From Macellibacteroides fermentans (GTDB lineage Bacteria > Bacteroidota > Bacteroidia > Bacteroidales > Tannerellaceae): a stretch of 64,000 nt of DNA. Below the pieces are notes generated by a model. That model had not been told where the DNA came from. It searched no databases and worked only from the letters and a program-made list of their open reading frames with translations. Of this stretch, positions 1 to 64,000 are shown in pieces. Positions within the stretch are counted from its first letter, which is position 1; each line of letters begins with the position of its first letter. Where the stretch lies: assembly GCF_013409575.1 (NCBI RefSeq), contig NZ_JACCCY010000001.1, positions 310,001 through 374,000 on the forward strand, read 5' to 3'. The translations under genes and the position numbers were made by a program.

Positions 1-209
1 TTTATTTTAATACTCTATTAAAGAACATGAATACTATATTAAGAAAGGACAGGACACCAGTCAGGACAACTACCCCTTCAGATACCGTATCAATCCTAGG
101 TTTTACCGCTGCATTCAGCGCTGCAGATTTTACAGCCCCTTTTTGCAACAGATAAATCTTATGGCTTGTTTTATTAGTGTGGCATTTGCCGCAACTAATA
201 AATAAATAT

Positions 210-902
210 ATGAGAGTCAGCACACTATTACTTTTCGGATGCTTGATTTGCTCTTCAATCCCGCCTTTGCGCGCTCAGCAGGAAGAAAAAATCAAATTGG
301 ATGGTGGAATGCCTAACCGCATTTCAATGAACGTAACGGTTGCTTCAACGAATAAACGAAGCATCAACGACGCAAAGAAAGGCATACTTAACGTGATCAA
401 AATCGATATGACCGAAGAGGGCTGCCGGGTTTTGTTTCCGGATACGGAATTCAAAATCAACATGGAGAAACTTACAATTGCTGCTACACCAGCCGAACCA
501 TCGGCACGGGTACATGCCGGTTTACAACAAGCCGGAAGCGCTTTGGCTCAGGGAGCACAACTTGTGGGTGGAGCATTGCCCGGTGGTTCAATTATCTCGG
601 CGGCAGTTAGCAGTGTAAGCAGCTTGTCCGGAAGCGGTGGTGGTGCAGCGGCTGCCTCGTATGCGGCAACCGGCAGACAACAATTTGAGCCCGGATTGGT
701 ATATCCGGTTAAGGACGACGACTGCGATGCGGTACTGGATTTGCCGGATGGAAATTATACGCTGGATCTGGTTCTTGTAAAAGCAAGCAGTGGATTGAAA
801 GATACATTGAAAACTCAGGTTAAGATATGCTTCACCAAAACCGGAAATGTATTGAAGACAAAGCACGATACAGCGAAGAACAGCATTGGAAATATTCGTT
901 AA
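210..902 (+). CDS. secreted protein of unknown function
   Basis: I do not recognise the family. The chosen ATG gives a 230-residue protein that opens with a clear Sec signal peptide (basic start, hydrophobic run, likely cleavage after the Ala of LRAQ). An in-frame ATG 33 bases upstream would put a non-hydrophobic stretch before the signal, so it is not preferred. The middle third is rich in Ala, Gly and Ser and resembles a flexible or membrane-inserting linker. The flanking parts look like small beta-rich domains. It is monocistronic and convergent with the next gene. It probably acts in the periplasm or at the cell surface, and no function can be assigned. Confidence 0.7.
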   Translation: MRVSTLLLFGCLICSSIPPLRAQQEEKIKLDGGMPNRISMNVTVASTNKRSINDAKKGILNVIKIDMTEEGCRVLFPDTEFKINMEKLTIAATPAEPSARVHAGLQQAGSALAQGAQLVGGALPGGSIISAAVSSVSSLSGSGGGAAAASYAATGRQQFEPGLVYPVKDDDCDAVLDLPDGNYTLDLVLVKASSGLKDTLKTQVKICFTKTGNVLKTKHDTAKNSIGNIR

Positions 903-916
903 GCTATAAAAGTTAT

Positions 917-946
917 CCGCCCTGCCTAAACTTATAGGCAGGGCGG
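917..946. terminator. hairpin between convergent genes
   Basis: A perfect 12-bp stem (CCGCCCTGCCTA and its complement) closes on a 6-base loop just after the stop of the upstream gene. There is no strong T-run on either side, so it may act as a bidirectional, partly factor-dependent terminator for the two convergent genes. Confidence 0.6.
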
Positions 947-981
947 TGGGTTAGCATGCAACTAATCTATCTTTGTAAGGG

Positions 982-1287
982 TTATTCTACAACTTCACCT
1001 TTTTCATTCAACAGCACCGTAACCTCTTTCTGATCGGCTGTTACAACGATAACCTTATATGTCTTTTTCTCAGTTTGTGTTATAAAGGCCTTTTTGATAA
1101 CCGACTCGGCGTAGGTTTTGCGAATACTTTCTACTACCGGAGCAGGAAGATCTTTCACTTCTATCACCACAAATTCATCCTGAGTTACCACTTCCTGCGG
1201 ATTGATTGTTTTTTCTACCGGGTTGATTGCCTGGGTAGCGAACGAAACACTGGTTGCGATCGCCATGATCATAATTACTCTTTTCAT
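982..1287 (-). CDS. small secreted PepSY-like protein
   Basis: This is a 101-residue periplasmic protein with a Sec signal peptide (MKRVIMIMAIATSVSFATQA). The mature part has the pattern of the Bacteroidetes PepSY-like, BLIP-type fold: a short helix around LPAPVVESIRKTYAES followed by strands with a KTYKVIV core and a C-terminal VTVLLNEKGEVVE strand. Single-domain members are common in this phylum and mostly uncharacterised. It stands alone, convergent with the gene before it. A possible but weak promoter (TTG, 17 nt, TACTTTAG) lies about 40 bases upstream of the start. The family call rests on pattern only. Confidence 0.6.
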   Translation of the reverse strand: MKRVIMIMAIATSVSFATQAINPVEKTINPQEVVTQDEFVVIEVKDLPAPVVESIRKTYAESVIKKAFITQTEKKTYKVIVVTADQKEVTVLLNEKGEVVE

Positions 1288-1518
1288 CTCTTTTTAGTTT
1301 TAATGATTAATACTAAATCAACTTCTACACTAAAGTAATATGAAAAGACCGTGCCAAGACATCTGATAATACATTTCAAATACAAACAAAACACTATATA
1401 TCAATCATGTAAATCAATTAACCACAAATTATTACATCTTTGATAATGTGTGGAAATGCTGTAGAACGTGTGGTTTAATTCTACAGAAAACGGGGAAATG
1501 CAGCTGATAAAACCATCT

Positions 1519-1544
1519 ATATCATTACCCGTTGGCGGAATTAA
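1519..1544. repeat. left IS end: 8-bp target repeat plus 18-bp inverted repeat
   Basis: ATATCATT (first 8 bases) is the direct target repeat. The next 18 bases are the inverted repeat that matches the right end exactly. Confidence 0.9.
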
Positions 1545-2547
1545 ATTAGTGCATATTTAATTTGTCCAATGGGTTTGTTATTAATCTTGTTTATATATTG
1601 AAGGATTGTAAGTGCACTAATTTTCCCCGTAATTCTGGTAAACAATCCTTCTGTTTGTTTTGCGTAATTTCTGATTATCATAAATTGATCGCATAATTGT
1701 GCAAAAAGCGTTTCAACCCTTTTCCTTGCTTTAGCAAATGGACTAAATACAGGTTTCCAATCTTTTTGATTCGACCGATATGGAACTTCCAACTTGATAT
1801 TAGCTTTTTCAAATAAATCAAGTTGTATGGCTGCTCCAATATATCCACGATCACCGATGATGGTGCAATTCTGAAAGTTACACTTTACGTCTTTCAAATA
1901 ATGAATGTCGTGAACACTCGCCTTTGTCAGGTCAAAAGAGTGTATGACACCGCTCAACCCACAGAGAGAATGTAATTTATATCCGTAATAATGTTTACCC
2001 TGTGAAGCACAATAGCCATAATTGGGAGCTTTATCATAATTATTCTTTCCCATTTTACAACGTTTTGACCTTATGGGACGACAGACTTCAATTGGCATAG
2101 AATCAATACAGAAAATAGCTTCTCCACCATCAACTTTTGATGCAATTCTTTCACGCACCTGATTACATAAGCCGATAGTGAGCTTCCTGCGATCATTATA
2201 TTGACGACGGGATATGAGAGAAGAAAAATCATCTTTGTATTCATTTAATTTAGAAAACAAAAAGCTTTCACTATCTATACCTATTGATTCGGCAGCAAGG
2301 CTTAAACTGATCACTTCTAAGTCAGAGAACTTCGGGACGACTCCTCTGCGAGGTATATTCCCTTTTTCGTTTACTAAATCAGCAGAAAACATCTTGCATA
2401 TATCAAGAAATTTAGCGAATATTGCATATAAGTTGTGCATAATTGAGCTGTATATTAATAGTTTGATCACCATTAAAATACTAATAATCAATGATATGCA
2501 CAACTTATTTCCTGACATTTTTTAGTGAATTAATTCCGCCAACGGGT
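1527..2547 (-). mobile_element. complete IS982-family insertion sequence
   Basis: This is a 1021-bp element with perfect 18-bp terminal inverted repeats beginning ACCCGTTGGCGG and one transposase gene filling the interior. It is flanked by 8-bp direct repeats ATATCATT, which fall in the target-duplication size range known for IS982 elements. Intact ends, intact ORF and perfect target repeats suggest a recent, probably functional insertion. It sits about 120 bp upstream of the metal efflux operon without separating the presumed TATCTTTG box from that gene. Confidence 0.93.
1541..2440 (-). CDS. IS982-family DDE transposase
   Basis: The protein has 299 residues from the chosen ATG. Further upstream in-frame ATGs exist but would add an atypical hydrophobic leader in the IS end. 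DDE residues are visible in order: Asp in IFCIDSMPIEV, Asp in IIGDRGYIG, and Glu in RKRVETLFAQL. The YYGYKLH motif between the Asp residues is also typical of the family. The stop codon overlaps the inner end of the left terminal repeat. There is no frameshift or internal stop, so the enzyme is likely active. It catalyses cut-and-paste or copy-out transposition of its own element. Confidence 0.93.
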   Translation of the reverse strand: MHNLYAIFAKFLDICKMFSADLVNEKGNIPRRGVVPKFSDLEVISLSLAAESIGIDSESFLFSKLNEYKDDFSSLISRRQYNDRRKLTIGLCNQVRERIASKVDGGEAIFCIDSMPIEVCRPIRSKRCKMGKNNYDKAPNYGYCASQGKHYYGYKLHSLCGLSGVIHSFDLTKASVHDIHYLKDVKCNFQNCTIIGDRGYIGAAIQLDLFEKANIKLEVPYRSNQKDWKPVFSPFAKARKRVETLFAQLCDQFMIIRNYAKQTEGLFTRITGKISALTILQYINKINNKPIGQIKYALI

Positions 2548-2555
2548 ATATCATT
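2530..2555. repeat. right IS end: 18-bp inverted repeat plus 8-bp target repeat
   Basis: The 18-bp repeat ends CCAACGGGT and is an exact complement of the left end. It is followed by the second ATATCATT copy. One extra T at the junction makes a 9-bp duplication equally possible. Confidence 0.9.
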
Positions 2556-2635
2556 ATTTAAATACATGTATATAAATAATTAGGATTATAGCTGATTTTG
2601 ATTCGTAAATAGTTTTTAACTTCGTTTTATTTATG

Positions 2636-2643
2636 TATCTTTG
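2636..2643 (+). promoter_or_regulatory. -7 box of the metal efflux operon
   Basis: TATCTTTG matches the Bacteroidetes -7 consensus TAnnTTTG and lies 23 bases before the efflux pump ATG. The -33 region is only a T-run about 19 bases upstream, so the promoter is moderate or needs an activator. The IS end lies about 90 bases upstream. Confidence 0.5.
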
Positions 2644-2666
2644 GGTGACCTTAAACATACAGAATT

Positions 2667-5600
2667 ATGCTTGCTTCGATTGTCCGATTTTCTATTAAGA
2701 ATAAATTTTTTGTGGGCTTAACCACACTTTTTCTGCTTATTGGCGGAGTATATGCTATGCTCACCCTGCCTATTGATGCCGTACCAGACATCACCAATAA
2801 TCAGGTGCAGATTGTAACTGTTTCACCCTCATTGGCTCCTCAGGAGGTGGAACAGCTCATCACCTTCCCTATCGAAGTTGCCATGAGTAACATCATGAAC
2901 GTTGTGGAGATTCGTTCGGTCTCGCGCTTCGGTCTGTCTCTGGTTACGGTAGTGTTTAAAGATCATGTAAAGACATTGGATGCCAGGCAGCTCATAAACG
3001 AACAGATACAGGCTGTATCGGGCGAGATCCCACCCGAACTGGGTGTTCCCCAACTCATGCCTATCACAACGGGACTGGGTGAAATTTACCAATACACCCT
3101 CGAAGTAGATCCTAAATTCAAAGATAAGTACAACGCCATGGAGTTGCGTACCATTCAGGATTGGATTGTTAAAAGACAACTGTCCGGTATCCCCGGGATT
3201 GTTGAGATTAACAGTTTTGGCGGCTATGTGAAACAGTACGAAGTAGCGGTAGATCCGTCGGCGCTTTTCTCGCTTAACATCACAATCGGCGATGTGTACG
3301 AGGCACTGGCAAAGAACAATCAGAACACCGGGGGCAGCTATATCGAAAAAGATAAAAAAGCTTATTATATAAGGGCCGAAGGGATGATTACCCGGCCATC
3401 CGATATCGAACAAATTGTAATTACGAACCGGAATGGGATTCCGGTGCATATCAATGATGTTGGTCTGGTACGGCTTGGGGCTCCCAAGCGATTTGGGGCG
3501 ATGACGAAGGATGGAAAAGGGGAATGTGTAGGAGGTATCGCCATGATGCTGAAAGGTGCGAATGCCAACGTGGTGACCCGCGAACTGGAAAGCCGGGTGG
3601 AAAAACTGCAAAAGATGTTGCCCGAAGGTGTATCCATCCAGCCTTATCTGAACAGATCTAATTTGGTTAACCGAAATATCTCCACCGTTGTATTTAATTT
3701 GATCGAGGGCGCTATTATTGTTTTTCTGGTTCTTATTGTCTTTTTAGGGAATGTACGTGCCGGAATGATCGTGGCATCTGTTATTCCCCTGTCCATGTTA
3801 TTTGGCTTTATCCTGATGCGGTTGTTTAATGTTTCGGCAAACCTGATGAGTTTGGGGGCGATCGACTTTGGGATTGTGGTAGATGGTTCCATCGTAATTG
3901 TAGAGGGTATTTTGGCTCACCTGTATGGAAAGAGTATGGTTGGCAGGAATCTGTCGCAGGAGATGATGGATCGTGAAATCGAAACTGGTGCCGGCCAGGT
4001 AGTTCGCTCTGCCACATTTGCCGTTGGCATCATCCTGATTGTGTACTTTCCGATTCTGACTTTGCAGGGCATAGAGGGTAAGTATTTTATACCTATGGCC
4101 AAAACACTGGTATTCTGTATTCTGGGGGCATTGATATTGTCGCTTACGTATGTACCTATGATGGCTTCGCTGTTTCTAAAAAAAGAGCTTAAGCAGACGC
4201 GTACGCTGGCAGATCGTTTCTTCGACTGGTTGAATGTGTATTACCAGAAGACCTTGAACTGGTGTATGCATCATAAAACGGCTTTTATCGCAACTGCCTT
4301 GGCAGCCATGGCTGGCAGTCTGATTTTATTTACCCGTTTGGGCGCCGAGTTTATTCCAACGATGGATGAAGGCGATTTTGCCATGCAGATGACTTTACCG
4401 GCGGGCAGTTCGCTTAGTCAAAGTATTGCAATCAGCAACCAGGCCGAAAAAGTCCTGATGGATAAGTTTCCTGAAATTGTACACGTAGTGGCTAAAATTG
4501 GAACGGCCGAAGTGCCTACAGATCCCATGGCGGTGGAAGATGCCGATATTATGATTGTTATGAAGCCTTTTAAGGAGTGGACCAGTGCCTCGAGCCGGGC
4601 GGAGATGGTTCAAAAGATGAAGGACGCTTTGGCGCCTGTTACCGGTGCCGAATTCAATTTCAGTCAGCCTATCCAGCTACGGTTCAATGAATTGATGACG
4701 GGAGCCAAGGCCGACATAGCCATTAAATTGTATGGAGAAGATATGGAAGAGTTATATGCAAGGGCAAAAGAGGCAGCCACCTATGTAGAGAAAGTTCCCG
4801 GAGCTGCCGATGTGCTGGTGGAACAGGCCATGGGTCTGCCGCAGTTGCTTATTTCGTACGACCGCAGCAAAATTGCCCGGTACGGTATGAATATCCAGGA
4901 ATTGAATACATTGATACGTACCGCATATGCCGGCGAGATAGCCGGTGTGGTGTTCGAGAATGAAAGACGGTTTGACCTGGTGCTCCGGCTGGACAAGGAT
5001 AAGGTGTCCGACCTTAACCTGGACAAGTTATTTGTGCGTACGGCAGAGGGTGTTCAGATTCCTGTAAGCGAAATTGCCTGGATCGAACTGAAAAACGGTC
5101 CGCTGCAGATTAACCGCGATGCCACCAAACGAAGGATTGTGATTGGCGTAAACGTACGGGAGGGCGACATACAGCAGGTGGTGGCAAATATTCAATCCAC
5201 CCTGGATAAGAACATCAAATTGAAACCCGGTTATTATTTTGAATACGGCGGTCAGTTTGAAAATCTTCAGAACGCCATAAAAACACTGCTGATCGTTATT
5301 CCGGTAGCATTGATGCTTATATTACTGCTTCTGTTTTTCTCTTTCAAAAGTGTTGTTTATTCTTTGCTCGTATTCAGCACCGTTCCGCTTTCACTAATCG
5401 GCGGTATTGTCGCTCTATGGTTAAGAGGGTTGCCATTCAGTATTTCTGCCGGTGTAGGTTTTATCGCTCTATTTGGTGTGGCTGTGCTGAATGGTATTTT
5501 AATGATAAATCATTTCAATGCCTTCAGGCATTCATCGCAATATACAAAAACAACCAACCGGATTATAGCCGAAGGGTGTCCGCACCTGCTACGTCCGGTA

Positions 5601-6968
5601 TTTCTTACCGGATTGGTTGCTTCGCTCGGTTTTGTGCCCATGGCCATTGCAACCAGTGCCGGCGCCGAAGTGCAGCGGCCTCTGGCAACGGTAGTGATTG
5701 GGGGATTGCTTGTTTCAACTGCACTCACGTTGCTTATCATTCCAGTATTTTACAGAATTGTAAACAGCACGGCGACCTTGAAAAGGACAAAATTTAAGAA
5801 ATTCCTGTTCTTCTCTTTATTGCTTTTTGCTGCTCTACCTCTGCAGGCACAGAAAGAGGTAATGCTTAGCGATGCCATCACGATGGGAAAAATGAATCAT
5901 CCCCGACTTAAAATGGCAGTTGCAGAGACAGAAAAGTATCGCAGTGCACGCAACGAAGCATGGGAGTTGGCGCCCACTTCGTTTACATATTCGTGGGGAC
6001 AGCTAAACGGTGAGACACGGAAAGACCGACAAATGGAATTTACGCAGGAAATAGGCTCACTGCTGACTCCCTTTTACAGAAATGCATTGGTAAATAAGCA
6101 AGTTACATCCGGCAGGTATTCTAGAGAAATTGTAGAAAAAGAGGTGGTTGCCGAAATAAAACGGGCCTGGTGTTATTATCTGTTTGCCCGCGAGCAGCAG
6201 GAGCTATACAAACAACAGGCCGAAATGGCCGGGCGTTTGCAACGGGCCGGAGAAATCCGTTACGAACAAGGGGATATCACATTGCTGGAAAAAAGCATGT
6301 GCAATACGATGGCTGCAGAGATGCGGAACAAATTGTTTCAGGCTAATGAAGAGCTTCGGATGGCAGCTATACGTTTAAAATGGGCTTGTTATACCGACGA
6401 GGACATAGTACCTGCCGATAAGATGCTTACGCTTCTGCCCATAGAAAAGCAGCCTGCCGGGCAGAATATCCGCATGAATCTGTTGCAGAGTCAGACTGAA
6501 GAGAAAAAAGCGCTGTTGCGGATTGAACAAAGCCGATTTTTCCCGGAACTATCCATCGGATATGTCCGCCAGGATATCCTACCCCTCAAAGGACTCAATT
6601 CCTGGATGGTAGGTGTATCATTCCCTCTTTTCTTTACAGGTCAGCAGAGCCGCATCAAACAGGCCAGCATCGAATATCATATCCAGCAGATCAGACAGGA
6701 ATATGGGGAAAAAGAGCTTTTAAATAAACAGGAAGAGCTTAATGCCGAACTGTTGCGGCATGGAGAGAGTATCCGGTACTATACCGTATCTGCATTGCCT
6801 GAAGCGGAGAATCTTATAAAAGCTGCATCATTACAGTTAAAAGCCAGTGATACGGATATCACACAGTTTATTCAAAGTGTAAACAGTGCATTGTCTATTA
6901 AAAAGGGATATCTTGAAACAGTTTATCTATACAACATAGCAGTCTTGGAAAGCGAATTATATAAGTAA
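2667..6968 (+). CDS. CzcA-type heavy-metal RND pump fused to a TolC-like outer membrane factor
   Basis: This 1433-residue protein combines an inner-membrane, proton-driven metal pump (residues ~1-1035) with a TolC/CzcC-like outer membrane channel (~1060-1433). The pump part has the first transmembrane helix, two periplasmic loops and the helix-4 signature DFGIVVDGSIVIVE. Asp400, Asp406 and Glu413 in that signature are the acidic trio of the Zn/Co/Cd class rather than the Cu/Ag CusA class. Residues ~1040-1062 (KKFLFFSLLLFAALPLQAQ) look exactly like a signal peptide with a signal-peptidase site, now internal. Pump-OMF fusions of this size are known in Bacteroidetes. The adaptor gene follows 11 bp later, completing a tripartite efflux system. 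Confidence 0.93.
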   Translation: MLASIVRFSIKNKFFVGLTTLFLLIGGVYAMLTLPIDAVPDITNNQVQIVTVSPSLAPQEVEQLITFPIEVAMSNIMNVVEIRSVSRFGLSLVTVVFKDHVKTLDARQLINEQIQAVSGEIPPELGVPQLMPITTGLGEIYQYTLEVDPKFKDKYNAMELRTIQDWIVKRQLSGIPGIVEINSFGGYVKQYEVAVDPSALFSLNITIGDVYEALAKNNQNTGGSYIEKDKKAYYIRAEGMITRPSDIEQIVITNRNGIPVHINDVGLVRLGAPKRFGAMTKDGKGECVGGIAMMLKGANANVVTRELESRVEKLQKMLPEGVSIQPYLNRSNLVNRNISTVVFNLIEGAIIVFLVLIVFLGNVRAGMIVASVIPLSMLFGFILMRLFNVSANLMSLGAIDFGIVVDGSIVIVEGILAHLYGKSMVGRNLSQEMMDREIETGAGQVVRSATFAVGIILIVYFPILTLQGIEGKYFIPMAKTLVFCILGALILSLTYVPMMASLFLKKELKQTRTLADRFFDWLNVYYQKTLNWCMHHKTAFIATALAAMAGSLILFTRLGAEFIPTMDEGDFAMQMTLPAGSSLSQSIAISNQAEKVLMDKFPEIVHVVAKIGTAEVPTDPMAVEDADIMIVMKPFKEWTSASSRAEMVQKMKDALAPVTGAEFNFSQPIQLRFNELMTGAKADIAIKLYGEDMEELYARAKEAATYVEKVPGAADVLVEQAMGLPQLLISYDRSKIARYGMNIQELNTLIRTAYAGEIAGVVFENERRFDLVLRLDKDKVSDLNLDKLFVRTAEGVQIPVSEIAWIELKNGPLQINRDATKRRIVIGVNVREGDIQQVVANIQSTLDKNIKLKPGYYFEYGGQFENLQNAIKTLLIVIPVALMLILLLLFFSFKSVVYSLLVFSTVPLSLIGGIVALWLRGLPFSISAGVGFIALFGVAVLNGILMINHFNAFRHSSQYTKTTNRIIAEGCPHLLRPVFLTGLVASLGFVPMAIATSAGAEVQRPLATVVIGGLLVSTALTLLIIPVFYRIVNSTATLKRTKFKKFLFFSLLLFAALPLQAQKEVMLSDAITMGKMNHPRLKMAVAETEKYRSARNEAWELAPTSFTYSWGQLNGETRKDRQMEFTQEIGSLLTPFYRNALVNKQVTSGRYSREIVEKEVVAEIKRAWCYYLFAREQQELYKQQAEMAGRLQRAGEIRYEQGDITLLEKSMCNTMAAEMRNKLFQANEELRMAAIRLKWACYTDEDIVPADKMLTLLPIEKQPAGQNIRMNLLQSQTEEKKALLRIEQSRFFPELSIGYVRQDILPLKGLNSWMVGVSFPLFFTGQQSRIKQASIEYHIQQIRQEYGEKELLNKQEELNAELLRHGESIRYYTVSALPEAENLIKAASLQLKASDTDITQFIQSVNSALSIKKGYLETVYLYNIAVLESELYK

Positions 6969-6979
6969 AAATTACAACT

Positions 6980-7900
6980 ATGAAACATACTTTTCTTTGC
7001 GTACTTGCCATACTAACGTCCTGCAATTCGTCTTCTGATACGAAGCAGGAGATGCCGACTTCCGTTACGGCCGATTCAGTAACCGTTATTTCACCGGATT
7101 CGTCTGCCTACAGTCAACCGTACGATTCGACTGCAATTGATGGGACTACAGCTGCTACTGCTATAAACAAAGTATCTTTTAACGGTACATTGATTATTCC
7201 ACCCCAGAACTTTGCTTCGGTTACGATGCTGATGGGTGGAATTATCCGTTCGACAAACCTGCTTCCCGGTAGTTATGTAAAAAAGGGAACGTTGCTTGCC
7301 ACACTCGACAACCTCGATTTTATATCCTTGCAGCAAACCTTTCTTGAAAGTCAGGCGCAGACCGAATATCTGAAATCGGAATACAACCGGCAGTTAGTTC
7401 TCTCCAAAGAGGAGGTTGCTTCTGTAAAGAAACTGGAACAAAGCAAAGCCGATTATCTATCGATGAAAAGCAAAATGGAAGCCGCAGCAGCCCAGTTGTC
7501 GTTGTTGGGAATCTCAACCCAGTCGCTGTTGAAAAATGGTATCACACCTGCTCTGGAAATAAAAGCTCCTGTAAATGGATACATCGGCAAGGTTAAGGTA
7601 AATGTGGGCAAATACCTGAATGAGGGAGACATACTATGTGAGATTATAAACAAGCAAGAAACGCTTCTACGACTCACCACGTACGAAAAAGACCTGAAAG
7701 ATATCCGTCTGGGTGCAAAAGTCTGGTTTAGAGTAAACGGAATGGGTACCAAAACTTTCGAAGCCAAACTTATTTCTATCGGACAAGAGGTAGATGAAAC
7801 AAGCCGTTCGCTGGAAGTATTTGCCAAAGTTATAAGCGAAGACCCTAATTTCCGCCCCGGCATGTATGTTACGGCGCAGATTGAAAAGGGTGAAATGTGA
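6980..7900 (+). CDS. periplasmic adaptor (membrane fusion) lipoprotein of the RND pump
   Basis: A 306-residue adaptor that links the inner-membrane pump to the outer membrane channel. The N-terminus (LCVLAILTSCN) carries a lipobox, so the mature protein is a lipid-anchored periplasmic protein. A Ser/Thr/Asp-rich linker follows, then a barrel-sandwich (lipoyl-like) half with GSYVKKGTLLATLDN, a coiled-coil hairpin around residues 115-165, the second lipoyl half (APVNGYIGKVKVNVGKYL), and a beta-barrel domain ending in FRPGMYVTAQIE. It is shorter than CusB and lacks an obvious metal-binding N-terminal extension. It follows the pump gene directly and is surely co-transcribed with it. Confidence 0.9.
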   Translation: MKHTFLCVLAILTSCNSSSDTKQEMPTSVTADSVTVISPDSSAYSQPYDSTAIDGTTAATAINKVSFNGTLIIPPQNFASVTMLMGGIIRSTNLLPGSYVKKGTLLATLDNLDFISLQQTFLESQAQTEYLKSEYNRQLVLSKEEVASVKKLEQSKADYLSMKSKMEAAAAQLSLLGISTQSLLKNGITPALEIKAPVNGYIGKVKVNVGKYLNEGDILCEIINKQETLLRLTTYEKDLKDIRLGAKVWFRVNGMGTKTFEAKLISIGQEVDETSRSLEVFAKVISEDPNFRPGMYVTAQIEKGEM

Positions 7901-7928
7901 AAAATGCGTTTCAAAACCTTAATAATAG

Positions 7929-7960
7929 TTGCGTGGAATAAACATTTTTTCATACCTTTG
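7929..7960 (+). promoter_or_regulatory. promoter of the purine uptake pair
   Basis: A TTG element, 21-nt spacer and TACCTTTG form a near-perfect Bacteroidetes promoter. It lies 48 bases before the next ATG, which separates this pair from the efflux operon. Confidence 0.7.
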
Positions 7961-8008
7961 ATCCCTTAATTTTAGCATATAAATTATTAATTAACAGAAT
8001 TAAATTCG

Positions 8009-8707
8009 ATGAAAAAATTCTTTACCATCGCAGCAATCTTATTGGTGGCCTTGGGTGCTAAGGCTCAGAACGTTCAGTTGCACTATGATTTCGGAAGTGC
8101 ATTGTACGACAAACTGGACGGTAGACCAGCTACTACTACAACCGTTGAAATGTTTAAACCAGACAAATGGGGTAGTACGTTTTTTTTTCTGGATTTCGAT
8201 TATAACAACAAAGGTGTTCAAAGTGCCTATTGGGAAATTGCACGCGAACTGAAGTTTTGGGAAGGTCCTCTTGCCGCTCATATCGAGTACAACGGTGGCC
8301 GCGGTCAGTATCCTTATTCAAACGCTTACCTGGCCGGTATCGCTTATAATTACAACAACGGCGATTTTACAAAAGGTTTTGGATTACAGGCAATGTATAA
8401 ATATATCCAAAAGTCATATAAACCCAACAATTTCCAGGTTACTGGTACATGGTATATTCATTTTGCTAAAGGTGCCGGTACATTTACAGGGTTTGCCGAC
8501 TTATGGAGAGAGAATACAAACATCATCTTCCTTTCAGAGCCTCAGATCTGGCTTAACTTTAACAAGTTGAAAGGTGTGGATCCGGCGTTTAACCTCAGCG
8601 TTGGTTCGGAGGTTGAAATCAGCAACAACTTTGTTTGGAACAAGTTTGGCGAAAATAATAAGTTCTATATGATTCCTACGTTGGCTCTAAAATGGTCATT
8701 TAATTAA
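8009..8707 (+). CDS. DUF5020 / Tsx-like outer membrane protein
   Basis: A 232-residue outer membrane protein with a Sec signal (cleavage likely after GAKAQ). The mature part has alternating hydrophobic and aromatic strands typical of a small beta-barrel and ends in Phe-Asn (LKWSFN), an aromatic-rich terminal strand suited to BAM insertion. The pattern fits the DUF5020 family, which resembles nucleoside-specific channel proteins such as Tsx. Only 2 bp separate it from a purine permease gene, which supports a role as the outer membrane channel for purines or nucleosides. The substrate is inferred from context. Confidence 0.75.
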   Translation: MKKFFTIAAILLVALGAKAQNVQLHYDFGSALYDKLDGRPATTTTVEMFKPDKWGSTFFFLDFDYNNKGVQSAYWEIARELKFWEGPLAAHIEYNGGRGQYPYSNAYLAGIAYNYNNGDFTKGFGLQAMYKYIQKSYKPNNFQVTGTWYIHFAKGAGTFTGFADLWRENTNIIFLSEPQIWLNFNKLKGVDPAFNLSVGSEVEISNNFVWNKFGENNKFYMIPTLALKWSFN

Positions 8708-8709
8708 TT

Positions 8710-10017
8710 ATGGAAACCTCATTCTTTCATAAACTGGTTGGGTTCAATCCTAAAACCATGAAGGTACGTACCGAGATACTTGCGGGCGTTACCACGTTTC
8801 TTACCATGAGCTATATTCTGGCTGTAAACCCGGATATTCTGAGTGCCACAGGAATGGACAAAGGTGCTGTTTTTACGGCTACAGCCCTTGCTTCGGCAAT
8901 TGCTACCTTACTTATTGCTTTCCTGGCTAAATTACCTTTTGCGCAGGCGCCGGGTATGGGATTGAATGCATTTTTTGCGTTTACCTTAGTATTAGGTATG
9001 GGATATAGCTGGCAGACAGCTCTTGCTGCTGTATTTGCAGAAGGTATAATCTTTATTATTATTACCGTTTTGAATATTCGTGAAAAGGTGGTTAACTGTA
9101 TTCCACTTAACTTGCGTTATGCCATGTCTGTGGGTATCGGTATGTTTATCGCTTTTATCGGATTGAAAAACTCGGGTATTATTGTAGACAATCCGGCTAC
9201 TTTGGTTGCTTTAGGCTCATTCACCAATGTTTCTTTAGTTGCAGTTATCGGAATTATCCTTTCGGGAGTCTTGATGGCAAAAGGCGTTAAGGGTGCTTTA
9301 TTTTATACCATTCTTATCTGTACTGCCATTGGCATTCCAATGGGAGTAACTACTTTGCCCGAGAATTTCTCTCCTATTTCTATACCCCCTTCTATGGAAC
9401 CCACATTCATGCATTTCGACTTTAAGTCGTTATTGAATCTGGATATGTTCTTCATCGTAATGCTGCTTGTGTTTATCGATCTGTTCAACACTATCGGTAC
9501 ATTGGTAGGTGCATTAGCGAAAACAGAAATGATGGATGAAAAAGGAAATGTTCCCCGCATGAAGGAAGCGTTGCTTGCCGATGCTATTGGTACTAGCGTT
9601 GGGGCTGTTTGCGGTACTTCTACAGTTACTACCTACGTTGAAAGTGCTGCAGGTATTGCAGAAGGCGGACGTTCGGGTATGACTGCTGCAGTAACAGGTG
9701 GTCTATTTCTGGTTGCCTTGTTGTTTGCTCCGGTATTCCTTTTAGTTCCAAGTGCTGCTACTACCGGAGCTCTGGTGATGGTTGGAGTATTTATGATGGA
9801 TTCGATTCGCAAAGTTGAATTTGATGATGTTACCGAAACATTACCTGTATTTGCAACTATTCTCTTTATGGTACTCAGTTACTCAATTGCCGAAGGTATG
9901 GCATTGGGTATGATGAGCTACGCCATATTGAAATTACTTACCGGCAGATATAAAGAGGTATCGATTACACTATATATTCTTACTGTACTCTTAATACTTC
10001 GCTATATCTATTATTAA
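8710..10017 (+). CDS. NCS2 / AzgA-type purine permease
   Basis: A 435-residue inner-membrane proton symporter for nucleobases such as hypoxanthine, guanine or adenine. The AzgA/PbuG subgroup is shown by the start FNPKTMKVRTEILAGVTTFLTMSYI, the substrate-site motif QAPGMGLNAFFAFT, the FIDLFNTIGTLVG segment and the GTSTVTTYVESAAGIAEGGR loop. About 12-14 hydrophobic segments span the protein, and the length is normal for the family. It is co-transcribed with the outer membrane channel just upstream, making a two-gene purine uptake unit. Confidence 0.92.
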   Translation: METSFFHKLVGFNPKTMKVRTEILAGVTTFLTMSYILAVNPDILSATGMDKGAVFTATALASAIATLLIAFLAKLPFAQAPGMGLNAFFAFTLVLGMGYSWQTALAAVFAEGIIFIIITVLNIREKVVNCIPLNLRYAMSVGIGMFIAFIGLKNSGIIVDNPATLVALGSFTNVSLVAVIGIILSGVLMAKGVKGALFYTILICTAIGIPMGVTTLPENFSPISIPPSMEPTFMHFDFKSLLNLDMFFIVMLLVFIDLFNTIGTLVGALAKTEMMDEKGNVPRMKEALLADAIGTSVGAVCGTSTVTTYVESAAGIAEGGRSGMTAAVTGGLFLVALLFAPVFLLVPSAATTGALVMVGVFMMDSIRKVEFDDVTETLPVFATILFMVLSYSIAEGMALGMMSYAILKLLTGRYKEVSITLYILTVLLILRYIYY

Positions 10018-10024
10018 AATATTG

Positions 10025-10032
10025 TATCTTTG
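10025..10032 (+). promoter_or_regulatory. -7 box just before topB
   Basis: TATCTTTG fits TAnnTTTG. It ends only 5 bases before the ATG, so transcription would begin at or within a few bases of the start codon, giving a leaderless or nearly leaderless message. The -33 side is poor. Confidence 0.5.
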
Positions 10033-10037
10033 CCCCC

Positions 10038-12092
10038 ATGAAAGTATGTATTGCGGAAAAGCCCAGTGTGGCGCGCGAAATAGCAGAGGTTCTGGGGGCA
10101 AAGAACAAAATGAAAGGCTATATTGAGGGTAACGGATATCAGGTTACCTGGACATTCGGCCATCTTTGTACCCTTAAAGAACCTCACGAATATACGCCCG
10201 AATGGAAGCGCTGGTCACTCAGCTCCTTGCCTATGATTCCTCCCAGATTCGGGATCAAACTTATAGATTCTCCCTCGTATGTAGAGCAGTTTCAGGTAAT
10301 AGAGAAACTGATGCAAAATGCCGAAATGGTGATTAACTGCGGTGATGCCGGGCAGGAAGGTGAACTTATACAACGTTGGGTGATGCAAAAAGCCGGCGTT
10401 ACTTGTCCGGTTTACCGTTTGTGGATCTCATCACTTACTGAAGAAGCGATTCGCGAAGGGTTTCAAAAACTTAAAGAACAGGAATCTTTCAATAAATTAT
10501 ACGAAGCCGGACTGTCGCGCGCAATTGGCGATTGGTTGTTAGGTATGAATGCAACACGCTTGTACACGCTGAAGTACGGACAAAACCGTCAGGTACTTTC
10601 CATAGGTCGTGTGCAGACCCCTACCCTGGCTTTGATAGTAAACAGACAAAATGAGATTGCCAACTTCACTCCCGAACCCTATTGGGAACTGAAGACGGTG
10701 TACAGAAACACTACCTTTTCGTCTACCAAAGGAAAATTTACGGATAAAACCGAGGGCGAAAACTTCCTTACCGTGGTTAAGGAGGAAGATTTTGAGGTAA
10801 CGGATACTTCGGAGAAAAAGGGTAAAGAATATCCTCCGCGTCTGTTCGACCTTACCTCTTTGCAGGTTGAGTGTAATAAGAAATTTGCTTTTTCGGCTGA
10901 AGACACACTTAAATTGATACAGTCTCTTTACGAAAAGAAGGTGACTACCTATCCGCGTGTGGATACAACCTTCCTGAGCGACGATATATATCCCAAAGTA
11001 CCCAATACGTTAAAGGGTATGACCGATTACGCCGAACTTATCACCCCCTTACTGGGAAAGAAATTACCAAAAAGCAAGAAAGTTTTCGATGATACCAAGG
11101 TTACCGATCACCATGCTATCATTCCCACAGGGGTACGTCCTATTAATCTTTCGGAAAACGAGCGAAAGGTATACGACCTGGTTGCCCGACGCTTCGTAGC
11201 AGCTTTTTATCCGGATTGCCAGATTTCTACCACAACCGTACTGGGCAAAGTGGGGAAAGTGGAATTTAAGGTTACAGGAAAACAGATTCTGGAGCCGGGA
11301 TGGCGTGTGGTGTTTGGTGCCGAACAAAAGGATCCGGATGCCGAACCGAGTGAGGAAGAGGGTATCTTGCCCGAGTTTGTTAAAGGCGAAAGAGGTCCTC
11401 ACGAACCTATTCTGGGCGAAAAATGGACGCAAGCCCCCAAGCCCTATACCGAGGCTACTTTATTACGTGCCATGGAGACTGCAGGTAAGCTTGTAGATAA
11501 CGACGAACTTCGGGATGCTTTAAAAGAAAATGGGATTGGTCGCCCGTCTACCCGCGCAGCAATCATAGAAACATTGTTCAAGCGTAACTACGTGCGTAAG
11601 GAAAAGAAAAACCTGATTGCCACTCCTACCGGTATGGAACTAATCGGCACCATTCAGGAAGAACTGCTCAAAAGTGCCGAACTTACCGGATTGTGGGAAA
11701 AGAAATTAAGACAGATTGAAAAGGGAACCTACGAAGCCCGCACCTTTCTGGAAGAGTTAAAACAGCTGGTGTACCAGATTGTATCGAATGTTTTTTCGGA
11801 TACGAGTGCACGCACCATTACCATACAGGAAGCGGTGGAAGAAAAGTCGGCTGCCGAAAAAGGGAAAAAGAAGACAAAGTCTAAGCCCAAAGAGAAACCG
11901 GTTAAAGAAGAAACAGCTCCTGCTGAAACCAAACCAATATGCCCCATGTGCCGTAAAGGATCGATATTGAGAGGGAAAACTGCCTATGGTTGCTCCGAAT
12001 ATAAAAACGGATGTAGTTTCCGGTTGGATTACGCAACTTACGGTGAAGGTCTGTCTGATGCCCAACTGATTGATATACTGAACAAACGTTGA
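10038..12092 (+). CDS. topB: DNA topoisomerase III (type IA)
   Basis: A 684-residue enzyme that relaxes and decatenates DNA through a transient tyrosine linkage. It shows the Toprim domain at the N-terminus (MKVCIAEKPSVAREIAEVLGA, and the acidic NCGDAGQEGELIQRW motif), the active-site Tyr region SIGRVQTPTLALIV with EKKVTTYPRVDT, and GIGRPSTRAAIIE. The C-terminus has a Lys-rich linker followed by one short cysteine zinc ribbon (CPMCRKGSILRGKTAYGCSEY). The length fits Bacteroidetes TopB. It has its own promoter and ends at a strong shared terminator. Confidence 0.95.
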   Translation: MKVCIAEKPSVAREIAEVLGAKNKMKGYIEGNGYQVTWTFGHLCTLKEPHEYTPEWKRWSLSSLPMIPPRFGIKLIDSPSYVEQFQVIEKLMQNAEMVINCGDAGQEGELIQRWVMQKAGVTCPVYRLWISSLTEEAIREGFQKLKEQESFNKLYEAGLSRAIGDWLLGMNATRLYTLKYGQNRQVLSIGRVQTPTLALIVNRQNEIANFTPEPYWELKTVYRNTTFSSTKGKFTDKTEGENFLTVVKEEDFEVTDTSEKKGKEYPPRLFDLTSLQVECNKKFAFSAEDTLKLIQSLYEKKVTTYPRVDTTFLSDDIYPKVPNTLKGMTDYAELITPLLGKKLPKSKKVFDDTKVTDHHAIIPTGVRPINLSENERKVYDLVARRFVAAFYPDCQISTTTVLGKVGKVEFKVTGKQILEPGWRVVFGAEQKDPDAEPSEEEGILPEFVKGERGPHEPILGEKWTQAPKPYTEATLLRAMETAGKLVDNDELRDALKENGIGRPSTRAAIIETLFKRNYVRKEKKNLIATPTGMELIGTIQEELLKSAELTGLWEKKLRQIEKGTYEARTFLEELKQLVYQIVSNVFSDTSARTITIQEAVEEKSAAEKGKKKTKSKPKEKPVKEETAPAETKPICPMCRKGSILRGKTAYGCSEYKNGCSFRLDYATYGEGLSDAQLIDILNKR

Positions 12093-12109
12093 TTACATAA
12101 AAAGACATA

Positions 12110-12149
12110 AAAAGGGGAAGAGTTTACAAGTTGTAGCTCCTCCCCTTTT
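12110..12149. terminator. bidirectional terminator between topB and hsp20
   Basis: A GC stem (GGGGA-a-GAG paired with CTC-c-TCCCC) extended by A/T pairs gives AAAA on one side and TTTT on the other. It can terminate both convergent genes. Confidence 0.75.
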
Positions 12150-12166
12150 ACGTTTACACAAAACAG

Positions 12167-12595
12167 TTACTTAATTTCTATCAACTGCACGGATTGTTCT
12201 TTTTCGTTATATACCTTTTTAGGAATTGTAATTGTAAGAACTCCCTCTTCTACTTTTGCTTCGATTTTATCTTTCTCAATTTCATCAGGCAAAATCAAGT
12301 TCTGCTGAAATTTAGAATAATTGAATTCACGGCGTAAGTAACGACCGTTCTTTTTTTCCTCGTTCCGTTCGTCCTTTTTCTCCATCGTTATGTTCAACTG
12401 ATTGTCTTGATCCAAACGAATGGTAAGGTCTTCTTTCTTTAATCCCGGAGCTGCTACTTCAACCTTGAATTCGTTGTCAGTTTCAAATACATTGATAGCC
12501 GGAGTAGTTGTATTTACTCGCTCCATCCATTGATTTTCAAAGAAATCGTTGAAAATACTTGGTAACCAATTCTGAGATCTTCTAACAGGCATCAT
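12167..12595 (-). CDS. Hsp20 / alpha-crystallin small heat shock protein
   Basis: A 143-residue ATP-independent holdase chaperone. The start is set by a GGAGG ribosome site 8 bases before an ATGATG pair. A longer reading from an upstream ATG would add 22 residues not usual for the family, and it would have no such site. The alpha-crystallin domain runs from about residue 35 (FKVEVAAPGLKKEDLTIRL) to EEGVLTITIPKK. The C-terminal extension ends in QLIEIK, with an I-x-I/V-like anchor. It stands as a single gene with its own upstream promoter. Confidence 0.93.
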   Translation of the reverse strand: MMPVRRSQNWLPSIFNDFFENQWMERVNTTTPAINVFETDNEFKVEVAAPGLKKEDLTIRLDQDNQLNITMEKKDERNEEKKNGRYLRREFNYSKFQQNLILPDEIEKDKIEAKVEEGVLTITIPKKVYNEKEQSVQLIEIK

Positions 12596-12674
12596 AATTA
12601 AATCCTCCAATATTAAATTGTCCAACATTCTGTTTGTTTTGATTGCGGGTTGCATAAACAACTCGTTTCACCAT

Positions 12675-12703
12675 CAAAAATACAAACCGTGTGCCAGAGC
12701 AAA
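12675..12703 (-). promoter_or_regulatory. promoter of hsp20
   Basis: On the minus strand, TTTG, a 17-nt spacer and TATTTTTG match the Bacteroidetes promoter, about 80 bases before the gene. No CIRCE-like operator was seen. Confidence 0.5.
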
Positions 12704-12836
12704 CGGCTGTATTTTTGACACGTTAGAACTGTAAATCCTGTCCGCATTTCTGACAAATTTACAACATTCAAAACACTCATTATCTTTTATTTAATTATTT
12801 TAATGGAGCAATGGTGAGCATATACTTTGTTCGGTT

Positions 12837-13955
12837 TTAAAGAATCAGGGCCCCACTCCATTCGTCCAGACGATCGGGCAAGGTATAAATAAAATCAATT
12901 CGCTGATCGGCTGTTTTGGGAGCAAAAAGATATATCTGAAGGTCGGCACATTTATCCTGTAAATCTATGGCTATGGGATAATATGAGGCCAATACCGCCT
13001 GTGAAATATCTCCTCCGTAGGTTTCCCTCACTGCATCAATTTTGTAGATGTCGTTCTGACTTACGTAGCCCGACTTACATTCGATAAACATTAGTTTGAG
13101 TTCGTTGTTTAGCAGTACGTCCACTTCATTCTTGGTTCTTGTATCTTGTTTATTGGATTGAAAAAGTACGCTTTGCCATACTTCGCGTGGGGACGATTGT
13201 TTATTACTCCAGATACGTACCTGATTGGCCACCAGTGTTTCCCACCAGCGACCTTCAAAATAAAGATGACAGGCATTGGTATGCGGTAATTTCAACAACG
13301 GTTGGTTCTCTTTGTAAATAAATAATGATCCGTCCCGCTGTTTGTATCTCAATCCGTCTTGAAAGAGTTTAGATGCCGGCAGGTTAATCAGGTCGCGACG
13401 ACAAAAGATACCAAAAAACTTCTGCAATCTAGCGTGCTCTTTAGGATGTTGCTCAATAAAGTTTTTTATGGATGCCGAAGCATCGATATCTGCCTCAGCC
13501 AAATCTTTGGCATTATGATATTCGGCCAGGTGATTGCCGCTGAGTGAAACAATTTCATGGTTTTCGAGCGTGGTATGCATCAACTCTTTTTCGAGTGTGT
13601 CCAGATGAACAATCTCTCTGTTCGGCGTAAGATAGAAGGCTTTTGCCTGATATTTACGCACGATATAGATAGCACCCAGTGTCATCAGCTTCGTCCCTTC
13701 AGATAGATTATAGGCGTAAAAGCCTTCATTCTCTTTCTGGATCTGTTCACAAACCTGCGCAACTGTACGCGCATCATAGGGTTGTACATGATAGATTTTA
13801 TGTTGAATGGATGAAGGTAACAAAGGCAAAATGCGATCGGGCAATTGGTTGGTTTCTTCCGTGCATACAAAGTGAACCATATCTGGTCCAAACTCCTTTA
13901 TCCCGTGGTAAACCGACAAAATTTCTTTTCCTAGGATGACTATCTGGTGATTCAT
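12837..13955 (-). CDS. Card1/Can2-like CARF nuclease (DUF1887 family)
   Basis: A 372-residue protein with the layout of the cyclic-oligoadenylate-activated nucleases Card1/Can2. The N-terminal CARF Rossmann domain (~1-140) carries the ligand-loop motif NLSEGTKLM (Asn83-Lys89). A winged-helix-like linker follows, then a C-terminal PD-(D/E)XK nuclease (~230-372) with Glu239 in GRWWE, Asp279 in NEVDVLL and Glu292/Lys294 in FIECKSG. The length matches described Card1 proteins (about 370 residues). Known members cut nucleic acid when type III CRISPR complexes make cyclic tetra-adenylate, but no cas gene or array is present in this window. It lies 41 bp after a HAD phosphatase gene and is probably co-transcribed with it. 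Confidence 0.85.
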   Translation of the reverse strand: MNHQIVILGKEILSVYHGIKEFGPDMVHFVCTEETNQLPDRILPLLPSSIQHKIYHVQPYDARTVAQVCEQIQKENEGFYAYNLSEGTKLMTLGAIYIVRKYQAKAFYLTPNREIVHLDTLEKELMHTTLENHEIVSLSGNHLAEYHNAKDLAEADIDASASIKNFIEQHPKEHARLQKFFGIFCRRDLINLPASKLFQDGLRYKQRDGSLFIYKENQPLLKLPHTNACHLYFEGRWWETLVANQVRIWSNKQSSPREVWQSVLFQSNKQDTRTKNEVDVLLNNELKLMFIECKSGYVSQNDIYKIDAVRETYGGDISQAVLASYYPIAIDLQDKCADLQIYLFAPKTADQRIDFIYTLPDRLDEWSGALIL

Positions 13956-13996
13956 AATTTATTCAGGTTTATTATAGATTGTAATTGTATAGAATC

Positions 13997-14611
13997 TCAG
14001 CTAAAAAGATGCGACCAGTCTTCAAAATCCTTTGGCGTATAGGTTTTAAATCCAAGGGAGGCCGCTGTTTCGCAGTTGGGAACTGCATCGTCTATCAAGA
14101 GAGTTTCTGCAGGAAGTATTCCGGCATCCTTTACAACGTGATTAAATATATCCGGATAGGGTTTCAGCATACCAAGCTGGTACGACAGGTAACAGGTGTG
14201 AAAATAATCGGAAGGTGTATGTCCATTCCACGAGAAGCGGTTACGGCATATCCAATCCCAGTGTATTGCGTTGGTATTGCTTAATAACATAACATTGTAT
14301 TTATTTCGCAACTCAAGTAACAGTTCCAATCGTGCGGGCGGCATATGATCCAGCATAGAGATCCACGCATCGTCTATTTGCTGATCGGAAAGGGGTTGAT
14401 TACTAAGCTTACGGATCCCATCACGAAACTGGTCGGGCGTAATACTTCCCTCCTCTATCTTCATAAAAAGCCCTTCCTGCAGGTAGGTTGTGGTAATCAG
14501 ACTGCGGATGTCACTTATTCCAATATTTTCGAACGAAGCGATGCAACGCGGGCGATTCAGGTCTATCAGCACTCCGCCCATATCTATCAGTAGATTCTTT
14601 ATATTTTTCAT
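13997..14611 (-). CDS. HAD-family phosphatase
   Basis: A 204-residue HAD hydrolase of the IA/epoxide-hydrolase-like subgroup. Motif I is DMGGVLIDLN (nucleophile Asp in the first position), motif II is LLSNTNAIH, and motif IV is LLIDDAVPNCETAASLGF. An alpha-helical cap lies between residues ~20 and 85. The ATG is preferred over a TTG three codons upstream because that TTG lies inside a promoter box. It probably acts on a small phosphorylated metabolite, with the substrate unknown. It is the first gene of a short unit with the CARF nuclease downstream. Confidence 0.88.
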   Translation of the reverse strand: MKNIKNLLIDMGGVLIDLNRPRCIASFENIGISDIRSLITTTYLQEGLFMKIEEGSITPDQFRDGIRKLSNQPLSDQQIDDAWISMLDHMPPARLELLLELRNKYNVMLLSNTNAIHWDWICRNRFSWNGHTPSDYFHTCYLSYQLGMLKPYPDIFNHVVKDAGILPAETLLIDDAVPNCETAASLGFKTYTPKDFEDWSHLFS

Positions 14612-14617
14612 AGAATG

Positions 14618-14625
14618 CAAACTTA
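14618..14625 (-). promoter_or_regulatory. -7 box before the HAD/CARF unit
   Basis: TAAGTTTG on the minus strand lies 6 bases before the ATG, which predicts a leaderless or very short leader transcript. No good -33 element was found. Confidence 0.4.
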
Positions 14626-14690
14626 CAAAAAAACAGCAACTTTCTATGTCTCGCGGCTGTTTATCAAATAAACATATAAATTAGAGAAAG

Positions 14691-15017
14691 ATGAATATAG
14701 GTTTTGAAAAAGGAACTGTTCTCAATCTGGAACAGATGATTGATTATGCCGAAGGTGGTGTGGTTAGTAAACAAGTGATTAAAACAGATTCCGGTAACCT
14801 AACTCTCTTTTCGTTTGATGAGGGTCAGGGACTAACAGAGCATACTTCGCCTTACAATGCTGTAGTTCAGGTTTTGGACGGCCAAGCCGAGATTTCAATT
14901 AACCGGCAACCTCACATTCTAAAAGCCGGACAGACCATCATTATGCCGGCCAATGTACCACACGCTCTACATGCTATCAAACGGTTCAAAATGTTACTTT
15001 CCATGGTTAAAGGATAA
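14691..15017 (+). CDS. cupin-domain protein
   Basis: A 108-residue single-domain cupin. The two cupin motifs are visible: a first motif around EGQGLTEHTSPYNAVVQVLDG and a second around KAGQTIIMPANVPHALHA, with His residues placed to bind a metal. It is soluble and cytosolic with no signal. It stands alone, divergent from the HAD gene and convergent with the symporter. Bacterial proteins of this type often bind small acids or sugars, but the substrate here is unknown. Confidence 0.85.
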   Translation: MNIGFEKGTVLNLEQMIDYAEGGVVSKQVIKTDSGNLTLFSFDEGQGLTEHTSPYNAVVQVLDGQAEISINRQPHILKAGQTIIMPANVPHALHAIKRFKMLLSMVKG

Positions 15018-15025
15018 TTAAAACG

Positions 15026-15051
15026 CTGATTCCGGATTATTCCGGAATCAG
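15026..15051. terminator. terminator hairpin overlapping the symporter stop
   Basis: A perfect 11-bp stem (CTGATTCCGGA) with a TTAT loop is followed by a T-rich run on the plus strand, so it ends the cupin transcript. The right arm and part of the loop also encode the last codons and stop of the convergent symporter gene. Confidence 0.75.
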
Positions 15052-16215
15052 ATCGTTTTCTTTTTTATTGGCATATCCGGTAAGTGCAAGCGACAAAGCT
15101 CCGTCGCCTGTAACGTTGCATGCTGTGCCGAAACTATCCTGAAGTGCAAATATAGTAAGCAACAAGGCTGTACCGGCTTCGTCAAAGCCCAACACTGAAA
15201 GAACAATACCTAAAGAAGCCATGACTGTACCTCCCGGCACTCCGGGTGCTGCAATGGCAAATATCCCCAGCAAGAACACAAAAGTAATCATTGTTGCAAG
15301 AGGCGGTATTACTCCATATAACACTTGCGAAACTGTCATCACAAAAAAGACCTCCGTAATTACCGATCCGCAAAGATGTACATTGGCAAACAACGGGATT
15401 GAAAAATCGGTCACATCTTTGCGAAGCACATCACTTTTACCTGCACACTGAAGGGCAACGCCCAATGTTGCAGCAGATGACATAGTGCCTACTGCCGTAA
15501 GATAGGCGGGACCGTAATGCTTGAGTACCCGTAACGGATTTTTTCCAGCATAGATACCAGCCAGACCATAAAGCACAAACAACCATATGTAATGACAGAC
15601 AATGGCAATAAGTATGACCGAAACAAAAATGGGAAGCTGACTGGCAATGGAGCCTTCGTAACTCAGCACACAGAAGTTTGCAGCAATAAAGAAAGGCAGT
15701 ACGGGAATAAGGACACGTGTTACAAGTAGCAAAATCATTTGCTGAAACGACTCCAGTAGATCCTGAACAACAGACGATCGGATCCACACCGCCGAAATCC
15801 CGAGCATCAATGCCAATACCAATGCGCTGATTACAGACATCACAGGGGGAATATCCAGTTGAAATAGCATGGCAGGTATTTCTTTCAGGGTTGAGCCAGC
15901 AGTATCAACGTGAAGAAAGGGAATGGCTTCGTATCCAACAAACGCAGCAAACAAACCTCCGGCAACCGATGATGTGTAGGCTAAAAGCAAAGCTATACCT
16001 AACATCCCTCCCACATTGTTCTTCAACCGGGCGATGGAGGGTGCCACAAAACCTAATATGATAAGTGGCACCATAAAGAAGATGAGTTGCCCTAGAATGT
16101 GTTTTACTGAAACCACTACATACATTGCCTGCTCATTAGCAACAGTTCCAAGCAATATACCTGCAATCACCCCGGCCAGCAGCTGAACGATTGTACTTGT
16201 AAAGAATTTTTTCAT
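15037..16215 (-). CDS. DAACS-family dicarboxylate/amino acid:cation symporter
   Basis: A 392-residue inner-membrane transporter of the glutamate/aspartate/serine symporter family. It shows about 8 hydrophobic helices, the re-entrant loop TMSSAATLGVALQ (Ser-rich HP1 signature) and the helix-7/HP2 region around CNVTGDGALSLALT in place of the classical NMDGT motif. The altered motif suggests a substrate or coupling ion different from GltP. It is the last gene of the SusC/D operon, 22 bp after the M20 hydrolase, which points to import of the amino acid freed by that enzyme. Confidence 0.88.
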   Translation of the reverse strand: MKKFFTSTIVQLLAGVIAGILLGTVANEQAMYVVVSVKHILGQLIFFMVPLIILGFVAPSIARLKNNVGGMLGIALLLAYTSSVAGGLFAAFVGYEAIPFLHVDTAGSTLKEIPAMLFQLDIPPVMSVISALVLALMLGISAVWIRSSVVQDLLESFQQMILLLVTRVLIPVLPFFIAANFCVLSYEGSIASQLPIFVSVILIAIVCHYIWLFVLYGLAGIYAGKNPLRVLKHYGPAYLTAVGTMSSAATLGVALQCAGKSDVLRKDVTDFSIPLFANVHLCGSVITEVFFVMTVSQVLYGVIPPLATMITFVFLLGIFAIAAPGVPGGTVMASLGIVLSVLGFDEAGTALLLTIFALQDSFGTACNVTGDGALSLALTGYANKKENDLIPE

Positions 16216-16237
16216 GTAACCTTATTATTTTATAGCA

Positions 16238-17695
16238 TTATCTTACCCTGTAATCGAGCGCAGGCTTTCTGTCGCCCAACAAAGGATCGTATTTGAACTC
16301 GTTGCCTCTGCGTTTATCAAACTCCTCCTTTACTTCCTCAATATAAGAGGGGTTGGTATAGAGTTCGATGGCAGAAAGTGCAAAAACCTTAGCCGAATTA
16401 ATAAGCGACTTAGTGCCGATGGTTGTACCGTCTGATGCAACATTTTGCCAGCTGTGTCCGGCCGATCCCGGAATAAAGGTAGCTGTTGTAAAACTTACAG
16501 TTGGAACATTCCAGCTTACATCACCCACATCAGACGAACCCCCTCCCTGGGATGGCTCTTCTTCTTTGAGGGGAGCTATCCGGGCAACTTCACTCAATGC
16601 AGAGCTATCCCGGTTTACCGTTTTCAGGATTTCTTCTGCAAATGTTCTCTCGCGTGCATCATACTTTATACCTCCTACGATTTCAAGTTTCTTTTGAACC
16701 AGTTCGGCTAGTTTACGGTTTGGAAGCTTCTCATAAAACCCGGAAATGATTTCTGAAGAAACCTTGGTCTGAGTCCCCAATGCCGCTCCTTCGGCAGCCT
16801 TTTCTATCCAATTGGTCAGCTCCTTCAGAACTTCCCGCTTAGGACTGCGAATATAATAAGAAACTTTGGCAAATTCGGGAACAACGTTGGGAGCTTCTCC
16901 TCCATTTGTAATCACATAATGAATACGGGACGAGGTGGGAACATGTTCACGTAAAAGGTTCACCATGTAATTGAAAGCCTCTACCCCATCCAATGCCGAC
17001 CTACCTTTATCTGGTGCTCCGGCTGCATGAGATGCCTTACCTGTAAAACTATAGTCAATCATCTGAATAGCCGTTCCGGTACCCACACTCACTCTGTTTC
17101 CTGTACCCGGATGCCAGTCAAGTATTACATCCACATTTTTAAAAAAGCCATCTCTTACCATGTAAACTTTACCTCCTCCACCTTCTTCAGCCGGTGTACC
17201 GAATACCTTGATTGTGCCGGCATGCTTATGTTCGGATAGCCATTGCTTTATAGCTACGGCTCCGGCAACCGAACCTACGCCAAACACATTATGTCCGCAT
17301 CCATGCCCGTTGCCTCCCTCAACCAACGGTTTTCGGTAAGGAACTGTGTCTTGCGACAATCCGGGGAGCGCATCAAATTCGGCCAGAATACCTATTACCG
17401 GCTCACCGCTACCATAAGTTGCCACAAAAGCAGTAGGCATTCCTGCCACTCCAGTTTCAATATCAAAACCATTTTCCACCAGATGCTTCTGTAGCAATGA
17501 GGAGCTGAAAGTTTCCAAAAATCCTAATTCGGGATTAGCCCATATCTGCTTTTGTAATGCGTCGTATTGCTGGAAAGAATTATCCAGGTAGCTGATCGCT
17601 ACATTATTAAGCGATGGTTGTTTGTTTTTCTTCGATGCGGCATATGCTGGCCATACCAGCAACAAAGCCGTTATAATAGCTATATATTGTTTCAT
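16238..17695 (-). CDS. exported M20-family amidohydrolase, AbgB-like
   Basis: A 485-residue metallohydrolase that removes an acyl or aminoacyl group from an amide. An N-terminal signal peptide (IAIITALLLVWPAYA) places it in the periplasm or on the surface. Metal-binding motifs are visible: GHGCGHN, PAEEGGGGK and DWHPGTGN, with the M20 dimerisation lid in the middle. The closest described type is the AbgB subunit for p-aminobenzoyl-glutamate, and related enzymes cleave N-acyl amino acids. Its place between a TonB uptake pair and an amino-acid symporter suggests it releases an amino acid from the imported conjugate. The exact substrate is not known. Confidence 0.88.
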   Translation of the reverse strand: MKQYIAIITALLLVWPAYAASKKNKQPSLNNVAISYLDNSFQQYDALQKQIWANPELGFLETFSSSLLQKHLVENGFDIETGVAGMPTAFVATYGSGEPVIGILAEFDALPGLSQDTVPYRKPLVEGGNGHGCGHNVFGVGSVAGAVAIKQWLSEHKHAGTIKVFGTPAEEGGGGKVYMVRDGFFKNVDVILDWHPGTGNRVSVGTGTAIQMIDYSFTGKASHAAGAPDKGRSALDGVEAFNYMVNLLREHVPTSSRIHYVITNGGEAPNVVPEFAKVSYYIRSPKREVLKELTNWIEKAAEGAALGTQTKVSSEIISGFYEKLPNRKLAELVQKKLEIVGGIKYDARERTFAEEILKTVNRDSSALSEVARIAPLKEEEPSQGGGSSDVGDVSWNVPTVSFTTATFIPGSAGHSWQNVASDGTTIGTKSLINSAKVFALSAIELYTNPSYIEEVKEEFDKRRGNEFKYDPLLGDRKPALDYRVR

Positions 17696-17707
17696 TATCC
17701 AATTTTT

Positions 17708-18295
17708 TTATTTGTGACTGAGTATCTGGTCTACCTTTTTTACTAATCCATTGTATTCTTCTTCATTGAACAAACGTGTAAGGTAGACTATCTTTCCTGT
17801 TTTATCGACCAGCACATTGCGTGTTATTCCCGCTTTTGGCTGGGCATACAGAGAAAAGATTTTTCCGCCGGGATCAAGCCCCAAAGGATACGTAATTCCG
17901 GTCTGCTTTGCAAAATTGATTACTGTTTCGAGCGGTTCGTCGCGATCAATCCCGATAAATACAAAATGAGGATTGTCTTTATATTTTTGCCAGATATCTT
18001 TTTCAAGGTGAGGCATCTCCTTACGGCAAACCCCACACCAGCTAGCTGTAAACTGCAACAATACCACCTTACCCTTCAATTCCTTTGGAGTAATTTTACG
18101 CCCGTCGGTCAGCGTAATTGTAAATACAGGAGCTTTATCGCCAACTTTAACAATATATCCTGTGCTATCTTTATGCACGGCAGGGGTCGTTTCTTTTGAT
18201 GAAAGCTGACTGTACAATGGTGTAGTTAATAAGACCAGAAAGGCAACTATAAGAAATTTTTCTTTTTGTTTAAATAGATTATTCATATTGTTCAA
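17708..18295 (-). CDS. TlpA-like periplasmic thioredoxin
   Basis: A 195-residue exported thioredoxin-fold protein. A hydrophobic segment near the N-terminus (FLIVAFLVLLTTPLYS) acts as signal or anchor. The TlpA domain begins at VGDKAPVFTITLTDGR, and the active site is WCGVCRKEMPH (CxxC). A cis-Pro-like QPKAGITRNVLVD follows. It lies in the middle of the SusC/D operon with short gaps on both sides. A disulfide reductase in this place fits reduction of cystine or mixed disulfides, or redox repair of the neighbouring hydrolase. Confidence 0.9.
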   Translation of the reverse strand: MNNMNNLFKQKEKFLIVAFLVLLTTPLYSQLSSKETTPAVHKDSTGYIVKVGDKAPVFTITLTDGRKITPKELKGKVVLLQFTASWCGVCRKEMPHLEKDIWQKYKDNPHFVFIGIDRDEPLETVINFAKQTGITYPLGLDPGGKIFSLYAQPKAGITRNVLVDKTGKIVYLTRLFNEEEYNGLVKKVDQILSHK

Positions 18296-18318
18296 TGTTT
18301 ATGATTAAATAATTCAAA

Positions 18319-19680
18319 TCAGTAACCCGGGTTTTGAACCAGTGCCGGATCTGCTGCAAGATCGTTATAAGGTATAGGGAAAATCCATTTTTGCGTATCA
18401 TTTACTCCCAATACGGTGCCAGCTCTTCCGGTTCGGACAAGATCAAACCACCTGTGTGGCTCGAAGGCAAACTCCACCCTGCGTTCTTCTTCTATGGCCA
18501 AAAGAATCTCCTCCCTGGATGTGGATTCAAATGATGCTATCGACGAGCGGTTACGTACAGCATTCAGGTCGGCCAATGCCCCGACTAAATCGGGAGTTTC
18601 TTTTTTACTCCTTGCTTCAGAGCGAATAAGATATTGTTCGGCCAGACGGAACAGATAAGTAGGGTTATCATTATTAGATCTCCAATATAGAAGTTGTACA
18701 TAGAAATCGGTTTTTGCTGGTGTTGAAACATCCTTAATCAAGGCTGATCTGGCACCTCCGATCAGCGGATCCCGCAGCCTGTTATATAAAGCTTTTGACG
18801 GAGCCAGTGTGTTACGGTACGCATCGGACGACCAAACCGAGAAGTAGCTACTTTTATCTGCGGTGCTGAATGCCAGCTCCCACACCGATTCCCTGGTATT
18901 CTTTCCGGAAAGGATGGTCTGCCAACTGACAAGGCCAAATGCCGTATTAGCAATCACTTTGGATGCGTAGGCTTCTGCCTTATCCCATTGTTCAGTATAG
19001 AGATATACTCTTGCCTTAAAAGCATATATGGCAGGAAGAGTAACTCTGTTGATGTTGGAATTATTTCCAATTAACTGTTCTGCTTTGTCAAGATCGCTTA
19101 GTACCTGTTTATACACCTCCTGACGATTGCTTTGTTTCAATCCGGAAAAGTCGGTTGCATTGAGGGTTGGTTGTAAAACCAAAGGGATATTTCCCCAGGC
19201 TCTGGCCAAGTCAAACTGAGCCAATGCACGTAAGGTATACGCCTCTCCCAACAATTGATTACGTTGTTGGTCTGTAAGTCCTGTTTCATTCAACAACGGT
19301 ACTTTGGCAATGATATGGTTGGCTCCGTTCACCACTTTGTGGATTGCTTGCCATGAATCGTTCAGGGTACGATTATCCGCCCGGTAAGTATGAGTCACAA
19401 AGGTATTGTAGTGATTCTGGGTACCGACCCAAATCAATTCGCCACCTGCCAGATTGACGGCCGACTGAAATCCGTCTCCTCCATAATATTCGCTATGCTG
19501 TAATGCACTGTAAACGCCCAACAGAGCTGTTTCGGCCGACTTAGCATCTACAATCGAGATATTATCGGCAATATACTGAGGCGAATCCGGTTCCAGGAAA
19601 TAACTTTCGCACGAGGTAAGCAGAAGAGTTAGTGCTGCTACTCCCGTTGCTATATTTCTTCTTATATTATAATTATTCAT
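18319..19680 (-). CDS. SusD/RagB-family outer membrane lipoprotein
   Basis: A 453-residue surface lipoprotein that works as the lid of the SusC channel and captures substrate. The lipobox is LLLTSCES. The body is alpha-helical with TPR-like repeats (for example IYAFKARVYLYTEQWDKAEAYASKVI), and the C-terminus carries the typical EERRVEFAFEPHRWFDLVR motif and the IPYNDL...NPGY ending of RagB/SusD proteins. It follows SusC by 12 bp. Nothing in the sequence shows sugar binding, and the operon partners suggest an amino-acid-containing ligand instead. Confidence 0.94.
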   Translation of the reverse strand: MNNYNIRRNIATGVAALTLLLTSCESYFLEPDSPQYIADNISIVDAKSAETALLGVYSALQHSEYYGGDGFQSAVNLAGGELIWVGTQNHYNTFVTHTYRADNRTLNDSWQAIHKVVNGANHIIAKVPLLNETGLTDQQRNQLLGEAYTLRALAQFDLARAWGNIPLVLQPTLNATDFSGLKQSNRQEVYKQVLSDLDKAEQLIGNNSNINRVTLPAIYAFKARVYLYTEQWDKAEAYASKVIANTAFGLVSWQTILSGKNTRESVWELAFSTADKSSYFSVWSSDAYRNTLAPSKALYNRLRDPLIGGARSALIKDVSTPAKTDFYVQLLYWRSNNDNPTYLFRLAEQYLIRSEARSKKETPDLVGALADLNAVRNRSSIASFESTSREEILLAIEEERRVEFAFEPHRWFDLVRTGRAGTVLGVNDTQKWIFPIPYNDLAADPALVQNPGY

Positions 19681-19692
19681 GATTTCCGTTTT

Positions 19693-22600
19693 TTAATAAG
19701 TAATGTTTATTCCAAACACAAAGGTTCGTGGATGAGGAGGCGTAGAAAAATCGAGGCCCTGTACTGTAGCATTTGAAAAATCCGCTGCTGCATTTACTTC
19801 CGGGTCGGCACCGGAATATCCGGTAAACGTTAACAGATTGGTTGCATTAGCATACAACTTTACACGCTGTAGTCCGGCTTTGGCAACCATAAAGCGTGGA
19901 AGTGTATAACCTAGAGATACATTACGCAATCTAATAAAGGATCCATCCTCCAAAAACCGGCTACTTTCAAAATTATGATTATAGCTACCATCAGCATTGG
20001 CAAGTGTAGTTACCCGGGGAATGTCGGTAATATCACCCGGTTTGGTCCACCTGTCCATCATGCTTTTTTGTAAAGACCACGAAACGCCTCGTGAACCTGC
20101 ATGCTCCTGAAAATAGCGATTCATATTAAACACATCGTTTCCAACGGAAAAATAGAATAATATCGACAGATCAAAATTCTTATACCGGAATGTATTACGA
20201 AGCCCTCCGGTAAAATCGGGCCAGGCATCCCCTACTATCTGCCTGTCGTCTGTTGTAATTTTCCCATCCTTGGTACGGGAATCGTCGTACACCGCATTAC
20301 CGGTCTGCGGATCAACATACAATTGTTTATACAACCAGAATGAATACATAGGATATCCCTCTTCCAGACGTACCCAATCGCGGTTGTATTGGGTAAATGA
20401 AACCGGGAGTTTTTCAATTTTATTGGCATTGTGAGATAAATTAATGGAGGTAGACCATTCAAAATCGGTTTTTCGGATATTTTGTGAATTTATCTCCAAT
20501 TCGAATCCTTTATTACTCATTTCACCCAGATTATCAAATGTTGAGGCAAAGCCTGTCTTAGCAGGGACAGGGACACTCAGTAATAAATCAGTTGTGTACT
20601 TGTTATAGTAATTAAGCTGTATATTGAGACGATTATTAATAAATGCCGATTCCAAACCGATATTCCACTGCCGGGTTGTTTCCCACTTTAGATCCGAATT
20701 AGCCAACTGGTAGGGAGAGATGCCAGGCAAATCAAGGTAGTTGCTTCCTCCTGTCCAAAGACCCAGGGAGGCGAAATCGGCTATTTCCTGATTACCTGTC
20801 CACCCGATACTAGCCTTGACCTTTAATTCCGAAACGGCAGGCAGGTTGTCCTTGATGAATGTCTCCTGTCCTATTCTCCAGGATACACCTCCGGAAGGGA
20901 AGTATCCCCATTTGTTACTCTTTCCAAAACGGGAAGAAGCATCGGCCCGAAAATTAAAATCGGCACTGTACTTATCGGCGTAACTATAGTTTGCTCCACC
21001 AAAATATGAAATTATGCCCGACGGAATTTTGCCCGAAGTAGATCCGGTAGTTACCGCTGCCGATGAGATAGTAGTAAATTCTATCCCGGGGAAATTTGTC
21101 CCCGTAATGCTGGCACGTTCCACCACATTGCGTTGCAATGTATTACCTATGAATAATGAGATGAAATTCTTTTCGCCAATAGATGTGTAATAGTTTATCA
21201 GCTGCTCGGCAATCCACAATTTATTGGTTGTATTTACATCGGTAGCACTGCCGTTGGTAGATTTCCCTTCATTCATTTTTGCATTGTAATAGACAAATTC
21301 ATGATACGTACTGTTATCAATGCTCCATGATGTTTTAAAGGAAAGATTGTTCAATAACTGCCACTTCAGAAACGTATTTGCAATAAGATGAGAGCCATTT
21401 GCATGATGATTACTGTTTTCGAGCAACAAATAGGGATTGTTAAAACGTTCGGCACTGTTGTATGTACCATCTATATTTAATATGGGGGTTAATGTGGGTG
21501 TATGGAGACCTGTGTTAAGGATTCCTCCGGTATCTCCGGTTCGGCAGATTTCACGAAGAGTCTCTGCGTATGATGTGCTGAATCCAAACTTTAGCTGCTT
21601 CGACAGATCGTGGTCCAGATTGAGTCTAAAACCGTAACGCTGGAAGTCCTGCAATTTAATAATAGACTCCTGATCTGTATATTCTCCTGACACATAAAAT
21701 CGGGTCTGTTCGTTTCCTCCCGACAAAGAAAGGTTATACGTTTGTTGCAATCCGGTACGGAACAATAATCCAAGGCGGTCGTACGTTCCCTGCTCTTCTG
21801 GTGTGCCTTGTCCCGGAACTCCGTTTACAACCTCACTTACAGGACGATAAGGTCTACTCTCATACGATTTTCCATCATTTATATGTGCTTCATTTAGTAT
21901 AAGGGCATGTTCGGGACCTGTCGTAAGATCCCACAATTTATCGTAATGAGAAAAACCGAATTCAGAATTAAACTGAACTGTGGTTTTATTACCTGAAGCT
22001 CCACGTTTGGTTGTAATTATAATAACTCCATTGGCTCCCCTCGCACCATATATGGCTGTGGCGTTGGCGTCTTTTAATACCTCCACACTTTCAATATCCG
22101 CAGGATTGAGGTCGGCTAGCGGATTGGTTGTCTGTCCGCCGCTACGAATTCCCTGAAGCGTTTTGTTATTCACAAATACTCCGTCTACTATATACAACGG
22201 TTCGTTACCCGCATTAATGGAAGTTGTTCCACGCAATCTTACTAACATGGCAGATCCGGGTACGCCGTTGGTGGACGATACAAGTAAACCACTGGCCTGA
22301 CCCTGTAGCTTTTCGCCAAAGCTACTGCCTGAAACATCTTTAAGATCTTCCGATTTTACCTCCGTTATTGCACTGGTTCGTGCATTCTTCTTCGTTTGAG
22401 TATACCCGGTAACTACAATTTCGTCTAAACCGAGTGCATCTTCTTCCAATATTATCTGAAGTGGTTCTGATGAAGTGTTTTTGAGCTCCCTAATCAAGGG
22501 TTTGTAACCGATATATTTAATCAGTAGGGTTATTTTAGTTCTGGAAGGAATATCGGTTATGGTAAAATTACCGTCCAGATCGGTTGTCGAACCTATGGAA

Positions 22601-22764
22601 GTTCCTTGTACTTGAATGGTACTACCTATCAAGGGTTCGCCAGTTTTATTTCGGACGTTACCTTGCAGGAATATACCTGCTGGTTTTTCATCTGCTCTGA
22701 CGTGCGACAGAAGAGGATTTAAAATAAATATAAGGATTGTTATTTTGTATATTAACTGGTTCAT
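19693..22764 (-). CDS. SusC/RagA-family TonB-dependent transporter
   Basis: A 1023-residue outer membrane transporter. In order it has a signal peptide, a carboxypeptidase-D-like domain (~30-115; NVRNKTGEPLIGSTIQVQGT), the TonB-dependent plug with the SusC signature around LDEIVVTGYTQTKKN and EVLKDANATAIYGARGANGV, and a 22-strand barrel ending in TFVFGINITY. It is co-transcribed with susD and three downstream genes. Its start codon lies inside a Met/Cys-rich upstream ORF in another frame, so translation is probably coupled to, or blocked by, that leader. The substrate is unknown, and context suggests a peptide-like or sulfur-containing conjugate. Confidence 0.95.
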   Translation of the reverse strand: MNQLIYKITILIFILNPLLSHVRADEKPAGIFLQGNVRNKTGEPLIGSTIQVQGTSIGSTTDLDGNFTITDIPSRTKITLLIKYIGYKPLIRELKNTSSEPLQIILEEDALGLDEIVVTGYTQTKKNARTSAITEVKSEDLKDVSGSSFGEKLQGQASGLLVSSTNGVPGSAMLVRLRGTTSINAGNEPLYIVDGVFVNNKTLQGIRSGGQTTNPLADLNPADIESVEVLKDANATAIYGARGANGVIIITTKRGASGNKTTVQFNSEFGFSHYDKLWDLTTGPEHALILNEAHINDGKSYESRPYRPVSEVVNGVPGQGTPEEQGTYDRLGLLFRTGLQQTYNLSLSGGNEQTRFYVSGEYTDQESIIKLQDFQRYGFRLNLDHDLSKQLKFGFSTSYAETLREICRTGDTGGILNTGLHTPTLTPILNIDGTYNSAERFNNPYLLLENSNHHANGSHLIANTFLKWQLLNNLSFKTSWSIDNSTYHEFVYYNAKMNEGKSTNGSATDVNTTNKLWIAEQLINYYTSIGEKNFISLFIGNTLQRNVVERASITGTNFPGIEFTTISSAAVTTGSTSGKIPSGIISYFGGANYSYADKYSADFNFRADASSRFGKSNKWGYFPSGGVSWRIGQETFIKDNLPAVSELKVKASIGWTGNQEIADFASLGLWTGGSNYLDLPGISPYQLANSDLKWETTRQWNIGLESAFINNRLNIQLNYYNKYTTDLLLSVPVPAKTGFASTFDNLGEMSNKGFELEINSQNIRKTDFEWSTSINLSHNANKIEKLPVSFTQYNRDWVRLEEGYPMYSFWLYKQLYVDPQTGNAVYDDSRTKDGKITTDDRQIVGDAWPDFTGGLRNTFRYKNFDLSILFYFSVGNDVFNMNRYFQEHAGSRGVSWSLQKSMMDRWTKPGDITDIPRVTTLANADGSYNHNFESSRFLEDGSFIRLRNVSLGYTLPRFMVAKAGLQRVKLYANATNLLTFTGYSGADPEVNAAADFSNATVQGLDFSTPPHPRTFVFGINITY

Positions 22765-22927
22765 ATTGGTATAATAATTTACGATTTATAACCTTATTAA
22801 TGCGATGTTTATTACTATTTTCTTTTAAAGCGGAGTGCTGGGTTTTACACATGCTATGCATATACATAGACATATTCATCATGCTACAACACATTGTCGT
22901 GCACATGGAAGTTTTTACTTGTTTCAT
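22688..22927 (-). CDS. Met/Cys-rich upstream ORF (candidate leader peptide)
   Basis: A 79-codon ORF begins about 40 bases after the predicted transcription start of the SusC operon. Residues 8-27 run MCTTMCCSMMNMSMYMHSMC, and the first 27 residues hold 9 Met and 4 Cys. The rest is ordinary and Asn/Lys-rich. The ORF overlaps the first 77 bases of susC in another frame, so a ribosome finishing it would run across the susC start site. This is the layout of a translational attenuator that senses Met/Cys supply or a thiophilic metal such as copper. It is preceded by only a weak A-rich ribosome site. The existence of the ORF is certain, but that it is translated is inferred. Confidence 0.5.
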   Translation of the reverse strand: MKQVKTSMCTTMCCSMMNMSMYMHSMCKTQHSALKENSNKHRINKVINRKLLYQYEPVNIQNNNPYIYFKSSSVARQSR

Positions 22928-22970
22928 AATCTTTGTTTTTTTATTTAAAAATTAAACATAATTCACGATG

Positions 22971-23000
22971 CAAATCTATGAGCTATCAAATCCATACAAA
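22971..23000 (-). promoter_or_regulatory. promoter of the SusC/D operon
   Basis: On the minus strand, TTTG, an 18-nt spacer and TAGATTTG form a good Bacteroidetes promoter. The predicted start is about 40 bases before the upstream ORF and about 200 bases before susC. Confidence 0.65.
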
Positions 23001-23013
23001 ATAACATGCTACA

Positions 23014-23040
23014 GGTATACGCATACCATGTTTATGGTAT
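23014..23040. promoter_or_regulatory. overlapping inverted repeats between divergent promoters
   Basis: GGTAT-acgc-ATACC and ATACCAT-gttt-ATGGTAT share their middle arm and fall between the -33 elements of the two divergent promoters. This is a likely operator for a regulator controlling both units. The LuxR-type regulator encoded after the lyase is the obvious candidate. Confidence 0.45.
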
Positions 23041-23062
23041 ATGCGCAAGAATATGATTGTAA

Positions 23063-23095
23063 TTGCAGCTAGATTTTCAAATTTAATTACCTTTG
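23063..23095 (+). promoter_or_regulatory. promoter of the lyase/regulator unit
   Basis: TTG, a 22-nt spacer and TACCTTTG match the Bacteroidetes promoter, about 75 bases before the ATG. No SAM-type riboswitch fold was recognised in the leader. Confidence 0.6.
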
Positions 23096-23170
23096 CTACT
23101 TCTAGGAAAGGAATTGGTAACACATATTAAGTCGTTGCCGGAATCTTAAAACAAATAGGTAGTTAGAAGA

Positions 23171-24406
23171 ATGGAAGATTTTAGTTTTGAAGCCCGGGTA
23201 TTAAATACCCCTTACGAAAAAGCAGATGTATATCATTCGCTTTCTATGCCTGTATATAATACAGCTGCATACGAATTCGATTCGGCTGAAGATATGGAAG
23301 CTGCTTTCTGCGGCCGTACAACCGATCATGCATATTCAAGGATCACAAATCCTACAGTACAATATTTTGAAGACCGAATCCGTATGATTACGGGCGCTAT
23401 GGGGGTGACCGCTCTTAATTCCGGAATGGCAGCTATTAGCAACACATTGATGGCAATAGCATATTCTGGAGCTAATATAGTTACATCAAGACACTTATTT
23501 GGAAATACGTATTCATTTTTACTCAATACATTGGGTGCTTTTGGTGTGGAAACACGTTTCTGCGACTTAACCAACCCTGCTGAAGTAAGGAAACATGTTG
23601 ATCAAAATACATGTGCGATCTTTCTCGAAGTGATTACCAATCCGCAGATGGAAGTTGCCGATCTTAAAGCTTTGAGTACGATAGGTAAAGAGGCAGGTGT
23701 TCCGCTGATAGCTGATACCACGGTAGTTCCTTTCAATATCTTTAAAGCGGTAACCTTTGGTGTGGATATTGAAATTGTGTCCAGCACTAAATACATTTCT
23801 GGAGGAGCAACAAGTACAGGTGGACTAATTTTGGATTATGGTACATTCGACTGGTCTAATTCTGCACGTCTTAAAGATGTATCGGCCCTGGTTGGTTCAC
23901 AAAAGGCTTTTACCTTTAAAATGCGTAAAGAGATCCACCGTAACCTGGGTGCCTACATGACTCCTCAGGTGGCTTATATGCAAACGCTTGGAATCGAAAC
24001 GATGTCTATCCGGTTTGAGCGGCAGGCAGCTACTTGTCTGGAACTTGCAAAGGAACTGCAGGAGTTGGAAAACATAGAATCAGTAAACTATACAGGATTG
24101 CCGGGTAATCCATACTACGACATCAGTACTTCCCAGTTCGGTCCGCTTCCGGGGGCAATGCTTACCTTTAATTTAGCTTCAAGGGAAGCTTGTTTTGCAT
24201 TCATGAATAAGTTAAAGCTTATTAGGCGTGCGACCAATTTATTTGACAACAAAACTCTGGCAATTCATCCTGCCAGCACTATTTACGGTACCTTTACAGA
24301 GCAGCAGCGTGTTGCCATGGATGTAGATTCGAAAACCATACGTTTGTCGGTTGGACTGGAAACGGTAAACGACTTACTAACAGATATTAAGCAGGCATTA
24401 CCTTAA
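23171..24406 (+). CDS. PLP-dependent Cys/Met metabolism enzyme (O-acetylhomoserine sulfhydrylase or gamma-lyase type)
   Basis: A 411-residue fold-type I PLP enzyme. Visible motifs are YSRITNPTVQYFEDRI, the substrate/PLP region ALNSGMAAISNTLMA, IADTTVV (PLP-ring Asp) and the Schiff-base lysine in SSTKYISGGATSTGG. The tail motif IRLSVGLETVNDLLTDI is typical of the family. Sequence alone cannot separate O-acetylhomoserine sulfhydrylase, cystathionine synthase/lyase and methionine gamma-lyase. It is divergent from a transport operon with a Met/Cys-rich leader and is followed 15 bp later by a response regulator, which favours a role in sulfur amino acid use. Confidence 0.88.
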   Translation: MEDFSFEARVLNTPYEKADVYHSLSMPVYNTAAYEFDSAEDMEAAFCGRTTDHAYSRITNPTVQYFEDRIRMITGAMGVTALNSGMAAISNTLMAIAYSGANIVTSRHLFGNTYSFLLNTLGAFGVETRFCDLTNPAEVRKHVDQNTCAIFLEVITNPQMEVADLKALSTIGKEAGVPLIADTTVVPFNIFKAVTFGVDIEIVSSTKYISGGATSTGGLILDYGTFDWSNSARLKDVSALVGSQKAFTFKMRKEIHRNLGAYMTPQVAYMQTLGIETMSIRFERQAATCLELAKELQELENIESVNYTGLPGNPYYDISTSQFGPLPGAMLTFNLASREACFAFMNKLKLIRRATNLFDNKTLAIHPASTIYGTFTEQQRVAMDVDSKTIRLSVGLETVNDLLTDIKQALP

Positions 24407-24421
24407 ATAAATAGAAAACAT

Positions 24422-25072
24422 ATGTCGAAGCCTTTTATCCTTGCTGATAATCAAGACATCACCAAAGCGGGTATTCTTTTTCTTTTGGAAAGAATGCCCG
24501 GTACTGTTCAATCGGTAGAAGCCGACACAAAAAAAGAGCTTATACGAGAGCTCACCGCTTTCCCCAAGGCGGTGGTGATCCTTGATTACACACTTTTTGA
24601 TATAGCCGGAGCTGATGAGCTGATTATTCTAAGCGAACGCTTCAAAGATGCTGAGTGGATCCTGTTTTCGGACGAGCTTAGTGAAGAATTTATGCGTCGC
24701 ATCGTTTTCAGCTCCGATAAATTCAGTGTGGTAATGAAAGACTGTGACAAAGAGGAAATTGAAGCAGCTCTGCAATATGCGATAGATTCGGAACGTTTTA
24801 TTTGTCACCGTATTACCAATTTGTTGTTAAGCAAAAAAGTAATGGCTGAAAAGCAAGATAGTATTCTCACTTCTACAGAACAAGAAATTCTTAAACTGAT
24901 TGCATTGGGAAGGACAACAAAAGAGATTGCCTCCGAGCGTTTTTCCAGCACGCATACCATAATCACTCATCGAAAAAATATATTTCGTAAACTTGCTGTA
25001 AACAATGTGCACGAAGCTACAAAATACGCCCTTCGTGCAGGGATAGTTGATTCTGCTGAATACTATATTTAA
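24422..25072 (+). CDS. LuxR/NarL-type response regulator
   Basis: A 216-residue regulator with a receiver domain at residues ~1-120 and a C-terminal LuxR-type helix-turn-helix (LTSTEQEILKLIALGRTTKEIASERF, ~150-195). Asp55 in VVILDYTLFD is the likely phosphate acceptor, but the usual acidic pair is reduced to ADNQD, so phosphorylation may be weak or absent. No kinase gene is nearby. It is co-transcribed with the PLP enzyme and lies across from the SusC/D operon, so a local regulatory role is likely. Confidence 0.88.
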   Translation: MSKPFILADNQDITKAGILFLLERMPGTVQSVEADTKKELIRELTAFPKAVVILDYTLFDIAGADELIILSERFKDAEWILFSDELSEEFMRRIVFSSDKFSVVMKDCDKEEIEAALQYAIDSERFICHRITNLLLSKKVMAEKQDSILTSTEQEILKLIALGRTTKEIASERFSSTHTIITHRKNIFRKLAVNNVHEATKYALRAGIVDSAEYYI

Positions 25073-25073
25073 T

Positions 25074-25113
25074 AAAAATCCAACCGGATATCCTCTATCG
25101 CGGTTGGATTTTT
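25074..25113 (+). terminator. terminator after the regulator gene
   Basis: A 13-bp perfect stem (AAAAATCCAACCG and its complement) ends in TTTTT two bases after the stop codon. Confidence 0.85.
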
Positions 25114-25235
25114 ACTAATCACATAAACTATCTCGATAATCTGCAATTATTAATATTCGATATATAACCACATCTCCACAACCTGTATTTTGCACTTTTT
25201 CACACATTTAAGGATATAAATCTATATAATAACAC

Positions 25236-25243
25236 TATATTTG
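25236..25243 (+). promoter_or_regulatory. -7 box of the DUF362/polyferredoxin operon
   Basis: TATATTTG fits TAnnTTTG and lies 47 bases before the ATG. No -33 TTG is seen at normal spacing. Confidence 0.45.
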
Positions 25244-25290
25244 CTAAATCTTTATATGCTTAGCCTACAATTAATACCTAAATACACAAT

Positions 25291-26223
25291 ATGAAACGTC
25301 GTGATTTCTTAAAGACCAGTGCAGTGGCGGGTGCTGCATTATCATTAAATTTTGATGGCTTGCAGGCAGCCCTATCTTCTAATACAGTTGCTGTAGAGAA
25401 GGCTCCCGACTTAGTTGCCGTAATGGGTGGAGAACCAGCAGCAATGTTAGACAAAGCTCTTGAGGCTTTAGGCGGAATTGGCAAATTTGTAAAGAAAGGG
25501 CAAAAGGTTGTAATTAAACCGAATATCGGATGGGACCGCGCTCCGGAAATGGCAGGAAATACAAATCCGGAATTAGTAGCTGCTTTAGTAAAGAAATGTC
25601 TTGGTGCCGGAGCCCAGAAAGTAACCGTATTTGACCATACGTGCGATAACTGGCAGAAATGTTATGAAACCAGCGGGATATCAGATGCTGTTAAAAAGGC
25701 CGGAGGTATCATGATGCCTGGTAATGATGAAAAATATTACAAAGAAGTAGCAATACCCGGAGGCGTTACGCTTAAGAATGCCAAAATTCATGAATCTCTT
25801 ATTGAAGCTGATGTCTGGATAAATGTACCGGTGCTTAAAAATCATGGTGGTGCCAAGCTTACCTGTGCAATGAAAAATTACATGGGGATTGTTTGGGACA
25901 GACGTTATTTCCATTCAAATGATTTGCAGCAATGTATTGCCGACATATGTACATGGAATAAAAAACCGGTATTGAATATTGTGGATGCATATCGAATCAT
26001 GCATAAAAACGGTCCACAAGGAAAAAGCCTTTCGGATGTAGCTCAACTTAAAACATTGATCGCATCTACCAATATTGTTGCTACAGACACAGCTGCGTTG
26101 AGATTCTTTAATCAGGTTGAGAAATTAGATATCAGTGCCGTAGGACACATAGGTAAAGGAGAAGCCCTTAAACTAGGCACCTCAAACCTGGATAAATTAA
26201 CGATCAAACGTATTAAGATATAA
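25291..26223 (+). CDS. Tat-exported DUF362 protein
   Basis: A 310-residue protein that opens with a twin-arginine signal (KRRDFLKTSAVAGAALSL), so it is folded, probably with a cofactor, before export to the periplasm. The DUF362 core is recognised by VVIKPNIGWDRAPEMAGNTNPELVAALV, a DHTCDNW segment, and WINVPVLKNHGGAKLTCAMKNYMGIV. The biochemical role of this family is not settled, and some members carry ferredoxin domains, which this one lacks. Its stop overlaps the start of the next gene (TAATG), so the two products most likely form one electron-transfer unit. Confidence 0.88.
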   Translation: MKRRDFLKTSAVAGAALSLNFDGLQAALSSNTVAVEKAPDLVAVMGGEPAAMLDKALEALGGIGKFVKKGQKVVIKPNIGWDRAPEMAGNTNPELVAALVKKCLGAGAQKVTVFDHTCDNWQKCYETSGISDAVKKAGGIMMPGNDEKYYKEVAIPGGVTLKNAKIHESLIEADVWINVPVLKNHGGAKLTCAMKNYMGIVWDRRYFHSNDLQQCIADICTWNKKPVLNIVDAYRIMHKNGPQGKSLSDVAQLKTLIASTNIVATDTAALRFFNQVEKLDISAVGHIGKGEALKLGTSNLDKLTIKRIKI

Positions 26224-27812
26224 TGAAACAAACTAGCTTATTGAAGAGGTTGCGAGTTATTCTCGCAATCCTCTTTTTTGTACCTATCATTTTGTATTTT
26301 GTAGATTTTGCAAATCTATTACCCGATAGTTTGCATGGCCTTCTGCATTTACAGATAGTACCAGCCATCCTTGCAGGCATACTGTGGATAATCATTGCGC
26401 AGTTATTGCTTGTTCTGGTTTTTGGAAGGCTTTATTGCTCTGTTATTTGCCCTGCAGGTGTTTTGCAGGACATCATTAACCGGATTTATTGTATCGGTAA
26501 AAAGAAAAAGAACGGAAAACGCCGGTTCAGGTATAAAAAACCCATGAACTGGTTTCGTTACGGATTACTTGCCCTAACGACCTTGTTGGCTGTAGCCGGA
26601 TCTATCGAATTATTACTATTGCTTGATCCATACAGCAACTTCGGCAGGGTGGCTGCCAACCTATTCAGACCGTTGGTTATATGGGGTAACAACCTGATAG
26701 CCGATGTATTGATGAAGTTCGACAATTATACACTGTACCATGTAACAATTGAAACGATTACTATACCTTCCTTGATTGCAGGTGCAGTTGTTCTATTACT
26801 TTTTGTCGGTCTGGTAGCCTGGAGAGGTCGTTTATTCTGTAACACACTTTGTCCGGTAGGATCTTTACTTGGACTCATTTCACGCTATTCACTGCTGAAT
26901 ATCAATTTTGATAAAAACGCATGTATTCAATGTGGTAAATGCGAGAAATCATGCAAAGCCGAGGCAATTGACATGGCAAGTATGCATGTGGACAACTCAC
27001 GGTGCGTAGATTGTTTTAATTGCATATCATCATGCTCGAAAGATGCGCTTCATTACAGTATAAATCCTTTATTTAAAAATAAAGAAATCAATAAGGATAC
27101 CGTAAAAACTGCAAATGTATCGTCAAGCAGGCGTTCATTCTTGTCTACAGGCATCACCGTTGCCTCCACCGTCCCTTTAGCAGCTGCGCTTGCTGAGCAG
27201 GTAAACGGACAAAAAAGACATAGAGAAAGAGCTCATGGAGAAGAAAATGAAGCTAACTGGTCGCCTGTAACTCCTCCCGGATCCATCAGTCTGGAACGAT
27301 TTAAGGATACATGTACCGGCTGTCATTTATGTGTAGTGCAATGCCCTACTCATATTTTAAAACCTGCAGGACTGGAATATGGATTTGATTACCTATTAAA
27401 ACCGCACCTTTCGTACAACAGCAGTTATTGCAATTACGAATGCACGGTTTGTTCGGATGTTTGTCCGAATCACGCAATCAAACCACTAACAGTCGAACAA
27501 AAGATAACAACACAGGTTGGTATTGCGCATTTCATTAAACATCGGTGTATTGTCGAGATTGATGGAACAGATTGCGGTGCTTGTTCGGAACACTGCCCCA
27601 CTCAGGCCGTAAAAATGGTTCCCTATAAGGGAGATTTGAGAATTCCGCATGTTGAGCCGGAAATATGTATCGGGTGCGGTGGTTGCGAATCAATTTGCCC
27701 GGCTCGTCCGGCAAGAGCCATCATCATTAAAGCAAACGAAGTGCATCTTCTCGCAGAAAAGCCAAAAGAAGAAGAAATCAAAGAGGTAGTCGTTGACGAA
27801 TTCGGTTTTTAG
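26223..27812 (+). CDS. NapH/NosR-like membrane polyferredoxin fused to a NapG-like ferredoxin
   Basis: A 529-residue iron-sulfur membrane protein. Residues 1-230 hold about five transmembrane helices and two NapH/NosR-type CxxxCP motifs (YCSVICPAG and FCNTLCPVG). Two 4Fe-4S sites follow (CIQCGKCEKSCK, CVDCFNCISSCS). At residues ~302-325 there is a twin-arginine-like segment (SRRSFLSTGITVASTVPLAA), then four more cluster motifs (CTGCHLCVVQCP, CTVCSDVCP, CGACSEHCP, CIGCGGCESICP). It looks like a fusion of a quinol-linked NapH part with a Tat-exported NapG part. It probably moves electrons between quinones and periplasmic partners. Confidence 0.88.
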   Translation: MKQTSLLKRLRVILAILFFVPIILYFVDFANLLPDSLHGLLHLQIVPAILAGILWIIIAQLLLVLVFGRLYCSVICPAGVLQDIINRIYCIGKKKKNGKRRFRYKKPMNWFRYGLLALTTLLAVAGSIELLLLLDPYSNFGRVAANLFRPLVIWGNNLIADVLMKFDNYTLYHVTIETITIPSLIAGAVVLLLFVGLVAWRGRLFCNTLCPVGSLLGLISRYSLLNINFDKNACIQCGKCEKSCKAEAIDMASMHVDNSRCVDCFNCISSCSKDALHYSINPLFKNKEINKDTVKTANVSSSRRSFLSTGITVASTVPLAAALAEQVNGQKRHRERAHGEENEANWSPVTPPGSISLERFKDTCTGCHLCVVQCPTHILKPAGLEYGFDYLLKPHLSYNSSYCNYECTVCSDVCPNHAIKPLTVEQKITTQVGIAHFIKHRCIVEIDGTDCGACSEHCPTQAVKMVPYKGDLRIPHVEPEICIGCGGCESICPARPARAIIIKANEVHLLAEKPKEEEIKEVVVDEFGF

Positions 27813-27823
27813 GCTTTCTTCTT

Positions 27824-27855
27824 TTGCTCCTTATGAAGGAAAGAAGTAACTTTGC
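27824..27855 (+). promoter_or_regulatory. promoter of tgt
   Basis: TTTG, a 20-nt spacer and TAACTTTG form an almost ideal Bacteroidetes promoter, 15 bases before the ATG. Confidence 0.75.
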
Positions 27856-27870
27856 GTAAAATTTTACCGA

Positions 27871-29001
27871 ATGAAATTCGAACTTCAATACAAAGATACT
27901 AAAACAAATGCAAGGGCGGGCTTGATTACTACCGATCACGGGGTAATTGAGACGCCCATTTTTATGCCTGTTGGAACCCAGGGCTCTGTTAAGGCTGTTC
28001 ATATGACCGAGCTGAAGGAAGATATCAAAGCTCAGATTATTTTGGGTAATACTTATCACCTTTATCTGCGACCGGGACTCGAAATACTGAAACAAGCCGG
28101 AGGTTTACATAAGTTTAATAGCTGGAATGGACCTATTCTGACAGATAGTGGAGGTTTTCAGGTGTTTTCATTAGCGGAAAACCGCAAATTGCATGAAGAA
28201 GGAGCCGAATTCCGTTCCCACATTGATGGTTCTAAACATTTATTTACTCCGGAAAAAGTAATGGATATTGAAAGAACCATTGGAGCCGATATCATTATGG
28301 CATTTGATGAATGTTGTCCAGGTGACGCCGATTATAACTATGCCAAAGAATCGCTGGGACTTACAGAGCGTTGGCTAGATCGTTGCTTTAACCGCTTCAA
28401 CAGCACTGATCCCATGTATGGATATAACCAAAGCCTTTTTCCGATTGTACAAGGATGTGTTTATCCTGATTTGCGGATACGTGCTGCAGAAAACGTAGCT
28501 TCGAAGGGCGCCGATGGAAATGCAATCGGTGGATTGGCTGTAGGTGAGCCTACTGAAAAGATGTACGAAATGATTGAAGTCGTCAACGATATCCTTCCTA
28601 AAGACAAGCCACGCTATCTGATGGGAGTTGGAACACCTGTAAATTTATTGGAAGCCATAGAAAGGGGCGTTGATATGTTTGACTGTATCATGCCAACAAG
28701 AAACGGACGTAATGGACAGCTTTTCACCAAATATGGAACAATGAATATGCGTAACCAGAAATGGGAAAACGACTTCTCACCTCTTGACACAGAAGGCACA
28801 TCGTATGTAGACTCGCTTTACAGCAAGGCTTATGTACGACATCTTTTCAAAACAAATGAATTGCTTGGCCTGCAGATAGCTTCAATACATAACTTGGCAT
28901 TCTATTTATGGTTGGTGGGTGAAGCACGGAAGCACATTATCGCCGGCGATTTCTCAATATGGAAAAGTGGTATGGTTACTCAACTTTCAAACAGATTATA
29001 A
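27871..29001 (+). CDS. tgt: tRNA-guanine transglycosylase
   Basis: A 376-residue enzyme that swaps guanine 34 for the queuosine precursor preQ1 in tRNAs for Asp, Asn, His and Tyr. It has a TIM barrel with the substrate motif TDSGGFQVFSL, the region DIIMAFDECCPGD, the Gly-rich GLAVGEPTEKM and the second Asp in GVDMFDCIMPTRNGRNG. The structural zinc site CxCxxC of E. coli-type enzymes is lost: the aligned segment reads LDTEGTSYVDSLYSKAY without any Cys, while the His of SIHNLAFY remains. The same loss is familiar in Bacteroides enzymes. It is co-transcribed with the permease that follows. Confidence 0.95.
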   Translation: MKFELQYKDTKTNARAGLITTDHGVIETPIFMPVGTQGSVKAVHMTELKEDIKAQIILGNTYHLYLRPGLEILKQAGGLHKFNSWNGPILTDSGGFQVFSLAENRKLHEEGAEFRSHIDGSKHLFTPEKVMDIERTIGADIIMAFDECCPGDADYNYAKESLGLTERWLDRCFNRFNSTDPMYGYNQSLFPIVQGCVYPDLRIRAAENVASKGADGNAIGGLAVGEPTEKMYEMIEVVNDILPKDKPRYLMGVGTPVNLLEAIERGVDMFDCIMPTRNGRNGQLFTKYGTMNMRNQKWENDFSPLDTEGTSYVDSLYSKAYVRHLFKTNELLGLQIASIHNLAFYLWLVGEARKHIIAGDFSIWKSGMVTQLSNRL

Positions 29002-29004
29002 TCC

Positions 29005-30090
29005 ATGAAATTCAAATTGAAACGGATCGACAAATACATTATCAAGCAGTTCCTTGGAACCTATGTATTTGCCATAATGTTGATCATTTCCATTTCGGTT
29101 GTGTTCGATATTAATGAGAAAATTGACAAGTTTCTGCAGCCTAACGTTCCGTTGAAAGACATCATTCTGGACTACTACCTGAATTTTATTCCTTATTTTG
29201 CAAATCTGTTCAGTCCCCTGTTTACTTTTATCGCCGTAATCTTTTTTACGTCGAAGTTGGCAGACAATTCAGAAATAATTGCAATGTTGGCCAGTGGAAT
29301 GAGTTTCAGGCGGCTTATGATGCCCTATGCCGTTTCGGCAGCAATCATAGCAACCTTAACATTTGTATTAAACAGTTTTATCATACCCCCGGCAAATAGT
29401 ACGCGTATCGATTTCCAGAACAAATACATAAAGAATAAGCAAATGTTGTATGCAAAGAACGTACAGCTTGAAGTTGAACCCGGAGTTTTTGCCTATTTCG
29501 ATCGCTACGAGGCCCGTTCCAATATGGGGTATCGTTTTTCGTTGGAACATTTTAAAGATAAAAAACTAATCTCACGTCTTACAGCCAACTCAATCAAGTA
29601 TGATTCCCTGTATCAATGGACAGTCATTGATTACATGATACGTGATTTTGAGGGGATGCGCGAAACCATACAAAGCGGCAGTCGTAAAGATACCACCCTT
29701 ACTATTGTACCTTCCGATTTTCTTATATCGGTTAACGATTGCGAAACGATGACAACTCCACAGTTGGAAGTCTACATCAACCGGCAGAAGAAAAGAGGTA
29801 TTGGCAATATACAGACATTCCAAATTGAATATCACAAGCGTTTTGCCACAGTGATGGCCGCATTTATTCTTACAACGATTGGAGCATCTCTCTCTTCGCG
29901 TAAAATTAAAGGGGGAATGGGACTTAACATCGGGATTGGACTTGCTCTAAGTTTTTCTTATATTCTGTTTATGACTGTAACATCCACCTTCGCTATAAAC
30001 GGCTATGTTAGTCCGTTTGTTGCCGCTTGGATTCCAAATATTATTTATACGATGATTGCTGTTTTCCTATACAGGAGGGCTCCCAGATAA
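29005..30090 (+). CDS. LptF/LptG-family lipopolysaccharide export permease
   Basis: A 361-residue inner-membrane protein of the YjgP/YjgQ family. It carries three N-terminal helices beginning RIDKYIIKQFLGTYVFAIMLI, a periplasmic beta-jellyroll domain in the middle (~130-250), and three C-terminal helices with the conserved coupling motif near ERHKRFA-like YHKRFATVMAAFI and RKIKGGMGLNIGIGL. With LptB it extracts lipopolysaccharide from the inner membrane and passes it to LptC/A. Only one of the two permeases is encoded here. It starts 3 bp after tgt, so the two genes form an operon. Confidence 0.93.
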   Translation: MKFKLKRIDKYIIKQFLGTYVFAIMLIISISVVFDINEKIDKFLQPNVPLKDIILDYYLNFIPYFANLFSPLFTFIAVIFFTSKLADNSEIIAMLASGMSFRRLMMPYAVSAAIIATLTFVLNSFIIPPANSTRIDFQNKYIKNKQMLYAKNVQLEVEPGVFAYFDRYEARSNMGYRFSLEHFKDKKLISRLTANSIKYDSLYQWTVIDYMIRDFEGMRETIQSGSRKDTTLTIVPSDFLISVNDCETMTTPQLEVYINRQKKRGIGNIQTFQIEYHKRFATVMAAFILTTIGASLSSRKIKGGMGLNIGIGLALSFSYILFMTVTSTFAINGYVSPFVAAWIPNIIYTMIAVFLYRRAPR

Positions 30091-30114
30091 TATAAGAATG
30101 AAAATATAAAAAAA

Positions 30115-30143
30115 GGAGGGTGAATCAATATTGATTCACCCTC
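30115..30143. terminator. bidirectional terminator between convergent genes
   Basis: The perfect palindrome GAGGGTGAATCAATA... (28 bases) has an A-run on its left (a T-run for the minus-strand gene) and CTCTTT on its right. It ends both the permease and the redoxin transcripts. Confidence 0.8.
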
Positions 30144-30162
30144 TTTGCATACTCATTGTAGA

Positions 30163-30663
30163 TTAATCTTTTCTTAATTCTTCAGGGAGATTTTTTGGAG
30201 AAACATTCACTGCGACTATTACACCTTTGTCGTCAATTAAAAAGTTCCTAAATCCTTTTTTCAAGCCATACTTCTTGTACAACTCTGATTCAGCACCCTG
30301 TTCGTCACGAAATTGATTTTCCTGATTCAACCCGTCTGCTTTAACTGTTTCTGAGAAAACAGAAGGACTCTTGTCGTAAGAGATTGAAATCATTTCAATT
30401 TCTGATGAATTCAACTTGTTAACCTCATTCCACAACTGAATGTTTCGCGCCCTGGATTCCGCATCATACGCAGCCCAAAAATTTAACAGCGTGTATTTGC
30501 CGGAATGATTCTGGAAACGTACCTCACGGCCGTTATCCATGGACTCTATTCTCGGAGCAAGATTTCCCGGAGTGTTACCTTCGGACAGACTCGCTTTTTT
30601 TGTAGAAGCAGACATAGTCAATATACCTGCAAATACAAGGAGAACATAAGCTCTAACCTTCAT
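30163..30663 (-). CDS. exported thioredoxin-like protein without the CxxC site
   Basis: A 166-residue secreted protein with an N-terminal signal (VRAYVLLVFAGILTMSAS). The TlpA/AhpC-type fold is visible from residue ~33 (PGNLAPRIESMDNGREV) through TLLNFWAAYDAESR, MISISYDKSP and GFRNFLIDDKGVIVAVN. At the place where TlpA proteins have WCxxC the sequence is AAYDAES, so the protein has no active cysteine pair and no other Cys. It cannot act as a classical thiol oxidoreductase and may have a binding or scaffold role. Monocistronic. Confidence 0.85.
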   Translation of the reverse strand: MKVRAYVLLVFAGILTMSASTKKASLSEGNTPGNLAPRIESMDNGREVRFQNHSGKYTLLNFWAAYDAESRARNIQLWNEVNKLNSSEIEMISISYDKSPSVFSETVKADGLNQENQFRDEQGAESELYKKYGLKKGFRNFLIDDKGVIVAVNVSPKNLPEELRKD

Positions 30664-31039
30664 AATGTAATTTTTACGTTAAACTTAATCGATTTGCAAC
30701 ATAACTTTCAAGCAAACAATTCCTTCATTTCCGAAGGCTGCATATCATTTTATCACAAAACCGACTCCTGATTTTCAGGAAAGTAAAACGGTCCTATCTT
30801 TCTCTAAAGAATAGTTTCTGTCGTTTTACGGCGGCAAATATAGGTGCAAATTGGTTTACAGTCCAAATCTTAAACCAATTTTCTGCATAAAAACAACTTT
30901 TTTTATATGTTTTATAGAACAAAACACGCCACTCAAAGGTGTTATTTAACATGTAAACAAACCTAAATAGTCTGGCTTAAACTATAAAACGATTGAAAAT
31001 ATTAATGCGAAAGGGTTACAGAGTAAGGTAAAATATAAA
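30664..31039. other. 376-bp intergenic region
   Basis: It holds the redoxin promoter and its roughly 165-base 5' leader. The leader contains an 8-bp inverted repeat (GTAAAACG / CGTTTTAC). The remaining 150 bases toward the CDGSH gene are A/T-rich and show no coding potential or RNA fold that I can support. Confidence 0.5.
30835..30881 (-). promoter_or_regulatory. redoxin promoter with overlapping operator-like repeat
   Basis: On the minus strand, TTTG, a 21-nt spacer and TATATTTG form the promoter. The inverted repeat AAATTGGTTTA / TAAACCAATTT (11 bp each, 12 bases apart) lies across the spacer and the -33 box, a position typical of a repressor site. Confidence 0.45.
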
Positions 31040-31264
31040 TTAAAAAAACTCTTCGTGTTCATACACATGCTTTGATTGGGTTAAATGCGAACCATCGCAG
31101 TAGGGTTGGTTTTTGGAATTGCCACATCTGCATATAGCACACATATCCCTTACTACAACCATTCCATCGGGAGTTGTAACCTTAACAGGTCCATGTATTA
31201 CAACCGGACCTTTTTCAATAATCTTCACTTCAACAATTGATTGTTTGCTCTCGTTATCTCCCAT
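31040..31264 (-). CDS. CDGSH iron-sulfur protein
   Basis: A 74-residue protein with the CDGSH signature CRCGNSKNQPYCDGSH, which binds a 2Fe-2S cluster through three Cys and one His. The upstream half (VVIHGPVKVTTPDGM) is the usual beta strand part of bacterial single-domain members. It has no signal or membrane anchor. It follows the cysteine desulfidase gene by 59 bp on the same strand and may share its transcript, which suggests a link to sulfide or iron-sulfur handling. Family known, role unknown. Confidence 0.9.
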   Translation of the reverse strand: MGDNESKQSIVEVKIIEKGPVVIHGPVKVTTPDGMVVVRDMCAICRCGNSKNQPYCDGSHLTQSKHVYEHEEFF

Positions 31265-31323
31265 AGGATTCTGATTGGAATTTTATCAACCTACAGTTAT
31301 AACATAGTGAGAGTTTGATATGT

Positions 31324-32610
31324 TTACGCTTTTTTTGTCATAATCTGCAACACAAGCTTGTCGGTAGCCTCCATCCCTATCGACCCAATAGCCGTTAAAT
31401 TGGCAATAGACTTGTCAACATCGTCGTCTATAATACCTTCAGAAGAGGTAACCACCTTATTTTCTATCGCCATAAGGGCCGAAAGCATGGCCGTAGAAAC
31501 GCCGCTGGATACTTTCATGGCACAACTTGGCTTAGCCCCATCACAAATCATACCTGTGATGTTTCCAATCATATTTTTTATGGCATAGGATAATTGCAAC
31601 TTACTCCCTCCCATCAGGTAAGTTATTCCACAACTCGCTCCTGTAGCAGCGACTACACATCCGCATAAAGCAGATAAACGGCCCAAACTCTGTTTAATAT
31701 AAATAACCATCAGGTGGCTTAAAGTAAGAGCCCTTATTAGTTGCTCCTGCGAACATTTAATATCGTCGGCAAAACTTAACACAGGTAACGTAGCGGCTAT
31801 TCCCTGGTTTCCACTCCCCGAATTACTCATTACTGGAATAAAAGCGCCATCCATTCGGGCATCGCATGCTGCAGCAGTCATAGAAAGCATATGCGTAAAA
31901 GCCGAATCTCCCAAATACTTTTTCCCATTTACTCCAGACACTGTTTTACAAACAGTGTGTCCATAGCTTCCATTAATTGATGAAATGGCAGCACGACGAT
32001 TAAGTTCGGCCGATTCAAGGATAAATTCAAGGTCGTGAACAGGCGTTTGGGTCGCAAAATCGAATACTTTGGAGAAGGTCAATGCGACTTCGTCTTCCTG
32101 AAGGTTGGTATCAAGTGTATCGCTTTCTTGTTTATCAAATTGTTTTTCGCCGTTCTTTTCAACCAAAACCACCTGTGTATGCTCTTTCTGAATAATTACT
32201 TTTGAATATTCGGCCTCATAACGACAGATTACTTCTATATATAGCTTATCAACATTATCTTTCAATGATATATCAATACATCGTTTCTCAATCATATTTT
32301 TTCCTTCTTCAAGACTTTGAGGAGTAATATCTCTCAATACCTCCAGTCCGTATTCGGATTTACCAATCAAAGCTCCTAAAGCAACAGCAATAGGCAACCC
32401 AATCATTCCTGTTCCGGGAATACCAACACCCATTGCATTCTTAAGAACATTTGCACTAAGAAATACTTCTATTTTCTGAGGTGTTTTGGCTAGAGTTTCA
32501 GATGCTTTAGCTACTGCAAGTGCCACGGCCATAGGCTCGGTACATCCAATGGCGGGAACCACTTCGCGTTTAATTAGTTCTATGATCTGTTTCTGTATTG
32601 TAATATCCAT
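31324..32610 (-). CDS. UPF0597 / CyuA-like L-cysteine desulfidase
   Basis: A 428-residue protein of the UPF0597 (YhaM/CyuA) family, related to the alpha subunit of iron-sulfur serine dehydratase. Members break down cysteine to pyruvate, ammonia and sulfide. Conserved motifs seen are EVVPAIGCTEPMAVALA, GTGMIGLPIAVALGALIG, SNSGSGNQGIAATLPVL and CGCVVAATGASCGITYLMGG, with Cys residues suited to a 4Fe-4S cluster. The ATG is preferred over a TTG ten codons upstream because that TTG lies inside a TACCTTTG promoter box. Substrate (Cys versus Ser) is inferred from the family. Confidence 0.88.
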   Translation of the reverse strand: MDITIQKQIIELIKREVVPAIGCTEPMAVALAVAKASETLAKTPQKIEVFLSANVLKNAMGVGIPGTGMIGLPIAVALGALIGKSEYGLEVLRDITPQSLEEGKNMIEKRCIDISLKDNVDKLYIEVICRYEAEYSKVIIQKEHTQVVLVEKNGEKQFDKQESDTLDTNLQEDEVALTFSKVFDFATQTPVHDLEFILESAELNRRAAISSINGSYGHTVCKTVSGVNGKKYLGDSAFTHMLSMTAAACDARMDGAFIPVMSNSGSGNQGIAATLPVLSFADDIKCSQEQLIRALTLSHLMVIYIKQSLGRLSALCGCVVAATGASCGITYLMGGSKLQLSYAIKNMIGNITGMICDGAKPSCAMKVSSGVSTAMLSALMAIENKVVTSSEGIIDDDVDKSIANLTAIGSIGMEATDKLVLQIMTKKA

Positions 32611-32637
32611 ATGTAATTCATGCTTATTTGTGTTATG

Positions 32638-32645
32638 CAAAGGTA
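32638..32645 (-). promoter_or_regulatory. -7 box of the cysteine desulfidase gene
   Basis: TACCTTTG on the minus strand lies 27 bases before the chosen ATG. The -33 side is weak. Confidence 0.5.
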
Positions 32646-32769
32646 TCTAATATTTCTTTCAGCTCCATATAAATAGTATCAATTTGTATAATCAGACAGT
32701 CTGTAATACTTTTGTAATATTTATTTCATTACGCCGAAACAAAATAAGAGTTCTTTTGCATAAAATAAT

Positions 32770-32777
32770 TATTTTTG
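32770..32777 (+). promoter_or_regulatory. -7 box of the two-component operon
   Basis: TATTTTTG fits TAnnTTTG, 26 bases before the ATG. No -33 TTG is seen at normal spacing. Confidence 0.4.
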
Positions 32778-32803
32778 TAATAAACTATTTAACATATTGA
32801 ATT

Positions 32804-33490
32804 ATGGCAACTACCCGTATTCTTGTTGTAGATGATGAAGAAGATTTGTGCGAAATATTAAAATTTAATCTCGAAATTGAGGGTTACGATGTTGATACCG
32901 CATTTAGCTCCGAAGATGCCCTGAAATTAGATATAAGCTCCTATAATTTATTACTTCTGGATGTAATGATGGGAGAAATATCCGGATTCAAGTTGGCAAA
33001 CATGCTTCGGAAAAATGAAAAGACAGCCAAAATGCCCATCATATTTCTGACGGCCAAAGATACGGAAAATGATCTTCTTACCGGTTTCAATCTGGGTGCC
33101 GACGATTACATCTCCAAACCTTTTTCAATTCGTCAGGTTGTTGCCCGGGTTAAGGCCGTATTAAGACGTACAGCATCCAAACCTCTTGAACAAGAACCCG
33201 AATTATTAGCCTACGAGACTCTGATTCTGGACACCAAGCGCATTAAAGCTTCCGTAAACGGAGAAGAGGTTCCTTTAACAAAAAAAGAATTCGAAATTTT
33301 AAAGCTGTTGCTCGAAAATAAAGGAAATGTATTTTCAAGAGAAGAGATTTTATCGCGCATATGGAAAGACGAAGTGTATGTTCTTGATCGCACGATTGAT
33401 GTAAATATTACCCGGCTACGAAAAAAAATAGGTATCTACGGTAAAAACATAGTTACCAGACTTGGTTTTGGTTATTGTTTTGAATATTAA
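32804..33490 (+). CDS. OmpR/PhoB-type response regulator
   Basis: A 228-residue transcription regulator. The receiver domain (~1-120) has the acidic pair VVDDEED, the phosphate-acceptor Asp53 in LLLLDVMMG and the Lys in YISKPFS. The C-terminal winged helix (~130-228) has LTKKEFEILKLLLENKGNVFSREEIL and the RTIDVNITRLRKKIG motif. Its partner kinase starts 10 bp after its stop. The pair resembles PhoB/PhoR, but no phosphate genes are nearby to confirm this. Confidence 0.94.
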   Translation: MATTRILVVDDEEDLCEILKFNLEIEGYDVDTAFSSEDALKLDISSYNLLLLDVMMGEISGFKLANMLRKNEKTAKMPIIFLTAKDTENDLLTGFNLGADDYISKPFSIRQVVARVKAVLRRTASKPLEQEPELLAYETLILDTKRIKASVNGEEVPLTKKEFEILKLLLENKGNVFSREEILSRIWKDEVYVLDRTIDVNITRLRKKIGIYGKNIVTRLGFGYCFEY

Positions 33491-33500
33491 AGTAACGAAG

Positions 33501-35270
33501 ATGGTTCAAATTGAAAAAACAACCGATAACAGAATTCCATTTAGCCAGCGTCTGTTTTGGTCGGTCTTCTCCATGTTTCTTGGATTTACATTTTGCTTCC
33601 TGCTATTTCAGTTTCAGCGCGAAAAAGAATTTTCGCAGGATAAGCTTAATAAAGTCCTCGAAAATTACAATTATCAAATTTACCAACGCACCCATCAGTC
33701 GGCCAATATAGATTCTACATTAGCTCAGTTTCTGACTGAAATTCCGCAAAAAGAGCTTAGAATTACGATTATTGATCCTACGGGATTGGTTGTATTCGAC
33801 AACATCCATCCGGAAGAATTAAACAATCACAACAACCGAAGTGAAGTTAAAAGTGCAAGAATAAACAATAAAGGATTTGCCATCCGCAAGTCTACTACAA
33901 CCGGATTACGCTATTTCTATTCGGCCAATTTGATAGATAATTATATCTACCGTTCGGCATTACCTTATGATACGTACGTAAAAAGCGAACTATCTATCGA
34001 TAAGGATTTTATATACTTTATGATTCTGATGACTACCATCTTCTTTATCGTCCTTTCCCGGTTTACTTTTAGCATCGGACGTACGATTTCCAAGCTGCGG
34101 AATTTTGCCCATGTGATGGAAAAAGACAGGGTTGTGGAGACTGCCTACACATTTTCCAATGATGAATTAGGTGATATTTCGCAGAATATAGTTACACTTT
34201 ATCATAAGCAGCAAATAGCTAAAGATGCATTGTCGATGGAAAGAGAAAAGCTGATCAAACATTTTCAGTATTCGAAAGAGGGGTTTGCCATGTTTTCTGG
34301 CGAAGGCAAGGAAACCTTATCCAATATTCTTTTCAATCAATATATAAATGTAATATCCGATAAACAGATCAAAAATGCGGAAGAAGCTATTTCCATCCCG
34401 GAAATGGAACCGATAAGAAGTTTTCTGAGACGTAGTATGGTTGACCCGAATCGTAAAAGAAAAGTGCTTAGAGAATCGCTTACTGTCGATAAAAACGGAA
34501 AGATTTTTCTCATTGAATGTATTTTATTTCTGGATAACAGCTACGAATTGTCAATAAGCGACATTTCGCGTCAGGAAGAAGAGAGCCGGATGAAACGTCA
34601 GCTTACCCAGAATGTAGCGCACGAACTTAAAACACCTGTAAGCAGTATTCAGGGATACCTCGAGACCATTATCGCCAATCCTAATCTGGCACCTGAGAAA
34701 CGACAGTTTTTTATAGAACGTTGCTATTCACAAAGTACCCGACTAACAGGATTGCTAAGGGATATTTCCGTTCTGAATCGCCTGGATGAAGCGTCTGACA
34801 TGTTTGACCTGAGTGAAATCAGTATCAAAAGATTACTAGGCGAAATACAAAAGGAGTGTTCAAAAGAATTAGCCGAAAAGAGAATTGAAACCAATATTAT
34901 TCTTCCAGGCAATCCCGTAATTTACGGAAATTACTCCTTATTATATTCAATCTTCCGGAATCTGTACGACAATGCCATCGCTTATGCCGGCGAAGGGATA
35001 ACTATTACAGTTAATTGTTACAAAGAAGATCCGAAGTATTACTATTTCAGTTTTGCCGATAATGGTATAGGAATAAGCGAAGAACATATAAATCGCATAT
35101 TTGAACGGTTTTACAGAGTAGATAAAGGTAGAAGCCGAAAGGTAGGCGGAACAGGACTTGGCTTGTCAATCGTAAAGAATGGTGTTAACTTTCACAAAGG
35201 ACAAATCCTTGCCAAAAATCGCCCCGAGGGAGGATTAGAGTTTTTATTTACCCTAAAGAAGCGAGTGTAA
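33501..35270 (+). CDS. PhoR-like membrane histidine kinase
   Basis: A 589-residue sensor kinase. The start just after the regulator stop is chosen because upstream codons overlap the regulator. It has a first membrane helix (~20-40), a periplasmic sensor domain (~45-175), a second helix (~180-200), a HAMP-like linker, a PAS-like segment and the HisKA domain with the acceptor His in QNVAHELKTPVSSIQGYLE. The catalytic ATPase motifs are NLYDNAIAYA (N box), FADNGIGI (G1) and GGTGLGLSIV (G2). It signals to the regulator encoded directly upstream, and the stimulus is unknown. Confidence 0.93.
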   Translation: MVQIEKTTDNRIPFSQRLFWSVFSMFLGFTFCFLLFQFQREKEFSQDKLNKVLENYNYQIYQRTHQSANIDSTLAQFLTEIPQKELRITIIDPTGLVVFDNIHPEELNNHNNRSEVKSARINNKGFAIRKSTTTGLRYFYSANLIDNYIYRSALPYDTYVKSELSIDKDFIYFMILMTTIFFIVLSRFTFSIGRTISKLRNFAHVMEKDRVVETAYTFSNDELGDISQNIVTLYHKQQIAKDALSMEREKLIKHFQYSKEGFAMFSGEGKETLSNILFNQYINVISDKQIKNAEEAISIPEMEPIRSFLRRSMVDPNRKRKVLRESLTVDKNGKIFLIECILFLDNSYELSISDISRQEEESRMKRQLTQNVAHELKTPVSSIQGYLETIIANPNLAPEKRQFFIERCYSQSTRLTGLLRDISVLNRLDEASDMFDLSEISIKRLLGEIQKECSKELAEKRIETNIILPGNPVIYGNYSLLYSIFRNLYDNAIAYAGEGITITVNCYKEDPKYYYFSFADNGIGISEEHINRIFERFYRVDKGRSRKVGGTGLGLSIVKNGVNFHKGQILAKNRPEGGLEFLFTLKKRV

Positions 35271-35300
35271 ACGAAGAATAGTTTTTTTCATTACGAAGAT

Positions 35301-35396
35301 CTAATCGTTGGACCATGGTTGAAATATCGTTGAACCATGGTCCAACGATATCTTGACCTAGGTTCAACGATAAATAGACCATGGTCCAACGATTAG
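35301..35396. repeat. cluster of four imperfect palindromes
   Basis: Four related units built on a CCATGG or CCTAGG core lie in the gap between convergent genes. The outermost arms (CTAATCGTTGGACCATGGT and its exact complement) enclose a 28-base palindrome with one mismatch and a CCTAGG-centred unit. All share the flank TCGTTG/CAACGA. No T-run follows directly, so it is not a simple terminator. It may be a REP/BIME-like extragenic repeat or a strong hairpin that protects 3' ends. Confidence 0.8.
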
Positions 35397-35469
35397 CTTA
35401 TATAAGTAAAAAAAATAGATTATGGCAGGAATCTGCCTAAGTTCTCAATAGTCCAATTGTTGTTAATTA

Positions 35470-36405
35470 CTACAAAATTGTTTTGAAGTACTTTATAGTT
35501 TCTTTTAGTCCCTCTTCCAGATTAACTTTAGGCTCCCACCCTCCCAGTTTTTCTTTAGCAAGAGTAATATCCGGTTTACGTTGTTTGGGATCGTCACCCG
35601 GTAAAGGCCTGAAAACAATTTTAGATTTAGTACCAGTCATCTCAATCACCTTTTGGGCCAACTCAAGCATAGAGAATTCTCCCGGATTTCCGATATTAAC
35701 CGGACCCGTAAAATCATCGTCCGTTGGCATCATACGTACCATCCCTTCAATCAGGTCGTCTACATACTGAAAACTACGGGTCTGCGTGCCATCGCCATAA
35801 ATTGTAATGTCGTTGCCTTGCAATGCCTGAACTATAAAATTAGATACAACACGCCCATCATTGGCGCTCATATACGGGCCATAGGTATTAAATATCCGGA
35901 TTATCTTTATACGGACATCATTCTGCCGATGGTAATCCATGAAAAGGGTTTCGGCACATCGCTTTCCTTCGTCGTAACAGGAACGGGGACCAATCGGATT
36001 TACATTACCCCAATAACTTTCGGTCTGCGGATGCACAAACGGATCTCCGTATACTTCGCTAGTTGACGCCTGTAATATTTTGGCTTTTTTTCGTTTTGCC
36101 AGTCCAAGCATATTAATAGCTCCCATAACAGAAGTCTTAACTGTCTGAATGGGGTCTTCCTGATAATACACAGGAGAAGCCGGACAAGCCAGGTTGTAAA
36201 TCTCTTCAACCTCGGCCGAAAAGGGAGTGGTTATATCATGACGTACAAATTCGAAAAAAGGATTCTGCTGAAGATGGAGTATGTTTTTTACAGATCCGGT
36301 AAAGAAATTATCCAGACAGATCACGTAATTGCCTTCCTTCAATAAGCGGGCACACAAGTGCGACCCAATAAAACCGGCTCCCCCGGTTACCAGTATTTGC
36401 TTCAT
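35470..36405 (-). CDS. UDP-glucuronate decarboxylase (UDP-xylose synthase)
   Basis: A 311-residue short-chain dehydrogenase-fold enzyme that converts UDP-glucuronate to UDP-xylose. It has the N-terminal NAD site [11 protein letters not shown], the catalytic Tyr-Lys in [13 protein letters not shown], the Ser/Thr in STSEVYGDP and the substrate region [18 protein letters not shown], all typical of UXS. It has no membrane anchor. UDP-xylose or a related sugar nucleotide would feed cell-surface glycans. It lies 12 bp after the RlpA gene on the same strand and is probably co-transcribed with it. Confidence 0.92.
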
Positions 36406-36417
36406 TTTATCAATTTT

Positions 36418-36873
36418 TTAATAATCCATACGATAAGGAATAGCCGATCTGAACTTAGCTGCATCTAAGTAAGGCATTTTAGGATATATCAAATCCAGGT
36501 ATCTCAAATCTGGTATACCCGGAACAACCTCTACCCTAACCCTTTCAATTCCTTTACTTATAAAGCCCAGCAATTCGGCAGCACTATAGGAAACATCGAT
36601 AATTCGGCTTTTTCGTCGCGGTCCGCGATCTGTAACACATACAATAACACTTTTGAGATTGCTTAAATTTGTAACGCGAAGAAAGGTTCCGAAAGGATGG
36701 GTACGATGAGCTGCAACTAACTCCTCTGCATCATGAATCCGTCCGCTGGACGAAACTTTTCCATGAAACCGTTTGTGATAATAGGATGCAAGCCCCTCTT
36801 CTTGTGCGTGTAAACCATCCAGACTAAACCAGACAAGAATTGATAAAGAAAGAAATCGCATTAGATTAGCCAT
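36418..36873 (-). CDS. RlpA-like double-psi beta-barrel protein
   Basis: A 151-residue exported protein with a signal peptide ending near LHAQ. The RlpA double-psi barrel is shown by GLASYYHKRFHGKVSSSGRIHDAEELVAAHRTHPFGTFLRVTN in order (split here by motifs GLASYY, HPFGT) and VCVTDRGP, whose Asp is the catalytic residue of RlpA lytic transglycosylases. The C-terminal SPOR domain of long RlpA proteins is absent. It probably trims denuded glycan strands in peptidoglycan. Confidence 0.9.
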   Translation of the reverse strand: MANLMRFLSLSILVWFSLDGLHAQEEGLASYYHKRFHGKVSSSGRIHDAEELVAAHRTHPFGTFLRVTNLSNLKSVIVCVTDRGPRRKSRIIDVSYSAAELLGFISKGIERVRVEVVPGIPDLRYLDLIYPKMPYLDAAKFRSAIPYRMDY

Positions 36874-36977
36874 AAATCAGCTTGTTATTGTACGCAAATG
36901 TAATTTTATTTTCTTAAAAACAACCAATCCTATCTCATTTCTTTCATTATAAAAGCCTATATATTGATAAAACAGTG

Positions 36978-36985
36978 TATTTTTG
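36978..36985 (+). promoter_or_regulatory. -7 box of the lemA operon
   Basis: TATTTTTG fits TAnnTTTG and lies 35 bases before the ATG. No clear -33 TTG. Confidence 0.45.
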
Positions 36986-37020
36986 TATTTTATAATATGT
37001 AAAATAAAAAGTTGAACAAA

Positions 37021-37608
37021 ATGTTTAAGAACAAGACCCTTTGGATTATTATTGCCGTTGTTTTAGTGCTTTTCTTTTGGGTGAGAGGAGTCTATAACTC
37101 AATGGTCACTCAGGATGAAAGTGTAAAAACAGCCTGGAGCCAGGTAGAAAATCAGTATCAGCGAAGATTAGATCTGATTCCGAATCTGGTAAATACAGTA
37201 AAAGGATATGCATCACACGAACGGGCCACACTTGAGGGCGTAATAAACGCACGTGCAAATGCAACGAAAACAACCATCGACCCTACCAACCTTAATGAAG
37301 AAACTATGAAACAGTTTCAGGCTGCTCAAGGCGAACTTAGCAGTGCTTTATCCCGGTTAATGGTTGTGGTTGAACGTTATCCCGATTTGAAGGCTAACCA
37401 GAATTTTATGGAATTGCAAGCACAGCTGGAAGGTACAGAAAACAGAATTTCGGTAGAACGTAAGCGCTTCAATGAAGTTGCACAAAATTACAATACCAAT
37501 ATCCGTAGTTTTCCTACTAATATTCTGGCCGGTATGTTTGGATTTCAGCCTAAAGCTTACTTCGCAGCCGAATCCGGTGCAGAAAAAGCTCCAACCGTTG
37601 AATTTTAA
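37021..37608 (+). CDS. lemA: LemA family protein
   Basis: A 195-residue protein anchored by one N-terminal helix (LWIIIAVVLVLFFWVRGVYN), with the rest a long alpha-helical bundle. The LemA signature NQYQRRLDLIPNLVNTVKGYASHE is present. The ATG is preferred over a TTG three codons upstream. Function is not well defined, but LemA proteins often stand beside TPM-domain proteins, as here (10 bp downstream), and this pair is probably a membrane-associated complex. Confidence 0.94.
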   Translation: MFKNKTLWIIIAVVLVLFFWVRGVYNSMVTQDESVKTAWSQVENQYQRRLDLIPNLVNTVKGYASHERATLEGVINARANATKTTIDPTNLNEETMKQFQAAQGELSSALSRLMVVVERYPDLKANQNFMELQAQLEGTENRISVERKRFNEVAQNYNTNIRSFPTNILAGMFGFQPKAYFAAESGAEKAPTVEF

Positions 37609-37618
37609 TGTATAAACT

Positions 37619-38581
37619 ATGCTTTTAAATAAGATTAAATTCACAAGCAGACGGGTTGCCGGTCTGCTTGTGTTATTTTTGGCAATCAGTAGCTTTTATT
37701 CGTCAGTACAGGCTGCTTCATACACCGTCGAGACAGTCCCCAATGCTCATTTAAGCGACCGGAGCAACAGGGTTAGCAATCCGGATGGTATCATATTACC
37801 GGAGGATGTTGCCACTATCAACCAAATGCTTCAGCTTGTAGAGGATTCGCTGTCCATCGAAGTTGCTGTGGTAGCCATTGAGTCGATTGGAGATAATGAT
37901 GCCCGCATGTTTGCAACGGATTTATTTAAACATTGGGGTATTGGGAAAAAAGGAGAAGACAACGGACTACTTATATTGCTTGTAACAGACCCGGCACAAC
38001 GTGCTGTCGTATTTGAGACTGGCTATGGCATTGAAGGAATTTTGCCTGACGCTATTTGCTACCGGTTACAACAAAACTATATGATCCCAGATCTGAAAGC
38101 TGGAAATTTTAGTCAGGGTATGGCTAAAGGTGTTGCCGCAGTGGGAGAATATTTACTGTCGGGTGACTATCAGCGATCAACAGATTATCAACCGGAAGGT
38201 CAATCTGATGATATAGGCGTTTTGATCGGCACAATCTTTCTCTTTATGATTATGATTGTAGGAATGTCATACTTTATGAAAAGAAGGCCTCGCCTCTGTC
38301 CTAGATGCGGGAAGAAGACTCTTGTTTATCAGGGTACACGTACTGTACAGGCGGCTACTTACCAATCATCCGGACTTGCAGAAGAAATCTACGTCTGCAA
38401 AAACTGTAGTCACACTGATAAAAGAGACGTGATTCTAAGTCGGCTAACCCGCTCCAAAGGTCCGATTATCGGAGGAGGTATCGGTGGATTCGGCGGGGGT
38501 ATCGGTGGTGGATTTAGCGGAGGCGGAGGTTCCTGGGGAGGAGGAAGCTCTGGTGGTGGTGGATCTATCAGCCGTTTCTAA
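37619..38581 (+). CDS. TPM-domain membrane protein (YgcG-like)
   Basis: A 320-residue protein with a signal peptide (cleavage near VQAAS), a periplasmic TPM domain (~40-180; INQMLQLVEDSLSIEVAVVAIES, FETGYGIEGILPD), one membrane helix (~199-218), a cytosolic zinc ribbon with two Cys pairs (CPRCGK and CKNC), and a C-terminal Gly/Ser-rich tail ending SISRF. The Gly tail with a terminal Phe is the usual end of YgcG proteins. It is co-transcribed with lemA. Confidence 0.92.
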   Translation: MLLNKIKFTSRRVAGLLVLFLAISSFYSSVQAASYTVETVPNAHLSDRSNRVSNPDGIILPEDVATINQMLQLVEDSLSIEVAVVAIESIGDNDARMFATDLFKHWGIGKKGEDNGLLILLVTDPAQRAVVFETGYGIEGILPDAICYRLQQNYMIPDLKAGNFSQGMAKGVAAVGEYLLSGDYQRSTDYQPEGQSDDIGVLIGTIFLFMIMIVGMSYFMKRRPRLCPRCGKKTLVYQGTRTVQAATYQSSGLAEEIYVCKNCSHTDKRDVILSRLTRSKGPIIGGGIGGFGGGIGGGFSGGGGSWGGGSSGGGGSISRF

Positions 38582-38681
38582 TCGCTCTGATGTGATAAAG
38601 ACTGTTTAGACTTACAATGAACATCACTCACAACATCAAATACTTACAGTCACTTCAAATCTGACCGGTTGTTATTAGTTC

Positions 38682-38732
38682 AAACTGGGAATGGATTCTA
38701 TTTTGCATAGAAGCATTCCCAGTTTGTTTTTT
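38682..38732 (+). terminator. terminator of the lemA-TPM operon
   Basis: A 12-bp perfect stem (AAACTGGGAATG and complement), with an inner TTCTAT/ATAGAA stem, is followed by TTTGTTTTTTT. Confidence 0.88.
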
Positions 38733-38795
38733 TACTCATTACTGTTCCCTCCTTTTAAAAATCAACTAATACAAGAAATAGATAAATCCAACCTT

Positions 38796-41072
38796 TCAAA
38801 GACTATAAAAATCATTCAAGACATCCCTTACTTTCTCGGGAGTCATCCTTACATAAACCTTTTTGCCCACAAGCACAACCGGCGAAAAACCGCAGGCGCC
38901 TACGCATCTGAGGCAATCCAGCGAGAATAATCCATCTGCCGTTGTTTCTCCAACCTTAATCTTAAGCAGATTTTTAAATTCATCCAACACCTTTTCTGCT
39001 CCTCTTACATAGCAGGCTGTTCCTAAACACACTGATATGGGATATTTCCCTTTGGGAGCCATAGTAAAGAAGGAATAGAAAGTAACAACTCCGTACACCT
39101 TGGATAGAGGTATTCTGAGTTGTTCTGCAACAATCTCCTGCACCTCTTTAGGAAGATAGCCAACAAGTTCCTGTACGGCATGTAAAATATTGATCAGCTC
39201 TTTGGGATCATTATCGAACTTTCCGCAAATTGTTTTCAGGGATTCGATAGTGGAAGCCGACAAACAGATGGCTCCATTCTCTTTGGTTGATTCGTGATAT
39301 ACCGGATAGACACCTACAATTTTCCTTCGGTTGGTGTAATGAGTATGTAGCAGCCTATGCGAAACAGGTCCGCAGGGAGTTCCCAGAAAGTCGGCATATA
39401 GCTTTTGCACGGAAGGGTTCTCGTGACTTTTACGCAGGCTCTTCTGCCGGTCGGCATCATACAAAGCGGCTGCACGTTTCTTTATAACAGACATATCACC
39501 GTGGTGAAAAGGCTGGCCACCACCGCCTATACACCCACCCGGACAAGCCATCACTTCCACAGCATGAAAATCGGATGTTCCGTTGAGGATACTTTCTGCC
39601 AGCTTTCGCGCATTGCCTAAGCCATGAGCAATACCCAACTTTATCTGGACACCATCAAAATCTATTGTAGCCTTTTTTATCCCTTCAAATCCGCGAAGTT
39701 CCTGAAAATCTATTTTTGGAGCCGGCTTACCGGTATAGATGGAATAAGCCGTACGTACAACCGCTTCCATCACCCCTCCTGTTGCACCGAATATAGTTCC
39801 CGCACCGGTAGATTCGCCTAAGGGAGAATCGAAATCGCTTTCGGGTAATGATTGGAAATCAACGTTAGCAAAACGGATAAGTCGCACCAATTCACGCGTA
39901 TATAATACGTAATTTACATCCGGATCGCCTTCGACTGACATATCCTCGCGCATACACTCGTACTTTTTGGCCAGGCATGGCATTAAAGAAACAACCACAA
40001 TATCTTTACGGGGTCTATTGAGTTTTTTTGCAAAATAGTTTTTTATCACCGCCCCCATCATTTGTTGTGGACTTTTGGCTGTGGATAGGTTATCTATAAG
40101 TTCCGGATAGTTTTGCTCAACAAAATTAACCCATCCCGGACAACAACTGGTCATCAGGGGAATTCTGGCATCTGCTTTACCTTCAATAAGATGGGTTAAA
40201 CGCCCTAAAAGCTCGGTACCTTCTTCCATAATGGTAAGATCTGCCGCGAAATCGGTATCAAAAACATAATTGAAACCAATGGCCCGCAACGCAGAAACCA
40301 TTTTACCGGTCACCACCTGGTCAGATTCCATGCCAAAAGCTTTCCCCAAGGCTGTGCGTACTGCTGGAGCAGTCTGAGCAACAACAACTTTAGAAGAATC
40401 TGCCAAAACATCAAGCACCTGGTCGACACTGCTTTTACCTCCTAACGCCCCAACAGGACAAATAGCCACACATTGTCCGCAATAAGTACAGTTGCCTAAC
40501 TCTATATCTTCGCCAAAACCCGTAGAAATAATTGAATTGAAGCCTCTGTTTATAGCAGAAATTGCCCCAACAGACTGTACACTGTTACACATTGTCTCGC
40601 ACCTGCGGCACATGATGCATTTGTCCAGATCACGCACAATAGCCGGAGACACATCCGGTGAGAATGTAGATTTCTCACCCGGATAACGGATTTCTCTGAT
40701 CCCAAGCTCCGATGCTACATTCTGTAACTCACATTGCCCATTCTTGCGGCAAGTAAGACATTCGAAAGGGTGATTAGAGAGGATTAGCTCCATAATGGTA
40801 CGACGGGCATTCAATACACGGGGATTATGTGTCCGAACAACCATACCTTCGGCACAAAGCGTTTTGCAGGAAGGCATCAGTTTTTTATTACCGGCTATTT
40901 CAACCACACAGATTCTGCAGCTTCCCGGACTATTTTCGTAATGCAACTCATCCAGCTTCATAAAGCATAGCGTAGGAATCTTTATACCCACACTTTTAGA
41001 TGCCACAAGAATAGTAGTTCCTTCCGGTACAATCACCTCTTTATTATCTATTGTCAATTTAATTGTTCCCAT
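38796..41072 (-). CDS. hydA: NADH-linked [FeFe] hydrogenase, HydA fused to a HydC (NuoE-like) domain
   Basis: A 758-residue catalytic subunit. The ATG is set by a GGAGGG site 6 bases upstream that overlaps the previous stop, a strong site by the standards of this genome. In order it has an N-terminal 2Fe-2S domain (CRICVVEI), the His/3Cys cluster HPFECLTCRKNGQCEL, two 4Fe-4S sites (CIMCRRCETMC, CTYCGQCVAICP), and the H-cluster motifs TSCCPGW, MPCLAKKYE and MACPGGCIGGGGQP. Residues ~600-758 are a NuoE-like thioredoxin-fold domain with a 2Fe-2S motif (CLGTAC and CVGACG). In Thermotoga-type enzymes that last part is a separate HydC subunit. Maturases are not in the window. Confidence 0.95.
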   Translation of the reverse strand: MGTIKLTIDNKEVIVPEGTTILVASKSVGIKIPTLCFMKLDELHYENSPGSCRICVVEIAGNKKLMPSCKTLCAEGMVVRTHNPRVLNARRTIMELILSNHPFECLTCRKNGQCELQNVASELGIREIRYPGEKSTFSPDVSPAIVRDLDKCIMCRRCETMCNSVQSVGAISAINRGFNSIISTGFGEDIELGNCTYCGQCVAICPVGALGGKSSVDQVLDVLADSSKVVVAQTAPAVRTALGKAFGMESDQVVTGKMVSALRAIGFNYVFDTDFAADLTIMEEGTELLGRLTHLIEGKADARIPLMTSCCPGWVNFVEQNYPELIDNLSTAKSPQQMMGAVIKNYFAKKLNRPRKDIVVVSLMPCLAKKYECMREDMSVEGDPDVNYVLYTRELVRLIRFANVDFQSLPESDFDSPLGESTGAGTIFGATGGVMEAVVRTAYSIYTGKPAPKIDFQELRGFEGIKKATIDFDGVQIKLGIAHGLGNARKLAESILNGTSDFHAVEVMACPGGCIGGGGQPFHHGDMSVIKKRAAALYDADRQKSLRKSHENPSVQKLYADFLGTPCGPVSHRLLHTHYTNRRKIVGVYPVYHESTKENGAICLSASTIESLKTICGKFDNDPKELINILHAVQELVGYLPKEVQEIVAEQLRIPLSKVYGVVTFYSFFTMAPKGKYPISVCLGTACYVRGAEKVLDEFKNLLKIKVGETTADGLFSLDCLRCVGACGFSPVVLVGKKVYVRMTPEKVRDVLNDFYSL

Positions 41073-41083
41073 ACATAGCCCTC

Positions 41084-42997
41084 CTAGTAAACATATATTG
41101 CACCAAAACGACATTTCTCAAGACAACTTCCGCAACGGATACATATATTCGGATCGATAATATGCGTAGCCTTCCGTTCGCCAGCAATGGCATGAACAGG
41201 ACAGACGTGGGCACATAAAGTGCATCCGGTACACTTTTTAGGATTGATGTAATACACCGTAAGATCACGACATTGATGAGCCGGACAACGCTGTTCTGTT
41301 ACATGCGCAACATATTCGTCGTAAAAATTATCGAGAGTAGATAATACCGGATTAGGAGAAGTCTGCCCCAAACCGCAAAGTGAAGTATCTTTAATTACTT
41401 GTCCGAGGTCCCGTAATTTTCGTAGATCCTCTTCAGTTCCTTTGCCCGATGTAATTTTATTGAGGATTTCAAACAAACGTTTATTGCCAATTCTGCATGG
41501 TGAACATTTACCACAGGACTCTTCAACGGTAAATCCCAAATAAAATTGAGCCATGGCTACCATACAATCATCCTCGTCCATAACGATCATCCCTCCGGAC
41601 CCCATCATCGAGCCGGCAGCCTGCAGCGTATCATATTCTATGGGCAAATCAAGATGCTTTTCAGTAAGGCATCCCCCGGAAGGTCCGCCTGTCTGAATGG
41701 CTTTAAATTTTTTCCCATTTTTAATTCCGCCCCCTATTCCATAGATAATCTCACGCAAGGTAATTCCCATAGGAACTTCTATAAGTCCCACGTTGTTTAT
41801 TTTACCTGCCAGCGCAAATACCTTGGTACCCTTACTTTTCTCCGTACCTATTTTGTTATACCAATCCGCACCTTTCAGAATTATGGTAGGAATGTTGGCA
41901 AAAGTCTCTACATTATTAACATTGGTAGGAAATCCGAGGTACCCCTCTTCACTTGGAAAGGGAGGTTTAACAGTTGCCTCCCCCCTTTTTCCTTCCATAC
42001 TGTGAATCAGGGCAGTTTCTTCACCGCATACAAAAGCTCCGGCTCCATACTTAATGTCAATATCAAACGAAAAATCGGTCCCCATTATATTCTTCCCTAG
42101 CAACCCATATTCGGTAGCCTGACTGATGGCAATACGGAGCCCTTCAACCGCCATCGGATATTCGGCTCTGATGTAAACCAACCCCTTGGCTGCACCAGTA
42201 CAATAACCGTTTATTGCCATTGCTTCAATTACCGAATGAGGATCACCTTCTAAAATCGACCGGTCCATAAATGCTCCGGGATCACCTTCATCGGCATTGC
42301 AAACCACATATTTTGGCGATTTAACCGCTTTTCTGGTAATCTGCCATTTTAATCCGGTAGGAAATCCACCCCCTCCCCGTCCCCTTAGTCCGCTTTCAAT
42401 AATCTCTTGAATAACCTCCTCGGGAGTAGATTGGGTAAGAACCTTGGCTAATGCTGCATATCCATTTCTGGCAATGTATTCATCTATTGATTCAGGATTT
42501 ATCATTCCGCAATTTCTTAAAGCAATCCGCATCTGGGGTTTGTAGAAACTCATCTGCTCCGGATTACGGATTACCTGATTTCTATCGGCATCTAAGGATA
42601 AAAGCCTCTCAAGATACATCTTTTTAACGAAGTGCGTATGAATCAACTCATCGGCATCTTCCGGCTTTACCTGCACATAAAAGGTATTGTCCGGTACTAC
42701 TTTAACAATCGGCCCTTGTGCGCAAAATCCGAAGCAGCCAGTCAAAATTACCTGAATCTGCTCTTCCAGACCTTCTTTCCGTATAGCCGACTGTAATTTT
42801 TCTATAAGCATGTCGCTTTGAGATGCTTTGCAACCACCTCTTCCACACACTAAAAGAATACTTTTATTTTGAAATTCTTTCGGGGAAGTAAAATCTGAAT
42901 TCTCTTCGGGATTTGGATCTGTTTCCCGAATACGCATCAATTTACGAAGAGATTCGTATAAATGTTGTAAATCTGCAGGTGTCTGTATTTTCTTCAT
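41084..42997 (-). CDS. hydB: NuoF-like hydrogenase subunit HydB
   Basis: A 637-residue flavoprotein that connects NAD(H) and ferredoxin-type clusters to the hydrogenase. The N-terminal 2Fe-2S thioredoxin-like domain has CGRGGC and CFGFC. The NuoF core has the FMN/NADH motifs GRGGGGFPTGLKW and GAGAFVCGEETALIHS, and the 4Fe-4S site ESCGKCSPCRIG. The C-terminus carries two ferredoxin sites (CTGCTLCAHVCP and CIRCGSCLEKCR). Such HydABC enzymes are often electron-bifurcating, oxidising NADH and reduced ferredoxin together to make hydrogen. The gene lies 11 bp upstream of hydA and has its own promoter. Confidence 0.94.
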   Translation of the reverse strand: MKKIQTPADLQHLYESLRKLMRIRETDPNPEENSDFTSPKEFQNKSILLVCGRGGCKASQSDMLIEKLQSAIRKEGLEEQIQVILTGCFGFCAQGPIVKVVPDNTFYVQVKPEDADELIHTHFVKKMYLERLLSLDADRNQVIRNPEQMSFYKPQMRIALRNCGMINPESIDEYIARNGYAALAKVLTQSTPEEVIQEIIESGLRGRGGGGFPTGLKWQITRKAVKSPKYVVCNADEGDPGAFMDRSILEGDPHSVIEAMAINGYCTGAAKGLVYIRAEYPMAVEGLRIAISQATEYGLLGKNIMGTDFSFDIDIKYGAGAFVCGEETALIHSMEGKRGEATVKPPFPSEEGYLGFPTNVNNVETFANIPTIILKGADWYNKIGTEKSKGTKVFALAGKINNVGLIEVPMGITLREIIYGIGGGIKNGKKFKAIQTGGPSGGCLTEKHLDLPIEYDTLQAAGSMMGSGGMIVMDEDDCMVAMAQFYLGFTVEESCGKCSPCRIGNKRLFEILNKITSGKGTEEDLRKLRDLGQVIKDTSLCGLGQTSPNPVLSTLDNFYDEYVAHVTEQRCPAHQCRDLTVYYINPKKCTGCTLCAHVCPVHAIAGERKATHIIDPNICIRCGSCLEKCRFGAIYVY

Positions 42998-43035
42998 AGG
43001 GAAAATAATTTAAGGTTTGCACAACAGACATATCA

Positions 43036-43069
43036 CAAATATACACAAATTTTCTCTGATTACATCAAA
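43036..43069 (-). promoter_or_regulatory. promoter of the hydBA operon
   Basis: On the minus strand, TTTG, a 22-nt spacer and TATATTTG lie about 40 bases before hydB, which separates the hydrogenase genes from cysE upstream. Confidence 0.6.
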
Positions 43070-43141
43070 ACCAGAGGTAAAAACAAAATGAAATTAAAAA
43101 TATTTAAATCAAGTGTTACAAGGAAGTTTTAGCTTACAATT

Positions 43142-44023
43142 TTATTCCATTGCACCGCTTTGAAGTACTTTAGAATGTGGAGGCACACTGTGTGTCAACC
43201 AGATGTTACCACCAATAACAGAGCCTTCTCCAATAGTTATTCTGCCAAGGATGGAGGCATTTGAATAGACTGTAACCCAGTCTTCCAAAATGGGATGTCT
43301 GGGCACATCCAAAGGCAGGCCCTCGTTATCAAGGATAAAATTCTTAGCCCCAAGTGTAACCCCCTGATACAAACGGACATGGTTGCCGATAACCGCAGTT
43401 TTACCGATAACAACTCCCGTACCATGATCAATACTGAAATACTCTCCTATTTTGGCTCCCGGATGTATATCTATACCCGTATTGGAATGGGCTATTTCTG
43501 TGATAATACGAGGTATTACAGGCACCCCAAGATTTAAAAGGCAATGGGCTACCCGTTGATGAAGTATAGCCTGTATGGCCGGATAGCAAAATATTATCTC
43601 GCTCAGACTTTTTGCTGCAGGATCTCCATCTAATATCGCTTTAATATCTGTCGACAATAAATATTTAATATGTGGAATATGATTAATAAACTCTACGGCA
43701 ATATTGGAAGAACGTTCTTTTGAATCTGAACACCCTTCAACTTCAAAGCATAACCCATGAAAGATTTGCTCTTGCAATAAATCGTAAAGTTGTTCCAAAT
43801 GAACACCCATATAATATTCCATCGAATGTTCTTTAGCCTCTTGTTCAGTACCAAAGAAACCGGGGAAAATTATCTTTTTCAATAAATGCATTATCTTTTT
43901 AAGCTCATCTACCGAAGGCGATGGCTTTTGATGCAGTGGAATATATTTATACTCCGGCAAGTTGGAGGTAGATAATTTCGTTACGTTTTTTTGAATTTCC
44001 TCCAAAATCTGACTTCTGTTCAT
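43142..44023 (-). CDS. cysE: serine O-acetyltransferase
   Basis: A 293-residue enzyme that makes O-acetylserine, the first step of cysteine synthesis. The N-terminal helical domain (~1-170) is followed by a left-handed beta-helix of hexapeptide repeats (IHPGAKIGEYFSIDHGTGVVIGKTAVIGNHVRLYQGVTLGA in register; catalytic His in SIDHGTG). The length fits the SatA/CysE type with an extended N-terminus. It starts 2 bp after the Kelch lipoprotein stop, so it is translationally linked to the end of the signalling operon, an odd place for a cysteine gene. Confidence 0.92.
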   Translation of the reverse strand: MNRSQILEEIQKNVTKLSTSNLPEYKYIPLHQKPSPSVDELKKIMHLLKKIIFPGFFGTEQEAKEHSMEYYMGVHLEQLYDLLQEQIFHGLCFEVEGCSDSKERSSNIAVEFINHIPHIKYLLSTDIKAILDGDPAAKSLSEIIFCYPAIQAILHQRVAHCLLNLGVPVIPRIITEIAHSNTGIDIHPGAKIGEYFSIDHGTGVVIGKTAVIGNHVRLYQGVTLGAKNFILDNEGLPLDVPRHPILEDWVTVYSNASILGRITIGEGSVIGGNIWLTHSVPPHSKVLQSGAME

Positions 44024-44025
44024 AA

Positions 44026-45870
44026 TTAATTATCCCAAATGGGATCATATTTTTTCATAGACGTCGAAAAAACACTCATTCCTATATATATTGAACCATT
44101 AAGCAACATCATACTATGGCCTTCATCTTTATACCCTCCAAGTGTACTTTTACTCGTCCAGACTTTTTGTTTTATATTATACTCCCAAATTCTGTTGTTG
44201 GAGTCAATTACATAAAGTAAATCATTCAGTATTACTCCACTGCTTATAGTCCCGGCAAGATTAGGAATTTCAGTTTCTTCCTTCCATGTACTCATATCAC
44301 CGGACGAAATCCATAAGGTCTTGGTGGAAGTCGACTCGCCTGTTTGTCCCAACCCTGCAAAGATAGTATCATTTTTACTCAGAACAATGCCTCCATAATG
44401 ACTAGTGGGGAAATTCTCTATTTGTTGCCATTGACCACTATTGATATTATACCTCCAAACCTCATTTAAAATAGCATTGGTTGTGCGTCCTCCTATAACA
44501 TAGCCATAGGTTACAGACCCCTTTGATTGGACGGTTGCTTTAGCACTCCATCTGGGTGTTCCAGGAAAAGGTGGCAATATTTCCCATTCATTAAGAGAAA
44601 CCTTATATTTATAAAATTCAGTAGTTGGCTGACCTGGATTAACTAATCCGCCTAATAAATAAGCTGTTGCATCTGTCGAAAACGCTGTCACAAATTTTCT
44701 TCCTCCAAGAGGAAAAATATTTCTATCTCGCCATGAATTAGATATCGGATCAAATTCCCAAACTACATTGCTGTATGATTGACCTACATCCCCCCCAACT
44801 AAATAAGCCCGGCCGTACGAACTGAAAGCAGCTGCTCCAGTAGGTCGATAACTTGTGAAAGGAGCCATATCAGTAAATACTGGTGGAGCAGGAAAAATGA
44901 CTTCTTCTCCATATGAAGTGCCTATACTGTTTGTAGCAAATGCTCTAATATGATATATTTTTCCTCCATTGATTTTTTCTAAATAACCAGAAAAAGCACC
45001 TGTACCTGGTGTAAAGTTGAATACATTATCCTGTATTGTAGGTTCATTGCTAAAGGACCAACAAATTCCCCGGGCTGTAATCTCAGAATAACCCATATCT
45101 ACTACTATCCCCCCAACTTTAACCTTTCCATCTTTATTATCATTAAAAATCGAAGTTTTAACTGTTGGTAGAGCGTTCAGAGTTGTAAATTGGATTGAGT
45201 CACTATATTGTACGCCATAACTGTTAACAGCAAACGATCGTGCATAATAGGTTGTATTTGCCTGTAGATTCTTGATCGTTGTAGAAAATTTGCCTTTTCC
45301 GGATCCTACATGGACTGTATCATCTTTAATTGATACAGATGCAGATTCCGAAAAACAAAATCCACGTACAGCAGTTGAATCCCCCTCGTTAACGACCTCC
45401 GATTCCAGATCAACATCATACGTTCTTACCTGTAAAAGTTTCAATAGAGCAATAGTAGGCATTCCAGAAGTGGTTACAACAGTTTTTTCTTCTCCGTATG
45501 CCGTACCTTTAGCATTAATAGCATAAGCCCTAAGATAATATGTTTTATTGGCAGAAAGACCTTTTACTTCCGCAGTGAATGAACCTAGTCCATTTCCGGC
45601 AGGCACCTTGTTAACAGCCGATACCGGAGAAGATGTACCCCAGCAAATTCCTTTCTCTGTGACTTCTGCGCCATTTGCCTGTAGAACAGCTCCCGAAACT
45701 GTAATAGTGGTAGCAGAGTAAGACTCTACCGAAGAGGTTTCCACCTCTGGAGTTCTGGCATTGAATACTTCATCTGGTACCGATGGATCATCCAAACACG
45801 ATTGAAAAATAAATAATCCAGTCAGTAATGACAGAAACAATCTTGTATATAGTTTTGAAGTTGTATCCAT
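44026..45870 (-). CDS. FN3/Kelch surface lipoprotein
   Basis: A 614-residue lipoprotein (lipobox in LTGLFIFQSCLD), so it is anchored to the outer membrane and probably exposed. Residues ~45-330 hold three FN3-like beta-sandwich repeats, each with a GICW/GFCF core and a TYYLRAYAINxxGTAYG strand. Residues ~330-614 form a Kelch-like propeller with repeats such as AYLVGGDVGQSYSNVVWEFDPISNSW and YVIGGRTTNAILNEVWRYN. It likely binds a surface ligand or partner. It lies last but one in the kinase operon, 4 bp after the beta-barrel gene, and may be its sensing or output arm. Confidence 0.8.
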   Translation of the reverse strand: MDTTSKLYTRLFLSLLTGLFIFQSCLDDPSVPDEVFNARTPEVETSSVESYSATTITVSGAVLQANGAEVTEKGICWGTSSPVSAVNKVPAGNGLGSFTAEVKGLSANKTYYLRAYAINAKGTAYGEEKTVVTTSGMPTIALLKLLQVRTYDVDLESEVVNEGDSTAVRGFCFSESASVSIKDDTVHVGSGKGKFSTTIKNLQANTTYYARSFAVNSYGVQYSDSIQFTTLNALPTVKTSIFNDNKDGKVKVGGIVVDMGYSEITARGICWSFSNEPTIQDNVFNFTPGTGAFSGYLEKINGGKIYHIRAFATNSIGTSYGEEVIFPAPPVFTDMAPFTSYRPTGAAAFSSYGRAYLVGGDVGQSYSNVVWEFDPISNSWRDRNIFPLGGRKFVTAFSTDATAYLLGGLVNPGQPTTEFYKYKVSLNEWEILPPFPGTPRWSAKATVQSKGSVTYGYVIGGRTTNAILNEVWRYNINSGQWQQIENFPTSHYGGIVLSKNDTIFAGLGQTGESTSTKTLWISSGDMSTWKEETEIPNLAGTISSGVILNDLLYVIDSNNRIWEYNIKQKVWTSKSTLGGYKDEGHSMMLLNGSIYIGMSVFSTSMKKYDPIWDN

Positions 45871-45874
45871 ATTT

Positions 45875-46828
45875 TTAAAATATTAATCCAATACCTGCAT
45901 TTAAATCGGCAAATTCTAAATTAATCGAGTTACAGCCCACACTAAAATAAAAGTTCTTACTCACTTTTACAATCGCATCTGCATCTGTTTCTATCCCCTT
46001 ATAGGATCCGGTTACATTTTCACACCAAAGCTCTGTTGTTAAACTATTGTTTGAATAGCTATAGGCTGTGGCATGCCATTGTAATTCACGTTCGCCATAC
46101 CCTACCCCAACTGAAGCGGACAACCAAGGCAAGATTTTTACAATCAATCCCCCTGTAATTCCAAAACGGGAAATACGTTCTCGGTCAAATTTATAATAAG
46201 CACCTTCCGTATAGTTTAAAATACCAGATTCATTACAGTCGACTGTTGTTTTACCAAATGTCATATTTGACTTCAATCGCAAATAACCGCCCCATCGTTT
46301 ACCAAGTAGGCCAAACGTTATTCCATAGGGTGCAGACGGAGTAAAATTATAACCTATGATCAGATTCAGCGGTGTTGGTTTTTCTTTAGGTGAAGGTAAA
46401 CGTTTCTCTAAAGCGGGCAATTGTTCCTCTGGCTTTGACAATTTTGACAACTGTTCTTCCCAATAATTTGCCAGCTCCGGACTCTCGGGTGTACCTATAC
46501 CATGTTCGTAATAAAGGATGAGCCGGGCTATTGAAGCAGTATCATTCTCCGTCGCTTTTATATTGAGACAATTCAGGCATTTAGTCATTAAGCTACGCAT
46601 CGGAATCCGAAACTGTTCGTTTTCAATCCAGATAGTCGTCAGCTTATCAATACTATAACTATCGCAAAACGAAACTCCTTCTTCGAACCACATTTTGGCA
46701 TCAGCAAGATCATTTCTGGATAATGCCTCATTTCCTTTTTCATTATATTCAGTCAGCCTTTGAGCACTAAGGTTTAAAGGCCCAATAATTAAAAACAACA
46801 ATAAAAGAAAACGACTCATAGGTTTCAA
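45875..46828 (-). CDS. predicted outer membrane beta-barrel protein of the kinase operon
   Basis: A 317-residue exported protein (signal near RFLLLLFLIIGPLNLSAQ). Residues ~25-135 are helical and TPR-like (NEKGNEALSRNDLADAKMWFEEGV), followed by a Pro/Lys/Glu-rich linker. The C-terminal half (~150-317) has alternating strands, many Gly and aromatic residues, and ends in GIGLIF with a terminal Phe, as in outer membrane barrels. The family is not recognised. It starts 3 bp after the kinase gene, so the two are coupled and the product probably acts at the envelope in the same pathway. Confidence 0.7.
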   Translation of the reverse strand: MKPMSRFLLLLFLIIGPLNLSAQRLTEYNEKGNEALSRNDLADAKMWFEEGVSFCDSYSIDKLTTIWIENEQFRIPMRSLMTKCLNCLNIKATENDTASIARLILYYEHGIGTPESPELANYWEEQLSKLSKPEEQLPALEKRLPSPKEKPTPLNLIIGYNFTPSAPYGITFGLLGKRWGGYLRLKSNMTFGKTTVDCNESGILNYTEGAYYKFDRERISRFGITGGLIVKILPWLSASVGVGYGERELQWHATAYSYSNNSLTTELWCENVTGSYKGIETDADAIVKVSKNFYFSVGCNSINLEFADLNAGIGLIF

Positions 46829-46831
46829 GTA

Positions 46832-48661
46832 TTAATAGTATGTAACGCCTTTACTCACCAGTTCGCATGATGAATTATATATATCAAAAAGATTATCTTC
46901 ACGTTCAAAAGCTCTACCCTTTTCAGCCTTTCCAACACTTAGATATACACATGGTATGCGATCGATCCCTTTTGAATCAATAGCTCCGTATTTACCAGTT
47001 GATTTGTTTCTAACTATCATGTAATTTCCAAAAGGCATTTTCTCTTCGTACAAAGATCTCCTATTAGAAATCACACTTTGTTCTTCCATTGAATCACAGG
47101 TAATTAATAAACGCAAAATTTCTTCTGTTAATGAGAGTTCTTTAGCCTTATTAAAATCATTCCTCGCGCCCTGATAATCACCTTTAGCCAATTTCTTCTT
47201 TCCTAAATCAAGTAGACTGGCATAATCAGTATCCGGTGTTTTAGCCGGTACAGGTTGCACATCGGGTTCGTTAACAGACGTAATATTATCCTTTATTGTC
47301 TGATCAAGAGGAGTCACAGTTAAAAGGGAAGAATTGTTTTTATGTTCTTCCGCATTATTCAATACCAATGTATCCGTATTCTTGCGATTATCCTCCGAAA
47401 CTGTCAAAGGCTTTTTGTCATCTATCGGCTCTGGAATGTTATCGGAGTTCCTTGATTTTAAATTTATAAAATACAGAACTGTTCCAACGCAAACAAAAAT
47501 AATCAACGAGATTAAAATTGGTTTAAAATAATTCCTACGTTTAACAGGTCCTCCCTCCAGTTCATCTACATTTCCTCTTTCAAGTATTGTATCGTCATCC
47601 GGATTAGAGACAGGCTCTTCATTGCCTTGTAAAATAGTCTTTGTATTTTCATGAGTCGGTTCCTCCAGATCAACCCTTCGGGTTAGCGTATAAAGTTCCG
47701 TAGCATCATCCGCCTGGGATGTACCATTCACCCCATTAGTCTTCTCTCTAACCTCTCTTTCAGGGGAAGGTCCCAATGCCAATATCATCTCATTAACAGA
47801 TTGAAAGCGGTCGGCTTGAACTATAGCCATCGCCTTCATAATAGCCTCTTCTGTTCTTTCAGAAATTGAAGAATTAAGCTCAGATGGTTTTTGCAAAGGC
47901 TTAGCGGCACGTAGAATTGATTCGGTAGGTATTTTACCAGTCAACAGATTATACATAGTAGCACCCAGCGAATATATGTCCGGACAGGGAGAGAAATTCT
48001 GAGTTCCTTCATCGTCATATTGCTCCACAGAAGCAAATCCTTTGGAAAGAGTAAGCATCGTTGTGCTCGTTTCCTGTTGAAACAAATCATATCGTTTACT
48101 AACTCCGAAATCGATTAAACGGGCATTGTCGTCCTTGTCGATTAATATATTACTGGGCTTGATATCCAGGTGGAGTATACTTTTCTCGTGAACAAACTGA
48201 AGGGCATGAGCAATTTGGTGTGTATAAAAAAGAACCGTATTTTCGGAAAGTCTTCCCTCCTTTTCAAGTAAGTACTTCAATGAATACCCTTGAATATATT
48301 CCATGGCGATGTAAGCTGTATCGTTCTCTTCAAAAACTTCAAGCACATTAACGATATGTGGATGATGTACATCCGACAATATTTTCGCCTCTTTAATTAA
48401 CTTCTCTTTAAATTTTTCAAATAAAGCTCTTCCTGTTTCCGAATGAACCTTTACAGCAAAGGTTTCTTCATCCCGATAACAGTAATCTTTAAAAAAATAT
48501 TCTTTGATACAAATAGGAACTTCCGTCTTGACTTTACCCAACGATCCCTTAACCTCGGTAAACCATACACCTTTGTATGTTATACCAAAGCCTCCTCGGC
48601 CAACGGTTTCAGTTAGCTGATATTTCCCTTTTTGAAGATAATGCCCAGTTGGTAATTCCAT
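46832..48661 (-). CDS. transmembrane Hanks-type Ser/Thr kinase
   Basis: A 609-residue kinase with a cytosolic N-terminal kinase domain (~8-290): Gly loop GRGGFGITYKGV, AMEYIQGYSL hinge, catalytic loop HLDIKPSNIL (Asp166, Lys168) and DFGVSKRY. The usual HRD Arg is Leu, so it is a non-RD kinase and may not need loop phosphorylation. A linker with many Thr/Asp residues leads to one membrane helix (~378-400). The exported part has a TPR-like pair (~470-520) and a WG-repeat-like end (GKYGAIDSKGIDRIP). Phosphatase, FHA proteins and an envelope pair lie in the same operon. Confidence 0.93.
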   Translation of the reverse strand: MELPTGHYLQKGKYQLTETVGRGGFGITYKGVWFTEVKGSLGKVKTEVPICIKEYFFKDYCYRDEETFAVKVHSETGRALFEKFKEKLIKEAKILSDVHHPHIVNVLEVFEENDTAYIAMEYIQGYSLKYLLEKEGRLSENTVLFYTHQIAHALQFVHEKSILHLDIKPSNILIDKDDNARLIDFGVSKRYDLFQQETSTTMLTLSKGFASVEQYDDEGTQNFSPCPDIYSLGATMYNLLTGKIPTESILRAAKPLQKPSELNSSISERTEEAIMKAMAIVQADRFQSVNEMILALGPSPEREVREKTNGVNGTSQADDATELYTLTRRVDLEEPTHENTKTILQGNEEPVSNPDDDTILERGNVDELEGGPVKRRNYFKPILISLIIFVCVGTVLYFINLKSRNSDNIPEPIDDKKPLTVSEDNRKNTDTLVLNNAEEHKNNSSLLTVTPLDQTIKDNITSVNEPDVQPVPAKTPDTDYASLLDLGKKKLAKGDYQGARNDFNKAKELSLTEEILRLLITCDSMEEQSVISNRRSLYEEKMPFGNYMIVRNKSTGKYGAIDSKGIDRIPCVYLSVGKAEKGRAFEREDNLFDIYNSSCELVSKGVTYY

Positions 48662-48702
48662 CAGTACTAAAGTAAAGATTCATCTTGACAAATTTACTGA
48701 TT

Positions 48703-49506
48703 TTATATGAAAGAATAAAAAAATGAGAGTATAAAATGCTTGATAGAAACGGTTTCCTGAACATTATTCACTGGAATAATGAAAAATGAAAAGTTATCTC
48801 TGGATATATTGTTGCACGCTTCAAGAACTTCTGTCTTAAGCAAATCTGAAGAAACATTTTTTTCAAATAAACCGGATAAAGCCTTGTCATCAAAACATTC
48901 CATAACCCCATCAGAACACATAAAGAAATAATCACCGGGAGTTACATTCGTAATCAATGTAACTTCAGCCTGAACCGGATTTTCTGTTCCGCTTATCGCT
49001 TTTAATATCACATTTTTTTGTGGATGACTGCTAACCTCTTCCGGTTTTATGCGTCCGAGTTTAACCAGGGAATTGACAAGAGAGTGATCAACGGTTTCAT
49101 GTAAAATCTGCCCCTTTCTGAATTGATAAATCCTACTATCCCCAATATGAGCAAGCGTCATACCATTGGTTCCAACATAAAGAAGGGCCATGGTTGTTGC
49201 CATCCCTTTAGCTGAAGGATTGGATGATACAAAATCGTCAAAACGAGATTCAGTATATTTTACAGCCTGATTAATAAATTCTTCGGTAGGATTTCCCTGC
49301 AAAAAGGAACTGAAGTATGTCTGCAACGATTCACAAGCTAACGCACTTGCTATTTCGCCCTTTTCAGATCCACCTACGCCATCGCATACAATAAACAATC
49401 GCTGCTTAGGACTCGATACTTCCGGCTGAGGATATACTGAATCTTCATTATTCAGTCTGCCACCTCTTTCACAAACAGCAAATGGTTGTCCCATCATTAT
49501 ATCCAT
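48703..49506 (-). CDS. PP2C-family Ser/Thr phosphatase
   Basis: A 267-residue metal-dependent phosphatase of the PPM type, similar to Stp/PrpC. Visible motifs are NNEDSVY, CDGVGGSEKGEIAS (metal Asp), MTLAHIGDSRIYQF, and YFFMCSDGVMECFDD with the second metal Asp. There is no membrane segment or extra domain apart from a short C-terminal tail. ATGs 9 and 12 bases downstream could also start it. It stands between the FHA gene and the kinase gene and should reverse the kinase's action. Confidence 0.93.
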   Translation of the reverse strand: MDIMMGQPFAVCERGGRLNNEDSVYPQPEVSSPKQRLFIVCDGVGGSEKGEIASALACESLQTYFSSFLQGNPTEEFINQAVKYTESRFDDFVSSNPSAKGMATTMALLYVGTNGMTLAHIGDSRIYQFRKGQILHETVDHSLVNSLVKLGRIKPEEVSSHPQKNVILKAISGTENPVQAEVTLITNVTPGDYFFMCSDGVMECFDDKALSGLFEKNVSSDLLKTEVLEACNNISRDNFSFFIIPVNNVQETVSIKHFILSFFYSFI

Positions 49507-49521
49507 AGCCTGATCCTTCCA

Positions 49522-50037
49522 TTATTCATTAAACCTGAGGATGGTCTTTCCGATCACTATTTCATCGTTGTCTTTCAAAACAACAACTTCTCCATTCTCA
49601 AGGCATGTGTTATTATACAAAGTTTTATTCTTACTGTTATTGTCGGACAAAAAATGTTTATAAACTCCCCCACCCTCATGCTTCACTTCAATTTTAATGT
49701 GCTCGCGACTCATGCACTTATCCATCGTAACTATACCGATGGTCGCTTTTGAGGCTTCCGACTTACGTCCTGCAATCAATATCCCCTCGTGAAGGAGAAA
49801 TGTTTGAGCAGGAGTGTCAGAGTTTGGTAGTACGGTAATTGTACCGGAAGTTGCATTTCGATGTTTAACAACAACAGTCGGTGTCTCTGTTTTATTCAAA
49901 GACCTTAATTGTCCAAGTAATGAAACCGCAATAGGTTTTGTACATTTTGGACATTTAAATGAATCAATCGTAGACGGGATTTTTGTCTCGTCTATTTTAA
50001 GCCCAACTTTACAATATGGACATTTGATTGAAATCAT
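49522..50037 (-). CDS. zinc-ribbon FHA-domain protein
   Basis: A 171-residue protein with an N-terminal zinc ribbon of the MJ0042 type (CPYC and CPKC pairs) and a C-terminal FHA domain (~80-170; AGRKSEASKATIGI, SREHIKIEV, LYNNTCLENGEVVVL), which binds phosphothreonine peptides. It is cytosolic. Its start overlaps the stop of the small acidic protein gene (ATGA), and its stop is 15 bp before the phosphatase. It should read kinase output. Confidence 0.9.
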   Translation of the reverse strand: MISIKCPYCKVGLKIDETKIPSTIDSFKCPKCTKPIAVSLLGQLRSLNKTETPTVVVKHRNATSGTITVLPNSDTPAQTFLLHEGILIAGRKSEASKATIGIVTMDKCMSREHIKIEVKHEGGGVYKHFLSDNNSKNKTLYNNTCLENGEVVVLKDNDEIVIGKTILRFNE

Positions 50038-50279
50038 AACATAAAGGATGCGTCTGAATCGTCTAGATCAATTGAAGACATATCAATAACATCTGCATCA
50101 GTCATGAAGACGGTGTCATCCGACAGAGTAATCAAATCAGATCCGGACATATCATCATCCAACATGACTGCATCAAATGAAAGAGTATCACTCTCAACAT
50201 CTACAATAAAGCTCTCTGAGGCATCCATAAAGTCACCATTATCAATTGTGACAAATGTGTATTCTTCTGCTTTTTCCAT
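50034..50279 (-). CDS. small acidic protein of the kinase operon
   Basis: An 81-residue protein of unknown family with very high Asp/Glu and Ser/Thr content and no signal peptide or membrane helix. It has two Thr-x-x-Asp sites, T51 in TLSD and T60 in TDAD, the sequence type favoured by many FHA domains when the Thr is phosphorylated. It is translationally coupled to the FHA protein downstream and driven by its own promoter. It is a plausible kinase substrate and FHA partner, but this is inferred only from composition and position. Confidence 0.7.
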   Translation of the reverse strand: MEKAEEYTFVTIDNGDFMDASESFIVDVESDTLSFDAVMLDDDMSGSDLITLSDDTVFMTDADVIDMSSIDLDDSDASFML

Positions 50280-50302
50280 ATCTATAATTATTATTTACAA
50301 CG

Positions 50303-50334
50303 CAAATGTACGAAAAGAAATCCGTAATAATCAA
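50303..50334 (-). promoter_or_regulatory. internal promoter of the kinase operon
   Basis: On the minus strand, TTG, a 21-nt spacer and TACATTTG lie 24 bases before the small acidic protein gene. This would allow the acidic-FHA-phosphatase-kinase part to be expressed apart from the first two genes. Confidence 0.6.
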
Positions 50335-50402
50335 GCCTTATCCGGACCTTAATCCAACTACAGGCATTCTTGTACAAAAGGCATGTTTTTCGATACGAAC
50401 AA

Positions 50403-51053
50403 TTAGAAGCTAACCCATTTGGCCTTACAGGAAGGAACCGGACATTGTTTTTTGTTACGTAGAGATTCCCACGGGATTTCACCAAGGAAGGTGCCGCATT
50501 TGGGACAAACATAATCAATCTTAAACTGGTTGGAAATATCTTGAAGAAGCTGAGGTATTTTGGCCGACTGCTTGGCTCCCATATAAATCCCAATCGTAGG
50601 GGCACAAATGGCCAAAGAAAGACTTAATCCGAAAAGCTGTGGTGTTCCGTTTCCCCAAAAACCTACAGCAATACCCACTACACCTGGTAACGCAAAGGGC
50701 AACGACTGAAATAACCTGGTTTTAAACTGATTATTGGATTGGATTTTGATTTTTTCACTGATGTATTTTTCATATACATCTTTCAGGGCGAGAAAGTCTT
50801 CACTATAGTCATTTACAGATCTTAAGGCACTCTTTATATCTAAAACGTATTTATCACCTAAGATAATTGAATCCGAAGAACAAATTTTCTTCTTTACAAC
50901 CTGACAACCATTCACATACGTCCCATTGGTCGATTGAATATCTTCAATAAACCATCCTTGTTCGTTTCGAAGCAAGTAAGCATGATGCCTGCTCACATGG
51001 TCGTCATTCACAATATAGTCATTATCACTGGCTTTTCCTATTCGTATTATCAT
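50403..51053 (-). CDS. membrane FHA-domain protein with C-terminal zinc ribbon
   Basis: A 216-residue protein. The FHA domain is at the N-terminus (~1-75; IGKASDNDYIVNDDHVSRHHAYLL and STNGTYVNG, the full FHA core). Two short hydrophobic helices follow (~118-165), then a C-terminal zinc ribbon with CPKC and CPVPSC. It is probably a membrane-tethered phosphothreonine reader with a cytosolic FHA domain. It starts 26 bp after the LytTR gene on the same strand. Confidence 0.88.
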   Translation of the reverse strand: MIIRIGKASDNDYIVNDDHVSRHHAYLLRNEQGWFIEDIQSTNGTYVNGCQVVKKKICSSDSIILGDKYVLDIKSALRSVNDYSEDFLALKDVYEKYISEKIKIQSNNQFKTRLFQSLPFALPGVVGIAVGFWGNGTPQLFGLSLSLAICAPTIGIYMGAKQSAKIPQLLQDISNQFKIDYVCPKCGTFLGEIPWESLRNKKQCPVPSCKAKWVSF

Positions 51054-51079
51054 CTCATTGTATAATAATAAGATTAATT

Positions 51080-51457
51080 TTACATTTTTGCATCTTCACG
51101 AATCTCATTTTCAAGAGAATCTTTCAGCACTTTTAACGGATCTTTCGAAATAATCAGCTCGCGGGCTTTACCTTCTGCCGTAAGCAACAAAAGCTTTTGT
51201 CTTGGCAGATTTATTTGCAAAATATGATTCTTGTTGATTATATGACTTTTGCCAACCCTCATTAATATCATTTTACATCCTGTAACCTGATTTTCAAGAA
51301 TCTCCTCTATCTTACCAATATTAATTGCAAAAGTAAATTGAATCCCGTTATTTAAAATCAACTTGGTATAATTACGATCTGCTTCGAAATAAAGAATTTG
51401 TTCAATTCTTATTCTCAACAACTCATCTCTTGTTTTAATAATTAAATATCTATCCAT
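51080..51457 (-). CDS. stand-alone LytTR DNA-binding protein
   Basis: A 125-residue protein consisting almost only of a LytTR domain (LRIRIEQILYFEADRNYTKLIL, FMRVGKSHIINKNHILQI-type core), without a receiver domain. LytTR domains bind promoter DNA as beta-sheet modules. As the first gene of the kinase/FHA operon it may regulate the operon and respond to signalling through protein partners rather than phosphorelay. Its own promoter lies just upstream. Confidence 0.9.
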   Translation of the reverse strand: MDRYLIIKTRDELLRIRIEQILYFEADRNYTKLILNNGIQFTFAINIGKIEEILENQVTGCKMILMRVGKSHIINKNHILQINLPRQKLLLLTAEGKARELIISKDPLKVLKDSLENEIREDAKM

Positions 51458-51486
51458 TGCCGGGCTAAATTAATGTTCACCGCGAA

Positions 51487-51520
51487 CAAATATAGACATT
51501 ATTTTTTATTGATTAACAAA
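51487..51520 (-). promoter_or_regulatory. promoter of the LytTR/kinase operon
   Basis: On the minus strand, TTTG, a 22-nt spacer and TATATTTG, about 30 bases before the LytTR gene. Confidence 0.6.
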
Positions 51521-51526
51521 ATTACA

Positions 51527-51601
51527 ATAAAAAAAAATAATCCTCGTAAACTATTGTTATTTGTTACAAAAACAATCACAAATAAAACAGTTTACGAGGA
51601 T
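51527..51601 (-). terminator. terminator of ppdK
   Basis: A 13-bp stem (AGTTTACGAGGAT and complement) with an inner ATTGTT/AACAAT stem is followed on the minus strand by TTATTTTTTTT. Confidence 0.82.
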
Positions 51602-51622
51602 AAGAACTAAATATCCTATAGA

Positions 51623-54349
51623 TTAACCTTCAATCGCTGCCTGAGCCGCTGCCAATCGGGCAATAGGAACACGGAAAGGAGAACAAGAAACATAATTCAG
51701 TCCCACCCTGTGACAGAACTTTACAGACGAAGGCTCACCGCCATGTTCACCGCAGATTCCGCACTTTAAATCCGGACGGATGGAGCGACCTTTTTCAGTT
51801 GCCATTCTTACAAGCTGACCGACACCTTCCTGATCCAGCACCTGGAATGGATCTACCTGAAGTATTTTCTTATCCAGATAAACCGGCAGGAACGAAGCTA
51901 TATCGTCACGAGAATAACCAAAGGTCATCTGCGTTAAATCGTTTGTACCAAAAGAGAAGAACTCAGCGGAAGAAGCTACTTTGTCGGCTGTAAGCGCCGC
52001 ACGGGGAACCTCTATCATCGTACCTACTGTAAACTCTATGCTGTCGCCCTTTTCTGCAAATAGTTTTTCGGCTGTTGTCCGGATTACAGCTTCCTGCTGC
52101 TGGAATTCAACCACATTACCAATCAGTGGCACCATTATTTCCGGATAGGTATGAATACCTTCTGCTTTTAATTCGAGAGCAGCACCTAATATAGCCAAAG
52201 TCTGCATCTCTGTTATTTCGGGATAGGTATTTCCCAAGCGGCAGCCACGATGTCCCAACATCGGGTTTTGTTCTGAAAGCGATTCAACCCTTTCCTGGAT
52301 TTTCTTTACAGAAACGCCCATCATAGCAGCCATGTCTTCCTGCCCTTTCAGATCATGCGGAACAAATTCATGCAATGGAGGATCCAACAAACGAACTGTA
52401 ACCGGACAACCATCCATCGCTCTGAAAATTCCTTTAAAGTCGGCCTGCTGATAGGGAAGAATCTTGGATAATGCCTTAACTCTGCCTTCGGTATCTTCCG
52501 AAAGAATCATTTCACGCATCGCCTTTATCTTTTCACCTTCAAAGAACATGTGCTCCGTTCTGCATAACCCTATACCAACAGCTCCGAAATTTCTTGCAAT
52601 CTGTGCATCACACGGAGTATCCGCGTTGGTGCGAACCTTTAATTTTGTATACTTATCGGCCAATGTCATCAATTCACGGAAATCATCCGACAGCTCTGCC
52701 TCCTTCGTTTGGATTTGGCCTAAGTACACCTCACCGTTCGAACCGTTCAAGGATATATAATCGCCCTCTTTCAATACAAGACCTCCCACTTGCATGGTTT
52801 TATTCTTGTAGTCGATCTTCAGCGCTCCGGCACCCGAAACACAACACTTACCCATTCCTCTGGCAACTACCGCCGCATGAGACGTCATACCGCCGCGGGC
52901 TGTAAGAATCCCTTGGGCAACAGCCATACCGGCCAAGTCTTCCGGCGATGTTTCAATACGCACCATAATAACCTTATGCCCTTTGGCATGCCATTCGGCG
53001 GCATCATCAGCAAAGAAAACAATCTGTCCGGTAGCGGCACCCGGCGAAGCAGGCAATCCTTTAGCAATAACAGAGGCAACTTTCAATGCTTTCTTATCAA
53101 ACACAGGATGCAATAATTCATCCAACTTGTTAGGCTCGACACGAAGTAATGCTGTTTTTTCATCAATCATACCCTCTCTTAACAAGTCCATAGCAATCTT
53201 CACCATGGCAAAACCGGTACGCTTGCCGTTACGGGTCTGTAGAAACCAAAGTTTACCTTCCTGAACAGTAAACTCCATGTCCTGCATATCCTTATAATGG
53301 TTTTCAAGTTTAGTCTGCAGTGCATCCAATTCGGCATAAATTGAAGGCATAGCCTCTTCCATAGACGGATATTTTGCCAAACGCTCTTCTTCCGATACAC
53401 AAGCCAATTCTGCCCAGCGTTGCGAACCCACCTTCGTAATTTGCTGAGGAGTACGAATTCCGGCAACCACATCTTCACCCTGCGCATTAATCAGATATTC
53501 ACCATTGAATAAATCTTCTCCACTACCGGCATCACGCGAAAAGCAAACTCCGGTTGCTGAAGTTTCACCCATATTACCAAATACCATGGCCTGCACATTC
53601 ACAGCTGTACCCCATTCGGCAGGAATACCTTCCATTTTACGATACAGAATAGCCCGATCGTTCATCCATGAGTCGAACACCGCACATATGGCACCCCACA
53701 GCTGATCATAGGCAGAGGTTGGGAAATCGTGACCTGTTTGATTTTTTACAGCTTTCTTAAATTTAGATACCATTAATTTAAGGTCGTCAACACTTAATTC
53801 GTTATCAAGCTTAACACCTCTTTCTTCCTTCAACTCTTCAATAATCTCCTCAAAAGGATCGATATCCTCTTTATTTACCGGTTTCATCCCCAACACCACA
53901 TCGCCGTACATTTGTACAAATCTGCGGTAAGAGTCCCAAGCAAACCGGGGATTATTAGTCTTACGGATCAATCCTTCCACGACTTCGTCGTTCAAACCCA
54001 GGTTAAGGATTGTATCCATCATGCCCGGCATGGAAGCTCTTGCTCCGGAACGTACCGAAACCAACAATGGATTTTCAATATCTCCAAAAGTAGCATTCAT
54101 CAATTGCTCAATATTAGCAATCGCATTTTTCACATCCTCCTGTAAAAGGGAGACTACTTTATCTCTACCCAGTTCATAGTATTCTGAGCAAACTTCTGTG
54201 GTGATTGTAAAACCTGGAGGAACCGGAACTCCGATCAAATTCATTTCGGCAAGGTTGGCACCTTTTCCCCCCAATAGATTTTTCATATTGGCTTGTCCTT
54301 CGGCTTTTCCGTTTCCAAAGGTGTAAACGCGTTTCTTGTTCATAATCAT
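51623..54349 (-). CDS. ppdK: pyruvate, phosphate dikinase
   Basis: A 908-residue enzyme that interconverts pyruvate, ATP and phosphate with phosphoenolpyruvate, AMP and PPi, used in anaerobes for glycolysis or gluconeogenesis. The ATP-grasp part has YTFGNGKAEGQANMKNLLGGKGANLAEM. The swivelling domain has the catalytic His in GGMTSHAAVVARGMGKCCVSG, and the PEP-binding barrel ends with KCGICGEHGGEPSSVKF. Length is normal. An ATG two codons downstream is an equally possible start. Single gene. Confidence 0.97.
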   Translation of the reverse strand: MIMNKKRVYTFGNGKAEGQANMKNLLGGKGANLAEMNLIGVPVPPGFTITTEVCSEYYELGRDKVVSLLQEDVKNAIANIEQLMNATFGDIENPLLVSVRSGARASMPGMMDTILNLGLNDEVVEGLIRKTNNPRFAWDSYRRFVQMYGDVVLGMKPVNKEDIDPFEEIIEELKEERGVKLDNELSVDDLKLMVSKFKKAVKNQTGHDFPTSAYDQLWGAICAVFDSWMNDRAILYRKMEGIPAEWGTAVNVQAMVFGNMGETSATGVCFSRDAGSGEDLFNGEYLINAQGEDVVAGIRTPQQITKVGSQRWAELACVSEEERLAKYPSMEEAMPSIYAELDALQTKLENHYKDMQDMEFTVQEGKLWFLQTRNGKRTGFAMVKIAMDLLREGMIDEKTALLRVEPNKLDELLHPVFDKKALKVASVIAKGLPASPGAATGQIVFFADDAAEWHAKGHKVIMVRIETSPEDLAGMAVAQGILTARGGMTSHAAVVARGMGKCCVSGAGALKIDYKNKTMQVGGLVLKEGDYISLNGSNGEVYLGQIQTKEAELSDDFRELMTLADKYTKLKVRTNADTPCDAQIARNFGAVGIGLCRTEHMFFEGEKIKAMREMILSEDTEGRVKALSKILPYQQADFKGIFRAMDGCPVTVRLLDPPLHEFVPHDLKGQEDMAAMMGVSVKKIQERVESLSEQNPMLGHRGCRLGNTYPEITEMQTLAILGAALELKAEGIHTYPEIMVPLIGNVVEFQQQEAVIRTTAEKLFAEKGDSIEFTVGTMIEVPRAALTADKVASSAEFFSFGTNDLTQMTFGYSRDDIASFLPVYLDKKILQVDPFQVLDQEGVGQLVRMATEKGRSIRPDLKCGICGEHGGEPSSVKFCHRVGLNYVSCSPFRVPIARLAAAQAAIEG

Positions 54350-54399
54350 TGTTATTTTTTGATTTTAGGTTGTTTTGCTACTTCTGGTTTGCAATAATG

Positions 54400-54407
54400 C
54401 AAATATA
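54400..54407 (-). promoter_or_regulatory. -7 box of ppdK
   Basis: TATATTTG on the minus strand lies 50 bases before the gene. No -33 at good spacing. Confidence 0.4.
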
Positions 54408-54494
54408 ACTTAATTAATGACTGTATATGTAAAAGCCTAAAATAATTTTATGTGTTTTACAACCTCAATCTATAACTGGTATATAGTAAATTCG

Positions 54495-54502
54495 TATATT
54501 TG
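54495..54502 (+). promoter_or_regulatory. -7 box of the rlmD gene
   Basis: TATATTTG lies 28 bases before the TTG start. The -33 side is poor. Confidence 0.4.
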
Positions 54503-54530
54503 CGTGGCGAAAATTATAAAATAAAAGACA

Positions 54531-55952
54531 TTGGCAAGAAATAAGAAACCGTTACCCATTTTTGAACAGGTAACCATCACAGATGTAGCCGCAGAAGGTA
54601 AAGCCATCGCAAAGGTAAACGACCTCGTAGTTTTCATTCCTTTTGTAGCACCGGGAGATGTTGTAGACATCCAGATTACTCGCAAGAAACACAGTTATGC
54701 AGAAGGTAAAGCCATCCGTTTTCACTCCTATTCCGATAAAAGATCGACTCCATTTTGTGAACACTTCGGAACATGCGGAGGATGTAAATGGCAACATTTG
54801 CCCTACGAAGAACAGTTAAAATACAAACATAAACAGGTAACAGACAATCTTACCCGTATTGGAAAGATAGCACTGGGTGAGGTCTATCCTATTTTAGGAT
54901 CAGAAAAGACAACCTATTACCGCAACAAACTGGAGTTCACTTTTTCGAATAAAAAATGGCTTACGGAAGCCGAAATCGGTTCGGACAAGTCGTTTGACTG
55001 TATGAATGCCGTAGGATTTCATATTCCGGGTATGTTCGATAAAGTACTCGACATAAACCAATGTTGGCTGCAGAGCGAACTATCAAATCAAATTCGTCTA
55101 AGCATACGTAATTATTGCCTTTCGCACGAAGGTTATCCTTTTTTCGATCTACGTAATCAGGATGGGCTGATGCGCACCTTGATTGTACGTACAGCGTCTA
55201 CAGGAGAAATCATGGTTATTGTTGTTTTCTACAAAGACGAACAAGACAAGATAAATGAATTGCTTACGTATGTTGCCGAACAATTTCCGCAAATAACCTC
55301 CTTACTATACATTATTAATAGTAAGTGCAACGACACAATCACCGATCAGAAAGTAGAAGTGTTCAAAGGCAAAGATCATATTATTGAAGAGATGGAAGGA
55401 CTTAAATTCAAGGTAGGTCCCAAATCATTCTATCAGACCAACAGCGAACAAGCCTACAATTTGTATAAGATAACGCGTGATTTTGCCGGATTAACAGGCA
55501 ACGAAATGGTGTACGACCTTTATACCGGCACCGGAACCATTGCCAATTTCGTTTCAAGTCGCGCAAAGAAAGTTATAGGAATAGAATATGTACCCGAAGC
55601 GATTGAAGATGCCAAGGTAAACGCTGCTCTCAATAACATTGAGAACACGCTGTTCTTTGCAGGAGACATGAAAGATATACTTACGCAGGAATTCATTGCC
55701 CTGCATGGTAAACCGGATGTGATCATCACCGACCCGCCCCGTGCCGGAATGCATGACGACGTAATTGATACAATCCTTTTTGCTGAACCCCGGCGAATTG
55801 TCTACGTAAGCTGTAATCCTGCTACGCAGGCAAGGGACCTCGGACTTCTTGACGTTAAATACGAAGTAAAAAAGGTACAACCTGTTGATATGTTCCCCCA
55901 CACCCATCACGTGGAAAATGTTGTATTATTGGAAAAGAAATCTCATTCTTGA
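54531..55952 (+). CDS. RlmD-type 23S rRNA (uracil-C5) methyltransferase
   Basis: A 473-residue SAM-dependent RNA methyltransferase of the TrmA/RumA family. Translation most likely begins at TTG, since the conserved TRAM domain starts within ten residues of it and no ATG occurs in frame for over 150 codons. It has the 4Fe-4S site CEHFGTCGGCKWQ, the SAM motif YDLYTGTGTIANFV, the DPPRAG loop and the catalytic Cys in YVSCNPATQARDL. It probably methylates U1939 or a similar site, and the exact target is inferred. Confidence 0.93.
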   Translation: MARNKKPLPIFEQVTITDVAAEGKAIAKVNDLVVFIPFVAPGDVVDIQITRKKHSYAEGKAIRFHSYSDKRSTPFCEHFGTCGGCKWQHLPYEEQLKYKHKQVTDNLTRIGKIALGEVYPILGSEKTTYYRNKLEFTFSNKKWLTEAEIGSDKSFDCMNAVGFHIPGMFDKVLDINQCWLQSELSNQIRLSIRNYCLSHEGYPFFDLRNQDGLMRTLIVRTASTGEIMVIVVFYKDEQDKINELLTYVAEQFPQITSLLYIINSKCNDTITDQKVEVFKGKDHIIEEMEGLKFKVGPKSFYQTNSEQAYNLYKITRDFAGLTGNEMVYDLYTGTGTIANFVSSRAKKVIGIEYVPEAIEDAKVNAALNNIENTLFFAGDMKDILTQEFIALHGKPDVIITDPPRAGMHDDVIDTILFAEPRRIVYVSCNPATQARDLGLLDVKYEVKKVQPVDMFPHTHHVENVVLLEKKSHS

Positions 55953-55970
55953 TTTGCATGGAGGACAGAA

Positions 55971-57389
55971 ATGACGGACAAAACCGTGTTTCGTAAAAAG
56001 ATAACGCTGATTTTACTGATCGGCTCCATCCTGTTGGGATGTTTCTCTTGTTACAGCAATAAAAAAGACGATAACAAGGAAGGATCCCTGCAGGTGGATT
56101 TACCTCAATTGAAAGTAAAAGGAGAGCTTACAGCCGTTACTTTATACAGTTCTACTTCATACTTTCAGTACAAAATGCAGCCCATGGGTTACGAGTACGA
56201 TCTAATCCGCGATTTTGCGCATTCTCAAGGATTAAAGCTCAATATCAAAGTAGCCCAAAACATATCCAAATTAAGCGAAATGCTCTTAAACGGTGAAGCC
56301 GATGTGGTTGCCTATCCATTACCGGTAACCAATACGCTCAGACAAGAGGTTATATTCTGTGGACGAGAGGAACTCTCCACTCAGGTGTTGGTTCAACGTT
56401 CCAATAAAGGAGATACCCTCGTTAAGGATGTTACCCAGCTTATTGGTAAAACCGTTTATGTAAAACACGGCACCAAATACCACGAACGGCTTACCAACCT
56501 GAATGTTGAGCTGGGCGGAGGTATCCACATAGCCGATATTGAGAAAGATACCGTAACTTCCGAAGACCTGATCGAAATGGTGGCCAAAGGGGAAATTCCC
56601 TTCACCGTTAGTGACGATAAACTAGCCAGACTAAATAAGACATATTACAATAATATAAATATAAGTCTGAAGATAAGCTTTTTGCAGAGGTCTTCATGGG
56701 CAGTTAGCAAAAACAGTCCCCTTTTAGCGGAAGCTATTAACGCTTGGGCTACCGACAAAGCTTCGGATTACAACTTCAAAGCCATAACCAAACGTTATTT
56801 TGAGCTAAGCAAGATGCCGGATGTTGTCTCTTTATCGGAAGTAAAAAAAGGACAGATATCTGCTTACGACCCTCTTTTTAAGAAATACGCGAAAAAGGTA
56901 GATTTAGATTGGAGGTTGGTGGCATCCATATCTTATCAGGAATCGCATTTCAATCCCCATTCTGTTTCATGGGCCGGGGCCGAAGGTTTGATGGGAATTA
57001 TGCCAAATACAGCCCGGGGACTAGGTGTTGCATCACACGAGCTTAAAGATCCGGAAATCGGTATTAAAACCGGAATCGAGTGTTTCCGTAGGTTCCGCCA
57101 GGGATTTTCAGAAATAACAGACGAGAAAGAAAAGATAAAATTCACCCTTGCCGCTTACAACGCCGGTATAGGTCATGTGTATGACGCCCAGCGATTGGCC
57201 ATAAAATATGGAAAGGATCCCAATAAATGGGAAGGAAATGTAGATGAGTTTATCCGAAAGAAAAGCGATCCGTTCTATTACAACGACTCCGTGTGCAAAC
57301 ACGGGTACCTCCGTGGCTCGGAAACCTATAATTATGTAAACGATGTGTTATTCCGTTTCGACTATTATAAGAAGAAAACACAAAGTTAA
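55971..57389 (+). CDS. MltF-like membrane-bound lytic transglycosylase
   Basis: A 472-residue lipoprotein (lipobox around ILLGCFSC). The N-terminal part (~50-270) is a solute-binding-protein-like domain (ELTAVTLYSSTSYFQYKMQPMGYEYDLIRDFA), and the C-terminal part (~285-460) is an SLT lysozyme-like domain with the catalytic Glu in SYQESHFNPHSVSWAGAEGLMGIMP. It cleaves peptidoglycan with anhydro-muramyl ends, and the SBP-like domain may regulate it. It starts 18 bp after the rlmD gene and ends in a 3-base overlap with the stop of the convergent dus gene. Confidence 0.92.
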   Translation: MTDKTVFRKKITLILLIGSILLGCFSCYSNKKDDNKEGSLQVDLPQLKVKGELTAVTLYSSTSYFQYKMQPMGYEYDLIRDFAHSQGLKLNIKVAQNISKLSEMLLNGEADVVAYPLPVTNTLRQEVIFCGREELSTQVLVQRSNKGDTLVKDVTQLIGKTVYVKHGTKYHERLTNLNVELGGGIHIADIEKDTVTSEDLIEMVAKGEIPFTVSDDKLARLNKTYYNNINISLKISFLQRSSWAVSKNSPLLAEAINAWATDKASDYNFKAITKRYFELSKMPDVVSLSEVKKGQISAYDPLFKKYAKKVDLDWRLVASISYQESHFNPHSVSWAGAEGLMGIMPNTARGLGVASHELKDPEIGIKTGIECFRRFRQGFSEITDEKEKIKFTLAAYNAGIGHVYDAQRLAIKYGKDPNKWEGNVDEFIRKKSDPFYYNDSVCKHGYLRGSETYNYVNDVLFRFDYYKKKTQS

Positions 57390-58327
57390 TAGGTCGCGAA
57401 CAAAGCTGACACTGCTTGCAGGTACTGCTGCAATGTGGTACTTTTAAGAATTTTCTTTCTCAATTTTTTCTCGGCATCCGGCAACAGATAATCCCAAAGA
57501 GTCTGCATCTTGGACAACAACTGATGTTCGCCACCTTCCAGGCGAGAGGTGTATGCATCCAGCAACCGTTCATGAAAGCCAATCAGCTTTGTACGTCGTT
57601 CGTTAACAGGCAAGGTTTCACCCTGTTTCCATTCCGATGCCAGCCAGGGATATGCCAACAACCCTCTACCTAACATCACGCCGGCTAAATTGGGAAAGCA
57701 CTCTTTCAGCTCATTAATTTCTGCAACCGAGCCTATATCGCCGTTATAATAAAGAGGGGTACGGCATAAACTGTAAAAACGGGCAAATACATCCTTATCG
57801 GCCTGCCCTTTATACTGCTGTATTCCCAAGCGCGGATGCAACGTTACATGTGTAAGAGGCAATTCATTCAGTACAGCAAGAGTTTCTTCAAATTGAGAAC
57901 AATCATCCCAGCCATGGCGTAACTTTACAGAAAAGGAAACCGACGGATAGTCCTTTATACAAGCCAGTAATTTAGCAGCATCCTCAGGAAAAGCCAACAA
58001 CCGGGCACCACGTTTCAGTCGGGTTTGTTTGGGGAAAGGGCATCCCATATTGATATCCACCCTGTTGTATCCCTCCTTTACCACCAGATCTGTCAAATAA
58101 GACAATTCATCCGGATTAGCAGCAATTAGTTGAGGTATCACATTATGTGGAGAATTATCCGAATGCACGATATCGCGTAAATCTTTGGAACGGACACACC
58201 CATTTTCCACTCTCAGAAAAGGAGTGTAATAAGTATCCACGCCACCAAATATAGCTGCATGAACCTTCCGGTACACACAATCTGTATAGCCCTGCAAAGG
58301 AGCAAAGTGAATCTCAAAACCAGTCAT
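57386..58327 (-). CDS. tRNA-dihydrouridine synthase
   Basis: A 313-residue flavoenzyme that reduces uridines in tRNA. It has a TIM barrel with FAPLQGYTDCVYRKV at the start, the catalytic Cys in NMGCPFPKQTRLKRGA (the typical GCP motif), and the FMN loop RHGWDDC and VMLGRGLLAYPWL. It is short compared with DusB, and the subgroup cannot be fixed. Its start overlaps the lipB stop (ATGA), and its stop overlaps that of the convergent transglycosylase gene. Confidence 0.92.
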   Translation of the reverse strand: MTGFEIHFAPLQGYTDCVYRKVHAAIFGGVDTYYTPFLRVENGCVRSKDLRDIVHSDNSPHNVIPQLIAANPDELSYLTDLVVKEGYNRVDINMGCPFPKQTRLKRGARLLAFPEDAAKLLACIKDYPSVSFSVKLRHGWDDCSQFEETLAVLNELPLTHVTLHPRLGIQQYKGQADKDVFARFYSLCRTPLYYNGDIGSVAEINELKECFPNLAGVMLGRGLLAYPWLASEWKQGETLPVNERRTKLIGFHERLLDAYTSRLEGGEHQLLSKMQTLWDYLLPDAEKKLRKKILKSTTLQQYLQAVSALFATY

Positions 58328-58989
58328 CTGAAAGCCTGTTGGAAAAGGGTATGCAACCGGCTTTTAGCCAGCTCAAAATCTTGTTCGGCCCCCAACTCTT
58401 TGGCAAGAGAGGTTACCCCTTTGTCTACAAACCCACAGGGATTGATCAGCGAATAGTAAGTAAGATCCGTATTTATATTTAAGGCAAATCCGTGCATTGT
58501 AACAAAATGGCTGCTTTTCACCCCGATAGCACAAATCTTACGGGCAGCACCCGGAACTTTACTGTCCAGCCACACACCGGTAGCTCCGTCCAGCCGTTCA
58601 GCTTTAACCCCGTAAAGCAATAGAAATTCAATCACTATATCTTCCAGTGTATGGATATAGGCTTTCAGTCCCATTCCAAACCCATCCAGGTCGAAAACCG
58701 GATAACCGGTTATTTGTCCCGGACCATGATAGGTAATATCCCCCCCACGGTCGATATGAAACAAGGAAACCCCTTTCTCCTTCAACAACAGTTCGGGTAC
58801 CAGTAAATTGGTCTCCTTTCCGCTTTTTCCTAAAGTCAGCACCGGATTATGCTCACAGAAATACAGACAGTTCTTCTCTTCAAGTCCCTTTCTTTTCGCA
58901 TCAATCAGCGATTGAAAACTATTTGTCTGCAGATCAAGCGCCTCTCCGTATTCTATTCTGCCAAGGTCGTAGTAACTAAAGCTCTCCAT
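58324..58989 (-). CDS. lipB: octanoyl-ACP:protein transferase
   Basis: A 221-residue enzyme that moves the octanoyl group from acyl carrier protein to lipoyl domains. Conserved motifs seen are RGGDITYHGPGQITGYPVFDL, KICAIGVKSSHFVTMHGFALNI (catalytic Lys) and the catalytic Cys in LINPCGFVDKGVTSL. It is coupled to dus downstream, and its start lies inside the end of mtgA (37-bp overlap). Confidence 0.95.
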   Translation of the reverse strand: MESFSYYDLGRIEYGEALDLQTNSFQSLIDAKRKGLEEKNCLYFCEHNPVLTLGKSGKETNLLVPELLLKEKGVSLFHIDRGGDITYHGPGQITGYPVFDLDGFGMGLKAYIHTLEDIVIEFLLLYGVKAERLDGATGVWLDSKVPGAARKICAIGVKSSHFVTMHGFALNINTDLTYYSLINPCGFVDKGVTSLAKELGAEQDFELAKSRLHTLFQQAFR

Positions 58990-59729
58990 TTTTTTCTTTT
59001 TTTAATTTCACCGGAATCCTGATCCGAATTCCCCTCATTGTAACCCATCTCCACCTTCATAAGTTTACCCATGAGTGAAAGAATCTTAGCCTGGCGCTTA
59101 ATCATATAAGGAGAAGGCTTGGCCGAGTTGAATTTACGGGGGTTAGGTAATGTAGCCGCGATAAGGGCAGCCTGTCTTTTGGTAAGTTTGTAGGCCGGTT
59201 TATTAAAGTGTTCCCGGGCCACAGCCTCCACACCGTAAATCCCCTCTCCCATTTCGATGGAATTGAGATACACCTCCATAATTCTCTCTTTACCCCATAC
59301 CCACTCTATCAGCACTGTAAAGTAAGCTTCAATACCCTTACGAATATAGCTTTTCCCGGGCCATAGAAAAACATTTTTAGCTGTCTGCTGACTAATGGTG
59401 CTGGCTCCACGAACACGCTTACCCCGATCGGCCTCATTTTTGGCCTTCTTGATCTGTTCGATATCAAAGCCCCTGTGTTCCATAAAAAGATTATCCTCGG
59501 ACGAAATTACAGCCTGAACCATCGGTTGGGCAATCTTAGACATGGGCACCCATGTATGCTTCAATTTAAGCGGTTTGCCATCCTGAAACTGTTCATACAA
59601 ACGTATAAACATAAGTGGAGTGTAATATACAGGAACCACTTTTCCTGCCACCACCCAAAGCAAGCTAAAAACAAAAAGAAAAATAAACAGGTTTCTAAGC
59701 CAGATAAGAATTCGTTTAAGAAGAATCAT
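58953..59729 (-). CDS. mtgA: monofunctional peptidoglycan glycosyltransferase
   Basis: A 258-residue GT51 enzyme that polymerises lipid II. It has one N-terminal membrane helix (NLFIFLFVFSLLWVVAGKVV), the catalytic Glu in SSEDNLFMEHRGFD, RGASTISQQTAKNVFLWPGKS, and EVYLNSIEMGEGIYGVEAVAREHF. There is no transpeptidase domain. It is the first gene of a three-gene unit with lipB and dus. Confidence 0.94.
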   Translation of the reverse strand: MILLKRILIWLRNLFIFLFVFSLLWVVAGKVVPVYYTPLMFIRLYEQFQDGKPLKLKHTWVPMSKIAQPMVQAVISSEDNLFMEHRGFDIEQIKKAKNEADRGKRVRGASTISQQTAKNVFLWPGKSYIRKGIEAYFTVLIEWVWGKERIMEVYLNSIEMGEGIYGVEAVAREHFNKPAYKLTKRQAALIAATLPNPRKFNSAKPSPYMIKRQAKILSLMGKLMKVEMGYNEGNSDQDSGEIKKRKKWRALVTTTLAE

Positions 59730-59778
59730 ATTACATCCTCACGCTTTAATTATGACTACAAAATTACTGATTAATTTC

Positions 59779-59815
59779 CAAAAAAAAAGAGGATAACCCA
59801 TCAAAGTCATCCTCT
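59779..59815 (-). terminator. terminator of the xyl operon
   Basis: On the minus strand a 7-bp stem (AGAGGAT / ATCCTCT) is followed by a run of nine T. It lies 12 bases past the porter stop. Confidence 0.78.
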
Positions 59816-59826
59816 TCCTTAAACTA

Positions 59827-61371
59827 TTATCGCTTCCAGTATTTCTCCATCTCCTCCAGGGTTTTCCCTTTCGTTTCCGGAACCATCTTCCAGATAAAGA
59901 ATGCGGCCAACAGCCCCATCACTCCATATATCCAATAAGACACACCGTGATTGAAATTATCTGTCAGATACTGATTTTTATCCAACATAGGGAAAGTCCA
60001 CGATACCAGAAAGTTGGCAACCCATTGTCCGGCTACTGCAATACTCATAACTGTAGAACGGATTGAATTGGGAAATATTTCGGCCAACAAAACCCAACAT
60101 ACAGGTCCCCACGACATGGCAAAGCCTGCCGTGTACACCAACATACAAATAAGCGAACCCATCCCCACAGAATTTGTATAAAAAGTGGTACCCAGCAAAA
60201 GCATAGCGACAGACATCACCAAGGCACCGATAATCATTAGCGGGCGACGACCAAATCTATCTACAGTAAAGATTGCCAGCACAGTGAACGACAAGTTGAT
60301 GGCTCCCACGATGATTTGCTGTAAAAGAGCCACATCTGTATTTGCACCCATAGTCTTAAAGATTTCCGGTGCATAGTAAAGCACAACGTTTATTCCAACA
60401 AACTGCTGGAAAGCCGACAGCAAGATACCTACCATAATAATAACCACACCAAACGAACGAATCGGGAAAATAAGTGAAATCACAAAGCTGAATATCAATG
60501 CCAGCTCAAGAGCATTGGTATTACCTAACAATTCCAATGCCGCAAATAAAATTACGAACGTAAGCAACCAGGCCCCCATAAATTTGAAATATGGCCGAAG
60601 TGAAGGCGCCTTTTCCTTGAAGCTTTCCTGAATATCTGCCAATTCCTTTTCGGCCTCTTGTCTATCCAGCAATTTATGTAAAATAGCGCTGGCAGCACTG
60701 GTCTTCCCCCTCATTACAAGATAACGCGGTGTTTCGGGCACAAGGAATAAGAAAATCAGGAACAGTATAGCAGGAATCACTTCGGAAGCAAACATCCATC
60801 TCCATCCAATCGAATGCAGCCACTGGGCATCCCCTTGCAAAGCAATCCAATAATTTACAAAATAAACCACCAGCATACCGAAGATAATGGCAAACTGGTT
60901 CCACGATACCAAGTTTCCACGCCTGTCGGCAGGAGCCACCTCAGCAATATACATGGGGGAAACCATGGATGCAAGTCCTACGCCTACTCCACCCAAAATA
61001 CGATAAGCTACAAAATTATACATGAAGCTGTGATCGCCGGAGCCAGGCATTCCAAAGAATAATTCGGGCCAGGAAGAACCGATAGCCGACAGCAAGAATA
61101 AAACAGCAGCCAATATAAGTGTGGGCTTCCGGCCGTACCGCTGACTAAGTAAACCGGCAAACGAAGCACCCAGAATACAACCAATCAACGCACTGCTCAC
61201 CACGAAACCTTCCAACGCATTTGCCTGATCAAGAGGTAAGTTATAAGGCTCGATAAAGAATTTTCGTAACGACTCCACTGTTCCGGAAATCACTGCCGTA
61301 TCGTATCCAAACAGCAACCCGCCCAATGTAGCTACCAGAGTAATACCAAAAATATAGTTTTTGTTTCTCAT
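59827..61371 (-). CDS. xylE: sugar porter (XylE-like D-xylose:H+ symporter)
   Basis: A 514-residue MFS transporter with 12 membrane helices. Sugar-porter signatures are GGLLFGYDTAVISGTV, RYGRKPTLI, GVGVGLASMVSPMYIAEVAPADRRG, VPETPRYLV, QQFVGINVVLYYAPEI and VPETKGKTLEEME. It is longer than many family members because of a loop near residue 115, as in E. coli XylE. It lies after xylA in the same operon, so xylose is the likely substrate. Confidence 0.93.
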   Translation of the reverse strand: MRNKNYIFGITLVATLGGLLFGYDTAVISGTVESLRKFFIEPYNLPLDQANALEGFVVSSALIGCILGASFAGLLSQRYGRKPTLILAAVLFLLSAIGSSWPELFFGMPGSGDHSFMYNFVAYRILGGVGVGLASMVSPMYIAEVAPADRRGNLVSWNQFAIIFGMLVVYFVNYWIALQGDAQWLHSIGWRWMFASEVIPAILFLIFLFLVPETPRYLVMRGKTSAASAILHKLLDRQEAEKELADIQESFKEKAPSLRPYFKFMGAWLLTFVILFAALELLGNTNALELALIFSFVISLIFPIRSFGVVIIMVGILLSAFQQFVGINVVLYYAPEIFKTMGANTDVALLQQIIVGAINLSFTVLAIFTVDRFGRRPLMIIGALVMSVAMLLLGTTFYTNSVGMGSLICMLVYTAGFAMSWGPVCWVLLAEIFPNSIRSTVMSIAVAGQWVANFLVSWTFPMLDKNQYLTDNFNHGVSYWIYGVMGLLAAFFIWKMVPETKGKTLEEMEKYWKR

Positions 61372-61394
61372 GAATATATTAGATTAAATAACAA

Positions 61395-61424
61395 GAGCCG
61401 AAGGGTGTGATCCCCCTCCGGCTC
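61395..61424 (-). other. intercistronic hairpin between xylA and xylE
   Basis: GAGCCG / CGGCTC arms with an inner AGGG/CCC pairing form a GC-rich stem-loop in the 69-bp gap. No T-run follows, so it more likely stabilises the xylBA message or lowers xylE expression than terminates fully. Confidence 0.5.
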
Positions 61425-61440
61425 CGGTTCTTATTCATTA

Positions 61441-62769
61441 TTAGATATTACGGCTTACAATCATCTCATACAATTCCTGCTTTCCGCTGAACTGTTTGGG
61501 TTCACCGTGAGCCAAAGCAATTGTACGAAGATCTTCCAGGCTAAGTTTGCCATCTTCGAAAGCCTTTCCTTCGCCCGAATCAAACGAAGCGTAACGCTCG
61601 GCTCTCATCTTCAGGTAATCGGTCTTCTCCAGGATATTGGCTGCCGAAAGCAATGCGCGGGCAAACATATCCATACCGGAAACATGTGCGATAAAGATAT
61701 CCTCCAGATCCGTCGAATTTCTTCTGGTCTTAGCATCAAAATTAGTACCCCCGGTCTTGAAACCGCCTGCCTCAAGAATTACAAGCAGAGCCTGAGTAAG
61801 TTCGTATGAATCGATGGGGAACTGATCTGTATCCCAACCGTTCTGATAATCGCCGCGGTTAGCATCGATACTACCTAACATACCGGCATCTACTGCAGCT
61901 TGCAATTCGTGCTCGAAAGTATGACCAGCCAGGGTTGCGTGGTTCACTTCAATATTAAGTGCAAAATCCTTATCCAAACCATAATGGCGCAAGAACCCGA
62001 TTACTGTTTCGGCATCCACATCATATTGATGCTTGGTAGGCTCCATCGGTTTCGGTTCGATAAGGAATGTACCTTTGAATCCGTTCTTTCTTCCATAATC
62101 GCGGGCCATCGTTAGCATCATAGCCAGGTGATCCTTTTCGCGTTTCATGTTGGTGTTAAGCAGACTCATATAGCCTTCGCGGCCACCCCAGAATACATAG
62201 TTTTCGCCACCTAAAGCGATGGTTGCATCAATTGCATTTTTAATCTGAGTACCGGCAAACGCCACAGCAGGGAAATATGGGTTGGTTGCCGCACCGTTCA
62301 TATAACGACGGTTGCTGAACACGTTGGTTGTACCCCAAAGCAATTTCTTGCCTGTTGCAGCCTGTAAGCCTTTGGCATGCTCCACCATGGTGTGCAGACG
62401 ATTTTCAAACTCAAGCATAGTTGGAGCCTCTTCAACAACATCCACATCGTGGAAGCAATAGTAAGGAATACCGCACTTGGTCATAAATTCGAAAGCAGCA
62501 TCCATTTTATATTTGGCGCGCGAAATCGCATCCGCTACGTTATTCCATGGAAAATCAATTGTACCTCCGCCAAACTGATCGCCACCTTCGGCACACAAAG
62601 TATGCCAGTAAGCCATAGCAAAACGCAGGTGATCCTTCATAGTTTTACCCATTACCACACGGTTTTCGTCATAATAGCGGAATGCCAACGGATTTACAGT
62701 ATCCAATCCCTCAAAACGAATCTTTCCAATACCAGGAAAGAATTCTTTTTCTCCTTTAAAAAAACTCAT
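61441..62769 (-). CDS. xylA: xylose isomerase
   Basis: A 442-residue class II xylose isomerase that converts D-xylose to D-xylulose. Visible family motifs are [14 protein letters not shown] (catalytic His), [33 protein letters not shown] (metal Glu), [18 protein letters not shown] and [20 protein letters not shown] (metal Asp). Length is normal for the Bacteroides type. It follows xylB by 36 bp. Confidence 0.97.
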
Positions 62770-62805
62770 AATTGTCAGTATTAAGAATTAATATACACTT
62801 TAAAA

Positions 62806-64000
62806 TCAGCTATTTTTAATCAATCGTTCCCTCCAGATCTCATAAGCACTGCAATAACTGTCGGCTTTAAGTCCGTCGGGTTCAATCCGGTTTATTTTCT
62901 GCAATGAGGCAAACGCTTCGGCAGGCGATTTGTAAATGCCGGCACCTATACCTGCACCCTTGGCTGCACCTACAGCGCCATTGGTGTCGTACAACTCAAT
63001 CACGGCACCGGTTACACCAGCCAAAGCCTCCCTGAATACCGGACTAAGGAACATGTTTGCGTGACCTGCCCTGATTACATCTATATTGATACCCATTTCA
63101 TTCATGATATCCATGCCGTACTTGAAGGAGAATACGATACCTTCCTGAGCGGCACGGGCCAGATGTGCCTTACCATGTATGTTGAAATTAAGACCGTGAA
63201 CCGAGCAAGACGAAGATCTATTCTGCAGCATACGTTCAGCTCCGTTACCAAACGGCAGAATTGACAAACCTTCGGAACCCACAGGCACCGTGGCCGCCAA
63301 GTCATTCAATGCCTCGTAATCCATTCCCGCAGGAGCTACATTCCGTTTTATCCACGAATTGAGGATACCTACCCCGTTGATACACAACAATACGCCCAAA
63401 CGAGGTTCTTCCGGAGTATAATTAACGTGGGCAAAGGTATTTACACGCGAAAGCGGATCGTAATTTATAGCGCCGTTCACCCCGTACACAACCCCCGAAG
63501 TACCACCAGTAGCGGCAATTTCGCCCGGATTTAATACATTAAGCGACAAGGCATTATTGGGCTGATCGCCGGCCCTGTAGGTAATGGGTGTTCCTTTTTT
63601 CATTCCCAGTTCGCTGGCAACCGACTCCGTAAGTTCACCCTGATTGGCAAACGTAGGCCTGATATCTGCAATCAGATCATTGTCGAAGCCAAAGTAATTC
63701 ATCACATCCTTCGATACGCACTGGTTCTTGAAATCCCAGAAAATTCCTTCGCTTAATCCGGAAACGGTAGTCACAATATCGCCCGTCATCCGCATCGCCA
63801 CATAATCTCCGGGCAACATTATCTTGTGGATACGCTCAAACAAGCGCGGCTCATATTCTTTAATCCAGGCCAGTTTAGAGGCCGTAAAGTTTCCGGGCGA
63901 ATTAAGCAGATGAGACAAGCACTGCTCTTCTCCAATCGTTGTGAAGGCACGGTTTCCGTAGGGTACCGCCCTGCTGTCGCACCAGATAATTGAAGGACGT
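62806..64000 (-). CDS. xylB: xylulokinase, N-terminus beyond the window
   Basis: A FGGY-family kinase that phosphorylates D-xylulose. The reading frame stays open to the window edge and reads IIWCDSRAVPYGN, so the gene begins outside, with about 100 residues missing. The TTG in the middle of this frame is not a start. Family motifs include GDQPNNALSLNVLNPGEIAATGGTSGVV (ATPase fold) and the C-terminal GAAKGAGIGAGIY. It is the first visible gene of the xylBAE operon. Confidence 0.95.
   Translation of the reverse strand, partial: RPSIIWCDSRAVPYGNRAFTTIGEEQCLSHLLNSPGNFTASKLAWIKEYEPRLFERIHKIMLPGDYVAMRMTGDIVTTVSGLSEGIFWDFKNQCVSKDVMNYFGFDNDLIADIRPTFANQGELTESVASELGMKKGTPITYRAGDQPNNALSLNVLNPGEIAATGGTSGVVYGVNGAINYDPLSRVNTFAHVNYTPEEPRLGVLLCINGVGILNSWIKRNVAPAGMDYEALNDLAATVPVGSEGLSILPFGNGAERMLQNRSSSCSVHGLNFNIHGKAHLARAAQEGIVFSFKYGMDIMNEMGINIDVIRAGHANMFLSPVFREALAGVTGAVIELYDTNGAVGAAKGAGIGAGIYKSPAEAFASLQKINRIEPDGLKADSYCSAYEIWRERLIKNS

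Follow-up and report, generated by a model that had tools for sequence, protein, structure and literature searches.

The window analysed here, a stretch of 64,000 nucleotides from Macellibacteroides fermentans, contains eight closely packed genes that bring together a LytTR DNA-binding protein, two FHA proteins, a Ser/Thr kinase, a phosphatase and two envelope proteins, and raises the question of whether these form a single system by which phosphorylation at the envelope controls transcription.

Organisation and conservation of the gene set

All eight ORFs were confirmed on the minus strand at 44026-51457, with gaps of 26, 123, -4 (an ATGA overlap), 15, 41, 3 and 4 bp in the order from lytTR to the Kelch gene, in agreement with the preliminary description of eight tightly spaced genes, with gaps of 3-123 bp and one ATGA overlap. 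A cysE gene starts 2 bp past the Kelch gene, the last of the eight, and the features are the following:

51080..51457, minus strand: lytTR, 125-aa stand-alone LytTR DNA-binding protein without receiver domain (Pfam, alignment A5)
50403..51053, minus strand: fha1, FHA domain, two-helix membrane hairpin and C-terminal Cys4 zinc-ribbon-like part (Pfam, AlphaFold, invariant Cys)
50034..50279, minus strand: acidic 81-aa protein, candidate phospho-adaptor (homologous sequences, Thr conservation)
49522..50037, minus strand: fha2, zinc-ribbon-like N-terminal part and FHA domain, with ATGA overlap with the acidic protein gene (Pfam)
48703..49506, minus strand: PP2C phosphatase (Pfam PP2C_2, motifs)
46832..48661, minus strand: Hanks-type kinase with predicted TM segment (aa 378-401) and exported C-terminal part (Pfam, motifs, hydrophobicity)
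47582..47596, minus strand: DDTIL juxtamembrane motif, candidate FHA docking site (linker motif enrichment)
45875..46828, minus strand: OmpX/Ail-like outer-membrane barrel with helical N-terminal part (AlphaFold, Foldseek)
44026..45870, minus strand: Kelch-propeller lipoprotein with FN3-like region (Pfam, conserved lipobox)
43142..44023, minus strand: cysE (serine acetyltransferase), possible end of a second transcription unit (Pfam Hexapep, proximity)

Of 13 loci whose examined stretch contained both cysE and the Kelch gene, 12 have the two within 8 bp of each other. The flanking ppdK and hydrogenase genes also adjoin the set in several loci. No Rfam family scored above its gathering score within the window.

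The eight genes form a conserved system in the Tannerellaceae. All are detectable and colinear in 23/31 loci (22 by BLAST, and L054 with its acidic protein gene identified by HMM), and the 4-bp overlap between the acidic protein gene and fha2 recurs in 24/26 loci. The recurrence of gene order, strand and this overlap in the family marks the set as more than a product of chance. The gene for FHA1 is present in 107 of 123 family genomes, and a kinase ortholog is found in 104 of these 107, against 1 of the 16 without FHA1 (Fisher p 1.8e-15, a value that ignores phylogeny and missing sequence). The preliminary description had named a lack of co-occurrence in related genomes as grounds for its rejection, and by both counts the genes do occur together.

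Two genomes of different genera that are 98-99% complete (G028 and G016) yielded no FHA1, LytTR ortholog, kinase, barrel or PP2C. In four others (G021, G026, G011 and G400) all eight genes are kept though the set is split block-wise, at the FHA1/acidic or the PP2C/kinase joint. It is highly improbable that the genes are plain neighbours, functionally uncoupled and still in order because rearrangement is rare: the recurrence of ppdK and hydrogenase beside the set would suit that explanation, but the joint absence in the two near-complete genomes, the retention of every block where blocks have moved and a conserved repeat-promoter geometry (see below) argue against it.

Predicted components

The lytTR product matches Pfam LytTR with 39.9 bits and has no receiver domain. 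Its identity to the window protein is 58-95% in 18 family sequences of alignment A5, and 38% in the divergent L068; the source genome (G000) holds 11 LytTR matches. Its neighbour FHA1 (Pfam FHA, 60.6 bits) was modelled by AlphaFold as an FHA domain and two long helices (pLDDT 85.3), followed by the invariant C-terminal Cys 183, 186, 204 and 209. The FHA part is close to the solved FHA domains of Rv1747, ArnA, GarA, FhaA and OdhI, of which those of GarA, FhaA and OdhI bind phosphothreonine. Residues S21, R22 and H24 are invariant and N43 nearly so, at presumed phosphothreonine-contact positions; a GK pair stands where FHA domains usually have GR. FHA2 also matches Pfam FHA (40.2 bits), with a sub-threshold zinc ribbon.

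The kinase (Pfam Pkinase, 143.1 bits), the only Pkinase match found in G000, has the catalytic motifs GRGGFG, HLDIKPSN (HLD instead of HRD) and DFG, and its TM segment was called by a hydrophobicity script and by eye. The preliminary description of a kinase with an exported TPR/WG-like part was upheld for the kinase domain, whereas Pfam gives no TPR or WG match in the exported part. This part holds a conserved stretch, YGAIDxKGxExIPCKY, which looks WG-like. The phosphatase matches Pfam PP2C_2 (53.4 bits) and an NCBIfam Stp1-like model, the latter under its cut-off, and shows the motifs NED, DGVGG, GDSR and DHS. The NED and DG[VM]GG patterns match the window protein and 26 homologs; two further patterns, perhaps too narrow, fail in 22/27 and 6/27 rows, and the window protein passes all six. 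G026 keeps the kinase with a PP2C devoid of the NED and DGVGG motifs, which was left out of the 27-row set by its length. An assignment to anti-phage defence (PADLOC PD-T4-6 and MADS) was rejected, as the matches concern the kinase and PP2C alone and the other six proteins have none.

A motif [DE]xT[ILV], mostly followed by a hydrophobic residue, is found in 19/21 kinase linkers (29 occurrences versus 1.1 in shuffles), a count to be read with the motif having been picked post hoc from alignments of linkers that are homologous and not independent. The acidic protein has no Pfam match. Among 27 homologous sequences gathered, that of the window included, the acidic-x-Thr-aliphatic motif is missing from 5; alignment A2, with 25 rows, has Thr at positions 8, 11, 51 and 56 in 84-92% of them. 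The acidic-x-Thr-aliphatic motifs of the kinase linker and of the acidic protein could be FHA ligands. Kinship of the acidic protein with the long acidic proteins encoded in distant clusters was also considered and set aside: the match (E 1e-4 for the best domain, among 7 sequences) is weak and composition-biased, and thus suggestive at most.

The barrel protein has no Pfam match; its AlphaFold model has a helical N-terminal part and an OmpX/Ail-like barrel (pLDDT 88.5), with Ail, OmpX and OmpA as Foldseek matches. The Kelch lipoprotein has a conserved lipobox, in which Cys25 is followed by acidic residues, and Kelch models over the cut-off, with fn3 just under it (24.1 versus 25). Of the families originally assigned to the envelope and FHA proteins, Kelch, barrel and membrane FHA were thus recovered, whereas fn3 and the FHA2 zinc ribbon stayed below threshold. 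CysE was recognised by Pfam Hexapep, and the NCBIfam cysE model was under its cut-off.

Promoters and a 21-bp repeat element

Three putative regulatory features were located between and upstream of the genes:

51487..51521, minus strand: promoter P1 upstream of lytTR, with -33 box TTTTG (51521-51517) and -7 box TATATTTG (51494-51487)
50342..50400, minus strand: operator-like element of three direct repeats with a period of 21 bp (50399-50388, 50378-50367, 50357-50347)
50303..50310, minus strand: -7 box TACATTTG of promoter P2, without conserved -33 box

At P1, TAnnTTTG is present in 25/27 upstream regions (2.5 expected), and TTTG falls inside the -33 window in 14/25 (1.2 expected). The repeat element, which the preliminary description does not mention, sits within the 123-bp gap before the acidic protein gene. 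In an ungapped alignment of 24 loci (A6) its strongest self-similarity is at lag 21, which was reached in 0/5000 column permutations, and the element was recovered in 21/21 related loci outside the model. Downstream of it, P2 has an exact TAnnTTTG in 22/25 loci (2.2 expected), and the spacing from the third repeat to TAnnTTyG is 47 or 48 bp in 25/25. A -33 TTTG, common at P1, is instead found at P2 in 3/25 (1.3 expected). Repeats followed at a fixed distance by a Bacteroidetes -7 box with no -33 box resemble the layout of LytTR Regulatory Systems (LRS), so the set probably comprises two transcription units, the second activated by LytTR. The promoter evidence hence favours two units over the single operon initially proposed, and most of the genes are probably switched on by the regulator that the set encodes.

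The repeat model R1, run over 24 family genomes, gave a site between fha1 and the acidic protein gene in 16/24 (E 2.2e-6 or lower), and a weaker one in G014 and G021. No gap site was obtained in G003, G005, G009, G011, G016 and G017, where the FHA1-acidic junction was not seen. Nine weaker extra sites were inspected: five lie inside ORFs; by eye, one adjoins a tRNA-like sequence and one is within a terminator-like hairpin; the remaining two, L148 (ahead of an ABC-permease-like gene) and L150, fall between genes. A simplified repeat pattern shows no excess across G000 (47 versus 54 reversed-pattern controls), so no wider regulon is seen there, and on this count and the R1 scan a wide LytTR regulon was rejected.

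The repeats might instead be bound by another regulator, with LytTR acting on other genes. The 11 LytTR matches in the genome leave room for this, and in G016, where an ortholog of this lytTR was not found, an ABC-permease-like gene is preceded by a similar pair of repeats. A strong element is also missing from G400 and G011, in which the acidic block lies away from LytTR-FHA1. We nevertheless regard this alternative as improbable: direct repeats two helical turns apart, in fixed phase with a promoter that has no -33 box, and adjoining lytTR, have the layout of LRS, and the simplified pattern is not in excess elsewhere in G000.

A proposed phosphorylation-gated switch and its relation to known systems

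For LytTR activation of P2, a phosphorylation-gated and a phosphorylation-independent reading can be weighed. On the latter, the kinase, PP2C, FHA and envelope proteins would make up a complex for assembly or quality control, comparable to the FhaA/GarA adaptors, and LytTR would set P2 by another cue. The blocks can indeed stand apart in the genome, the FHA domain of FHA1 resembles those of GarA and FhaA, and G112 and G120 have LytTR-FHA1 inside contigs, with kinase ortholog and barrel not found, which implies, barring gaps in the sequence, that the pair can be retained in the absence of the kinase. However, LytTR and the membrane FHA remain adjacent in 4/4 split genomes, none of the 11 genomes checked among the 16 lacking FHA1 gave a LytTR ortholog (E 1e-25), and in LRS the membrane protein controls LytTR (PMC6193735). 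We therefore consider the separate complex unlikely.

The reading that we prefer, to which we give about even weight, is an envelope LytTR switch that activates itself and is gated by Ser/Thr phosphorylation. P1 would supply basal LytTR and its membrane partner FHA1, which would restrain LytTR at the inner membrane, as an LRS membrane partner does. A surface or envelope state, presumably reported by the Kelch lipoprotein, the outer-membrane barrel and the exported part of the kinase, would activate the kinase, which would phosphorylate Thr within acidic motifs, both in its juxtamembrane linker and in the acidic protein. Binding of these sites by FHA1 and FHA2 would change the hold on LytTR, and the freed LytTR would bind the three 21-bp-spaced repeats and activate P2, raising the acidic protein, FHA2, PP2C, the kinase, the barrel and the Kelch protein (often also CysE), until PP2C resets the switch. 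The surface-to-DNA phosphosignalling route suggested earlier thus stands as the best reading, in which we infer the coupling of kinase to LytTR and the sign of the gating. Several observations count against it: no strong repeat element accompanies the displaced acidic block of G400 and G011 or the relocated kinase blocks L118-L120, G112 and G120 have the LytTR-FHA1 pair with no kinase detected, no wider regulon shows up in G000, the repeat letters have no clear counterpart among those published, the Thr motif was picked post hoc, FHA1 has GK in place of the usual GR, and the PP2C of G026 is devoid of two of its motifs.

More tentatively, and with somewhat more doubt than belief, an LRS-type pair may have acquired a phosphothreonine reader as partner, so that a single envelope Hanks kinase throws a self-amplifying transcription switch with barrel and Kelch protein as both sensor and output, the same core driving caspase-like proteins in relatives. 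If true, transmembrane signalling in bacteria would here be wired in a distinct way, and since the putative phosphothreonine reader is encoded next to a phosphatase, likely envelope sensors and the one Hanks kinase found in the genome, both input and gating are testable.

The kinds of components are known; it is their wiring for which no description was found. The whole has no precedent in the literature searched, which reached few subscription papers or preprints, in line with the preliminary description, whereas the pairing of LytTR with a membrane protein does have a parallel in LRS. PMC7159879 deals with kinases, PP2C and FHA proteins of other systems and does not mention LytTR.

In the LRS of Streptococcus mutans, HdrRM and BrsRM, the LytTR gene comes first and that of its membrane partner second, with positive feedback, and 9-bp repeats, mostly 12 bp apart, lie just upstream of the promoter (PMC6193735). 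These were the sole characterised systems in that 2018 paper, which gives the signals acting on them as unknown; one section title ties BrsRM to purine metabolism. Here too a receiver-less lytTR is directly followed by a membrane-protein gene, fha1 (ORFs, Pfam, AlphaFold), which is the LRS gene order, and one of the promoters of the locus has direct repeats, two helical turns apart, immediately ahead of it. In contrast, the membrane partner is an FHA and zinc-ribbon-like protein, there are three repeats and not two, these precede the downstream promoter P2 and not that of lytTR, and the pair is accompanied by a Ser/Thr kinase, PP2C, two envelope proteins and a second FHA. No homology of FHA1 to the known LRS membrane proteins was found, Pfam and NCBIfam giving FHA-type families only; since the same source also lists putative LRS with unrelated membrane proteins, such homology may be non-essential. 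In our reading the set would work like an LRS, and we do not file it as a member.

The Bacteroides 'LRS-like' operons (PMC6193735, Table 3) are also from Bacteroidales and have repeats before a TAnnTTTG promoter, at 45 bp (summed from that table) versus 47-48 bp here. They differ in that a membrane protein (NfeD/DUF2154) precedes a LytTR bearing its own TM segments, and in 11-bp repeats with an 11-bp spacer; the section on them mentions no kinase, and the repeat letters of the table have no obvious match to those found here.

The actinobacterial pairs PknB-GarA, PknB-FhaA and PknG-OdhI share similar FHA domains, a Hanks kinase and acidic-Thr motifs with the present set. Their targets are metabolic enzymes or cell-wall proteins, and no LytTR factor is known in their signalling. 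EmbR and ArnA resemble the proposed route in that transcription control there involves an FHA domain reading the output of a kinase. ArnA also joins an FHA domain to a zinc finger, an arrangement similar to that of FHA2; EmbR has its DNA-binding and FHA parts in one chain, whereas here these are separate proteins.

Four Bacteroidales clusters (L068, L115, L101 and L116) are also similar in composition. An HMM search found no barrel or Kelch ortholog in them, and they differ further in a caspase-like gene (L068, L101 and L116), long acidic proteins, several kinases (L068 and L101) and an FGE-sulfatase domain on one L068 kinase. Kinases are present in L068, L115 and L101, with none recognised in L116, and all four share with the window LytTR, the membrane FHA, FHA2, PP2C and an acidic protein gene.

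The gene set and its conservation in the Tannerellaceae

Reading of the open reading frames in the window places eight genes on the minus strand at 51457-44026, to which Pfam assigns, in order, LytTR, FHA, no domain, a sub-threshold zinc ribbon with FHA, PP2C, Pkinase, no domain and Kelch, in agreement with the positions and gene identities of the preliminary description. The original observation holds and is firmer than first put. The kinase is the sole Pkinase match in this genome, which has eleven LytTR matches and three FHA matches, two of them within the set. The third FHA match is a lone FHA2-like protein (L069:8788-9336, contig C2) with a zinc-ribbon-like N-terminus and an FHA domain, encoded downstream of a dnaJ-like gene.

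The membrane FHA protein (FHA1) was used as query against 60 relatives, and its surroundings in the 29 matching family genomes, together with two named records that may duplicate others, formed a set of 31 loci, which does not include the six family genomes where FHA1 had no match. All eight genes are found on one strand and in the same order in 22 of these loci by BLAST, and in a 23rd, L054, where the acidic gene was detected by HMM. Three of the complete loci (L041, L055 and L060) carry genes with frameshifts or stops. Of the other loci, four run into a contig end (L059, L063, L067 and L038), three are split (L061, L062 and L066) and one is divergent (L068). Across the family, FHA1 is present in 107 of 123 genomes, and a kinase ortholog (E below 1e-150, a threshold of our own choice) in 104 of these 107, compared with one of the 16 lacking FHA1, namely G094, whose contig ends in or beside the acidic gene (Fisher p 1.8e-15, ignoring the relatedness of the genomes). 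The joint absence partly reflects missing sequence, since many genomes are incomplete MAGs, but no FHA1, LytTR ortholog, kinase, barrel or PP2C was found either in G028 (99% complete) or G016 (98%). The co-occurrence in related genomes that had been proposed as a test is thus borne out.

The system appears eroded in genus g15, with in-frame stops or truncated frames in L060 (genome G023) and L055 (G029), and neither FHA1 nor the kinase ortholog found in G016, G034 and G146; assembly errors or incompleteness could also explain this. A run of N in L054:6528-8593 (G004) is flanked by two copies of lytTR and of the beginning of FHA1, which probably reflects faulty assembly.

Natural break-ups and wider relatives

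Several genomes have the set broken up, which shows which genes travel jointly. In G021 and G026 the break lies between PP2C and the kinase, with kinase-barrel-Kelch located elsewhere. G011 has three blocks (LytTR-FHA1, acidic-FHA2-PP2C and kinase-barrel-Kelch-cysE), and G400, from another family, has two, LytTR-FHA1 and the remainder from the acidic gene (a weak match, E 4e-4) through FHA2, PP2C, kinase, barrel and Kelch to cysE. All eight genes are retained in these four genomes despite the splitting, which argues for functional coupling. The PP2C of G026 (L061:11473-12168) no longer has the NED and DGVGG motifs and is therefore probably a pseudophosphatase; the kinase is retained at another place in this genome. 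The kinase ortholog and barrel were not found in G112, which has LytTR to PP2C, nor in G120, which has LytTR-FHA1; either a portion of the set is able to persist by itself or the rest is missing from these assemblies.

The ninth gene, the serine acetyltransferase gene cysE (window 43142-44023), begins 2 bp beyond the Kelch gene, and the two are at most 8 bp apart in 12 of the 13 loci where both were found. In G026, G011 and G400 it accompanies the kinase block; no copy was seen in G021.

Of 393 sampled genomes of the order, 38 match the FHA1 profile, five of them family members and many through the FHA domain alone. Among 20 further stretches examined together with L068, LytTR, membrane FHA, kinases, FHA2 and PP2C are joined in L101, L115 and L068 (one kinase of which has an FGE-sulfatase domain), and L116 has LytTR, membrane FHA, FHA2 and PP2C, with no kinase recognised. 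A caspase-domain gene (Pfam Peptidase_C14) is found at L068:12241-12993 and L101:12051-12761, and a caspase-like one, by eye, at L116:12088-12807; all three have a probable signal peptide, also by eye. Long acidic proteins weakly resembling that of the set are encoded directly upstream of FHA2 in L068, L115, L116 and L109; in L101 the gene lies at a different place in the cluster.

Envelope proteins and candidate FHA ligands

The seventh protein is modelled with helices in its N-terminal part and an OmpX/Ail-like barrel after them. The Kelch protein has a lipobox Cys in all 23 homologs listed, and in each of them one of the three residues after this Cys is acidic (acidic positions and the L048 row judged by eye). 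In Bacteroidetes such a signal directs surface export.

The model of FHA1 (pLDDT 85) consists of an FHA domain, close to those of Rv1747, ArnA, GarA, FhaA and OdhI, a pair of long helices and a small C-terminal part in which four Cys are invariant. The motif [DE]xT[ILV] followed by a mostly hydrophobic position occurs in the linker that joins the catalytic domain to the membrane segment in 19 of 21 full-length kinases (29 times, against 1.1 expected in shuffles) and in 22 of 27 acidic proteins (24 against 4.8 expected), whose alignment has four columns with 84-92% Thr. These motifs were defined only after the alignments were viewed, and the shuffle controls overstate independence because the sequences are related. 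The acidic-Thr motifs of the linker and the acidic protein are candidate FHA ligands.

Promoters, repeat element and comparison with LytTR Regulatory Systems

A Bacteroidetes-type -7 box (TAnnTTTG) lies upstream of lytTR in 25 of 27 loci (2.5 expected), and 14 of those 25 also have TTTG in the -33 window (1.2 expected). A second -7 box is found in the FHA1-acidic gap in 22 of 25 loci (2.2 expected), with no conserved -33 box there (3 of 25, 1.3 expected). Directly upstream of this second promoter is a conserved element of three direct repeats; in the window the repeats and the box lie at:

50399, 50378 and 50357, minus strand: starts of the three repeats
50310-50303, minus strand: -7 box of the second promoter

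In the ungapped alignment of 24 loci, self-similarity over lags 3-35 is maximal at lag 21, a value matched in 0 of 5000 column permutations. A sequence model of these loci finds the element in 21 of 21 loci outside the model (L067 and 20 picked from the better FHA1 matches across family genomes; E 5.9e-6 or better), which, the genomes being related, tests conservation rather than independent origin. From the start of the third repeat to the -7 box (with a TTTG or TTCG ending accepted) the distance is 47 bp in 17 loci and 48 bp in 8, even though the intervening bases look poorly conserved. Such a fixed phase, the lack of a -33 box and a repeat spacing of two helical turns are features expected of an activator-dependent promoter. 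The promoter boxes indicate that the set, proposed as a single eight-gene operon, probably comprises two transcription units, the second preceded by the repeat element.

LytTR is the likely binder of the repeats, given their geometry, similar to that of LytTR Regulatory Systems, and their position beside lytTR. It counts against LytTR that no strong element was found in G400 or G011, where the acidic block is distant from lytTR, and none at the relocated kinase blocks. In G016, where no ortholog of the set's lytTR was found, two similar repeats, TTTTGTACATTAA / TTTTTGTACAT, with a spacing of about 21 bp, precede an ABC-permease-like gene (L148:6376-6412), so other regulators may use such sites.

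The mechanism we favour, with an even chance of being correct, is an LRS-like, phospho-Thr-gated, self-activating switch, in which LytTR would activate the second promoter of its own system through the repeats, with the proposed gating by phospho-Thr. According to PMC6193735, a LytTR Regulatory System (LRS) encodes a stand-alone LytTR protein together with a membrane inhibitor, and HdrR acts in positive feedback via repeats of 9 bp with 12 bp between them (period 21), directly before the promoter; in Bacteroides LRS-like operons the second repeat lies 45 bp before the -7 TA (our sum from its Table 3). The repeats listed in that paper differ in their letters from those found here, which also counts against LytTR as the binder. 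With an unrelated partner protein, and with its repeats in front of the second promoter, the set is better described as working like an LRS than as being one.
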